41,332 nt of DNA from Chloroflexaceae bacterium (lineage in GTDB: Bacteria > Chloroflexota > Chloroflexia > Chloroflexales > Chloroflexaceae), in contig JAAUTZ010000024.1 in assembly GCA_012031225.1 (NCBI GenBank), positions 1 to 41,332 of the forward strand. The letters run 5' to 3'. Of the stretch, positions 1-41,332 are shown piece by piece; within the stretch, counting starts at the first letter, position 1; each line of letters begins with the position of its first letter. Position numbers and translations under genes: made by a program. A model generated the notes under the pieces. It did no database searches. It was not told the origin of the DNA and worked only from the letters and a program-made list of their open reading frames with translations.

Positions 1-630
1 CCCCGCCTGCCGCCCGCCCTGACCCCCCGCAGCCCGGCAACCCCCGCCGCCGAACACGCCCCGCGTGAGGATTATCTGGTGGCGTTGCTGCTGCGCTACC
101 CAGAGGCGATAGCGAAAGCCAATGCGTGGTTGCGCTGCGATCTGGCCGAGTTTGCGGGCTTGGCGGAGATGCTCGGCGATGATGTTGAACACCTGCTCAG
201 CACGACGGCCAACCGCATGCTCTGGCAACACTGGCAGCAGGCGGGTTGCCCAACATTGCCTAGCGAAGCCGAGCTTGGCAACGCGCCGCCGCTGTGGGTG
301 CAGAGCCTCGCGCCGAGCCTGCACGATCACCTGCGCTATCTGGCGGGCTTGACGGTGCCGGGCAGCCGTGAGTACCTGTTTATGCAGGAGATTGAAAAAG
401 GCGTGATCGAGATCCGCAAGGCCCAAGTGCGCCGGTGGCAGGAGCGGCTTGGGATGCAAGCCCACGATCAGCACGCCGATACTGCTGATTCAGCCCCCGT
501 CGCTCCCCCCGACCTGACCCAGACCCTGACCCTGCTCAATCATTTGCTGCACTACAGTGCCCGGATCAGCACCCCACAACGCACCAGCACGTTCTTTGAT
601 CTGCGCGACACGCTGGAGCGCGGGAGTTGA
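1..630 (+). CDS. dnaG: DNA primase DnaG, C-terminal part (5' end outside window)
   Basis: The reading frame is open from base 1 and ends at the TGA at 628-630, so only about 209 C-terminal residues are present. It begins with a Pro/Ala-rich linker and continues with EDYLVALLLRYPEAI, which resembles the start of the helicase-binding C-terminal domain of bacterial DnaG. The rest is a helical segment ending in FFDLRDTLERG. DnaG makes RNA primers at the replication fork and contacts the DnaB helicase through this domain. The catalytic TOPRIM and zinc-binding domains would lie to the left of the window, so identification rests on the C-terminal domain alone. A GTG at 79 could be read as an internal start but is only a valine codon in the longer frame. 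The Pro-rich stretch near residue 160 is a likely flexible linker. Confidence 0.72.
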   Translation, partial: PRLPPALTPRSPATPAAEHAPREDYLVALLLRYPEAIAKANAWLRCDLAEFAGLAEMLGDDVEHLLSTTANRMLWQHWQQAGCPTLPSEAELGNAPPLWVQSLAPSLHDHLRYLAGLTVPGSREYLFMQEIEKGVIEIRKAQVRRWQERLGMQAHDQHADTADSAPVAPPDLTQTLTLLNHLLHYSARISTPQRTSTFFDLRDTLERGS

Positions 631-738
631 GCGGGTGAGATTATGGTCTTGTGGTCTTGTTACCTATGCTACAATACACGATGGTTGGGTTAAGCACAGG
701 AACAGGGTAAGAATACACGTTGAGGATCAACACGGTTC

Positions 739-2204
739 ATGAAATATCACATTGTTACACTGGGCTGTCCTAAGAATAGTGTGGATAGCGAAGGCATGCA
801 CAGCATTCTGGCCCAGCAGGGCTATACCGCTGTGGCCGAGCGCGATGCCGCCGATGTTGTCATTGTCAATACGTGTAGCTTTATTGCGGCAGCCCGCGAC
901 GAAACACTCGCCGTGCTGGGCGAGATCGGCGCACGCAAAGCGGCCCACCAACACCTGATTGCAGCGGGCTGCATGGCCGAGAGCCACACCGCGCTCGTGC
1001 AAGCCGTGCCCAGCGTAGATGCCACCCTCAGCACCAAGCAGTGGATGCAGATTGGGGCGGTGGTGCAGCAGCTACGGGGGGGGCAAGTGGCACGCCCACC
1101 CGGGCCGCACAGCCGGTGCTGGAACTGGCGGCAGCCGCGCCAATGCCGCTGATCCCGCTGAGTGCTGGCCCCGCGCCGTCTGCTGTAGCCCCGCTCGATC
1201 TGAGCATCCCGCTGATGCCGGCCCATGCTGGCGTGGCCACCCCTGCGGCAACGGGCTATGCTGATTGGCGTACCGCGCAGATCAAGCGTAGCCTGAATGG
1301 ACCTTCGGCCTACCTGAAAATCTCCGATGGCTGCAACTTGCGCTGTGCCTTCTGCACGATCCCATCGTTCAAGGGCGATATGCGCTCCAAGCCGATGGGG
1401 GCCGTGCTGGCCGAAGCGCAGGAACTCGCCGCGCTTGGGGTGGGCGAGATTGTGCTGGTGGCCCAGCACTTGACCGACTACGGGCGCGATCTGAAGCTCA
1501 GCGATGGGCTGGCCACCCTGCTCGATGAACTGTGTCAGGTGTTGCCGGCGCATGTCTGGGTGCGCCTGATGTATGCCTACCCACACGGCATTAGCCCGCG
1601 CCTGATCGAGACAATGGCGCGCCACCCGCAGATCTGCGCCTACCTCGATATGCCCTTGCAGCACGCCCACCCTGCCACCCTGCGGCGTATGCGCCGCCCG
1701 CCCGATACTGAGCGCACGCGCCAGATCATCGCCGATCTGCGGGCGGCGATGCCCGATGTGGCCATTCGCTCGACGTTCATCGTCGGCTTTCCGGGCGAAA
1801 CTGATGAGGAGTATACAACGCTGCTGGCGTTCCTCAGCGATATGCAGCTAGATCGGGTGGGGGCGTTCCAGTATTCGCAGGAGCCGGGCACGCACGCCGC
1901 CACCCTGCCCGATCAGGTTGCCCCTGCCGTCATAGAGGCGCGTTGGCACACCTTGATGCAGCTCCAGCAGGAGATTTCGCGCCAGCGCAACCGGCGTTGG
2001 AAACGGCGCACGATTGAGGTGCTGGTGGAAGGGCAGGGCACCGCCGATGATGGCACGCCGTTGGTGGTGGGGCGTTCCTTCCGCGATGCGCCCGAAGTGG
2101 ATGGGCAGGTGTTTGTGTGGGGCCGTGCGCCCATCGGCAGCAAGGTGCAAGCCCGGATTACCCAGACCACCGAGTATGATCTGTGGGGCAAGCTGGTGCG
2201 CTGA
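739..2204 (+). pseudogene. rimO: RimO, ribosomal protein S12 methylthiotransferase, frame broken at a G8 run
   Basis: RimO is a radical-SAM enzyme that adds a methylthio group to an aspartate of ribosomal protein S12. The first frame (739-1152) encodes the N-terminal MTTase domain, with cysteines in LGCPKNSVD, NTCSF and AAGCM that bind one Fe-S cluster. The second frame (entered near 1077, ending 2204) encodes an Ala/Pro linker, the radical-SAM cluster motif CNLRCAFC, the barrel and a C-terminal TRAM domain. The two parts join without overlap or loss if one base is added to the eight G at 1076-1083, or if ribosomes slip back by one on GGG-GGG. The joined protein would be about 488 residues. 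The linker between the domains is about 70 residues, longer than usual. Whether the break is real, a sequencing error or translational recoding cannot be told from the sequence. ATG at 739 has only a weak ribosome binding site. Confidence 0.85.
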
Positions 2205-2283
2205 TGCCTAACGGATGCTTAACCCTCGTTGGCGTGCGCCCAGCCTGCCCCTCCCTAAACCCTACGCGATTGCCACTGGCCCA

Positions 2284-3756
2284 CTAGTTGCCCCAGTGCG
2301 GCTCCGTCTCGACATATTCTGGTGATTCGGTCAGGCTGCGCCAGCCGCCCCCAGCGATATTCGTTACATGAATATCGTTGGCATAGCTAAACACGTAGCT
2401 GCGCCCGCCGGGTGAGACTGATGCTGCGCTCGCATCAAAGATCATATACTGCTGCGAACTGCCATCGTTGTTGAACATCAGCAGCTCTTTGCCGCCCCAG
2501 CTAAACTTGCGCTCGGCGATCAGGCGGAAGCCATCGCGCAGCCACGTCGGTTTGTCAAAGTAGTAGCCCACCTCAGAGGTGTTCACATTGGTCACATTGC
2601 GGCGGGTGTTGTCTTGATCCCCAACTTGCAGAATCCAGACGTTTGGACCACGCCCGTCTTCATCCGAGATGTAGGCGATCTGCTTGCCATCCGGCGACCA
2701 CGCGGGCGAGTATTCGGAGGTGCGCGGGGCAAACTTGGTCAGGTTCACGGCATCGCCCGTGCCATCGGCATTGATCACGTAGATGTCGGCGTTGCCATTC
2801 CAATTGGTGGCAAAGGCAATCTGCTTGCCATCCGGCGACCATGTGGGGTCCCACTCGGCTTGCTCATTGAAGGTGATCCGGCGGGCATTCGAGCCGTCGG
2901 CATTCATCACCCAAATATCCTGATCTTGGGTAGTAGGTGTGCCGCGCACATAGGCAATCTTGGAGCCATCGGGCGAAATCGCGGCTTGAAACTCGCCGAC
3001 GTTAGGCGTATTGGTGAGATTCGTTTTGCCGCCGCCGTTGGGCTGCATCACCCAAATATCGAGCGAGCCGTCGCGGGTCGAAGTATACGCAATCTTGCCC
3101 ATCATATCGGTGAACACATCGAAGCGCACCGATGAGCCAAGCAAGCCAAGCAGCACTTCATAGGGCGTGCCGGCGTTCTCGGTGTGGTGCTCCATGCGCC
3201 GCCGCTCGAAGTATTGCACGTTGCCCGTCCAATCGCCAAAGGTTTCGCGGATCGGCTCCGTGATCGGGTAGCCAAAGCGTTCCAAGCCGCCGTTGGTGCG
3301 CCAGTAGCTGAGGAACGGCTCGCATAGGCTATGGCGGGTCACCTCCACGTAAACGCAGCCCGTCGGGGCACTGTTGACCGCGGGGAAGGATTGCCACGGG
3401 CGGCCTTGCAACTCCAGCAGCTGGGCGCCCAGCCGCCCCGCCAGCACGCCCTGCCCTTGATTGCTGTGGTCTTCCAGCCGATCCCGCTCGAACCACTGCA
3501 CAGGGCCTGACCAGTTCTCAATCGTCTCGATGCTCGGTGCGGTGATCGGGTAGCCAAACACCGCTAAGCCGCCGTTGCGCTCCCAATACTCACGGATCGG
3601 CCCACTGATGCAGTAGCCGGTTTCGGGAAAACAACGCTCGCCACTCTGGGCGTGGGCGGGTACGGGGAAGCGCATGCCCGCTAGTGCAATGACTGCCAAA
3701 AGCACCCCAATTGCCCAACGCCGTGCTGCTAAAGATTGGTGAAAATAGGTAAACAT
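2284..3756 (-). CDS. Secreted LGFP-like repeat / TolB-type WD40-like propeller protein
   Basis: A 490-residue exported protein. The start at 3756 is chosen because GAGGAGG lies about 10 bases upstream; an in-frame ATG at 3813 would precede that site. Residues 1-37 form a signal peptide ending in AHA. Residues about 40-210 hold two similar repeats with the pattern YWERNGGLAVFGYPIT and YWRTNGGLERFGYPIT followed by QWFERDR or QYFERRR, which resemble LGFP-like repeats seen in Chloroflexota cell-surface proteins. Residues about 220-400 contain at least four PD40/TolB-like blades (ISPDGSKIAYV, WSPDGKQIAFA, WSPDGKQIAYIS with DIWVM strands). It is likely an extracytoplasmic binding protein; ligand and partners are unknown. 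It converges with rimO. Confidence 0.8.
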   Translation of the reverse strand: MFTYFHQSLAARRWAIGVLLAVIALAGMRFPVPAHAQSGERCFPETGYCISGPIREYWERNGGLAVFGYPITAPSIETIENWSGPVQWFERDRLEDHSNQGQGVLAGRLGAQLLELQGRPWQSFPAVNSAPTGCVYVEVTRHSLCEPFLSYWRTNGGLERFGYPITEPIRETFGDWTGNVQYFERRRMEHHTENAGTPYEVLLGLLGSSVRFDVFTDMMGKIAYTSTRDGSLDIWVMQPNGGGKTNLTNTPNVGEFQAAISPDGSKIAYVRGTPTTQDQDIWVMNADGSNARRITFNEQAEWDPTWSPDGKQIAFATNWNGNADIYVINADGTGDAVNLTKFAPRTSEYSPAWSPDGKQIAYISDEDGRGPNVWILQVGDQDNTRRNVTNVNTSEVGYYFDKPTWLRDGFRLIAERKFSWGGKELLMFNNDGSSQQYMIFDASAASVSPGGRSYVFSYANDIHVTNIAGGGWRSLTESPEYVETEPHWGN

Positions 3757-4067
3757 GAGTTTGTTAACCTCCTCAAATGGATGACTTAACCATGCCTCCC
3801 AGCATGGGTACAACCTTAATCATAGCACGTTCTAAATGAGAAGTGTGTGAGACTAGCGATGTATTGTGGTGATGGCGGATCCGCGCTTGGCGTGGGGCAT
3901 TTGCCGTGCAAGGCTTTCCTGTGGCATACTTTAGAATAAGAGTCGAGTTTCACCAAGCGGGTGTGGCACAGTTCGCCGATGCCCGCGTGCTGGGTTGCCC
4001 CGCGTGCCAATGCCGGCCGCATGTACTATCCCGTGTGTTTACCCGCACCAATTCAGGAGACGTTGCG
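3757..4067. other. Divergent intergenic region between the propeller protein and the antiporter
   Basis: About 310 bases without a supported gene. On the minus side, TATGAT (complement of 3819-3824) could be a -10 box for the propeller gene, and CCATGC/GCATGG (3790-3807) forms a 6-bp hairpin in its leader. On the plus side, TTGCCG at 3901 and CATACT at 3925-3930 with an 18-base spacer are a moderate promoter candidate for the antiporter. GCGGATCCGC (3875-3884) is a perfect 10-bp palindrome. A plus-strand reading frame runs back to 3906 but looks like non-coding read-through. Confidence 0.4.
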
Positions 4068-6107
4068 ATGGAAATGGAAACGGTTTCAATTGCCTATGAT
4101 CTTGCCCTTGCCCTGTCTGCCGCGCTACTCGGTGGCATTGCCAGCCACTACCTGCGCCTGCCAGCCCTGATCGGCTACATGCTCGCGGGCATTCTGGTGG
4201 GCCCCTTCGTAGGCATCTCGCCTACCGCCGATACCGAGAATATCCAGTTGCTCGCCGAAATCGGTGTCGTGATGCTGATGTTTGGGGTGGGCGTAGATTT
4301 CTCGCTGCAACAGCTGCGCCAAGTGCAGCGCATCGCCCTGTTTGGCGGCGGCACACAGGTCATCCTCACGATTGCGCTGGGCGTGCTGGTCGGCTATCTG
4401 CTCAACTGGCCATGGGCATGGCAGATCTTCTTTGGCTGTGCCTTAGCCCTTTCATCCACCACCGTGCTGCTCAAGATTATGATGGATCGCGGTGAACTGG
4501 ATACGAAGCACGCCCAGATTATGATCGGGGTCTCGATTGTGCAAGACCTCAGCACGATCCTGATGGTCAGCCTGCTGCCTGCGGTTACATTGCCCAACGA
4601 TAACGGCAACCCCCTGCTGCAAGTCGGCACGTCGCTGGCCCTGACCGGCGTGTTTGTGGCGGTGATGCTGGTGCTTGGCTCACGCTTTGTCCCGCTGGTG
4701 CTAGCGCGGATTGCCAAAACTGGCTCACGCGAACTGTTCCTGTTGGCGACGGTGGTGCTATCACTTGGCACGGCATTTATTGCGACGAGCGTCTTTGGCT
4801 TGTCGCCTGCGCTCGGCGCGTTCATTGCAGGCATGGTCGTCTCCGAGTCGGATCTGCACTACCGTGTGCTGGGTGAGGTGATCCCGATCCGCGATATGTT
4901 TGGGATCCTGTTCTTCGTTTCGGTGGGGATGTTGATTGACCCGATGTTTGTCGTGGATAACATTGGCGTAGTGCTGATTGTTGTGCTGACGCTGGTGGGG
5001 GGCAAGTTCCTCGTCACGCTGCTGGCGATCTGGTGGTTTGATTATAGCCGCCGCACGTTGCTGCTCGTGGCGGCTGGGCTGGCCCAGATGGGCGAATTCT
5101 CCTTCATCCTTGCCGCGATGGGCATGCAGATCGGCGTGATTGACCGCTACCTGTATAGCCTGATTCTGGCTGGTGCGCTGATCTCCTCGCTGATTACGCC
5201 CTTCTTCTTGCGGGCAGTCAATCGCCTCGCCGATTGGCTCGATCAGCATATGCCCGCCAAGGATCGGATTGCCGCGCCGCTTCCAGCGGTGCCGCCCGGC
5301 ATCCGCGATCACGTTGTCATTTGTGGCTATGGGCGGGTTGGGCAGCACCTCGTCGAAGCCCTGCACGAGCTAAACATGCGCCATATCGTGATCGAGCAGG
5401 ACTATCTCCGCGCCCAGATCGCCCGCGAGCATGGCTCAACCGTGATCTACGGCGACTCATCTATGCCATCGGTGCTAGCCGGAGCCTACCTCGAACGGGC
5501 GCGGGTGGCTGTGGTGACGGTGCCGGAAACGTCCGCGCAACGCCTGACTGTGCAGCAGATCCGCGAGATTGTGCCCAACCTGCCGATCATCTCGCGGGCC
5601 CGCCAACCGGAAGACCTGCCGCAACTTTACCGCGACGGAGCCAACGATGTGGTGGTGCCGATCTTTGAGGGGGGCATGGAGATCCTACGCCAAACGCTAC
5701 TGCGGATTGGGCTGAGTGCCGAAACGATCCAGAGCTATTCGGATGTGGTGCATAGCCGCCGTTACGAGCCGTGGCAGCAGCCCGATGCGGACTCGCAGCT
5801 GCTCTCCTGCCTGCGCCGCGCCCAGCAGGGCTTGACGATTGAGTGGTATCAACTGCGCCCCGACTCGGCTTACGCCGGGCGCACGATTGGCTCATTACGC
5901 ATTCGGCAAGAGACCGGCGCATCAATCGTAGCATTGCTACGCGATATGGAAGTGTTTGTCAATCCCGAAGCCACAATGATGCTACAGGGTGGGGATCGGC
6001 TGGCTATTCTCGGCACAGAGGAGCAACGGCAAGGCTTTGTGGCGTGGCTGGGCTGGGGTGAATTGGGCATGACGGTTCCGCTGGAGATGCACGCCGTCCC
6101 ATCGTGA
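4068..6107 (+). CDS. Kef-type monovalent cation/proton antiporter with TrkA domains (CPA2 family)
   Basis: A 679-residue membrane protein. The start at 4068 is preceded by AGGAG (4055-4059) at 8 bases. Residues about 5-390 form the sodium/hydrogen exchanger domain with roughly 12 hydrophobic segments and the GVSIVQDLSTIL motif, whose aspartate is conserved in CPA2 exchangers. Residues about 400-520 are a TrkA-N (RCK) domain with the Rossmann glycine motif VICGYGRVGQHLVEAL and an acidic residue (IEQD) at the end of the second strand, which suggests NAD(H) binding. Residues about 590-665 are a TrkA-C domain. The protein probably exchanges potassium or sodium for protons under nucleotide control, like KefB/KefC/YbaL. 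The ion cannot be assigned from sequence. Confidence 0.9.
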   Translation: MEMETVSIAYDLALALSAALLGGIASHYLRLPALIGYMLAGILVGPFVGISPTADTENIQLLAEIGVVMLMFGVGVDFSLQQLRQVQRIALFGGGTQVILTIALGVLVGYLLNWPWAWQIFFGCALALSSTTVLLKIMMDRGELDTKHAQIMIGVSIVQDLSTILMVSLLPAVTLPNDNGNPLLQVGTSLALTGVFVAVMLVLGSRFVPLVLARIAKTGSRELFLLATVVLSLGTAFIATSVFGLSPALGAFIAGMVVSESDLHYRVLGEVIPIRDMFGILFFVSVGMLIDPMFVVDNIGVVLIVVLTLVGGKFLVTLLAIWWFDYSRRTLLLVAAGLAQMGEFSFILAAMGMQIGVIDRYLYSLILAGALISSLITPFFLRAVNRLADWLDQHMPAKDRIAAPLPAVPPGIRDHVVICGYGRVGQHLVEALHELNMRHIVIEQDYLRAQIAREHGSTVIYGDSSMPSVLAGAYLERARVAVVTVPETSAQRLTVQQIREIVPNLPIISRARQPEDLPQLYRDGANDVVVPIFEGGMEILRQTLLRIGLSAETIQSYSDVVHSRRYEPWQQPDADSQLLSCLRRAQQGLTIEWYQLRPDSAYAGRTIGSLRIRQETGASIVALLRDMEVFVNPEATMMLQGGDRLAILGTEEQRQGFVAWLGWGELGMTVPLEMHAVPS

Positions 6108-6210
6108 TGGGTGATGGGCTACCGCACCGAAGATAGGGTGCAAATGTTAGCCTTATCCGTGTACACGAGGGGTTTTTTCGGAATCCGCAATACAATCGCT
6201 AATTTGGCAC

Positions 6211-6238
6211 TTGCAGATCTCGCCGAATACGGTATACT
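6211..6238 (+). promoter_or_regulatory. Promoter of the HU gene
   Basis: TTGCAG (6211-6216) and TATACT (6233-6238) are spaced by 16 bases, a good sigma-70-type match about 55 bases ahead of the HU start codon. No experimental support. Confidence 0.55.
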
Positions 6239-6294
6239 GCATTGCTATTGAAACGCACTTGGAGCGACGTGTTTTCTATTCACGGGAGGAGTGT

Positions 6295-6600
6295 ATGACC
6301 ACTGAGAAGGCTGCCAGCATGCAGAAGACCGAGTTCATCAAAGAGGTTGCTACCCGTACTGAACTTTCGCAGAAAGTCACCCGCCAAGTGATTGACGCGG
6401 CATTTGAGGTGATTAGCGAGGCATTGGCTCAAGGGCAGCGCGTCACCCTCACTGGCTTCGGCACGTTTGAGGTTCGCACCCGCCAAGCCCGCGAGGGCGT
6501 GAATCCGCAGACGGGGCAGAAGATGAAGATCGCCGCAACCCGCACGCCGGGCTTCACCGCTAGCAGCACCCTGAAGGAGAAGATCAAGCAAGAGGAGTAG
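6295..6600 (+). CDS. HU/IHF-family nucleoid DNA-binding protein
   Basis: A 101-residue histone-like protein. GGGAGGA at 6284-6290 fixes the start at 6295. The sequence matches the HU fold: KTEFIKEVATRTELSQK (helix 1), the helix-turn region RQVIDAAFEVISEALAQG, the core GQRVTLTGFGTFEVRTR, the DNA-embracing arm REGVNPQTGQKMKIAATRTPGF and the C-terminal helix. HU proteins bend DNA as dimers and help organise the chromosome. There is a short N-terminal extension of about 9 residues (MTTEKAASM) ahead of the usual HU start. It is single-gene, with its own promoter and terminator. Confidence 0.93.
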   Translation: MTTEKAASMQKTEFIKEVATRTELSQKVTRQVIDAAFEVISEALAQGQRVTLTGFGTFEVRTRQAREGVNPQTGQKMKIAATRTPGFTASSTLKEKIKQEE

Positions 6601-6638
6601 CGGCGCACGTTATGCAGCTACTCACCGCAATCCTTCGC

Positions 6639-6671
6639 CTGTCCTGCCCGATGCGGCAGGGCAGTTTTTTT
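6639..6671 (+). terminator. Rho-independent terminator after the HU gene
   Basis: CTGTCCTGCC (6639-6648) pairs with GGCAGGGCAG (6655-6664), a 10-bp stem with one G-U pair and a 6-base loop, followed by seven T (6665-6671). Confidence 0.92.
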
Positions 6672-6737
6672 ATCGGGTGGCGCGGCTTTGGGCATAGACT
6701 AGCTCTTGGCCCGTGCTAGCTCTCCCTGTGCAAACCC

Positions 6738-6767
6738 TTGACAAGTAGGGTACAAACCCCGTATCAT
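6738..6767 (+). promoter_or_regulatory. Strong sigma-70-type promoter of the VOC/hydrolase unit
   Basis: TTGACA (6738-6743) and TATCAT (6762-6767) with an 18-base spacer. The -35 box is perfect and the -10 box has one mismatch. The predicted start of transcription falls inside or just after the twin palindromes at 6770-6789. Confidence 0.75.
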
Positions 6768-6769
6768 AT

Positions 6770-6789
6770 CTCTAGAGCAAACTCTAGAG
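6770..6789. promoter_or_regulatory. Tandem CTCTAGAG palindromes, candidate operator
   Basis: The 8-bp palindrome CTCTAGAG occurs at 6770-6777 and 6782-6789, each followed by CAAA, giving a 12-bp direct repeat. It lies directly downstream of the -10 box, where a bound repressor would block transcription start. The regulator is not encoded next to it. Confidence 0.5.
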
Positions 6790-6823
6790 CAAAGAGGTGT
6801 TGTCGTTCACAGAGAGGTGATGT

Positions 6824-7549
6824 ATGTCCAACCCTGCAACAATCTCAGTCCGGTTTGCAACTGCCACCACAACCTACAGCGGCGATCTCCCGATTACGAG
6901 CATTGTGCATCAGGCGATGCATGCCCTGCTCCCCGCCGATCTCCAGTATGCCCATCATCTGCGGGTGCTGCGTGCCGATGGCACATTGATCTACCCGGAC
7001 ATGTTTCTCAACGAGATCGTCGCCCACTATGGCGATGCCGACTTTGTGCTTGAAGCACGCGCACTTGATCCGCGTCCGGCGGCGTGGACGAATTACGGCT
7101 TCGATCATCTTGCGCTCGCTGTGACGGATCGTCCGTCTGCCCGCGATTTCTTCCACATCGGCTTGCAGATGCAGATCGTGCGCGACGACGACCACCTCAC
7201 CGTCGTGACGACGGGCAACACTGCGCTATTCCTGTTTGAGGCCAAGCCGGGTGCGCCGCTCTCGGATGGGATCCCCTCGCGCATCCATCACATTGGCTTT
7301 GTGGTAGATCACCTCGAAGCGGCGTTTGCCCATTTGCAAGCGCACTTCCCCGCCTTCACATCGGAGTTTACGCTGCTCGAACGGGCCGAGCGGCTATCCC
7401 TCTATGGACACATCACCTTTGGCGACGTGCGGTTTATGATCCAACTCTCAGAAATCAAGCCGGAGTATCGCGGCTTTGCCAATGGCACGCCCTTCACGGA
7501 AGTGCTGTATGACTATGCCGCCCGCCACTATGGGGTACGTCTGGGCTAA
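6824..7549 (+). CDS. N-terminal beta-grasp-like domain fused to a VOC (glyoxalase-fold) domain
   Basis: A 241-residue protein with GAGAGGTGAT ahead of ATG 6824. Residues 1-80 have an alternating strand pattern ISVRFATATTTYSG, a helix TSIVHQAMHALLP, then LRVLRADGTLIY and DADFVLEA; the order strand-strand-helix-strand-strand suggests a ubiquitin-like beta-grasp fold, but I recognise no named family. Residues 88-235 are two VOC modules. Candidate metal ligands are H95 (FDHLALAV), E139 (ALFLFE) and H156 (HHIGFVV); at the fourth position the sequence reads RFMIQLSE, with Gln where Glu is common. VOC proteins include glyoxalases, dioxygenases and epimerases, so the reaction is open. The next gene, 60 bases on, is an alpha/beta hydrolase, pointing to a small catabolic or detoxification pathway. 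Confidence 0.75.
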   Translation: MSNPATISVRFATATTTYSGDLPITSIVHQAMHALLPADLQYAHHLRVLRADGTLIYPDMFLNEIVAHYGDADFVLEARALDPRPAAWTNYGFDHLALAVTDRPSARDFFHIGLQMQIVRDDDHLTVVTTGNTALFLFEAKPGAPLSDGIPSRIHHIGFVVDHLEAAFAHLQAHFPAFTSEFTLLERAERLSLYGHITFGDVRFMIQLSEIKPEYRGFANGTPFTEVLYDYAARHYGVRLG

Positions 7550-7566
7550 TGCTATCGAAACAATCT

Positions 7567-7592
7567 ACACCAACCACACCAACCACACCAAC
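7567..7592 (+). repeat. Nine-base tandem repeat ahead of the hydrolase start
   Basis: ACACCAACC occurs at 7567-7575 and 7576-7584, followed by a third copy lacking one base (7585-7592). The array abuts the ribosome binding site AAAGGAG (7593-7599). It lacks G and T and should be unstructured in the mRNA. Confidence 0.7.
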
Positions 7593-7609
7593 AAAGGAGC
7601 CGAACACCA

Positions 7610-8392
7610 ATGACCATACATTTTTTCACCACCGATGATGGAGTCAAGCTCGCCTATCGCACCTTTGGCAGGGGACCAGAGCAGATCCTAATGCTGCACG
7701 GCTTCAACTGCACCAGCCGTAACTTCGATTGGATGCTATCCTTTTTTGCCCCAGATCGCTACACGGTTGTGCTGCCTGATCTGCGCGGCGGCGGCGCATC
7801 CGACAAGCCCGACACGGGCTACACGCTAGAGCGTTTCGGGCGCGATACACTGGCCCTCATTCGGGGGTTAGGCTGGCAGCAGTTCAGCCTTGTCGGGCAC
7901 AGCACGGGCGGCGCAATCGCGCAGTGGATCGCCGCCGAAGTTCCGCTCCGCACATTGATCCTGCTGGGGCCTGTGCCCGCCACGGGGGTGCCGATGTCGC
8001 CCGAAGGCGCGGCAATGTTCCGGGCCGCCGCAGAATCGGCGGAAGGGCGGGCGGCGGTCTGGCAGATGGGCTGGAGTACGCCGATCCCGGCTGATTTGCT
8101 CGATGGGCTGGTGAGCGACTCGATGACGTGGCGGCGCGAAGCGATGCTGGAGATGTTTGAGGCGTGGAGCAATGCGAACTTCCCCGAACGGCTCGCGCAC
8201 ATTCATGTTCCGACGCTGGTGGTAGGCGCACAGCATGAGCCATTCCTGACGGCGGATTTCCTGCACGCCAACGTCGTCAGTCAGATTAGCGGGGCCCGTT
8301 TCGTTGAAGTGCCGAACAGCAACCACTACATGCACATTGAGCAACCCGCATTTACGGCGGGGGTAGTGATCGGCTTCCTTGCGGCCCACTAG
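7610..8392 (+). CDS. Alpha/beta-hydrolase fold enzyme
   Basis: A 260-residue enzyme with AAAGGAG ahead of ATG 7610. It shows the oxyanion-hole segment MLHGFNCTS, LPDLRGGGAS on the strand before helix A, the nucleophile elbow GHSTGG with S98, and a C-terminal NSNHYMHIEQP that carries the catalytic histidine. At the usual place of the acid (after TLVVGAQ) the sequence reads HEPF, suggesting glutamate instead of aspartate. The small lid region lies at about 125-190. Such enzymes hydrolyse esters, epoxides, halides or C-C bonds; the substrate is unknown. It follows the VOC protein by 60 bases and is probably cotranscribed, so the two may act on the same compound. Confidence 0.85.
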   Translation: MTIHFFTTDDGVKLAYRTFGRGPEQILMLHGFNCTSRNFDWMLSFFAPDRYTVVLPDLRGGGASDKPDTGYTLERFGRDTLALIRGLGWQQFSLVGHSTGGAIAQWIAAEVPLRTLILLGPVPATGVPMSPEGAAMFRAAAESAEGRAAVWQMGWSTPIPADLLDGLVSDSMTWRREAMLEMFEAWSNANFPERLAHIHVPTLVVGAQHEPFLTADFLHANVVSQISGARFVEVPNSNHYMHIEQPAFTAGVVIGFLAAH

Positions 8393-8425
8393 GGGCGGAG
8401 GGATCACGGCGATAGCCTACCCGCC

Positions 8426-8465
8426 AGCCCGCAGGACGGATACCCTGCGGGCTGAGTGCTATAAT
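8426..8465 (+). promoter_or_regulatory. 10-bp hairpin followed by a TATAAT box
   Basis: AGCCCGCAGG (8426-8435) and CCTGCGGGCT (8444-8453) form a perfect 10-bp stem with an 8-base loop after the hydrolase gene. There is no T tract, so it may weaken rather than end transcription. TATAAT at 8460-8465 lies about 50 bases before the Uma2 start; no convincing -35 box is seen. Confidence 0.5.
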
Positions 8466-8515
8466 AGCCATGTGTGATCGGTGTGCAGCGGTGCAAGCCG
8501 CAAGGAGTTCGCGCT

Positions 8516-9156
8516 ATGCCGACGACGAACTCCCCTGATGTGCGCCTTGTGCTGACCGAGAGTGGCACCGAGATTGCGCTTGCTGCGTTGCAGGGGCTTT
8601 GGACGGAAGCAATGTACCTGCGCCTAAGCGCACAAAAAATCATCTGATCGAGTTCAGCGATGGTGAATTAGAGCTATTGCCCCTGCCCACCCGTACCCAT
8701 CAGCGCATCCTCGCGTATCTGTACGAACAGGTTGCGGCAATCGTGCATCCGCTTGGGGGGATTGTTCTGTTTGCGGCTTTGCGGCTCCGCATTAGTCCCA
8801 CCAAATACCGCGAGCCGGGTCTCTTGCTGCTCTGCGATCAGGCTGATCCGCGCAATCAAGAAGCCTTTTGGCTAGGTGCGGATCTCGTCCTAGAGGTGGT
8901 TAGCCCCGATCATCCTGAGCGGGATCTGGTGCAGAAACGCGCTGATTATGCCGAAGCGCAGATCCCTGAATACTGGATTGTTGATCCGCAAACCGTAACT
9001 ATCACAGTGCTGGTGCTACACGGATCATCCTATGTTGGGCATGGCGTATTCACGCCCGGCACATTCGCCGCGGCGCTGCTCATCCCCCAACTCACGCTCG
9101 ATGTGGCGGCAGTGTTTGCGGCCGGCGGGATCCAGCCGCCCTACTCCCCCACCTGA
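8516..9156 (+). pseudogene. Uma2-family (DUF820) nuclease-like protein, frameshifted and active-site altered
   Basis: The family start is at ATG 8516 (CAAGGAG upstream), whose frame runs through LQGLWTEAMYLRLSAQ and then hits TGA at 8645. The continuation KNHLIEFSDGELELLPLP lies in the next frame. Adding one A to the six at 8634-8639 restores a protein of about 213 residues. Uma2 proteins have a restriction-endonuclease-like fold and are often multicopy in Cyanobacteria and Chloroflexota, with no settled role. The segment KYREPGLLLLC has Gly where the family normally has the Asp of the PD motif; a single GAT to GGT change would explain this. The Glu of ADLVLEVVSP and the EYWIVDP motif are intact. 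Frameshift plus lost Asp suggests decay. A TTG at 8599 is not a convincing start. Confidence 0.82.
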
Positions 9157-10388
9157 TAGACCCGCGTGTCCGGGCGAAAGGCCGCCCACGAGAACCAGAA
9201 ATGGTTGACCGCAACGACTGGCGCAAGCTGGGTGCCTTGCAGTTGCCCCGCCACTGCCTGCCCCAGATGATCCCACTGGCTGCCTGTCTCTGCATCGCTG
9301 AAGCCGCGCCCGTCGGCATTGGCGGTAAAGGTTAGCACCTGCCCGGCTACGCTCCGCTCAAACGCGGTGCCCGTGCCGACATCGCGCCCCTCGGCCAGTG
9401 TGCCCGCATCGAGTGCGGAAGCCGTGCCCGCCTGCCAAAAGACCACAAGCGGTACATCTTGTACGGTATCGTTGATGACCCCCACCGCCTCAAGGCTGCT
9501 GTAGGGGTAGGCGACCAGTTCATCGCCTAGCTCGACGGTCAGGACTCGGGCCATCGGAGGCAGCGTATCGGCAACCGGCGCACCCTGATACAGGAAGGGG
9601 CTGCTGTTTATATCATCGTAGCCGACGTAGGGGTTGCGCCCGTAGGAGCGATTGAAGCCGGTATCCCGCGACAGCACCTGCCCGTTTGGGTGGGCGGCCT
9701 GAAAATCGGCCCACGCAATAATCTCGCCCGGATAGAAGCGCAGGCGCGTGCCGGTTAGCTCGCCTGCAATCGCCTCGCCAGTTGCCTGTTGCCACCACGT
9801 CTCGGTCTGGCGATCATACATAATCAGGTTGCTAAAGCGGAGCCGCCCCGTCGTGCCGAAATCCAGCAGCTGCCCTGCAACCTCCCGCTCGAAGATGATC
9901 GCCGTGTTGCAGAGCGGGCAGAAGCTGACGACCAATGGCAGCCCACCAACGGTATCATTCACGAGTTCGTGCCACGTCAGAATTTGGAGCGGGTAGGCCC
10001 GGGCATCATCGCCCACCTGCACGCGCACCACTGGCTCATTGGCGCGGAGCCACTCCTGCGCGGCGGACACGGGCACAAACTGGGGGCTATCTATCGCTGG
10101 GATGCCATCCTTCGGCGGGCCACCCGATAGCACCTCGCTATAATCTATGCTGGCTTTGCTAAAGTCGGTGCGAAACTCACTGCGTGCGCCATACGGCGGC
10201 AACTGCTCAGGCGAGGGGGCGGGGGCGCGGGTGGTGGGCACGGGGCTTGGTGCGGCGGCGGCAGGCGCGGGGGGGCTTGCCGCCGGTGGGGATACGGACG
10301 GTTCGGACGGTTCGGACGGGGCTTGCCCGCAGCCAGCCAGCACAAGCAGCACCACCAATCCGACAATCATGATAATGGGCGTAGGCAT
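9141..10388 (-). CDS. DUF3179 lipoprotein
   Basis: A 415-residue predicted lipoprotein. GAGGAG lies 8 bases before ATG 10388. The N terminus has a hydrophobic stretch and lipobox LAGC (C20), then a Pro/Ala/Ser-rich tether of about 45 residues. The rest matches DUF3179: ARAYPLQILTWHELVND, SFCPLCNTAIIFER with a CxxC pair, FGTTGRLRFSNLIMYDR, ETWWQQATGEAIAGELTG and a second related half ending in HFWFSWAAFRPDTR. DUF3179 has no known activity; the CxxC pair hints at a metal or redox role. The 3' end overlaps the Uma2 3' end by 16 bases in a convergent layout. It follows the cyclase gene on the same strand with a gap of 99 bases. Confidence 0.88.
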   Translation of the reverse strand: MPTPIIMIVGLVVLLVLAGCGQAPSEPSEPSVSPPAASPPAPAAAAPSPVPTTRAPAPSPEQLPPYGARSEFRTDFSKASIDYSEVLSGGPPKDGIPAIDSPQFVPVSAAQEWLRANEPVVRVQVGDDARAYPLQILTWHELVNDTVGGLPLVVSFCPLCNTAIIFEREVAGQLLDFGTTGRLRFSNLIMYDRQTETWWQQATGEAIAGELTGTRLRFYPGEIIAWADFQAAHPNGQVLSRDTGFNRSYGRNPYVGYDDINSSPFLYQGAPVADTLPPMARVLTVELGDELVAYPYSSLEAVGVINDTVQDVPLVVFWQAGTASALDAGTLAEGRDVGTGTAFERSVAGQVLTFTANADGRGFSDAETGSQWDHLGQAVAGQLQGTQLAPVVAVNHFWFSWAAFRPDTRVYQVGE

Positions 10389-10487
10389 AAGCAGTTCTCC
10401 TCAGCAGGATCAGGTTGTGTTCCTGCTCCTAGTATGCCGGCCTACGCCCGTCGCAACTGTGCAGAATCCTACGCTTTCAGCGATTGC

Positions 10488-11330
10488 CTACCAGATCGCC
10501 ATCACCCGCGATGGGCCCCCAGAGCCAGCCGCCACTTTCGGCGCACCCACAAACGCAACTGCCCCCGTCGGCGGAATCTGGTTCAAGTTGGCAAGGTTCT
10601 CGATGCCCCACCGCCCAGAGCCGAGAAACGACACATGCACATCGAAGGTGGTGGAGTTGCCCGGATCGAGGCTCAAGGTGTCCACGCCGATGCCCGCAAT
10701 GTTGCGCTGGAAGATCAGGAAGTCGGTGGCTTCTTGGCTAAAGCCGGGATAGTGCTGGGTGCTACCTTCATCCAGATTGACGAATGCTTCCGGTTCGCCC
10801 CAACGCTCCGCCCAGCCCGAATCCATAAACACAGCGGCATTCTCAGGGATCTGCCCATACTGGGCCTCATACGCCAGCACATCATCCAGATTGACCGTTG
10901 TGTCCGGGTTTAGCAGTGCCCGCCCGCTAATGTCAATCACGGCGATGGGTACGATCAGGTTGGCGGGATTGAGTTGATCCACAAACGCCCCCCCAACGGC
11001 AAAGTGGGCGGGCGCGTCCATGTGGGTTCCGACGTGTTCCCAGTAGTTCAGAATGCTGCCGTAGAAGCCGTTCTCCTCAACGGTGACGTAGGTGGTAATC
11101 TCAAACGGGGGCGACCCCGGAAAGAGTGGGGTATTCCGCCCCAGCACATGCGTCAAGTCTTGCACATTGTTGAAAGAAATCCCGCCTACGGCTTGGGCGA
11201 GGGTTTTGCGGGTGTTTGGCAGGGCAACGGCGGCGGCTCCGGCAGCGGCTGCGCCAAAGCCGAGCTTGAGGAAATTGCGCCGACTTGTGGCGGCTTCCGC
11301 CATGCCACTCAGCACTTTTGGTGGACACAT
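10488..11330 (-). CDS. Tat-exported cyclase-family (kynurenine formamidase-like) hydrolase
   Basis: A 280-residue protein with AAAGGAAG ahead of ATG 11330. Residues 1-45 form a twin-arginine signal (SRRNFLKLGFG, then an Ala-rich hydrophobic stretch ending near LAQA). The mature part matches the cyclase family: DLTHVLGRNTPLFPGSPPF, and the metal motif HVGTHMDAPAHF (HxGTHxDxPxH pattern), then AVFMDSGWAERWG and GIGVDTLSLDPG. Members hydrolyse formyl-kynurenine, isatin or other cyclic amides and bind Mn or Zn. Tat export suggests it is folded with metal in the cytoplasm and works outside the membrane, so a tryptophan-pathway role is not obvious. It may form a unit with the DUF3179 lipoprotein downstream. 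Confidence 0.87.
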   Translation of the reverse strand: MCPPKVLSGMAEAATSRRNFLKLGFGAAAAGAAAVALPNTRKTLAQAVGGISFNNVQDLTHVLGRNTPLFPGSPPFEITTYVTVEENGFYGSILNYWEHVGTHMDAPAHFAVGGAFVDQLNPANLIVPIAVIDISGRALLNPDTTVNLDDVLAYEAQYGQIPENAAVFMDSGWAERWGEPEAFVNLDEGSTQHYPGFSQEATDFLIFQRNIAGIGVDTLSLDPGNSTTFDVHVSFLGSGRWGIENLANLNQIPPTGAVAFVGAPKVAAGSGGPSRVMAIW

Positions 11331-11485
11331 AGCATGCTTCCTTTCTGCTAGCTCAACCCTGAGCTTTCTCGTTTAGAATAGGACTGAATGTGATACAGTG
11401 GTATGCCTAAGTATAACGGGCTTTGGACCCGCTGTCATCATGTATTGTGTACAAATCGGAGCGACTTCTCATGAAGGAGTGACCA

Positions 11486-12013
11486 ATGCCAAGTCTACGC
11501 GATTATTTGGAATTCAAGCAGGGCAAGCTCGCCAAGCTCGCCGAGCATCTGCGCCAGAGCGACACGCCCGCGATTCCGTTGCAGGTGACGGCGCGAGTGG
11601 CGGGCGGTTCGGGCGTGCGTCCGGTGCAGATCCGCGAGTTCACGCTGGTGACGGATTCGGGCGATGGGCTAGCGGGCTACAATCTGGGGCCTACCTCGCC
11701 GGAGCTGCTGCTGGCATCGCTGGCCAGCTGCCTCGCGCATACCTACCTGATCGTGGCCACCCAGCACAACATAACGTATGATCGGCTTGAAGTGCGCGTC
11801 GCGGCGGAGATTGATTTTCGCGGCATCCTTGAGATCGAGGGCGCACCCAGCATCGCGCCCTACAATCTGCATTACACCGCGCAGATCGAGTCGCCCGCCA
11901 GCGATGCCGAGCTTGCGGCTGTGCAACAAGCTGTGGAGCAGCTGTGTCCGATCTTCCTTGCGGTGACGCAGCCGCTACCGGTGACGGGTGAGGTGGTGCG
12001 GCTCACCAGCTAA
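11486..12013 (+). CDS. OsmC/Ohr-family protein
   Basis: A 175-residue protein with AAGGAG before ATG 11486. It carries the OsmC hallmark SPELLLASLASCLAHTY with the first redox cysteine, and a second cysteine in VEQLCPIFLAV. OsmC/Ohr proteins reduce organic hydroperoxides using this thiol pair. An N-terminal segment of about 30 residues (LRDYLEFKQGKLAKLAEHL) precedes the core, as in the subgroup resembling YhfA. It is divergent from the cyclase gene and stands alone. Confidence 0.88.
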   Translation: MPSLRDYLEFKQGKLAKLAEHLRQSDTPAIPLQVTARVAGGSGVRPVQIREFTLVTDSGDGLAGYNLGPTSPELLLASLASCLAHTYLIVATQHNITYDRLEVRVAAEIDFRGILEIEGAPSIAPYNLHYTAQIESPASDAELAAVQQAVEQLCPIFLAVTQPLPVTGEVVRLTS

Positions 12014-12086
12014 GGCGATACGGTAGCCCTAGCGGGGCGAGCGGCGGGCCCGGCTTTACGCTGGGGCGATCTGGGCGAGATGCGGG

Positions 12087-12620
12087 CTAGATGATCATGG
12101 CGGCGATCAGCTGCACGATGAACGTGGCGATCACGGCTCCCCCAAGCGTGATCAGCGCAGTACGCTTGTCGCTGATGTTCATGCTGGAGCGCACGGCAAT
12201 AAAGGCAAACACGGCTTGCACGGCGAGTAATGCCAGCCCCAAAAGCGGCGTGAGCAGATTGATGATCGGGATGGCGGCCACGATGCCAAGCAAGCCCCCA
12301 ATGATGGTGAGGGGGGCGATGAACAGCGCAAAGGTGTAGGCGACTTCATCGAATGTGCCTGTGCCGCCTTGCTGCTTGCCAATAAAGTAGACCAGCCCCG
12401 TAAACAGGAAGAAGCCAATCAGGGCATTGATCACCCCACCAACAAAACCCAGTGCGCCGCCGCCCAAGCTGAAGATACCCGCCACGACAGCCGCTAGCCC
12501 AATGTAGAGTGCGGCTTCGCGCAGGCTGCCGTGCCGCTCATAGCGTTCAAAGGTTATCTCATTCGGATTGGTCATCACATCTACGCTTTGTCCGACCATT
12601 GTTTGAAGCTGTTGTACCAT
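12087..12620 (-). CDS. Yip1-domain-like membrane protein
   Basis: A 177-residue protein. AAGGAG lies 6 bases before ATG 12620; a longer frame to 12788 has no support. After a cytoplasmic N terminus (NEITFERYERHGSLREA) there are about five hydrophobic segments, with GGTGTFDEVAYTFALFIAP in the middle, the pattern of Yip1-domain proteins. The function in bacteria is unknown. The last residues (IVQLIAAMII) are hydrophobic. Confidence 0.75.
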   Translation of the reverse strand: MVQQLQTMVGQSVDVMTNPNEITFERYERHGSLREAALYIGLAAVVAGIFSLGGGALGFVGGVINALIGFFLFTGLVYFIGKQQGGTGTFDEVAYTFALFIAPLTIIGGLLGIVAAIPIINLLTPLLGLALLAVQAVFAFIAVRSSMNISDKRTALITLGGAVIATFIVQLIAAMII

Positions 12621-13067
12621 GCTGTACTCCTTGTTATGCTGGTTGTGATTAGACACTATGCGATTGCAAAGGGATGGAGCGACTTGCGCTAGGACCCTAC
12701 AGTATGACGTTCGGGCGGGCGGTCTAGTTGCAGTGCGGCTTGGACTGCCTACGTTCATTTTACACAATCTGCCTAACGTATCCCACATTATCCCACACTA
12801 TCCCACACGCGCCACCCATTCAGATCAGGCCCATGTGGGATAGGCGCAGGGGCAGCTTGGGGCACAAATTCCTGTCAGCGTCAAAAGTTTTAGGATATTT
12901 GTTCGCACCTACTCACGCCGCTAGCAATTGGGCTATTCGCGTTTGGGTTGGTCTATTTTACGTGGCGCAGGCGTTGTATAATGCAAAGGGAAGCGTGTAG
13001 TGGGTGTAATGATCGTGAAGCGACGGGTAGCGCGGTGGCTGCGCCAAGCAGCAGAAAGAGGAACTGG
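12621..13067. other. Long divergent intergenic region with phased repeats
   Basis: About 447 bases without a gene between the Yip1-like protein and the zinc-ribbon protein. It holds three phased TATCCCACA repeats and an inverted copy (12779-12842, listed separately). TATAAT at 12977-12982 is a -10 candidate for the rightward gene, without a clear -35 box. No RNA gene was recognised. Confidence 0.5.
12779..12842. repeat. Three 10-bp-phased TATCCCACA repeats plus one inverted copy
   Basis: TATCCCACA starts at 12779, 12789 and 12799, exactly one helical turn apart, and its reverse complement TGTGGGATA is at 12834-12842. The arrangement places all three direct sites on one DNA face, as in binding arrays of cooperative regulators. 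It lies between divergent promoters. Confidence 0.65.
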
Positions 13068-14468
13068 GTGAGCAACGCCGACATGTTTTTGGATATGGCT
13101 CGCACGGCTCATGTCAAAGGGCAGACCGAGCAAGCCCTGAGCTTGATTGATCGGGTACTCTACACCGAGCCAAACAACCAAGCCGCGTGGCTCCTGCTAG
13201 CTGAAACGACCCCCGACCCCGCCCGCCGCACCCAAGCCTACGAGCGGGTGGTGGCGATCAATCCTCAGACGGCAGCCGGCAAGCAGGCCGTAGCGGCTCT
13301 ACAGGCAACGCCCGCCCCGCCGGCCACATCTGCCCCGCCTGCCGCGCCTGCCGTGCCTGCTGATCCGCGCCCGCCGGCCAACGCTGACTCAGCCGCACCG
13401 AAACAGCCTGCCGTGCGCGAAGGCCGCTGGGATTGCCGCTACTGTGGCTCGAAGGGCGTTCGCGGGCGCGACATCGCCTGCCCCGCGTGTGGGCATGTGC
13501 GCGATAAAGAGGTGCGCTTCTATCTGCCCGAAGAAGCCGACGAGGTGCTGGATGCCGCACTGCTGCAACGGGCAAAGGCGGGCGTGGATTGGCTGTGTGC
13601 TTTTTGTGGCACCAGCAATGTTGCTACCGCCGAGCAGTGCCGCCAGTGTGGGGCATCCAAAGCTGAGTCGAACCAGCACCAAGCCGAAAAGACGTACACG
13701 CTCGATCAAGTGCCGCGCTCGGCAAAAGCTCCTAAGCCTACCCCCGCGCCTGCTCCGCCCCCCTCCAAATCGGGCGGGTGTGGCTCGGTGGTGGCCATCG
13801 CCGCCGTGCTGTTGCTGTTCTTCGTGGGGCTGGGGGCGTGGCTGCTGTGGCCCCGCAGCAGCGAAATGGCGATCACTGGCTATAGCTGGGAACGCACGAT
13901 TGCGATTGAGGAGTTGCAGACTGTTACAGAGGAAGGGTGGGAGATTCCGGCCGGCGGGCGACGGCTGAGTGAACGCCAAGCCGTCTATGGCTACAATCAG
14001 GTGCTGACCGGCTACGAAACCCGCACGCGCAATGTCTCGGAGCAGGTGCAGGTGGGCACAGAGACATATACGTGTGGGCAGCGTGATCTGGGCAATGGCT
14101 TCTTTGAAGAGGTGCAGTGTGATCGCCCCGTCTATGAAACGCGCACCCGCAGCGAAACCTATGAGGAGCCGATCTACCAAGCGGTGCCGATTATGCGGAC
14201 CTCCTACACCTATGAGATAGACCGCTGGCGCGTGGTGACGACGCGGCGCGTGGGCGGCTCCAATCGGCGGGCTGAGTGGCCCACCCTGAACCTGCGCGAC
14301 AACCAGCGTGCAGGAACACGCACGGAGCAGTACATCGTGGTGCTTGAAGATGGCAACCGCCGCCGCTACGAATTGGAAGTGAGCCAAGCCCAATGGGAGG
14401 CTCTGCGCGAGGGGCAGCGCGTCGAGGTGCAGACCGATGCCTTTGGCAAGCCGATCAGCATCGAGTAG
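13068..14468 (+). CDS. TPR-like / double zinc-ribbon single-pass membrane protein of unknown function
   Basis: A 466-residue protein. GTG 13068 is chosen because AGAGGA lies 5 bases upstream and the family-like sequence begins there. Residues 5-75 resemble a tetratricopeptide pair (MARTAHVKGQTEQALSLIDR, YTEPNNQAAWLLLAE). A Pro/Ala linker follows. Two zinc ribbons are at C123/C126/C138/C141 and C177/C180/C191/C194. After a second linker, a membrane helix lies near 240-262 (AVLLLFFVGLGAWLLW). The C-terminal 200 residues are beta-rich with repeated YETRTR and a CGQRDLGNGFFEEVQC segment; I do not recognise this domain. The zinc ribbons would be cytoplasmic and the C-terminal domain outside if the Arg-poor N side follows the usual rule, but the topology is not certain. 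Confidence 0.75.
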   Translation: MSNADMFLDMARTAHVKGQTEQALSLIDRVLYTEPNNQAAWLLLAETTPDPARRTQAYERVVAINPQTAAGKQAVAALQATPAPPATSAPPAAPAVPADPRPPANADSAAPKQPAVREGRWDCRYCGSKGVRGRDIACPACGHVRDKEVRFYLPEEADEVLDAALLQRAKAGVDWLCAFCGTSNVATAEQCRQCGASKAESNQHQAEKTYTLDQVPRSAKAPKPTPAPAPPPSKSGGCGSVVAIAAVLLLFFVGLGAWLLWPRSSEMAITGYSWERTIAIEELQTVTEEGWEIPAGGRRLSERQAVYGYNQVLTGYETRTRNVSEQVQVGTETYTCGQRDLGNGFFEEVQCDRPVYETRTRSETYEEPIYQAVPIMRTSYTYEIDRWRVVTTRRVGGSNRRAEWPTLNLRDNQRAGTRTEQYIVVLEDGNRRRYELEVSQAQWEALREGQRVEVQTDAFGKPISIE

Positions 14469-14540
14469 CGCAGGCGCACCGGATCAGCCTGCGTGCTGCT
14501 ATCGTTGGCTACCCGCAACTGGAACACGGAAGGAGAATGT

Positions 14541-15065
14541 GTGCTAACTGACATCTATCTCATTCGCCATGCTGCCCCTGACCGCAGCCAACGGATTGAT
14601 TACCACACCCCGCCGGGCCCCGACCTGACGGCGCAGGGGCGCGAGGAAGCCCGCCAAGCGGCGGTGTTCCTCGCCGAGCGGGGGCTAGAGCAGCTCTACG
14701 TTTCGCCCTTTGCCCGCACCCACCAAACCGCCGATGTGTTGGTGGCAACCTTGCAGATTCCGGTCACGTTTACGAGCCTTGTTGCCGAGCATGCCGTGCG
14801 CGAATCGGTGGCGCAGGTGCAGGCACGGGTGGGCGAGCTGCTGCACAGCCTTGATCAGGGTGAGCAGCGCGTGGTGGGCATTATCAGTCATGGCTCGCCG
14901 ATCAAAGAGATGTTGCTGCTCTTGACTGAGGGGCGGGTGCAGATCACGCAGACGTTCTCGCAGGGCAACCCCGCCCCTACCGCTGGCATCTGGCATGTGC
15001 AGCGCAATGCGGAGGATGGGCAGTGGCACGCCACGCTGATCTTCCAGCCGCTAGAGCTGCTGTGA
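14541..15065 (+). CDS. Histidine phosphatase (phosphoglycerate mutase-like)
   Basis: A 174-residue protein starting at GTG 14541, with AAGGAG 5 bases upstream. It shows the family signature LIRHAAPD (phosphorylated histidine), the arginine of SPFARTHQTADVL, and the second histidine in GIISHGSPIKEM. Branch-2 histidine phosphatases remove phosphate from sugars, nucleotides or cobalamin precursors. The substrate is not predictable here. The gene begins 72 bases after the zinc-ribbon gene in the same direction and could be cotranscribed. Confidence 0.88.
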   Translation: MLTDIYLIRHAAPDRSQRIDYHTPPGPDLTAQGREEARQAAVFLAERGLEQLYVSPFARTHQTADVLVATLQIPVTFTSLVAEHAVRESVAQVQARVGELLHSLDQGEQRVVGIISHGSPIKEMLLLLTEGRVQITQTFSQGNPAPTAGIWHVQRNAEDGQWHATLIFQPLELL

Positions 15066-15090
15066 GGTAGAAACCTCACCGCCTACCACC

Positions 15091-16272
15091 CTACGCTAGC
15101 TCGCCGCGCAGGAAGCGCAGGGCCGTTTCGGCAAGGACTGCCGTGCCGAGTGGTAGCACGCGCTCGTCAATATCGAAATTGGGGGCGTGGTGCGGGCGGC
15201 GCACCCCATCATCAAGCTGTGCCCCGATTATGGCCATGGCACCCGGTACACGCTCGCACATATAGGCAAAATCCTCGCCGCCCATGCTTCTGCTCTTTGA
15301 CACAAGCGCATCCGCTCCGAGCAAGTCGGTGGTCACCTGCCCCAGCCACGCCGTCGGTTGTTCGGCATTGTAGCCCGCCGGATAGCCGCGTGCAATCGCA
15401 AGGCGATAATCGCCGCCAAAGACCCGCGCCACCGAGACGGCCTGCTCCACTTCGCGGATCAACTGCTCGCGCACCTGCGGATCGAAGCTCCGCAAGGTTC
15501 CATTCAGGTACACTTCGGATGGGATGATGTTGGAAGCGGTGCCGCCATGCACTTGCCCCACCGCCACAACAGCGGGCAGCAGCGGATCAATGCGGCGCGA
15601 GGTGATCGCGTGCAGGGCCGTCAACACAGGCGCAAGCATCCAGATCGTATCGGGCGTTTCGTGCGGGAAGGCTCCGTGCCCGCCGCCCGCCGTGAGCCAC
15701 GCCTCGAATTCATCCACTGCCGCTGTGACCCAGCCCGACTGGAGCGCAACCTTGCCGACGGGGAGCATTGAGTCGACATGCAGCGCAATGATCGCATCTA
15801 CAGCGTGCATTGCACCTTCCTCGACCATCCGCAGTCCGCCACTTTTATTCTCCGCGTCGGATTGCTCCTCAGAGGGCTGAAACAGAAAGCGTACCCGCCC
15901 GCTCAGGTTTTCCTGTGCCATGCGTTCACGCAGCAGCAGAGCCGTGCCAAGCAGCATGGCCGTGTGGGCATCGTGCCCGCAGGCATGCATCACGCCTGCA
16001 TTGGTCGAGGCGTAAGGCGTGTTGGTCTGCTCTAGAATGGGCAGGGCATCCATATCAGCACGAATGGCAATCGTGCGCCCGCCCGTGCCCAAATCGGCGA
16101 CCACGCCCGTTTTGGCGATGCCAGTCGTAATCTCTATCCCGCCGATCTCACGCAGCATCTCCACCACCAATTGGGCGGTGCGTGTTTCGCGGAAACCTAG
16201 TTCGGGGTGGGCGTGAATATCCCGCCGCAGGCGGATCAATTCAGGGGCAATGTGTTGCGCTTGTTCTAACAT
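15091..16272 (-). CDS. M20-family amidohydrolase (N-acyl-amino acid / hippurate hydrolase type)
   Basis: A 393-residue metal-dependent hydrolase. AAAGGAG lies 7 bases before ATG 16272; the frame extends to 16380 without support. Motifs include RRDIHAHPELGF, the metal ligands in ADMDALPI and HACGHDAHTAML, the acidic FQPSEEQ, ALHVDSMLPVG and the C-terminal GGEDFAYM. Members cleave N-acetyl or N-benzoyl groups from amino acids, or act in auxin-conjugate or diaminopimelate metabolism. It is cytoplasmic, without a signal peptide. It converges with the histidine phosphatase gene with 25 bases between. Confidence 0.9.
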   Translation of the reverse strand: MLEQAQHIAPELIRLRRDIHAHPELGFRETRTAQLVVEMLREIGGIEITTGIAKTGVVADLGTGGRTIAIRADMDALPILEQTNTPYASTNAGVMHACGHDAHTAMLLGTALLLRERMAQENLSGRVRFLFQPSEEQSDAENKSGGLRMVEEGAMHAVDAIIALHVDSMLPVGKVALQSGWVTAAVDEFEAWLTAGGGHGAFPHETPDTIWMLAPVLTALHAITSRRIDPLLPAVVAVGQVHGGTASNIIPSEVYLNGTLRSFDPQVREQLIREVEQAVSVARVFGGDYRLAIARGYPAGYNAEQPTAWLGQVTTDLLGADALVSKSRSMGGEDFAYMCERVPGAMAIIGAQLDDGVRRPHHAPNFDIDERVLPLGTAVLAETALRFLRGELA

Positions 16273-16391
16273 GGTGGATCTCCTTTGCGCGATGTAGCTC
16301 GCGTGGTTCGTGTTCTTGCTCTGCATTATACGGAGTTTGGGGGGGCAGTGGGGCATGCGCCTACACGCAGATTGCTCCACAGGAGACTTGA

Positions 16392-16420
16392 TTGAAACGC
16401 GGGGAATACAATGGTATAAT
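16392..16420 (+). promoter_or_regulatory. Promoter of the hybrid histidine kinase gene
   Basis: TTGAAA (16392-16397) and TATAAT (16415-16420) are separated by 17 bases, close to the sigma-70 consensus. The start codon at 16459 follows about 30 bases after the predicted transcription start; no clear ribosome binding site is visible. Confidence 0.75.
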
Positions 16421-16458
16421 AAGAAAGATAAGCATCCACAACTTATTCATAGAATACC

Positions 16459-18954
16459 ATGCAGAATCTTACCCAGCATAGTCAGATTGTTGTTGCCGTC
16501 GCTGATGATGCGCTCTACCATACATTGGTAGGTGCGCTGACGACAGCCGCATATACCATTGCGCGTGTAACGACGGCAACTGAATTAACGGCCCAGTGCC
16601 ATGCTACAGCGGCGGTTGTGCTGATTGCAGATAGCGGTTCGCCCCTGCTTGCTGAAGCCCTTCAGCTGAAGCAGCCGATCTCCGATCCGGCCTTGTGCTT
16701 TATGCTGCTGCTGCACGGAGCAGGCCCGTTGCCTGTTCTCGCCGACGATGCCGATGCGATTCTGCCCCTGCCGCTTGTGCCGGAGATGCTGCTGCGGCAG
16801 GTGCAGCTTGCCTTTCGCATGTTGCACCTTGAGCAGCGCACCCACGCCATGCGGAGTGAGCGCGAACAGAACGAAGCCGAGTTATTGGCAGCCAAAGAGA
16901 CCGCCGAAGCTGCTTCACGGGCGAAATCGGAATTCCTTGCGAATACGAGCCACGAGATCCGCACCCCGCTCAATGCGATCATGGGGATGACTTCGCTGCT
17001 GTTGGACACGAGCCTAACTGCCGAGCAGCGTGATTATGTCGAAACGATCCGCAGTAGCGGCGATACCTTGCTCAATCTAATCAGCGATCTGCTGGATTTC
17101 TCCAAGATCGAGTCGGGGCGGCTTGAGCTAGAGCTACGCCCGTTTATCATTCACGAATGTATCGAAGAAGCCCTCGATCAGGTGGCGGCCCAAGCCGCAT
17201 CCAAGCGGCTGGATGTCTCCTATCATATTGATGATTTTACCCCTGCGATTGCGCTAGGTGATGCCAAGCGGGTGCAGCAGATCCTGCTCAACTTGCTTAG
17301 TAATGCCGTCAAGTTCACCCGCACGGGCGAAGTTGCGGTGCGCGTGACAGCAACTCGGCTAGAGCAGGAAGTTGCCCGTACCGATCAGGTAATCGGGGCA
17401 TGGCAGGATGATGAAGCCGCCTCGTATATGATTGATATTGCCGTCCACGATACCGGCATTGGGATTCCCCCTGACCGCCTGAGCCTGCTCTTTCGCCCCT
17501 TCACACAGGGCGACTCCTCGATGTCACGGCTCTATGGTGGCACTGGGCTAGGGCTAGCCATCAGCAAACGTCTGGCAACGATGATGGGCGGTACGGCATG
17601 GGCCGAGAGTGTCGTTGGGGAAGGTTCCGTCTTTCATTTCACCTTTCAGGCGTGTAGCGTCGTCGGGATGATCCCCGAAAGCATTCGGCCCAATCAGCCG
17701 GAGTTACGCGGCTTGCGCTTGCTGATTGTGGATGATAACGAAACAAGCCGCACCGCCCTGTGTGATATTGCCCGCTATTGGGGCATGCAGCCCTATGCCC
17801 TCAGCTCTGGCGTGGCGGCAATCAATCATTTACAACACGTCAAGGATTACGATCTGGCGATTATTGATCTGCATATGCCGCAAGTAGATGGCTTGCAGCT
17901 AGCGATGGAAATCCGCGCCGATGATCGCCTGTTTAAGCTGCCCTTGATCCTGTTGAGTTCACTCGGCTACCAACTCGATGTGGAAAGCCTCTCGTTTTTC
18001 GCGGGCATCTTGACCCGCCCGATCAAGGCAACCCAACTCTACGAAGGCATTCGCGCTGTGTTCAACCACATCGCCCCTGAACAGCAGACGCGCTTCCGCC
18101 GCCCAAGCATAGATCGGCAGATGGGGGCGCAGATGCCGCTTCAGATTCTGCTTGCCGAAGATAATCTCGTCAACCAGAAAGTTGCGCTGAAGATGCTCGA
18201 AAAGCTCGGCTACACCGCGCAGGTAGCTGAGAATGGGGTTGAGGTGCTGGAGATGCTCAATCACACCCAATTCGACGTGATCCTCATGGATATTCAGATG
18301 CCCATAATGGAAGGGATTGAGACCACGCTCCGCATCCGGCGCAATGCCGATCTGCCGCGCCAGCCGCGCATTATTGCGCTGACGGCGCATGCCTTTCAGG
18401 GCGAACGCGAACGGTATATCGCGCTGGGGATGGATGATTACATTCCCAAGCCGATTGAGATTGAGGCTCTGATGGAGGCCTTGCGGCGCTGTGCGCCAGA
18501 TAGCCAGATGCCGGAACGCCCGCGCCGGGCCCGTGTGCAGAGCGGCGATGGCGAGCCAGAAGCCCCGCCCGATCAGCCGCCACCCCTTGATTGGAGTGTG
18601 CTGGAGGAGTATGCCACGCTGGTGGGCGATACCGATGGCACCGCCACCCGGGAGTTAATAGATCTGTATCTAAGCAGCACACCGAGCCTATTTGAGCGGC
18701 TGCAAGTGGCAGTGCAAAACAACAACTCCTCAGAGGCGGTGCGGGCTGTGCATGATCTCGGCTCGACAAGTGCCAGTGTCGGCGTGCTGCGGCTTTCCAA
18801 GCACGCCCGCACGCTCGAACGGCAGCTGCGCTACGAACGCCCACGCAACGTGCATGAGCGCATTGGGGAATTGCAGGAGATGTTCAACGCGGTGCAAGCC
18901 GAGCTTGCTGATTCGCAGACCCGCATGTTTGCGCCCACCAATGGCGACGGATGA
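16459..18954 (+). CDS. Hybrid sensor histidine kinase with two receiver domains and an Hpt domain
   Basis: An 831-residue BarA-like kinase without membrane segments. Residues 1-125 look like a degenerate receiver: acidic VADDA and D58 are present, but the lysine expected in ILPLPLVP is missing. A coiled coil (125-155) leads to HisKA with H165 ([13 protein letters not shown]), and HATPase boxes [12 protein letters not shown] (N), DTGIGIP (G1) and GGTGLGLAI (G2). Receiver 1 (about 420-535) has D470 but Arg520 (LTRPIK) in place of lysine. Receiver 2 (about 561-675) is complete with D611 and K664. The Hpt domain has H765 in [13 protein letters not shown], where the usual Lys-Gly after the histidine is Gly-Ser. 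The signal is probably cytoplasmic or comes through the N-terminal receiver. No partner regulator is adjacent. Confidence 0.93.
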
Positions 18955-19026
18955 TCGGTGGCGAAGATCAGGTGGCGGGTCTCAAGGGGCAGGTTTGCCG
19001 GACATCGCACGAAGAATAGGGAAGCA

Positions 19027-19080
19027 CAGGCAAGGGATAGGTAGATGGTAGATAGATAGGTATTCCGTATCCTTTGCCTG
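19027..19080. repeat. 13-bp inverted repeat between convergent genes
   Basis: CAGGCAAGGGATA (19027-19039) pairs with TATCCTTTGCCTG (19068-19080), with one G-U pair. The 28-base loop is rich in GATAG steps. It lies between the kinase gene and the convergent small membrane protein gene and may stop transcription from both sides, though no T tract is present. Confidence 0.6.
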
Positions 19081-19106
19081 TTACGCTCCCTAACACCTAC
19101 TTGTCC

Positions 19107-19619
19107 CTACAGCCGGATAGTCTCGCCCGTCGTGGCCCGCTCGTCGGGCTGCACGGTGGGTGGCGGAGCCGGTGCGACAGGCGGGGCAGGTGGCGTGGGC
19201 ACTGGCGGCTGGGCTGGCGGCTGGGCCGCTAGGGTAGGTACGGACTGAACCGGTGCGACTGGTGCGGCACTCGCCATCTGGATGCCGGGCACCTGCACAC
19301 CGAGCTTTGCTAGCAAGCGCACGAGCTGTGCATCTAGCTCGGCTTCGCGCCCGCGTGCCAGCAGGCTGAGACCGGCCAAGATGATGATGCCGGGCATGAC
19401 AAATTCGATCAGGAACAGCACCGCCAAGCCGATCAGCCACAGCCCGCTCTGCACCGCTGCCCCAATGCGCCCCACGCGGCGACGTTCGGTGTAGAGGTAT
19501 GCCCCCGCCGCACTCAAGCCGAGTACCGGCAGCAACCCCCACAACCCGAATGCCATCACCATCCCTAGCACAATCAAGCTCGTCCCAATGATGACCGTTG
19601 TCTTGCGATCCATCTGCAT
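19107..19619 (-). CDS. Small membrane protein with Pro/Ala-rich tail
   Basis: A 170-residue protein. GAGGAAGG lies 6 bases before ATG 19619; GTG 19622 is an alternative. After a short charged N terminus (MDRKTTVII) there are two hydrophobic segments close together (residues about 8-42) and two more around 55-85 (LWLIGLAVLFLIEFVMPGIIIL). The last 60 residues are Pro/Ala/Val-rich, likely disordered and cytoplasmic. No family is recognised. It converges with the kinase gene. Confidence 0.65.
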   Translation of the reverse strand: MQMDRKTTVIIGTSLIVLGMVMAFGLWGLLPVLGLSAAGAYLYTERRRVGRIGAAVQSGLWLIGLAVLFLIEFVMPGIIILAGLSLLARGREAELDAQLVRLLAKLGVQVPGIQMASAAPVAPVQSVPTLAAQPPAQPPVPTPPAPPVAPAPPPTVQPDERATTGETIRL

Positions 19620-19746
19620 CACAAACCTTCCTCTCTATCGTATCTCGTGTATCGTATTGTTATCGTCATTCTTGAGCCTATGACGTAGGGCACGCGGGCA
19701 ATGTTGCAGGGCATGGCGATGGCGGGGTACGCTGTGCAGGGGGATG

Positions 19747-19776
19747 TTCAAGCGGGCTTGCAGGCTTTGTTATAAT
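19747..19776 (+). promoter_or_regulatory. Promoter candidate for the YajQ-family gene
   Basis: TATAAT at 19771-19776 is a perfect -10 box; TTCAAG at 19747-19752 at 18 bases is a weak -35 box. The start codon lies 70 bases further on. Confidence 0.5.
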
Positions 19777-19846
19777 ACCCCTATCAGCAAGAGTGCCAAA
19801 TACTATCGCTATGGTATGCGGAAAGAAAAGAAAGGAGCAACAGCCG

Positions 19847-20344
19847 ATGGCTTCCGAAAACAGCTTCGATATTGTTTCCGATTTTGATCGGCAGGAGTTG
19901 ATCAATGCCCTCGATCAAGCCCGCCGCGATGTCGGCACACGCTACGATCTCAAAGATACGGGCACGGTGATAGACCTCACGCAAACTGAACTCAGTATCA
20001 CCACCGACACCGAGATGTCGCTACGGAGTGTGCGCGACATTATCGAGACGAAGATGCTGCGGCGGAACCTCTCGCTCAAAATCCTCGATTTCGGCACGGC
20101 GGAGGATGTCAGTGGCGGGCGCGTCAAGCAGACGGCAACGCTCCGCAAGGGGATTGACACGGAGCTTGCAAAGAAGCTCCAGAAGCTGATCCGCGATCAG
20201 TTCCCCAAGGTGCAGGGGCGCATTCAGGGCGATACGCTACGGATCGTGAGTAAGAGCCGCGATGAGCTACAGGCGGTGATCCAGTTTATGCGCGAGCAGG
20301 AAGGCGACTTGCCCATGCCCCTGCAATACACCAACTATCGCTAG
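19847..20344 (+). CDS. YajQ-family nucleotide-binding protein
   Basis: A 165-residue protein with AAAGGAG ahead of ATG 19847. It follows the family closely: SFDIVSDFDRQELINALDQA at the N terminus, RYDLKDTGTVIDL, RRNLSLKILDFG, KQTATLRKGID, AKKLQKLIRDQFPKVQGRIQG and RIVSKSRDELQAVI, ending in LQYTNYR. YajQ proteins have two ferredoxin-like modules, and some bind cyclic di-GMP and act on transcription. Which nucleotide is bound here is not known. It is cytoplasmic and single-gene. Confidence 0.93.
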   Translation: MASENSFDIVSDFDRQELINALDQARRDVGTRYDLKDTGTVIDLTQTELSITTDTEMSLRSVRDIIETKMLRRNLSLKILDFGTAEDVSGGRVKQTATLRKGIDTELAKKLQKLIRDQFPKVQGRIQGDTLRIVSKSRDELQAVIQFMREQEGDLPMPLQYTNYR

Positions 20345-20409
20345 CTGGGGCGGCTGTGGGGAAAAGCAGAACGTGCGCGGGGGGCCTGCCCCCGCCGCCA
20401 CCCGCTTGC

Positions 20410-21003
20410 CTACAGGGTCGGCTCGGCGGGTAGCTCTGGCGCAAGATCAGGCAGGGCGGCATGCTCGTCGTCCACGTTCCGCAACGTGTCTAGATTGGTG
20501 ATGCGCTCGGTGTACAGGATCCCGTTCAGGTGGTCTATCTCGTGTTGCATGGCCCACCCCAGCAGATCGCCCGCCCGCCGGATGCGCTGGCGTTTGCCGT
20601 CAAGGTCTTGAAACTCGACGGTAGCCCACGTTGCGCGGGGCACTTCGCCATACCAGCAGGGCAAGCTCAAGCAGCCCTCCATGCGTGGCACATACTCCTC
20701 ACTGAGCTTGACAATGCGCGGGTTTAGCAGCACGTAGGGGCGGGCAGGCTCGATGATCGCATCGGTCTCGTCACCATTTGCATCAGTCTCATAGAGGGGC
20801 GGGATCTCGATAATCGTGAGCTGGATCGGTAGCCCGATCTGGGGCGCAGCCAAGCCTACCCCCTGCGCGGCGTGCAGCGTCTCAAACATATCCGCAATCA
20901 AGGCTTTCAACTTCGGATCGGGGAGCTTAATCGGGCGACAGTGCGCTTTCAAAATCTTGCGGTCTGCGGCATCGTCTATACGAAGAATGCGTCGTGTAGC
21001 CAT
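20410..21003 (-). CDS. def: Peptide deformylase
   Basis: A 197-residue enzyme that removes the formyl group from the first methionine of new proteins. All three signatures are present: GVGLAAPQIG (residues 48-57), EGCLSLP with the metal ligand C111, and QHEIDHLNG with H154, E155 and H158. An insertion after IIEIPPLYETD (about residues 68-86, acidic) is longer than in short bacterial forms, and there is a 25-residue C-terminal tail. The gene is not next to fmt. It is divergent from the lipoprotein gene, with -10 boxes only 15 bases apart. Confidence 0.94.
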   Translation of the reverse strand: MATRRILRIDDAADRKILKAHCRPIKLPDPKLKALIADMFETLHAAQGVGLAAPQIGLPIQLTIIEIPPLYETDANGDETDAIIEPARPYVLLNPRIVKLSEEYVPRMEGCLSLPCWYGEVPRATWATVEFQDLDGKRQRIRRAGDLLGWAMQHEIDHLNGILYTERITNLDTLRNVDDEHAALPDLAPELPAEPTL

Positions 21004-21036
21004 AGTTCGGTTGCCTTTCCTGCACAGTGCGGTGTC

Positions 21037-21065
21037 TTGTCTGAATTATAACATATTGGTATAAT
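21037..21065 (+). promoter_or_regulatory. Promoter of the lipoprotein-rimI unit, overlapping the def promoter
   Basis: TTGTCT (21037-21042) and TATAAT (21060-21065) with a 17-base spacer point right. On the minus strand TATAAT is the complement of 21045-21050, pointing to def, with a weak -35 box. The two promoters overlap and should compete for polymerase. Confidence 0.65.
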
Positions 21066-21101
21066 AGCGAGGTGAGCTATCAAGCACACAGGAGGATTTG
21101 C

Positions 21102-21929
21102 ATGATTTCAGCTCCCTTACGAGCCGCGACGCTCGTGTTCCTACTATTGGTGGGCATCCCGTTGCTGTCTACCTGTAGTGGATCAGATCAAGTCTTGTAC
21201 GTTCAAGCGTTAGTCAATGATGCCCCGACCTATGCTGGGCAAGAGATTACGGTAGATGGCGCATATGTCTGGCGCCCCGGCGACCCGACGCTCTCCGTGT
21301 TGGCCCTTGGGGTAAGCACCCTCGATAGTGGCCTTGATGCCCAACCGCTCGGCGAAACGATTTGGCTGGAAGGCTTTCCCGCCGAAGTGACCAATGACCT
21401 GCATCGGCCCGGCGATTCAGTGTATGGCTTTGTGCGCGTCTCGGGCACCTTCGAGACGGGTGGTGGCTTCGGGCCTACGGGCGATTTCCAGCACCAACTT
21501 ACGGTGACTGCGGCCCAATCCATTGAGCAGGTGCGGCTGGTGGAACAACGCATAGATAACCGCCCGCTCGGTGAAGGCAAGGTGGACTTCCGCGAATTGC
21601 AGCGCAACCCGCAAGCCTACAATGGGCAGACGATCACAACGCAAGGCTACTACTTCTGGAATTCGATCATCTATGTGCTGGCGGAAGGGATTGCAACCGA
21701 AGAGAACGGCAGTAGCCCGCGCCCGCTCGGTGAGCCAATCTGGATGGAAGGGTTCCCGCCGGATCAATCCGCGCTGCTCAATGTAGGCCCCAACAATAGC
21801 TTCGTGTGGGGCTTGGTCGAGGTGACCGGCAGATTTGAAACCGGGGGCAGCTTCGGCAAAGATGGAGCCTACCAGAGCCTCTTTACGGTCGAGTCGGCTA
21901 CGGTTTTGGAACAGACTCGGATGCAATAA
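21102..21929 (+). CDS. Lipoprotein with two copies of an OB-like domain
   Basis: A 275-residue protein with AGGAGG ahead of ATG 21102. The N terminus is hydrophobic and ends in LLSTC (C25), a lipobox-like site with Thr at -1. The mature protein is an internal duplication: APTYAGQEITVDGAYVW, LGETIWLEGFP and VSGTFETGGGFG in the first half match QAYNGQTITTQGYYFW, LGEPIWMEGFP and VTGRFETGGSFG in the second. The strand pattern (NGQ-ITVxGxYxW ... VEVTGRFE) recalls OB-fold lipoprotein domains, an inference. The function is unknown. rimI follows after 14 bases, so the two are likely cotranscribed. Confidence 0.78.
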   Translation: MISAPLRAATLVFLLLVGIPLLSTCSGSDQVLYVQALVNDAPTYAGQEITVDGAYVWRPGDPTLSVLALGVSTLDSGLDAQPLGETIWLEGFPAEVTNDLHRPGDSVYGFVRVSGTFETGGGFGPTGDFQHQLTVTAAQSIEQVRLVEQRIDNRPLGEGKVDFRELQRNPQAYNGQTITTQGYYFWNSIIYVLAEGIATEENGSSPRPLGEPIWMEGFPPDQSALLNVGPNNSFVWGLVEVTGRFETGGSFGKDGAYQSLFTVESATVLEQTRMQ

Positions 21930-21943
21930 TCCCGTAGGAGCCG

Positions 21944-22570
21944 GTGTACTATTTTGTAGAGCCAATGACGGAAGCCGACATACCGCAGGTGCAGGCGGTA
22001 GAGCAGACCAGTTTCCATACCAACTGGTCTGCCACTACCTACCGCCGCGAACTCCGCAACACGGCTAGCTGTCGCTATGTGGTGGCCCGAGCTAGCCCTA
22101 CACCGCCCCCGCCCCGTGCGGAACGCCCGCGCCGCAACGGTCTCTTTGCGCATCTCTTTGGCAGCCTCGTCAATCCGCACTACTTCGGCGGTGCTGCGCC
22201 CCTCGTTGGCTATGGCGGGCTGTGGGTGACGCTCGAAGAGGGGCACATTACGGTGATTGCCGTAGACCCGCCCTATCGCGGGCGCGGCATCGGCGAGCTA
22301 CTGCTGAATAGCTTAATTGATGCGTCGTTTGAAATGGGTTCAACGGCATTGACGCTAGAGGTGCGTGACTCGAATACCGCCGCGCAGCAACTCTACCTGA
22401 AGTACGGCTTCTTGCCTGCGGGCAAGCGCAAACGTTACTACACCGACAATGGCGAAGATGCCGTGATTATGTGGACCGAGCCGATGAACACCCCTGAGTA
22501 TCAGGCCCGGCTGCGGGGCCTGCGCCAGCAACTCTACACCCGGCTGCGCGACCAAGTGCCGCAGCCCTGA
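21944..22570 (+). CDS. rimI: GNAT acetyltransferase, RimI-like (ribosomal protein S18 N-terminal acetyltransferase)
   Basis: A 208-residue protein starting at GTG 21944, with AGGAG upstream. It has the RimI pattern: MTEADIPQVQAVEQTSFHTNWS, the acetyl-CoA loop VDPPYRGRGIGELLLNSLID, and LEVRDSNTAAQQLYLKYGFLPAGKRKRYYTD spread over the C-terminal half. Between strands there is an insertion of about 40 residues, partly Pro/Arg-rich (TPPPPRAERPRR), absent from typical RimI of about 150 residues, and a 30-residue C-terminal extension. RimI acetylates the N-terminal alanine of ribosomal protein S18 and sometimes other proteins. Relatives with different targets cannot be excluded. Confidence 0.85.
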   Translation: MYYFVEPMTEADIPQVQAVEQTSFHTNWSATTYRRELRNTASCRYVVARASPTPPPPRAERPRRNGLFAHLFGSLVNPHYFGGAAPLVGYGGLWVTLEEGHITVIAVDPPYRGRGIGELLLNSLIDASFEMGSTALTLEVRDSNTAAQQLYLKYGFLPAGKRKRYYTDNGEDAVIMWTEPMNTPEYQARLRGLRQQLYTRLRDQVPQP

Positions 22571-22739
22571 GATCCCAACATCCACACCCATCACTTCACC
22601 AGATTGTCACTTGACGGTCTCTGCGTAGGCAATGCCGCGTGGTACACTAGAGGCAGAATGGCGACGGCGATCAGATCGGCTCGTTTATCGTTTGCGCCAT
22701 CCGACTGCACGACTGCCACCGAAAGGAGATACACGACTA

Positions 22740-23600
22740 ATGATCCATTTGATCCAACTATCCCAAGCACCCCAACTATCCCCTCGCACGCCACAGCAAC
22801 CCGCACCCACCCCACCCCGATCACGGCTGCGCTGGCGTGCGCTGCTCACGCTGAGCCTGCTCTGCATGCTCCTGCTTGTGCCCGCTGCACCTGCCACAGC
22901 TGGTGGGGCAGATGTGGCCCTTGTCCTATTACCGGCTCCGAATGTGAGTGTGGCACCCGGTGGGATCATCACCTACGAGATCAAGCTCCAGAATTTTGGG
23001 CGCAGTGGGGCGCGGCATGTCCTTGTTGAGATGCCCTATGATCCGCAGCTCGTGCAAGTCCTCGATGTACAATTTGAGCATAAGAAAGATGTTGTTGGCT
23101 CGGCAGGCCCAGATCGCGTGCGGATGACGTTTGATGGGGTGCAAGGGACGGGCATCGTCCGTAAAGCCTACCTGCGGATGCAGGTATTGCCCGATGTACC
23201 GATTGGCACGGTGATCAATATGTGGGCCGGCTATGGCTGGGATAGTGCAGGCGGAGGGAGCCGGGCCGGGCTTAGTTCCAATGCTGCTCCGGTAGTGGTG
23301 CTTGAGCAGGATATGTCATCCGAGTGGGCGTGGATGGCGGTTGATCCAGCGCAGGCTCCGGCGGGGACGCTGTTCCAGTTCTACACCAATCGCCTGTTGC
23401 CGGGTGAGCGCACTGTGGTAGAATTGATTGCACCGTATGGCACGCGCCGCTTCGAGCAGAAAGCCACGGTAAATGATCGTGGCGAGTTCTGGTTTGAGGT
23501 CAAGAGTCACAGCCTTCCGCCGGGGCTATTCACCCTAGGCATTCGTGGCGAGCGCAGTAACTTGACGGCGGCAGTGAATTTTGAGGTGACACAGGAGTAA
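22740..23600 (+). CDS. Secreted protein with an immunoglobulin-like/DUF11-type domain
   Basis: A 286-residue protein. ATG 22740 has AAAGGAG about 11 bases upstream; a longer frame to 22632 is not supported. Residues about 1-30 are Pro/Gln/Arg-rich, followed by a hydrophobic signal near 30-50 with a likely cleavage after ATA. The mature part starts ADVALVLLPAPNVSVAPGG and ITYEIKLQNFGRSGARHVLV, the pattern of DUF11/CARDB-like beta-sandwich domains of cell-surface proteins. The second half contains another beta-rich section ending in FTLGIRGERSNL. No catalytic motif is visible. pth follows after 14 bases. Confidence 0.7.
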   Translation: MIHLIQLSQAPQLSPRTPQQPAPTPPRSRLRWRALLTLSLLCMLLLVPAAPATAGGADVALVLLPAPNVSVAPGGIITYEIKLQNFGRSGARHVLVEMPYDPQLVQVLDVQFEHKKDVVGSAGPDRVRMTFDGVQGTGIVRKAYLRMQVLPDVPIGTVINMWAGYGWDSAGGGSRAGLSSNAAPVVVLEQDMSSEWAWMAVDPAQAPAGTLFQFYTNRLLPGERTVVELIAPYGTRRFEQKATVNDRGEFWFEVKSHSLPPGLFTLGIRGERSNLTAAVNFEVTQE

Positions 23601-23614
23601 CCCAACACCCTGCT

Positions 23615-24178
23615 ATGTGGATTATCGTAGGACTTGGCAATCCGGGGGCACAGTATGCCCGCACGCGCCACAATGTGGGCTTTATGGCACTGGATCGCCT
23701 CGCCGAGCGGCACGGGCTACGCTTTGGAGTGCGTCGCGCCAATGCCGAGCTGGTTGAGGGGCATATGCGTGGGCAGCGGGTGGTGCTGGCCAAGCCCCAA
23801 ACCTTTATGAACCTGAGTGGGCGCAGTGTGGTTGCCTTGAAGAACTGGTACAAGATTGATCTTGCTGAGAGCCTGCTGGTCGTCTACGATGATCTGGATC
23901 TGCCCTTTGCGCGGCTCCGCCTACGCCAGCGCGGCAGTGCGGGCACGCACAACGGCATGCGCTCCATCGTCAATCTGACCGGCACGACGGAATTTGCGCG
24001 GCTGCGGATCGGGATTGACAAGCCGCCACCGCAGTGGGATGTGGCCAATTATGTGCTGTCCCGCTGGAGCAGTGCCGAAGAAGCTGAACTCCCCGCGCTG
24101 CTTGACCACACCAGCGAAGTGATTGAGACGATCATCGAGCATGGCGTAGATGCCGCGATGAACCAGTACAACCGCTAG
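23615..24178 (+). CDS. pth: Peptidyl-tRNA hydrolase
   Basis: A 187-residue enzyme that frees tRNA from peptidyl-tRNA dropped by ribosomes. Signature residues are all present: VGLGNPG with N9, RHNVGF with H19, FMNLSG with N66, DDLDLP with D92, and GSAGTHNGMRSI with N113. The length is typical of bacterial Pth. It lies 14 bases after the secreted beta-rich protein gene, and is probably cotranscribed with it despite an unrelated role. Confidence 0.96.
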   Translation: MWIIVGLGNPGAQYARTRHNVGFMALDRLAERHGLRFGVRRANAELVEGHMRGQRVVLAKPQTFMNLSGRSVVALKNWYKIDLAESLLVVYDDLDLPFARLRLRQRGSAGTHNGMRSIVNLTGTTEFARLRIGIDKPPPQWDVANYVLSRWSSAEEAELPALLDHTSEVIETIIEHGVDAAMNQYNR

Positions 24179-24432
24179 GTGCGGTGAGCTGGCCCTGCTC
24201 CCTCCATTCCGAACGCTCCGCTATCGCCTGCACGGCTCCGGCACGAAACAGCGCATCGTGGTATACTGAATCTCAAGAAGCCCCGCCTGTGCGTTGCCCG
24301 TGTGCCGGTAAGCACATCCCGCCAAGCACAAGCCACACACGCTGCCAGTAGGTGCGCCTGATCCTGTTACCACCACCCGCGCCGATTGGCTAGCACCGAA
24401 ACACCAACCGACAGCCGAAGAAAGGGTTGTGC

Positions 24433-25398
24433 ATGTTCAACACAATTGATGAGGTGCGTAGCGCACTGAGCAAGCAGCAGTATATCCCCTCGCAAGAGAT
24501 CACCACCGCCATGTTCCTCGCCGATAAGCTCGGCAAGCCCCTGCTCGCCGAAGGCCCCGCTGGAGTGGGCAAGACCGAATTGGCGAAAGTCTGGGCGGCG
24601 GCAACTGGGCGCGAGCTGATCCGCTTGCAGTGCTATGAGGGGCTGGACGAAAGCAAAGCCCTGTATGAGTGGGAATACTCCAAGCAGCTGCTCTACACGC
24701 AGCTCCTGCGCGATAAGCTCGGCGATCTGCTCAGCACCTCCGGCAGCCTGCGCGAGGCGGCAGATCGGCTGGCGGCTGAGGATGATGTGTTCTTCTCGGA
24801 ACGCTTTCTGTTGCGCCGCCCCCTGCTCCGGGCGATCACTAGTGAGCAGCCCACCGTGCTGCTGATTGATGAGATTGACCGCGCCGATGCCGAGTTTGAA
24901 GCCTTCCTGCTGGAGGTGTTGAGCGACTTTCAGGTGAGCGTGCCCGAACTCGGCACGCTGAAAGCGGTGCATCGCCCCACTGTGATCCTGACTAGCAACA
25001 ACACCCGCGAACTGAGCGAAGCCCTCAAACGCCGCTGCCTTTACGTCTATGTGGATTACCCCGATCAGGATGCCGAACTGCGGATCGTCAAGCTGAAAGT
25101 GCCCGAACTGAGTGGCAAGCTGGCTGAACAGGCGGTGGCGTTTGTGCAGCAGTTGCGGATGCTTGACCTGAAGAAGCACCCTAGTGTCAGTGAGACGATA
25201 GATTGGGCCAAAGCCTTAGTGCAATTGAATGCGCGTGCGCTGGATCGGCAGACGCTGGAGAGTACGCTGAGTGTGCTGCTCAAATACGAAAGCGACCTGC
25301 AACGCGCCCGCCGTGCTACCGCCCAGAGTGATGAGCCGTCCCCATCGCGCCGCCGCAATAACCCGCCGCGCCTCGATGATTATGAGAACTACCGCTAG
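24433..25398 (+). CDS. MoxR-type AAA+ ATPase (CoxD-like)
   Basis: A 321-residue AAA+ protein. ATG 24433 follows AAAGGG at 7 bases; a TTG two codons earlier is less likely. Motifs are Walker A GPAGVGKT (41-48), Walker B VLLIDEID (142-149), and the sensor/arginine-finger region LTSNNTRELSEALKRRC. This group (MoxR, CoxD) usually works with a VWA protein encoded next to it to insert metal or activate an enzyme. The next gene, 24 bases downstream, encodes such a VWA protein, so the two form a chaperone pair. No carbon monoxide dehydrogenase genes are in the window, so the client is unknown. Confidence 0.92.
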   Translation: MFNTIDEVRSALSKQQYIPSQEITTAMFLADKLGKPLLAEGPAGVGKTELAKVWAAATGRELIRLQCYEGLDESKALYEWEYSKQLLYTQLLRDKLGDLLSTSGSLREAADRLAAEDDVFFSERFLLRRPLLRAITSEQPTVLLIDEIDRADAEFEAFLLEVLSDFQVSVPELGTLKAVHRPTVILTSNNTRELSEALKRRCLYVYVDYPDQDAELRIVKLKVPELSGKLAEQAVAFVQQLRMLDLKKHPSVSETIDWAKALVQLNARALDRQTLESTLSVLLKYESDLQRARRATAQSDEPSPSRRRNNPPRLDDYENYR

Positions 25399-25422
25399 CA
25401 CGAGAGAAGGGACAGGGCTACT

Positions 25423-26868
25423 ATGGATGATCGGGTGGTCAATTTTGTGGCAGCACTGCGGGCGGCCGGCGTGCGGGTGAGTGTCGCCGAGAGTGCCGAT
25501 GCGCTACGGGCGATTGAGAGTGCAGGCATCACCGATAAGGATCTCTTCCGCTCGGCGTTGCAGGCGACGCTGGTCAAGGATGTGCGCTGCATCCCCGAAT
25601 TCCAGCGGCTGTTCCCGCTCTATTTCGATGTCAACCCGCCCCCGCCGATGCAGCAGATGGGGCAGGGCAGCGGTCGCCCGCTTACGCCGGAGGAGCAGCA
25701 ACAGCTCCAGCAGCTGCTTCAGCAGATGCTGGCCGGCATGTCGCCGCAGCAGCTGGCCCAGCTCTTTCAGGCGATGATGCAGGGACAAGCGATGGACAGC
25801 GAGCAACTGCGCCAGATGATGCAGGCCATGCTGCAACAGCCGGGGCAGTTTCAGCCCGGCCGCTATGGGCGCAGCCCGCAGCAGATGCAGCGCATGCAGA
25901 TGCGCCTCGCGCAGCAGGCGATGCAAGCCGAGCAGCTTGAGGCGATGCTGCAAGACCTGCTGCAACAGCTACGCGAGGCGGGTATGGACGAGTCCGCGCT
26001 GCGTGAGATTGAGGCGACGGCCCGCGCCAATCAGCAAGCCCTCGCCGAGCAGATCGCGCAGGAGCTGCGCGAGCAGATGCTCAACGCCATGCAACAGGGC
26101 GATGGGCAAACGCCCTTCGATCAATTGCTCGACCGCCCCTTTGAATACTTCGATGGGCGCGACATGGAGGATATGCGCCGCGTGGTGGCGCGGCTTGCGG
26201 CTCGCCTGCGCTCGCGGGCGGCTCTGCGCCAACGGCGCGGGCGCACGGGGACACTGGATGCCAAACGCACTATCCGCCAGAGTATGCGCTATGGTGGGGT
26301 GCCCTTCCAGATCTATCACCGCCACCGCCACTTGAAGCCAAAGCTGCTGGTCTTGATTGACCGCAGCGAGTCCACCCGTGAGGTGACGCGCTTCCTGCTG
26401 ATGCTGATCTATGCCCTACAGGATCAGGTCAGCCGCACGCGCTGTTTCGCCTTCATTGATGACTTGACCGACATCAGCACCTATTTCGCTGAGAGCCGCC
26501 CCGAACAGGCGATTGAGCAGATCCTCAATGAGGTGCGTTCGCGGCGTTCCTACAGCACCGATTTGGGCAACAGCTTGGGCACCTTGGTGGATGATTACTT
26601 CGGCTGCGTAGATCGGCGCACCACCGTGATCGTGCTGGGCGATGGGCGCAACAATCACAACGATCCGAACCTCGCCGCGTTTGGGCAGATCAAGCAACGG
26701 GCCAAGCGCATGGTCTGGTTCAATCCAGAGCCGCCGCATCTGTGGGGCGTGTATGATCCCGGCTCGCTCAGCAGCGATATGCTGGAGTATGCCGCGCTGT
26801 GCGATGCTGTGCATCATGTGAGCAATCCGCGCCAACTGATGGATGCGGTGGATACGCTGTTTGACTAG
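25423..26868 (+). CDS. VWA-domain protein (CoxE-like), partner of the MoxR ATPase
   Basis: A 481-residue cytoplasmic protein. The N-terminal 70 residues (AALRAAGVRVSVAESADALR) match CoxE/YehP-like VWA proteins. Residues about 75-235 are extremely rich in Gln and Met (QQQLQQLLQQMLAGM and similar), predicted helical or coiled coil. The C-terminal VWA domain has the MIDAS motif DRSES (D313, S315, S317) in LVLIDRSESTREV, with supporting motifs YSTDLGNSLG and VIVLGDGRNNHND. VWA proteins bind clients through a divalent metal while the AAA+ partner supplies force. It sits 24 bases after the ATPase gene and 16 before the Nudix gene. Confidence 0.9.
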   Translation: MDDRVVNFVAALRAAGVRVSVAESADALRAIESAGITDKDLFRSALQATLVKDVRCIPEFQRLFPLYFDVNPPPPMQQMGQGSGRPLTPEEQQQLQQLLQQMLAGMSPQQLAQLFQAMMQGQAMDSEQLRQMMQAMLQQPGQFQPGRYGRSPQQMQRMQMRLAQQAMQAEQLEAMLQDLLQQLREAGMDESALREIEATARANQQALAEQIAQELREQMLNAMQQGDGQTPFDQLLDRPFEYFDGRDMEDMRRVVARLAARLRSRAALRQRRGRTGTLDAKRTIRQSMRYGGVPFQIYHRHRHLKPKLLVLIDRSESTREVTRFLLMLIYALQDQVSRTRCFAFIDDLTDISTYFAESRPEQAIEQILNEVRSRRSYSTDLGNSLGTLVDDYFGCVDRRTTVIVLGDGRNNHNDPNLAAFGQIKQRAKRMVWFNPEPPHLWGVYDPGSLSSDMLEYAALCDAVHHVSNPRQLMDAVDTLFD

Positions 26869-26884
26869 GCCCACAGGAGCATGT

Positions 26885-27442
26885 ATGGCGGAGGCGATGC
26901 CTGCGCTGCCCACGCCGGATCAGTATCCGGCGGTGTATCAGTTCAAGTTCTGCCCACTCGATGCCACCCCGCTGATCCGCCAGCTGAAGCACGGGCTGCC
27001 GCGCCTCTGCTGCCCAGCGTGTGGGTGGGTCTGGTATCCGAATCCGAGTATCTCAGCGACGGTGATTGTTGAGCACGCGGGCGGGATTGTGCTAGCACGG
27101 CGGGCCCTCCCGCCGGATGTGGGCATCTGGCATCTGCCGATTGGCCACATCGAATTTGGCGAACAGCCCGAAGCCGCTGCCATCCGTGAGGTGTACGAAG
27201 AGACGGGCTTGGAGATTGCCGAGCTACGCTTCTTGACGTATGAGCTTAGCCCCTCGTATGCTGATAGCCGGATGTTCTATATCGTGTTTGGCTTTGTCGG
27301 GCGGGCGGTGGGGGGCACACTCCAGCCCACCGCTGAGTCGAGCGAGGTGGCGGTGGTGCCGCTCGCCGAGCTACCCGAACTGAAGTGGCGTAGCCAGCGC
27401 AAAACTGTGGCGGCATATCGGGCTATGCTCACCGGCAGCTAG
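26885..27442 (+). CDS. Nudix hydrolase with N-terminal zinc ribbon
   Basis: A 185-residue protein with AGGAG ahead of ATG 26885. The N-terminal segment has paired cysteines (FCPLDATPL, CCPACGWVWYPNP), like the zinc ribbon of NADH pyrophosphatase-type Nudix enzymes, but the first pair has only one Cys. The Nudix box is complete, from G87 in GHIEFGEQ through IREVYEETGLEI. Such enzymes hydrolyse nucleoside diphosphates linked to another group. The substrate is not clear. It is the third gene of the MoxR-VWA unit, which could be a coincidence of position. Confidence 0.9.
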   Translation: MAEAMPALPTPDQYPAVYQFKFCPLDATPLIRQLKHGLPRLCCPACGWVWYPNPSISATVIVEHAGGIVLARRALPPDVGIWHLPIGHIEFGEQPEAAAIREVYEETGLEIAELRFLTYELSPSYADSRMFYIVFGFVGRAVGGTLQPTAESSEVAVVPLAELPELKWRSQRKTVAAYRAMLTGS

Positions 27443-27510
27443 GCAACCCCCCACCCCGAAGCGCACGAAAAACAATCACGTCTGGAGCGTTGCAGAGCGC
27501 ACGCAAGCTG

Positions 27511-28854
27511 CTAGCCAACGGGGGTAGGCTCTGGCGGAGGCGGGGCTGCGCCAGAGATAATCAGGCGCAAGCTCCACGCGAGTTGCGCGTCGTAGCACTC
27601 CTGCTCGGCAGTCGCACCCTCTTGCACACACGGCACCCGATGCTCCGCATCTTGCGATTCAGCGACAATATGCTCTGGTGTGATGCCGATCTCGTGGATG
27701 ACCTGCTTGGCGGGCGTGAGCCATTCGGCAATGGTGATCCGCACGCTACTGCCGTCGCGCAGTTGGTGGATATTCTGGACTGAGCCTTTGCCAAAGCTGG
27801 TCTCACCGAGTAGCATCGTCTGGGGGCGTTGATCGCGCAAGGCTCCCGCGACAATCTCGGCGGCACTTGCCGAGCGACCATTGATCAGGACGACGAGCGG
27901 CACGGGCGGGACGCGCACATCGCTTGCGCCAGAGATCGTGCGAAACTCCTTTAGCTCGCCCCCGCGTAGCTGTTCATACAAGGCTGTGCCGGTGTAGAAT
28001 CGCCCTAGCACCTCCTGCGCGGTGGTTAGCAAGCCGCCCGGATTGTTACGCAGATCGAGCACCACCGCTGTCGGTTGTTGCGGCAGTAGTTCACGCAGGG
28101 CTTCATCTAGCTCGCCCGCTGTTGTCGCCTTAAATTCGGAGAGCTGGATGTAGGCGATCTGGTTCTCCAGCATGCGGGCATTCACGCTAATCAGGGGCAC
28201 TTCGTCGCGCTGGATGTCTACCTCGAAGGTGCGCTGCTCGGATGGGCGGGTGAGCGTCAGGCGTACCGTGCTGCCTTTAGGGCCACGGATTTGGCGGGCA
28301 ACGGCCTGCATCGCCTCGGCCTCGCTCAGTCCGACGATCAGATCAGCGACGCGCTGCCCATCCACCTGCTCAATCACATCGCCGGATAGCAAGCCCGCCT
28401 GCATCGCGGGTGAGCCACGAATCGGGCGATCTACCAGCACTGCGCCATTCTCGACGCGCATGTACACGCCGATCCCCTCGAATTTGCCCTGTAACGATTC
28501 GCGGCTGCGCGAGGCATCTTCTGGCTCTTGGAAGATGGTGTATTGATCGTCGAGTGCGCCGAGCATACCCCGAATCGAGCCATAGACCATGCCCTGTTGA
28601 TCGAGCGGCTCGGTGTAGTAGAATTCACGCTCCACGAGTCGCCACACATCCCAATACACGCCAAACTGATCGCTGGCACTGACCGGTGGGGGCTGAGTTC
28701 CAAGCGGGGCACTGCTATTTGGGACGGTAACGAAGCGGTTGGGCACAAGTCCGTTGGACGAACTTGCGAGCATCCAGCCGCTCAAGAAGGCAAGCAGGCT
28801 AGCCATAAACAGGACAACTATCCCGATCAGAAATGCGTGTGTACGCTGGATCAT
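27511..28854 (-). CDS. S41 C-terminal processing peptidase with PDZ domain
   Basis: A 447-residue protein. ATG 28854 is chosen over 28890 because GGAG lies 8 bases before it and the membrane anchor starts there. Residues 7-28 form a signal anchor (FLIGIVVLFMASLLAFL). A helical N-terminal part (YWDVWRLVEREFYY) is followed by PDZ (about 125-215; GIGVYMRVENGAVLV, AGLLSGDVIEQVDG) and the protease core with VVLDLRNNPGGLL, nucleophile S328 in GRSASAAE and K356 in TSFGKGS. CTP-type proteases cut exported proteins from the C terminus in the extracytoplasmic space. rsmE and manA upstream are on the same strand. Confidence 0.93.
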   Translation of the reverse strand: MIQRTHAFLIGIVVLFMASLLAFLSGWMLASSSNGLVPNRFVTVPNSSAPLGTQPPPVSASDQFGVYWDVWRLVEREFYYTEPLDQQGMVYGSIRGMLGALDDQYTIFQEPEDASRSRESLQGKFEGIGVYMRVENGAVLVDRPIRGSPAMQAGLLSGDVIEQVDGQRVADLIVGLSEAEAMQAVARQIRGPKGSTVRLTLTRPSEQRTFEVDIQRDEVPLISVNARMLENQIAYIQLSEFKATTAGELDEALRELLPQQPTAVVLDLRNNPGGLLTTAQEVLGRFYTGTALYEQLRGGELKEFRTISGASDVRVPPVPLVVLINGRSASAAEIVAGALRDQRPQTMLLGETSFGKGSVQNIHQLRDGSSVRITIAEWLTPAKQVIHEIGITPEHIVAESQDAEHRVPCVQEGATAEQECYDAQLAWSLRLIISGAAPPPPEPTPVG

Positions 28855-28905
28855 AAGACCTACTCCCAACGCCGGACGATGGATGCCCAAGCTGGCAGGT
28901 TGCCC

Positions 28906-29712
28906 CTATGCCATTGGCTCCGGTTCCCATTCATAAAGGATTGCGGCAGCAGCAACCAGTGGAGCTGTTTCAGCCCGGAGAATGCGTGTACCTAATGATA
29001 CCGGTATGATACCACGTCTTAATCCGGCTGTCAGTTCTTCAGGGGTAATCCCGCCTTCCGAGCCACTCAGCACGGCGATCTGGCGGGGGGCGAGCGGGGC
29101 AGGTGCGGCAAGCTGGCGCAGCGTTGAGCGCAGGCTTGGTGTGGGCGGGGCAGGAGTGGGGGCAGCGGGCGCGGCGGTCTGTGGTCCTTCCCACAGCAGC
29201 AGGGTGGGCACATCGGGGGGCAGGGTGGCATACACCTGTGCAATCGGCTGCGGCGCGTGCAGCGTGGGCAATACTCCCCGACAAGCCTGTTCGGCGGCTT
29301 CGCGGATGATGCGCTGCCAGCGTTCCTGCTTGCGTGCGCCGGTCTGCTCACTGGCTTGGGTGCGCTGCCAGAGCACGGGCACGAACGTGGCTACCCCGAT
29401 CTCGGTGCCCTTCTGCAACAGCCACTCAAAGCGTTCAGCACGCATCAGCCCAACATACAGCGTAATATCGGTATCGGCTTCGCCGCCGGCGGCCATGCGC
29501 TCGGCGAGTTGCACCTGCACCGCAGTGCGTGAGATCTGGGTGAGCGTAGCCACTGCTGCATGCCCTTGCCCATCCAGCAGCAGCAGCTGATCGCCCGTGT
29601 GCAGGCGTAGCACGCGGCTGATCTGATGGACCAGATCGGCATCAGTAAGCGTTGCCTGCGCTGCCGTGAGCGTTGCTGGGGGCACGAAGAAGCGGTAGGT
29701 GTTGCTAATCAC
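28906..29712 (-). CDS. rsmE: 16S rRNA (uracil-1498-N3) methyltransferase
   Basis: A 268-residue SPOUT-family enzyme that methylates U1498 of 16S rRNA. It has an N-terminal PUA-like domain (HQISRVLRLHTGDQLLLLDG) and the SPOUT knot: KGTEIGVATFVPVLWQRT, IREAAEQACRG, LSGSEGGITPEEL and VSLGTRILRAETAPL. The common IGPEGG motif reads SGSEGG here. A Pro/Ala-rich insertion of about 25 residues (about 180-205) precedes that motif. The start is GTG 29712; no strong ribosome binding site is seen. Confidence 0.9.
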   Translation of the reverse strand: MISNTYRFFVPPATLTAAQATLTDADLVHQISRVLRLHTGDQLLLLDGQGHAAVATLTQISRTAVQVQLAERMAAGGEADTDITLYVGLMRAERFEWLLQKGTEIGVATFVPVLWQRTQASEQTGARKQERWQRIIREAAEQACRGVLPTLHAPQPIAQVYATLPPDVPTLLLWEGPQTAAPAAPTPAPPTPSLRSTLRQLAAPAPLAPRQIAVLSGSEGGITPEELTAGLRRGIIPVSLGTRILRAETAPLVAAAAILYEWEPEPMA

Positions 29713-29741
29713 GGAATTGGATGACGGAGCCTAGCCCGGTC

Positions 29742-30761
29742 CTAGCCCGGAATGAACACGCGCAACACGCGGGCTGGTGCTGGGCTAGCTAAGTGGCACG
29801 CGCCGAGTTGGGCCGGGAGCACCACCGATGCCCCGTAGGCGAGGGGCAATGAGCCGCCGCCCCACTCCAGCGTCACGCTACCCTCAATCACCGTCAGGAT
29901 TTCGAGCGTCGCTGGATTGACCTCCCACGCAACCCCGCGAGCGGCGGTCAGGTTCCAGCGTTCCAGCGTGAAGAAGGGGCAGGTAGTTAGGCGCACCCGT
30001 GACCCATCCGGCTCAATCGGGTAGGGGTCTTGGGGCATAAACGTAGCCCTTGAAAAGTCAATCACATCGAGGGCTTTATCAATGTGCAGCTCACGCGGCT
30101 GACCTGTCTTGGTATCCTGCCGCCCATAATCATACACGCGGTAGGTCAGATCCGATTTCTGCTGCACCTCGTACAGCAGTACGCCCGCATTGATCGCGTG
30201 GATCGTTCCGGCCGGCACAAGGATGGTATCATCCTTCCGCACCCCGACAAAGCGGAGCATCGTCTCGCAGGCATCGTTGGCGAGGGCATCGGCGAAGATC
30301 CGGGGCGTGGTGGCTTCGAGCAAGCCGTGAATGATGGTTGCACCGGGGCGGGTATCAAGAATGTACCACGCTTCGGTCTTGCCGTGAAAGCCGCTATCGG
30401 CTTCACGGGTGTGGGCGTAGGCATCATCTGGGTGGACTTGGATCGAGATGTTCTGATTCACATCAAGGAACTTGATGAGCAATGGGAAGTCTACCCCATA
30501 GTGGGCAAACGAGCGCGTCCCGATCAGCTGTGGCCCAAGCTGCTGGGTCACGCTGGCGAGGCTCTGCCCAGCCCAGATCCCATTCAGCACCACGTTCTGT
30601 TCGTAGACGAGCCACGCTTCGCCAATCGGTTGGCTTGGTTCGCTTGGGTTAACAACGGCTGCGTCGCCTGCGCCGAATAGCTCAGGTAGCCGCTGCCCGC
30701 CCCAGATACGCGGCACAAGCTGATGTTGGATCTGTAATGGGTAGAGTTCTTGATCCGCCAC
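29742..30761 (-). CDS. manA: Mannose-6-phosphate isomerase, class I
   Basis: A 339-residue cupin-type enzyme that interconverts mannose 6-phosphate and fructose 6-phosphate. GTG 30761 is chosen because GGAAGGGGG lies 5 bases upstream and the family sequence (YPLQIQHQLVPRIWGGQRL) begins there; a frame back to 30983 would overlap the divergent rnhA. Zinc ligands are in ISIQVHPDD, GKTEAWYIL and PAGTIHAI. The C-terminal cupin (EILTVIEGSVTLEWGG) is complete. It supplies mannose for cell-surface sugars. rsmE follows after 29 bases. Confidence 0.92.
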   Translation of the reverse strand: MADQELYPLQIQHQLVPRIWGGQRLPELFGAGDAAVVNPSEPSQPIGEAWLVYEQNVVLNGIWAGQSLASVTQQLGPQLIGTRSFAHYGVDFPLLIKFLDVNQNISIQVHPDDAYAHTREADSGFHGKTEAWYILDTRPGATIIHGLLEATTPRIFADALANDACETMLRFVGVRKDDTILVPAGTIHAINAGVLLYEVQQKSDLTYRVYDYGRQDTKTGQPRELHIDKALDVIDFSRATFMPQDPYPIEPDGSRVRLTTCPFFTLERWNLTAARGVAWEVNPATLEILTVIEGSVTLEWGGGSLPLAYGASVVLPAQLGACHLASPAPARVLRVFIPG

Positions 30762-30861
30762 ACACGCCCCCTTCCACTTTGCGGTATCATACCAGCAGAG
30801 TCCAAAACTTGATCTTGGTTGAATTGTAGCATATTCCGGCAGAAGCGAAGGAGCCGCGGTG

Positions 30862-31542
30862 ATGATCACACTGATTACGGATGGGGCGTGTCGTGGCAAT
30901 CCGGGGGCGGGCGGCTGGGCCGTGCTGATCCACACCACCGATGGGCGCGTGCAGGAATTTGGCGGGGCGGTTGCGGCTACCACGAATAATCGGATGGAGT
31001 TGCAGGCGGTGATCGAAGGCCTGCGCCGCGTTGCTCCCGATGCGCCTGTGACAGTGGTGAGTGATAGCCGCTACGTGGTGGATACAGCCCAACGCTGGAT
31101 TGAGCGCGGGCGCATCCCTGACACAGCCGCGAATGCTGATCAGTGGGCGGAGTTGCTTGAGCTAGCGGGCACACGGGTGCAGTGGCAGCGGGTGGCTGGG
31201 CACGCCGGGCATGCCCTCAATGAACGGGCGGATCAGATCGCCCACGCCCATGCCAATGGGCGCACGCCGCCGCCCACGCCGGCACTCCCGCTCGATGATG
31301 CGGCGCAGGCCGCGGATACGGCCTTGGTGCAGGCAGTTGCCGCTGTGCGTCCAGCGGGGCAGACCTACCTCAGCCTTGTGCGGGGGCAGCTCAAACGCCA
31401 CCTGACGTGGGATGACTGCAAGCAGCGCGTGGAAGGGGTGAGCGGCGCACGCTACAAGAAGTGCCGCACGGCCCAAGAGGAGCTACATACCGTGCGGGGC
31501 TGGGGCATTGCCCCCGATGTGCTGCGCCAGCCGTTGCGCTAA
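30862..31542 (+). CDS. rnhA: Ribonuclease HI with C-terminal hybrid-binding-like domain
   Basis: A 226-residue protein. AAGGAG lies 8 bases before ATG 30862; GTG 30859 is an alternative start. RNase HI residues are complete: D7 (TDGACRGNPG), E46 (NNRMELQAV), D68 (VVSDSRYVV), H117 region and D124 (HALNERADQIA). It cuts the RNA strand of RNA-DNA hybrids. After a Pro/Ala linker (about 135-165), residues about 168-215 read YLSLVRGQL, LTWDDCKQRVEG, GARYKKCRTAQE, which is the pattern of the RNase H1 hybrid-binding / viroplasmin domain. That domain is usually at the N terminus. manA is divergent. Confidence 0.93.
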   Translation: MITLITDGACRGNPGAGGWAVLIHTTDGRVQEFGGAVAATTNNRMELQAVIEGLRRVAPDAPVTVVSDSRYVVDTAQRWIERGRIPDTAANADQWAELLELAGTRVQWQRVAGHAGHALNERADQIAHAHANGRTPPPTPALPLDDAAQAADTALVQAVAAVRPAGQTYLSLVRGQLKRHLTWDDCKQRVEGVSGARYKKCRTAQEELHTVRGWGIAPDVLRQPLR

Positions 31543-31545
31543 CGG

Positions 31546-31557
31546 GGTAGATCTACC
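31546..31557. repeat. 12-bp perfect palindrome after rnhA
   Basis: GGTAGATCTACC begins three bases after the rnhA stop codon. It may be part of a regulatory or terminator element for the next gene; no T tract follows. Confidence 0.35.
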
Positions 31558-31676
31558 GTAGCGAGCTGTAGCAAAACTGGTTGAAATTGGTATACTGCAT
31601 ACATCAAGAATTTTACGAAGCCATGCTGAGAACATCAATATGACTGCCCTAGCACACTGAGAACACTGGCACTACA

Positions 31677-33212
31677 ATGCACGTATTGCTCAACAATCAA
31701 CCAATTCAAGATGGACAGGTACTCCTTGCGCGTCAGCTGCTTACCTTCACCTATCAGCCGCCGCCGGGCGTGCAGCCCGTGTTGCTGCTCACCACAAGCA
31801 ACCTTGTGCGGCCTATGCCGACCCGCCACGCTGCCCACGAACTGTGGTATTGGTACTGGCATCCACTTGATTATACGGGGGTGGTCCAAGTCACACTGCT
31901 GCACACGCAGGCTGAGGGGCAGGCCCCCGTGAGCATGTGGCAGGTGCGGGTGCTGCCGCAGCACCTCGATCAGCAGCACTACCAACGCCTGCTAGAGGAT
32001 GTCCACCACACCGCGCACGGCTTGCTGTATGCGTTAGGGCATAGCACCGTCGGTGCAGGGCTAGCGGCAGAGCCACCGCCAGATCCTGCTGTGCCGCCCA
32101 ATCTGTTGGAAGCGGCGTGCGCCTTTGTGCAGGTGCATCTGGCGACGTTGGAGCAGATTAGCACGCAGCTGGACACTGCGCCGCCAAGCGTAGTCCAACC
32201 AACGCTGCGCCGCACGGATACCGCCCACGCCCGCCGCTTTGATCGCCTCGCACGGCTTGATCTGCTGCCTAGCCCGCCCCAGCATACCCTTCCCGCAGTG
32301 CCCGCCCACGTCTACGAAACGATCCCCGCCCACACCCCCGATGGAGCAGTGCTAGGCTTGGTGCGCCATCTGCTGGATCTGCTCTGGCAGTATAGCAACA
32401 CGTTCCGTGATATTCTGTTTTCCGCCCGCATCGCCCCGTCTCACCCGCTGCTCCAGCAGCTCACCCATGCCCACCAACGCTTGCAGCACCTGCGCCAGCA
32501 GCCCCGTTTCGCTGGAGCCGTGCCCCGTAGCGAATGGCAGTGCTCCTCGCAGCAGATGCAGTACAATCCACTCTACCGGCAAATCTACCAGTGCTGGCAA
32601 GCCCTGCGCCAGCCACCCACGCTTAGCCTTGCTGCCCCCCAGATGCAGCTCCCGATCCACGATCTGCCGCGCCTGTATGAATACTGGTGCGTGTTGCAAG
32701 TGCTACAGGCAATCACCCAGATTGAAGCGATCCAGATCCACACCCAGCAACTCTTTCGCCCCGCACCACTCCGTGCGTGGCAGGTGCGCTTCGCAACGGA
32801 TGCCCCGCTCCTCACGGCGCAATGGCACGATGCCACCCTGCGGCTGTGGTATCAGCCGCGCTACACCCCTACCAGCACACCCTATACCTCACTCGATCAT
32901 CAGACCCACATTCCCGACCTTGTGCTGGAACAGACCAGACCCGAACAGCCGCCGCGCCTGCTCGTTCTGGATGCCAAATACCGCCTCGATCCGCAGGGAG
33001 CCATCCCTACCGCTACGCTCGGCGATGCCTACACCTATCTGAGCGGCATCGGCACGGCGGATGGGCAGCGCATCGTGTCGGCGGTGTTGTTGCTGTATCC
33101 CGGCCTCAGTGGGGCATTGTTGCGCTATGTCAGTGGCGTGGGTACGGTTGCGCTCTTGCCAGCCCAAACCGACGGGCTACGGCGGGGTATCTGGGCAACG
33201 CTGACAAGCTAG
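31677..33212 (+). CDS. DUF2357-type protein with PD-(D/E)XK nuclease domain (McrC/LlaJI-like), orphan
   Basis: A 511-residue protein. The N-terminal half has beta-rich text typical of DUF2357 (LLLTTSNLVRPMPTRHAAHE, YTGVVQVTLLHT) and a helical middle (residues about 140-310). The C-terminal part has LPRLYEYWCVLQVLQAI, then D414 in HIPDLVLE and D432-A433-K434 in LLVLDAKYRLD, a PD-(D/E)XK nuclease centre. Proteins of this kind are the nuclease partner of an McrB-like GTPase or AAA+ ATPase in modification-dependent restriction. None is adjacent: the neighbours are rnhA and serA. There is no clear ribosome binding site before ATG 31677. It may be a stand-alone nuclease or a lost-partner remnant. 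Confidence 0.78.
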   Translation: MHVLLNNQPIQDGQVLLARQLLTFTYQPPPGVQPVLLLTTSNLVRPMPTRHAAHELWYWYWHPLDYTGVVQVTLLHTQAEGQAPVSMWQVRVLPQHLDQQHYQRLLEDVHHTAHGLLYALGHSTVGAGLAAEPPPDPAVPPNLLEAACAFVQVHLATLEQISTQLDTAPPSVVQPTLRRTDTAHARRFDRLARLDLLPSPPQHTLPAVPAHVYETIPAHTPDGAVLGLVRHLLDLLWQYSNTFRDILFSARIAPSHPLLQQLTHAHQRLQHLRQQPRFAGAVPRSEWQCSSQQMQYNPLYRQIYQCWQALRQPPTLSLAAPQMQLPIHDLPRLYEYWCVLQVLQAITQIEAIQIHTQQLFRPAPLRAWQVRFATDAPLLTAQWHDATLRLWYQPRYTPTSTPYTSLDHQTHIPDLVLEQTRPEQPPRLLVLDAKYRLDPQGAIPTATLGDAYTYLSGIGTADGQRIVSAVLLLYPGLSGALLRYVSGVGTVALLPAQTDGLRRGIWATLTS

Positions 33213-33240
33213 CCCCTGCAACGGCTGCGGTTAGACCGTG

Positions 33241-33246
33241 TATAAT
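33241..33246 (+). promoter_or_regulatory. -10 box upstream of serA
   Basis: A perfect TATAAT at 33241-33246, 102 bases before the serA start. The -35 region is weak (TGCAAC at 33217-33222). Confidence 0.45.
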
Positions 33247-33347
33247 AGAGCCTCAGAGCATGGCTCGGCGGCTAGCTCCCGATCTGGAGTGCAAGGCGAG
33301 TATGGGCCGCGATGTTGATGAACCGATGGAGAGGAACAGCAGCTACA

Positions 33348-34928
33348 ATGGATCGCATCCTAGTGACTGAGAAGATTTCGCCTGAAGGATTTGCCGCGCT
33401 CCAGCAAGATGGGGCCAGTGTCGAAGTCAAGCTGGATTTGGACAAAGCCGCCCTGCTGGAGACGTTGCCCGAATACGATGCACTGGTTGTCCGCAGTGCC
33501 ACCAAAGTTACGGCGGAGGTGATTGCCGCCGGAACCAACCTGCGCGTGATCGGGCGAGCCGGCAGTGGCGTAGATAACATAGATGTAGATGCCGCCACCG
33601 AGCGCGGGATCATTGTGGTCAATGCGCCTGCATCCAACAATGTGGCAGTGGCCGAACTGACGCTGGGCTTGATGCTCGCCCTCGCCCGCCAGATCCCTAG
33701 CGCACATGCCTCGCTGCAAGCGGGCAAGTGGGAGCGCACCAAGTATATGGGCTGGGAAGTTCGCTATAAAACGCTAGGCTTGGTCGGCTTGGGGCGCATC
33801 GGCTCGGAAGTTGCCCGCCGCGCACGCGGCATGGAGATGAACGTGATCGCCTTTGATCCGGTGGTCTCGTTTGATCGGGCCGCCCAGCTTGGGGTCGAAT
33901 TTGTCACGCTGGATGAACTGCTCAGCCGCAGCGATGTGGTCTCGATCCATGTGCCACTGGTAGATGGCACGCGCAATCTGTTTGGAGCCGATACACTGGC
34001 GAAGATGAAGCCGGGCGCGTATCTGATCAACGCGAGTCGTGGGGGCATTGTAGATGAGGTTGCGCTGGCGGCGGCCCTAGATGGGGGCCCGCTCGCCGGA
34101 GCCGCGCTGGATGTATTTGGCAAGGAACCGCCCGCGAGCGACAATCCGTTGCTGGGGCACGCCAAGGTGATTACCACGCCCCATCTTGGCGCATCCACGA
34201 ACGAGGCCCAAGCCCAAACCGGCACCGATGTAGCCGAAGGGGTGCTGGCGGCATTGGCTGGTGGCACGCCGCGCTATGCCGTCAATGCGCCGTTTGTTGC
34301 GCCGGAAGAGTGGAATGTGTTGCAACCCTACATGGAACTCGCCACTAAGCTCGGCATGCTCACGCAGCAGTTGGTAGAGGAGCCTGTCCGCAGCTACGAT
34401 TTCGAGTATCACGGGGAGTTGGCAAGTGTGAATACGCAGGCGGTGCGGCTTGCCCTGCTGCAAGGCTTGCTGACGGGCACGACTGAGCAACGTGTGACTC
34501 CTGTGAATGCGCCCCTGATTGCGCGTGATCGTGGGGTGCGGATCAGTGAGCGCACCGATCCCGATCTGGAAGGCTACGCGGGCTTGGTGCGGGTGCGGGC
34601 ATACACCGCAACGAGTGAGCGTACCTTCTGTGGCACGGTGCTGCGCGGCGATCCGTTCATCATCCAAGCCGATGACTACTGGGTCAGCTTTATTCCGCGT
34701 GGCTCGCTCCTGATTACCTACCACCGCGACAAGCCGGGCGTGATTGGCAAAGTGGGCATGGTGCTTGGCGACGCAGATGTAAACATCTCCGGCATGTACG
34801 TCGGGCGACTTGCCCCGCGTGAGCAGGCGATGATGGTTTCGACGCTGGATGAGCCAGTGTCGGCAGCCGCGCTGGATGAGATTCGCAAGCATAGTGGCGT
34901 GGATAAAGCCTTCGGGGTGGTACTCTAA
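33348..34928 (+). CDS. serA: D-3-phosphoglycerate dehydrogenase, long form
   Basis: A 526-residue enzyme that oxidises 3-phosphoglycerate in the first step of serine synthesis. ATG 33348 is chosen by the family start (MDRILVTEKISPEG); AGAGG lies about 13 bases upstream. Residues 1-310 hold the catalytic and NAD-binding domains: LRVIGRAGSGVDNID, the Rossmann motif LGLVGLGRIGSEVARRA, INASRGGIVDE and PHLGAS with the catalytic histidine. Residues about 320-445 form the intervening (ASB) domain and the last 75 residues an ACT regulatory domain (ITYHRDKPGVIGKVGMVLG), which often binds serine. It is followed by deoC after 28 bases. Confidence 0.95.
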   Translation: MDRILVTEKISPEGFAALQQDGASVEVKLDLDKAALLETLPEYDALVVRSATKVTAEVIAAGTNLRVIGRAGSGVDNIDVDAATERGIIVVNAPASNNVAVAELTLGLMLALARQIPSAHASLQAGKWERTKYMGWEVRYKTLGLVGLGRIGSEVARRARGMEMNVIAFDPVVSFDRAAQLGVEFVTLDELLSRSDVVSIHVPLVDGTRNLFGADTLAKMKPGAYLINASRGGIVDEVALAAALDGGPLAGAALDVFGKEPPASDNPLLGHAKVITTPHLGASTNEAQAQTGTDVAEGVLAALAGGTPRYAVNAPFVAPEEWNVLQPYMELATKLGMLTQQLVEEPVRSYDFEYHGELASVNTQAVRLALLQGLLTGTTEQRVTPVNAPLIARDRGVRISERTDPDLEGYAGLVRVRAYTATSERTFCGTVLRGDPFIIQADDYWVSFIPRGSLLITYHRDKPGVIGKVGMVLGDADVNISGMYVGRLAPREQAMMVSTLDEPVSAAALDEIRKHSGVDKAFGVVL

Positions 34929-34956
34929 CCCCGCCCGTTCCCGATCAGGAGTTGTG

Positions 34957-35766
34957 ATGCCCATGAGCGCACCGCCCAACTCAGCTAGCCTTACCCCGAT
35001 GCAGAGCCAGATTCAGGCCGTAGCAGCCGACGTTCTGCCTGCTATCGGGCAGGCTGATCTTGTTTGGCAGCCCACGCCCACGCCGCATGTACGTCCGGCG
35101 TGCAGCACATTGGCAGGCATCATTGACCATACCCTGCTCAAGCCGGATGCCACCCCTGACCAGATCAACCAGCTTTGTGCCGAAGCGGTAGCCCACGGAT
35201 TTGCCAGTGTGTGCGTCAATCCGCTCTTTGTGGCACAGGCGGCGCAGGCCGTGCAGGGCAGTGCGGTGCGCGTGTGTACGGTGGTGGGGTTTCCATTAGG
35301 GGCAACCCCGACGGCGGTGAAGCAGTTTGAGGCCGAGCAGGCCCTCGCTGCCGGAGCCACCGAACTAGATATGGTGATCCCGCTAGGGCTGCTCAAGGCG
35401 GGCGACCATGCGGCGGTCTGGGCTGATATTGCCGCCATTACTGCGCTGTGTGCGCGGCATGCGGCTCTCAGCAAAGTGATTATCGAAACAGCGTTGCTGG
35501 ACGATACCGAGAAGATTGCGGCCTGCTTGATTGCGGCACGGGCAGGAGCCACCTTTGTCAAAACCAGCACCGGCTTTGCTGGGGCTGGAGCCACACCCGC
35601 CGATGTGGCCCTGATGCGCTGTGTCGTCGGGGCAACGGTGGGCGTTAAAGCATCTGGCGGAATCCGCACCTACACTGCCGCCTGCGCGATGGTTGCTGCG
35701 GGCGCGACACGCATTGGAGCTAGTGCAAGTGTTGCTATTGTACACGAGGAAAGGATCCGAGCATGA
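34957..35766 (+). CDS. deoC: Deoxyribose-phosphate aldolase
   Basis: A 269-residue class I aldolase that splits 2-deoxyribose 5-phosphate into acetaldehyde and glyceraldehyde 3-phosphate. AGGAG lies 5 bases before ATG 34957; ATG 34963 is in the same frame. It shows [32 protein letters not shown], the Schiff-base lysine K202 in [14 protein letters not shown], and K231 in [12 protein letters not shown] non-conserved N-terminal extension of about 45 residues comes before the family start. Its TGA overlaps the ATG of sucD (ATGA at 35763-35766), so translation is coupled. Confidence 0.93.
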
Positions 35767-36641
35767 GTATTTTGGTTGATAAGAACACCCGGCTGGTCGT
35801 ACAAGGGATTACGGGGCGCGAAGGTGAGTTCCACGCCCGCCAGATGTTGGCGTATGGGACGGCAGTGGTGGCGGGGGTTACGCCCGGCAAGGGTGGGCAG
35901 ACCGCCCTCGATGGGCGCGTGCCGGTGTTTAACACGGTGCGCGAAGCCGTTGAGCAGACGGGCGCAAACGTCTCGGTGATTTATGTGCCCGCGAGCTTTG
36001 CACCGGATGCGATCAAAGAGGCGGCATCGGCTGGGGTTGCGCTGGTGGTCTGCATCACCGAAGGGATCCCCGCGCTGGATATGATCAGCACCTACACGTT
36101 TGTGCAAGAGACTGGCGCACGCCTACTAGGCCCCAACTGCCCCGGCTTGCTTACGCCCGGTGAAGCCAAAGTTGGGATCATTCCCGGCAATATTGCCATG
36201 CCCGGTCCGGTGGGGGTGGTCTCCAAGAGCGGCACGCTCACCTATGAGGTGATTGACGCGCTGACCCGCATCAACATTGGCCAGACGACGTGTGTCGGCA
36301 TCGGTGGTGATCCGATCATTGGCACGAACTTCATTGATGTACTCACCATGTTCCAAGCTGATCCAGCCACCGAAGCGATTGTGATGATCGGCGAGATCGG
36401 CGGCACGGCGGAGCAGGAAGCCGCTGCCTTCATCAAAGCCCACGTTACCAAGCCAGTGGTCGGCTTCATCGCGGGACAGACGGCTCCCGAAGGCAAGCGG
36501 ATGGGCCATGCAGGGGCGATCATCAGTGGTGGCGAGGGCACTGCCCAAGAGAAGATTGAAGCCCTTGAAGCCGCCGGGGCTTCGATGGCCGCCCAGCCCA
36601 CCGACATTGCCCAGATGGTCAAGCAGATTTTGCAGCCGTAG
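35763..36641 (+). CDS. sucD: Succinyl-CoA ligase alpha subunit
   Basis: A 292-residue subunit of the citric-acid-cycle enzyme that makes ATP or GTP from succinyl-CoA. It has the CoA-binding N-terminal domain ([18 protein letters not shown]), [12 protein letters not shown], and the phosphorylated histidine H249 in GHAGAI, with [10 protein letters not shown] before it. The beta subunit gene (sucC) is not adjacent; the usual sucCD pair is split. It is translationally coupled to deoC by an ATGA overlap, an unusual pairing. Confidence 0.94.
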
Positions 36642-36742
36642 CAGAACGCGGTGTAACTGGCCGCGAGCCACCAACCAGTCACGCGGGGCGCAGGCCGGCC
36701 CCGCGTCGTCTGTGTTTAGCGATAGGGTGCAGCATAACCAGT

Positions 36743-37921
36743 ATGACGAGCATGACCAGACCTGCCAATCCTGCCGCGCCTGCCCTAGAGCGCAGTATCC
36801 CGCAGGCGGTGGCGCGTGCCGCACAGGGGCGATACGCGCTGGTGGCACCTGCGGCGGATGTGTGGGATGCCTTTGTGCAGCAGCACCCGCAGGGCCACTT
36901 GTTGCAGCATGCGGCGTGGGGCACCCTCAAAACCAGTGCGGGCTGGCAGGTGCAGCGCATTGCGGTGCTTGCGCCTGCGCCCACCACCCCGCCCGCCGCG
37001 CAGCTTGTAGCAGGGGCGCAGGTGCTGCTGCGGGTGCGCTATGGCGTGAGTGTGGCGTATGTGCCGCGGGGTCCGCTGTTCTCCGGCGATCTCGAAGCGG
37101 ATGCGCTGCTGCTGCACGCGCTGCGCCAGCTTGCCCGCCGCCACCGCGCGATCTATCTGCGCCTTGAGCCGAATTTGTTGGAGACTGACCCCGCCGCCAA
37201 TGCGCTGCATACGTGGTTGTTGCTGCACCGCTACACCCCCACTGCCCCGATCCAGCCGCGCAGCAGTGTGCATGTGGATCTGCGCCCGCCCACTGCGACG
37301 CTGTTTGCCAGCTTCAGTAAAGGGCATCGGGCTGATATTCGCCGCGCCGAGCGGCAGGGGGTGCAGGTGCGGGTGGGCACGGCGGATGATCTGCCTGCGT
37401 TTTACGCGATTATGCAAGCCACCAGTCAACGGGCGGCGTTTGGCATTCACAGTGCCGCCTATTACCGCCAAGCGTGGCAGCTGTTTCAGCCGCGTGCAGG
37501 CTTGCTGCTAGCGACCCTCGCGGACGATCCGGCGCAGGTGGTGGCGGCGCATCTTGTCTTTGCCGATGCGTTGCGCGGCTATTATCTCTACAGTGGCGCA
37601 ACCGAAGCTGGGCTGAAATCCGGCGCGAATCACCTGCTGGAATGGCACGCCCTGCAATGGGCGCAGCAGCAGGGCTGTAGCAGTTACGATCTGTGGGGCG
37701 TGCCCGATGCGCTAGGGCAAGCCGCACACCTGCCCGATCATCCGGCAACGGCAGCCGCCCGGGCCGCACTCGAAGCCGCCGCGCAAGATGATCCCCTGAT
37801 TGGCGTGTACCGCTTCAAGAAAGGCTTTGGCGGGCAGGTGGTGCGCTACCTACCCGCCTACGATCTCATCCTGCTTGCGCCGCTTTACCGTGCAGTGGGG
37901 CGGTTGCGGCGGCTGAGCTAG
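36743..37921 (+). CDS. FemAB-family peptidoglycan bridge-forming acyltransferase-like protein
   Basis: A 392-residue protein with the double GNAT fold of FemX/FemA. Signatures include FVQQHPQGHLLQHAAWG, GVSVAYVPRGPLFSG, LRLEPNLLETDP, SFSKGHRADIRRAERQGVQV, AAHLVFADALRGYYLYSGA, GANHLLEWHALQWAQQQG and the C-terminal GVYRFKKGFGGQVVRY. The family transfers amino acids from aminoacyl-tRNA to lipid II or other acceptors. No clear ribosome binding site precedes ATG 36743; another ATG at 36752 is in frame. It is cytoplasmic. Confidence 0.87.
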   Translation: MTSMTRPANPAAPALERSIPQAVARAAQGRYALVAPAADVWDAFVQQHPQGHLLQHAAWGTLKTSAGWQVQRIAVLAPAPTTPPAAQLVAGAQVLLRVRYGVSVAYVPRGPLFSGDLEADALLLHALRQLARRHRAIYLRLEPNLLETDPAANALHTWLLLHRYTPTAPIQPRSSVHVDLRPPTATLFASFSKGHRADIRRAERQGVQVRVGTADDLPAFYAIMQATSQRAAFGIHSAAYYRQAWQLFQPRAGLLLATLADDPAQVVAAHLVFADALRGYYLYSGATEAGLKSGANHLLEWHALQWAQQQGCSSYDLWGVPDALGQAAHLPDHPATAAARAALEAAAQDDPLIGVYRFKKGFGGQVVRYLPAYDLILLAPLYRAVGRLRRLS

Positions 37922-37946
37922 CATTGCCTAACACCCGCCACCCGCC

Positions 37947-37999
37947 ACCTGACACCTGACACCCGATACCTGACACCTGACACCTGACACCTGACACCT
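37947..37999 (+). repeat. Heptanucleotide tandem repeat directly before the sbcD start codon
   Basis: ACCTGAC occurs seven times in register from 37947 to 37995 (the copy at 37961 is a variant, ACCCGAT), then a partial copy ACCT touches ATG 38000. A degenerate CACCCGC pattern precedes it from about 37931. No Shine-Dalgarno site remains in front of the gene. Confidence 0.9.
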
Positions 38000-39223
38000 A
38001 TGATCAAAATTCTTCATCTCGCAGACCTGCACATCGGCATCGAGAACTACGGGCGCATTGATCCGCAGAGTGGCATGCACACCCGCCTGCTCGATTTCTT
38101 GCACCGCTTTGATGAGGCGATTGACCTTGCACTCGACGAGGGCGTGCAGCTCGTCCTGATTGCGGGCGATGTGTACAAGAATCGCCAGCCCAACCCCACC
38201 CACCAGCGCGAATTTGCGCGGCGCATTGGGCGGTTGCAGGCGGCTCACATCCCCGTTGTGATTATCACCGGCAACCACGATATGTCGCCTGCAATGGGGC
38301 GGGCCCACGCGGTTGAGATTTTCGATACGCTACAGGTGGCGGGGGTGACGATCATTGATCGGCTGCGGAGCATCACCATCGAAACTGCCGCCGGAGCAGT
38401 GCAAATCATTGCGGTGCCGTGGGTCACGCACCATGCCCTGCTGACCCGCGAGGAGATGCGCCACTTGAGCTTTGGGCAGCTGGATGATGAGGTGCGCCGC
38501 CGGATTGCCCAGTTCATCGAACGTACCGTAGCCGACCTCCAGCCCGACCTGCCCGCCGTGCTGATTGCCCATGCCAGCGTAGATGGGGCGACACTCGGTG
38601 CAGAGCGCAACCTGACACTGGGCAAGGATCTTGTTCTCAGCCGGAGCAGCGTTGCCCACGCCGCCCTTGATTACGTTGCGCTGGGGCACATTCACCGCCA
38701 CCAGAGCTTGGGCGAACACCCGCCTATCGTGTATGCGGGCAGCATCGAGCGCATAGATTTCGGCGAGCGCAACGAGGATAAAGGCTGTGTCATTGTTGAG
38801 CTAGCCAAAGGTAACACCCGCTGGGCGTTCCGAAAACTGGCGGCACGGGCGTTCATTCAGCTTGACGTAGATGTACGGAACAGCAGCGATCCCACCGCCC
38901 GCATCGTCGCCGCAATCGCCAAGCAGCCGCTCAATGGGGCCGTGGTGCGCCTGACGGTAGCGGCAACTGCCGCGCAAGCCGCGCAACTCCGCCCGGAAGC
39001 TCTGCGCGAACAGCTAGAGCAGAGCGATCCGGCGGTGATTGCGGGGGTGAATGTGGAAGTGGAGCGCGGCGAGCGGGTGCGCCTTGCGGGAGCCGATGGC
39101 ACGCTGTTGCACGGCTTGACCCCGCTCCGCGCACTAGAGCTATATCTGGGCCGCACCAACACCGATCCGCAACGCACAGCGGCGTTGCTGGATGCCGCCC
39201 GCGAGCTGCTCGGCGAGGGCTGA
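38000..39223 (+). CDS. sbcD: SbcD/Mre11-type metallophosphoesterase, DNA repair exonuclease
   Basis: A 407-residue nuclease subunit. Mre11 motifs are ordered and complete: LADLHIG, LIAGDVYKN, ITGNHDMSP, IAHASVDGA and LGHIHRHQSLG. These residues hold two Mn ions. The C-terminal 140 residues form the capping domain. SbcD normally works with SbcC, an SMC-like ATPase, to open DNA ends and cleave hairpins. No sbcC is adjacent; the next gene is the ribonucleotide reductase. Translation would start at ATG 38000 straight after the heptamer array. Confidence 0.92.
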   Translation: MIKILHLADLHIGIENYGRIDPQSGMHTRLLDFLHRFDEAIDLALDEGVQLVLIAGDVYKNRQPNPTHQREFARRIGRLQAAHIPVVIITGNHDMSPAMGRAHAVEIFDTLQVAGVTIIDRLRSITIETAAGAVQIIAVPWVTHHALLTREEMRHLSFGQLDDEVRRRIAQFIERTVADLQPDLPAVLIAHASVDGATLGAERNLTLGKDLVLSRSSVAHAALDYVALGHIHRHQSLGEHPPIVYAGSIERIDFGERNEDKGCVIVELAKGNTRWAFRKLAARAFIQLDVDVRNSSDPTARIVAAIAKQPLNGAVVRLTVAATAAQAAQLRPEALREQLEQSDPAVIAGVNVEVERGERVRLAGADGTLLHGLTPLRALELYLGRTNTDPQRTAALLDAARELLGEG

Positions 39224-39293
39224 GCAGGCTTGCAACTGCAACGGATTTTTCCTAAGCTGATCATCTGAACAGCCTGTGGGCTGTAAAATATTG

Positions 39294-39322
39294 TTGACAG
39301 CCTCGGGTGGGCGTGCTATGAT
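39294..39322 (+). promoter_or_regulatory. Consensus promoter of the reductase gene
   Basis: TTGACA (39294-39299) and TATGAT (39317-39322) with a 17-base spacer. It is the best promoter match in the window together with that at 6738. Confidence 0.8.
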
Positions 39323-39348
39323 GCGTGCATCGCTCATGTGATACGCGC

Positions 39349-39395
39349 ATACTATATCTAGCGGATATAGAGTGTATACCAACTAGATATAGCAT
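39349..39395 (+). promoter_or_regulatory. Pair of NrdR-box-like sites
   Basis: ATACTATATCTAGCGG (39349-39364) and CAACTAGATATAGCAT (39380-39395) match the palindromic NrdR consensus (acaCwATATwGtgt type) at about 12 and 11 of 16 positions by hand alignment. The core CTATATCTAG is repeated as an exact inverted copy, 31 bp centre to centre, the three-turn spacing typical of NrdR box pairs. They lie just downstream of the predicted transcription start. Confidence 0.7.
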
Positions 39396-39489
39396 CTAAT
39401 CATTCGGGTAAGCATGCTGTGCGATCAGATGGTTAGATCGCTTGTGCGTGTCGAGTATTGCATTATGTCATTTATATTTGACACTGTTT

Positions 39490-39508
39490 AGGTTCCCGTC
39501 GGGAGCCT
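39490..39508 (+). promoter_or_regulatory. Stable hairpin in the reductase leader
   Basis: AGGTTCCC (39490-39497) pairs with GGGAGCCT (39501-39508), an 8-bp stem with one G-U pair and a 3-base loop, about 47 bases before the start codon. The sequence after it (TCATCTTTT) is only weakly T-rich, so an attenuator is possible but uncertain. Confidence 0.5.
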
Positions 39509-39555
39509 TCATCTTTTGTACTTTCGCCAACGCATTGGACTACAAGGAGCGTCGT

Positions 39556-41332
39556 GTGAGTGTAGAACCGGTTTCCCCCTTGATTAGCCGCAATGGAGCG
39601 AGCAACAGCCATAGCAATGGCTATCATGCTGAACTCGATCTGGCTGGGATCAAGATCCCCGAACTGATTGTCAAGCGTGATGGGCGCGTCGTGCCGTTTG
39701 ACATCAGCCGCATTGAAAATGCCTTGACGCGCTGCTTTGGCGGGCTAGGGCGCACCCCGCGTACCCCGATTGATGAACTCGCGCACCGCGTTGTGAATAT
39801 CATTGCGGCGCAAACCAACGGCGAGCATCCGACGGTCGAGGGTGTGCAGGATGTGGTTGAGATGGTATTGCAAGCGGCGGGCGAATTTGAAGCCGCCAAA
39901 AGCTACATCCTCTACCGCGCCGAACACGCCCGCAAGCGCGAAGTGCGCCCGGTGCCGGATGAGGTGCGCCGGGCCTTTGAGGAGTCGGATCAGTATTTCC
40001 CGACCCCGCTCCAGAAGTTTCAGTTCTTCGACAAGTATTCGCGCTTCAACTATGATCTAGGGCGGCGTGAAACGTGGCTCGAAACGGTCAATCGAGCGGT
40101 GGATTTCCTGTACGAACTGGCTGGATCGCGCCTGCCCGCGGCCACCTACGAACGCCTGCGCCAGAGCATCCTGAATCTCCACGCGATGCCCTCGATGCGC
40201 CTGCTGGCAATGGCGGGTCCGGCTGCGCGGCGCAACAACATCACGATCTATAATTGTCTCAGTGGTGATGAAAAGTTCCTCACCCGTGATCAGGGCGTGA
40301 TTGCCCTGCGCGATGCCGTAGGATCGGTTGTCGTGCTGAATCAAGAGCGCGAGTGGACGGATGCCGAGGTGCGTTGCTTTGGCCCGCAGGAGACGGTTGA
40401 GATCGAACTAGGTCGCTTTAAGACGCGCAAACGCTTGCGCGTGACGATGAACCACAACTGGGTGCTGGCAGATGGCACTCGCGTAACCACGCAGGAATTG
40501 CAACCCGGCGACGAGCTTCCCTATATGCTGGCTCCGCGCACGGTTGATACTGACTCGATTGATTATCGGCTCGGGCTGATGCACGGCATCATTTATGGCG
40601 ATGGTACCCGAATTTTCACGCAGGAGCGGAGTCTTGGGTACGTCATTCGGTTGTGTGGTGACAGCCGTGAGTTGCTCTCGTACTTTGCTGGCTACAATGT
40701 GAGCTATCCGCCAACCTACGGAGGCGATCCCGTAGTCTATATGTTCGATGCCTTTGCCAAGACGCACGCGCTTAAGGAGTTGCCGACCGAGACAGAAACA
40801 CCGGATTATCTGGTCGGCTTCATCCGTGGGTGGTTTGCTGCTGATGGCTATGTCTCGAAGATCGGGCAGATGTTCTTTGCGACAGACGATCAGGGCGAGG
40901 CGTGGTTGCGCCGTGTTGGTCCAACGGTGGGCTTTGACTTTGGTTACCATGTTATGCTCCCAGAAACAACCAACTTTGGGGTGCGGCAGAAGCAAACACG
41001 TAATCTGGAGATTCGCCGTCAGTCTATCAGTGCGGATGATTTGCTGCTCACCAAACACCTGCGGAACTACCGGCAGGCGGCCACGGATCGCAACTGGAAG
41101 TTTTTGGGGATCATTGCAGGGACGGAACGAACGGAAGAAGTCTACTGTGCTACGGTCCCTGAAACACATACCTTTACCCTTGCTGATGGCGTATTAACGG
41201 GCAACTGTAGCTACCAGCCCGTCGAGAGTATTGACTCATTCGTGGAAGCCCTGATTATCTCGATGAGTGGCTGCGGGGTGGGCTTCTCGGTCGAGGGCAA
41301 GTATGTGGAGAACTTCCCGCGTATCAAACGCC
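39556..41332 (+). CDS. nrdJ: Adenosylcobalamin-dependent (class II) ribonucleotide reductase, intein-containing, 3' end outside window
   Basis: The frame is open from GTG 39556 (AAGGAG, 6 bases upstream) to the window end. Extein residues about 30-130 are an ATP-cone domain (LIVKRDGRVVPFDISRIENAL). The N-terminal reductase part follows, with NLHAMPSMRLLAMAGP and RRNNITIYN. After the intein the extein resumes with CSYQPVESIDSF and MSGCGVGFSVEGKYVE, the pattern of the class II RTPR-like branch. The enzyme reduces ribonucleotides to deoxyribonucleotides with a cobalamin radical. The intein interrupts the codons for N233 and C, where the +1 Cys corresponds to a redox-active cysteine of the family by analogy. 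Enzyme activity thus needs splicing. The catalytic barrel and C-terminal cysteines are beyond the window. Confidence 0.88.
   Translation, partial: MSVEPVSPLISRNGASNSHSNGYHAELDLAGIKIPELIVKRDGRVVPFDISRIENALTRCFGGLGRTPRTPIDELAHRVVNIIAAQTNGEHPTVEGVQDVVEMVLQAAGEFEAAKSYILYRAEHARKREVRPVPDEVRRAFEESDQYFPTPLQKFQFFDKYSRFNYDLGRRETWLETVNRAVDFLYELAGSRLPAATYERLRQSILNLHAMPSMRLLAMAGPAARRNNITIYNCLSGDEKFLTRDQGVIALRDAVGSVVVLNQEREWTDAEVRCFGPQETVEIELGRFKTRKRLRVTMNHNWVLADGTRVTTQELQPGDELPYMLAPRTVDTDSIDYRLGLMHGIIYGDGTRIFTQERSLGYVIRLCGDSRELLSYFAGYNVSYPPTYGGDPVVYMFDAFAKTHALKELPTETETPDYLVGFIRGWFAADGYVSKIGQMFFATDDQGEAWLRRVGPTVGFDFGYHVMLPETTNFGVRQKQTRNLEIRRQSISADDLLLTKHLRNYRQAATDRNWKFLGIIAGTERTEEVYCATVPETHTFTLADGVLTGNCSYQPVESIDSFVEALIISMSGCGVGFSVEGKYVENFPRIKR
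40255..41205 (+). mobile_element. Intein with LAGLIDADG homing endonuclease inside nrdJ
   Basis: A 317-residue in-frame insertion. Block A starts at Cys1 (CLSGDEKFLTRDQG). Block B is VTMNHNWVLADG with its conserved His. The two endonuclease motifs are RLGLMHGIIYGDG and VGFIRGWFAADGYVS, both with the acidic residue of LAGLIDADG enzymes. Block F/G ends in VPETHTFTLADGVLTGN, followed by Cys +1 of the extein. The terminal Asn is present, but the residue before it is Gly rather than the usual His. The endonuclease motifs look intact, so the element may still be able to home. The element lacks separate start and stop codons and is translated with the host enzyme. Confidence 0.92.

Follow-up and report, generated by a model that had tools for sequence, protein, structure and literature searches.

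The window analysed here, 41,332 nucleotides from a Chloroflexaceae bacterium, runs to the end of a contig (G000:C33), where its last gene, nrdJ, carries on into another contig of the same genome (G000:C13). The start of nrdJ was taken as GTG because AAGGAG lies just upstream. The gene is interrupted by an intein, here intein 1, and its features are as follows (counts refer to a clade of 96 inteins introduced below; a caret in a motif marks the insertion point):

39556..40254, + strand: N-extein of nrdJ, an RTPR-like class II ribonucleotide reductase with an N-terminal ATP cone (ATP-cone 76 bits)
40255..41205, + strand: intein 1, 317 aa, HINT splicing domain and LAGLIDADG endonuclease, at an Asn / redox-active Cys junction
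40255..40257, + strand: intein Cys1 codon (Cys in 94 of 96 clade members, Pro in 2 of 96)
40444..40461, + strand: block B, T64-M-N-H67-N-W69; Trp B:12 is one of the WCT triplet
40570..40605, + strand: LAGLIDADG motif 1, LGLMHGIIYGDG, acidic residue intact
40810..40848, + strand: LAGLIDADG motif 2, LVGFIRGWFAADG, Asp197 intact in the window and Gly in the congener G001
41146..41148, + strand: Cys298 (block F:4), the same in all 96 members; probably the first nucleophile, in a class 3-like route
41188..41205, + strand: block G, G-V-L-T315-G316-N317, with Thr G:5 (WCT), penultimate Gly and terminal Asn
41203..41205, + strand: terminal Asn317 codon
41206..41208, + strand: +1 Cys codon
41206..41332, + strand: start of the C-extein (CSYQPV...), equal to the 127-bp overlap with contig G000:C13

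Intein 1 is genuine and its coordinates hold to the base; chance is excluded. It is complete, with all four splicing blocks found between YN and CSYQP: A (CLSGDEKFLT), B (T64-x-x-H67-x-W69), F (EEVYC298..THTF) and G (DGVLTGN^C), the last supplying the terminal Asn next to the +1 Cys. Reading frame, boundaries and blocks agree with the first-pass annotation, which had placed an intein at 40255-41205 between Asn and Cys of YN-CSYQP. It had also correctly described both endonuclease motifs as intact, the acidic residues D116 and D197 being present, and the penultimate residue as Gly rather than His, read here as G316 in block G. Among the domain models, NCBIfam intein_Cterm (TIGR01443) passes its cut-off of 15.6 with 30.9 bits, while the Pfam intein model PF14890 reaches 20.9, under its own cut-off of 35.8, and PF14528 on the endonuclease 20.1 against a cut-off of 22.5. 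Empty homologous sites, IYNCSYQP or near variants, occur in approximately 30 relatives, and homologous inteins occupy the same site in the congener G001 (95% identity over the query) and in another family member. The predicted structure is confident along its full length (mean pLDDT 94.7, pTM 0.91). Its best structural match is PI-PfuI (1dq3; VIA Z 21.8, rmsd 3.5, 296 residues aligned), a ribonucleotide reductase intein; other matches are NpuDnaE (Z 19.0) and the class 3 DnaB intein 6bs8 (Z 17.7), and the endonuclease part matches I-DmoI and PI-SceI. The model thus has the predicted fold of a full intein with endonuclease, including the HINT domain. Intein 1 resembles PI-PfuI (Pfu RIR1-1) and other TNP^C reductase inteins in being a LAGLIDADG-bearing reductase intein, but it belongs to another lineage and sits at another cysteine; the inteins of that site type are represented in this genome by its second intein.

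The host enzyme is called RTPR-like only, because for an intein-free relative the score against TIGR02505 (monomeric class II reductases) is 262 bits, the best of all families but below the NCBIfam equivalog cut-off of 340. The nearest solved structure of this relative is L. leichmannii RTPR (1l1l, E 4e-39). Equivalents of Cys119, Cys408 and Cys419 are all present in the host, in NC-SYQP, TNPCGEI and FCNL respectively; in RTPR, Cys119 and Cys419 are redox partners. A direct phmmer alignment of the relative with 1l1l misplaced the N-terminal cysteine and was set aside for a two-step alignment through the class II enzyme of phage P318: hhalign of a profile of four intein-free relatives against the spliced phage enzyme (99.75% probability) puts Cys242 of the relative, the +1 Cys, onto P318 Cys88, which aligns with Cys119 of 1l1l. 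This supports the assignment of the +1 Cys as the redox-active cysteine equivalent to RTPR Cys119, as the first-pass annotation had predicted. The alignment thus puts the position within the active site, and it is conserved, the +1 Cys being invariant in all relatives read.

A second intein of 363 codons, ending in VHN, lies on G000:C13 (locus L003) at TNP^CGEI. Of class 1 type and carrying Asp at F:4, it interrupts the thiyl-radical cysteine (Cys408 equivalent). Intein 1 and the second intein together interrupt two predicted catalytic cysteines of one enzyme; the active site could form only once both had been removed, and the enzyme would presumably be inactive until then. The MAG, 97% complete, yielded neither an R2 subunit nor a class III reductase, and a large-subunit search of the genome with PF02867 gave no second reductase, this search being so insensitive that it missed even nrdJ itself. 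The RTPR-like class II enzyme therefore appears to be the only ribonucleotide reductase of the cell, and the lack of an R2 match is consistent with the adenosylcobalamin dependence predicted for class II. Since no R2 or class III reductase was found, it is reasonable to suppose that dNTP supply would depend on intein splicing.

The first-pass annotation had proposed a search for inteins at the same insertion site. With the intein sequence alone as the query and the extein excluded, we obtained 96 unique full inteins, the host class being judged from flanking motifs. This redox-active reductase cysteine is the site of 87 of the 96: 77 are in class II enzymes of phages, Chloroflexota and archaea, and 10 in class III enzymes. 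The remainder are found in DnaG-like CHC2 zinc fingers (3), the HNPS^C reductase site (3), a RecD-like helicase (1) and probable terminases (2). In the zinc-finger members (L069, L168, L169), from Skermanella, Sphingomonadaceae and Nonomuraea, the insertion falls at a zinc-binding Cys (CFGC) of a DnaG/CHC2-like primase domain. Homologues in named phages comprise the class II enzyme of Thermobifida P318 and the class III NrdD of Morganella MP1, Klebsiella FBKp34, Vibrio V6Aob and two faecal phages. When viral and genome contigs were scanned as well, further members came to light in phage contigs and in Chloroflexota, Nitrososphaerota, Micrarchaeota and other groups. Matches in phage G20c and in Nodularia phages were rejected, as they lie at the thiyl site, the former outside the clade. 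MP1 NrdD aligns with T4 NrdD without gaps through the site, and its +1 Cys corresponds to T4 Cys79, the cysteine of the reductive half-reaction (PMC4493059). These phage reductase inteins (P318, MP1, FBKp34, V6Aob) share with intein 1 the clade, the structural cysteine, the TG(N/Q)^C end and the WCT residues; they differ in being only 27–32% identical to it and, for MP1, FBKp34 and V6Aob NrdD, in residing in glycyl-radical enzymes.

A maximum-likelihood tree sets the clade apart from the thiyl-site inteins with SH-aLRT 99. The same tree places the window's intein with that of G023 and then with the phage contigs L077 and L075, support in this part of the tree being SH-aLRT only, from a quick search. 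These two contigs carry the nearest relatives outside the host family, L077 at 42% identity. The quick tree draws two transfers between enzyme classes, which we do not claim: a single clade of class III inteins is not rejected by the AU test (p 0.82), and one transfer between class II and class III enzymes could therefore suffice.

The motifs of the clade bear on the route of splicing. Trp B:12, Cys F:4 and His B:10 are each conserved in all 96 members and Thr G:5 in 94; the three WCT residues (W69, C298 and T315 in the window) occur together in 94 of the 96. The WCT triplet at B:12, F:4 and G:5 defines class 3 inteins (PMC3196547, PMC7891396), whose splicing pathway has been described (PMC3196547, PMC7891396, PMC4031507) and in which Cys+1 is reported to be rare (PMC5222942). 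Intein 1 has the triplet but also a nucleophile at position 1, and because class 3 demands the absence of Cys1 we do not file it there; its motif set is a mixture of class 1 and class 3. The clade resembles the class 3 inteins of Bethlehem DnaB, Msm DnaBi1, Dra Snf2 and Catera Gp206 in the WCT triplet, the HINT fold, the common presence of LAGLIDADG and the association with phages (PMC3196547, PMC6195587, PMC7891396), but differs from them in keeping Cys1, the block B TxxH and Cys+1. The AceL NrdHF class 3 intein also combines class 3 chemistry in a reductase gene with absence of the penultimate His (PMC7891396), but it is split, starts with Ala1, carries an MCT triplet and occupies another gene and site.

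We hold with moderate confidence that intein 1 is a mobile, phage-related member of the WCT clade that keeps Cys1, sits at the RTPR Cys119 equivalent and splices most likely from Cys298, because the WCT residues are kept and class 1 initiation is closed to the two members with Pro1. Cys298, at block F:4, would attack the N-terminal junction first; the N-extein would then be handed to the +1 Cys, itself the future catalytic cysteine; and Asn317 would then cyclise, a step in which block F His305 may stand in for the missing penultimate His. Ordinary class 1 splicing from Cys1, with Trp B:12, Cys F:4 and Thr G:5 ancestral or merely assisting, is a possible but rather doubtful alternative. Cys1 is kept in 94 of the 96 members and the TxxH threonine in 95, as expected if Cys1 still acts, which speaks against Cys298 going first; Cys is also the second commonest residue at F:4 among inteins generally (PMC4031507). 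The class 1 route sits poorly with the retention of all three WCT residues in 94 members, across inteins 27–32% identical to the window's, and with the two same-site inteins in viral contigs that have Pro1 in open frames (L075, 3462-4403; L114, 3498-4394) and are unable to start class 1 splicing. One of these two sits near the window's intein in the tree. Mixed inteins with both Cys1 and WCT reportedly splice by the class 3 route. For splicing from Cys298 in a mobile intein, the site, motifs, clade, second intein and divergence are read from sequence, and we infer the pathway order, the inactivity before splicing and homing.

Inteins in reductases and in active sites are ordinary, and a reductase active-site intein is already on record in Aquifex aeolicus R2 (PMC8772380); the Aquifex case is alike in placement, but it concerns the metal site of R2, another intein and another subunit. 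What appears new is the fidelity of the clade to one cysteine across class II and class III enzymes, together with its mixed class 1/class 3 signature; we found no description of such a clade within the part of the literature open to search. That one intein lineage should track the same structural cysteine between enzyme classes sharing little sequence is less expected. A published catalogue of 1701 class 3 inteins demanded the absence of Cys1 (PMC7891396), and the present clade would therefore be missing from it. If the class 3 reading of the clade is true, reductases commonly use class 3 chemistry, and this has been overlooked as catalogues exclude Cys-starting inteins. The clade offers a natural series, with Cys1 or Pro1 beside WCT, endonucleases intact, mutated or absent, and sites occupied or empty, which could serve to test the origin of class 3 splicing and why an intein stays restricted to a single residue.

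Comparison with the congener G001 bears on mobility. Synonymous divergence (dS) between the two genomes is 0.18 and 0.15 for the inteins and 0.33, 0.50 and 0.40 for the three extein parts, and the lower intein values (Fisher p 4e-6 and 2e-8), which codon usage or unequal constraint at synonymous sites might explain in part, suggest intein exchange after the species split. The endonuclease is intact in the window's genome, carries D197G in motif 2 in G001 (C121, L033:3015-3965), which probably kills cleavage, and is lost as a domain in G023; these intact, mutated and lost states, with empty sites in most relatives, read as stages of a homing cycle. The intact LAGLIDADG domain of the window copy would probably cut intein-free nrdJ alleles, leading to the copying of the intein into them. 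The overlap between contigs C33 and C13 is exactly 127 bases long and opens at the first base after intein 1. This is suggestive, though not proof, of a mixed population with an intein-free allele in the same sample, because a k=127 graph would join intein-free AAT^TGT to intein-bearing AAC^TGT at this point; the reading supposes a k=127 assembly. The far end of C13, with a 95% repeat overlap and no exact 127-mer, neither backs nor denies it. It is unlikely that the intein has become fixed and immobile, passed on by vertical descent alone, with the contig break an accident of assembly: the damaged motif 2 in G001 and the lack of any intein-free allele contig in the bin would fit, but the synonymous divergence of both inteins is approximately half that of the exteins, and the overlap begins precisely where an intein-free allele would join.

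The first-pass annotation had also suggested that Gly in place of His may slow splicing and make it conditional. This finds no support, because Gly is the norm of the clade (91 of 96 members) and because splicing goes to completion in a phage intein whose native residue is Gly, a change to His making it far slower (PMC5050341). The endonuclease-free G023 intein has Gly too, and the residue appears to be a clade trait. Slow, conditional splicing by which the intein regulates dNTP supply is thus very improbable: the G:6 His does normally assist Asn cyclisation (PMC4031507, PMC5222942), and redox control is conceivable for a Cys-initiated intein in a redox enzyme, given that the mycobacterial DnaB class 3 intein is inhibited by oxidation (PMC6195587), but beside the clade-wide Gly and the phage result, block F His305 is present and most relatives have the same enzyme with no intein at the site.

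Reductase genes of other genomes and phages carry inteins at further positions. In loci L035-L051 (G011, G015, G017, G018, G021, G050, G051), at least three more sites are occupied in the same gene, GGVRR^T, KPSGN^S and HNPS^C, the HNPS^C inteins being of WCT type with a penultimate His. At the thiyl cysteine, L034, L037, L039 and L049 (G023, G018, G012, G025) have a different type of intein, with Trp-Gln or Arg-Gln as its last residues; an HNH-like insert is present in three of these four. Still more inteins, in the viral contigs L122 and L112, lie close to the Cys419 equivalent (F^CNL), the third cysteine of the active site, so that in some phage reductases the interrupted catalytic cysteines may number more than two.
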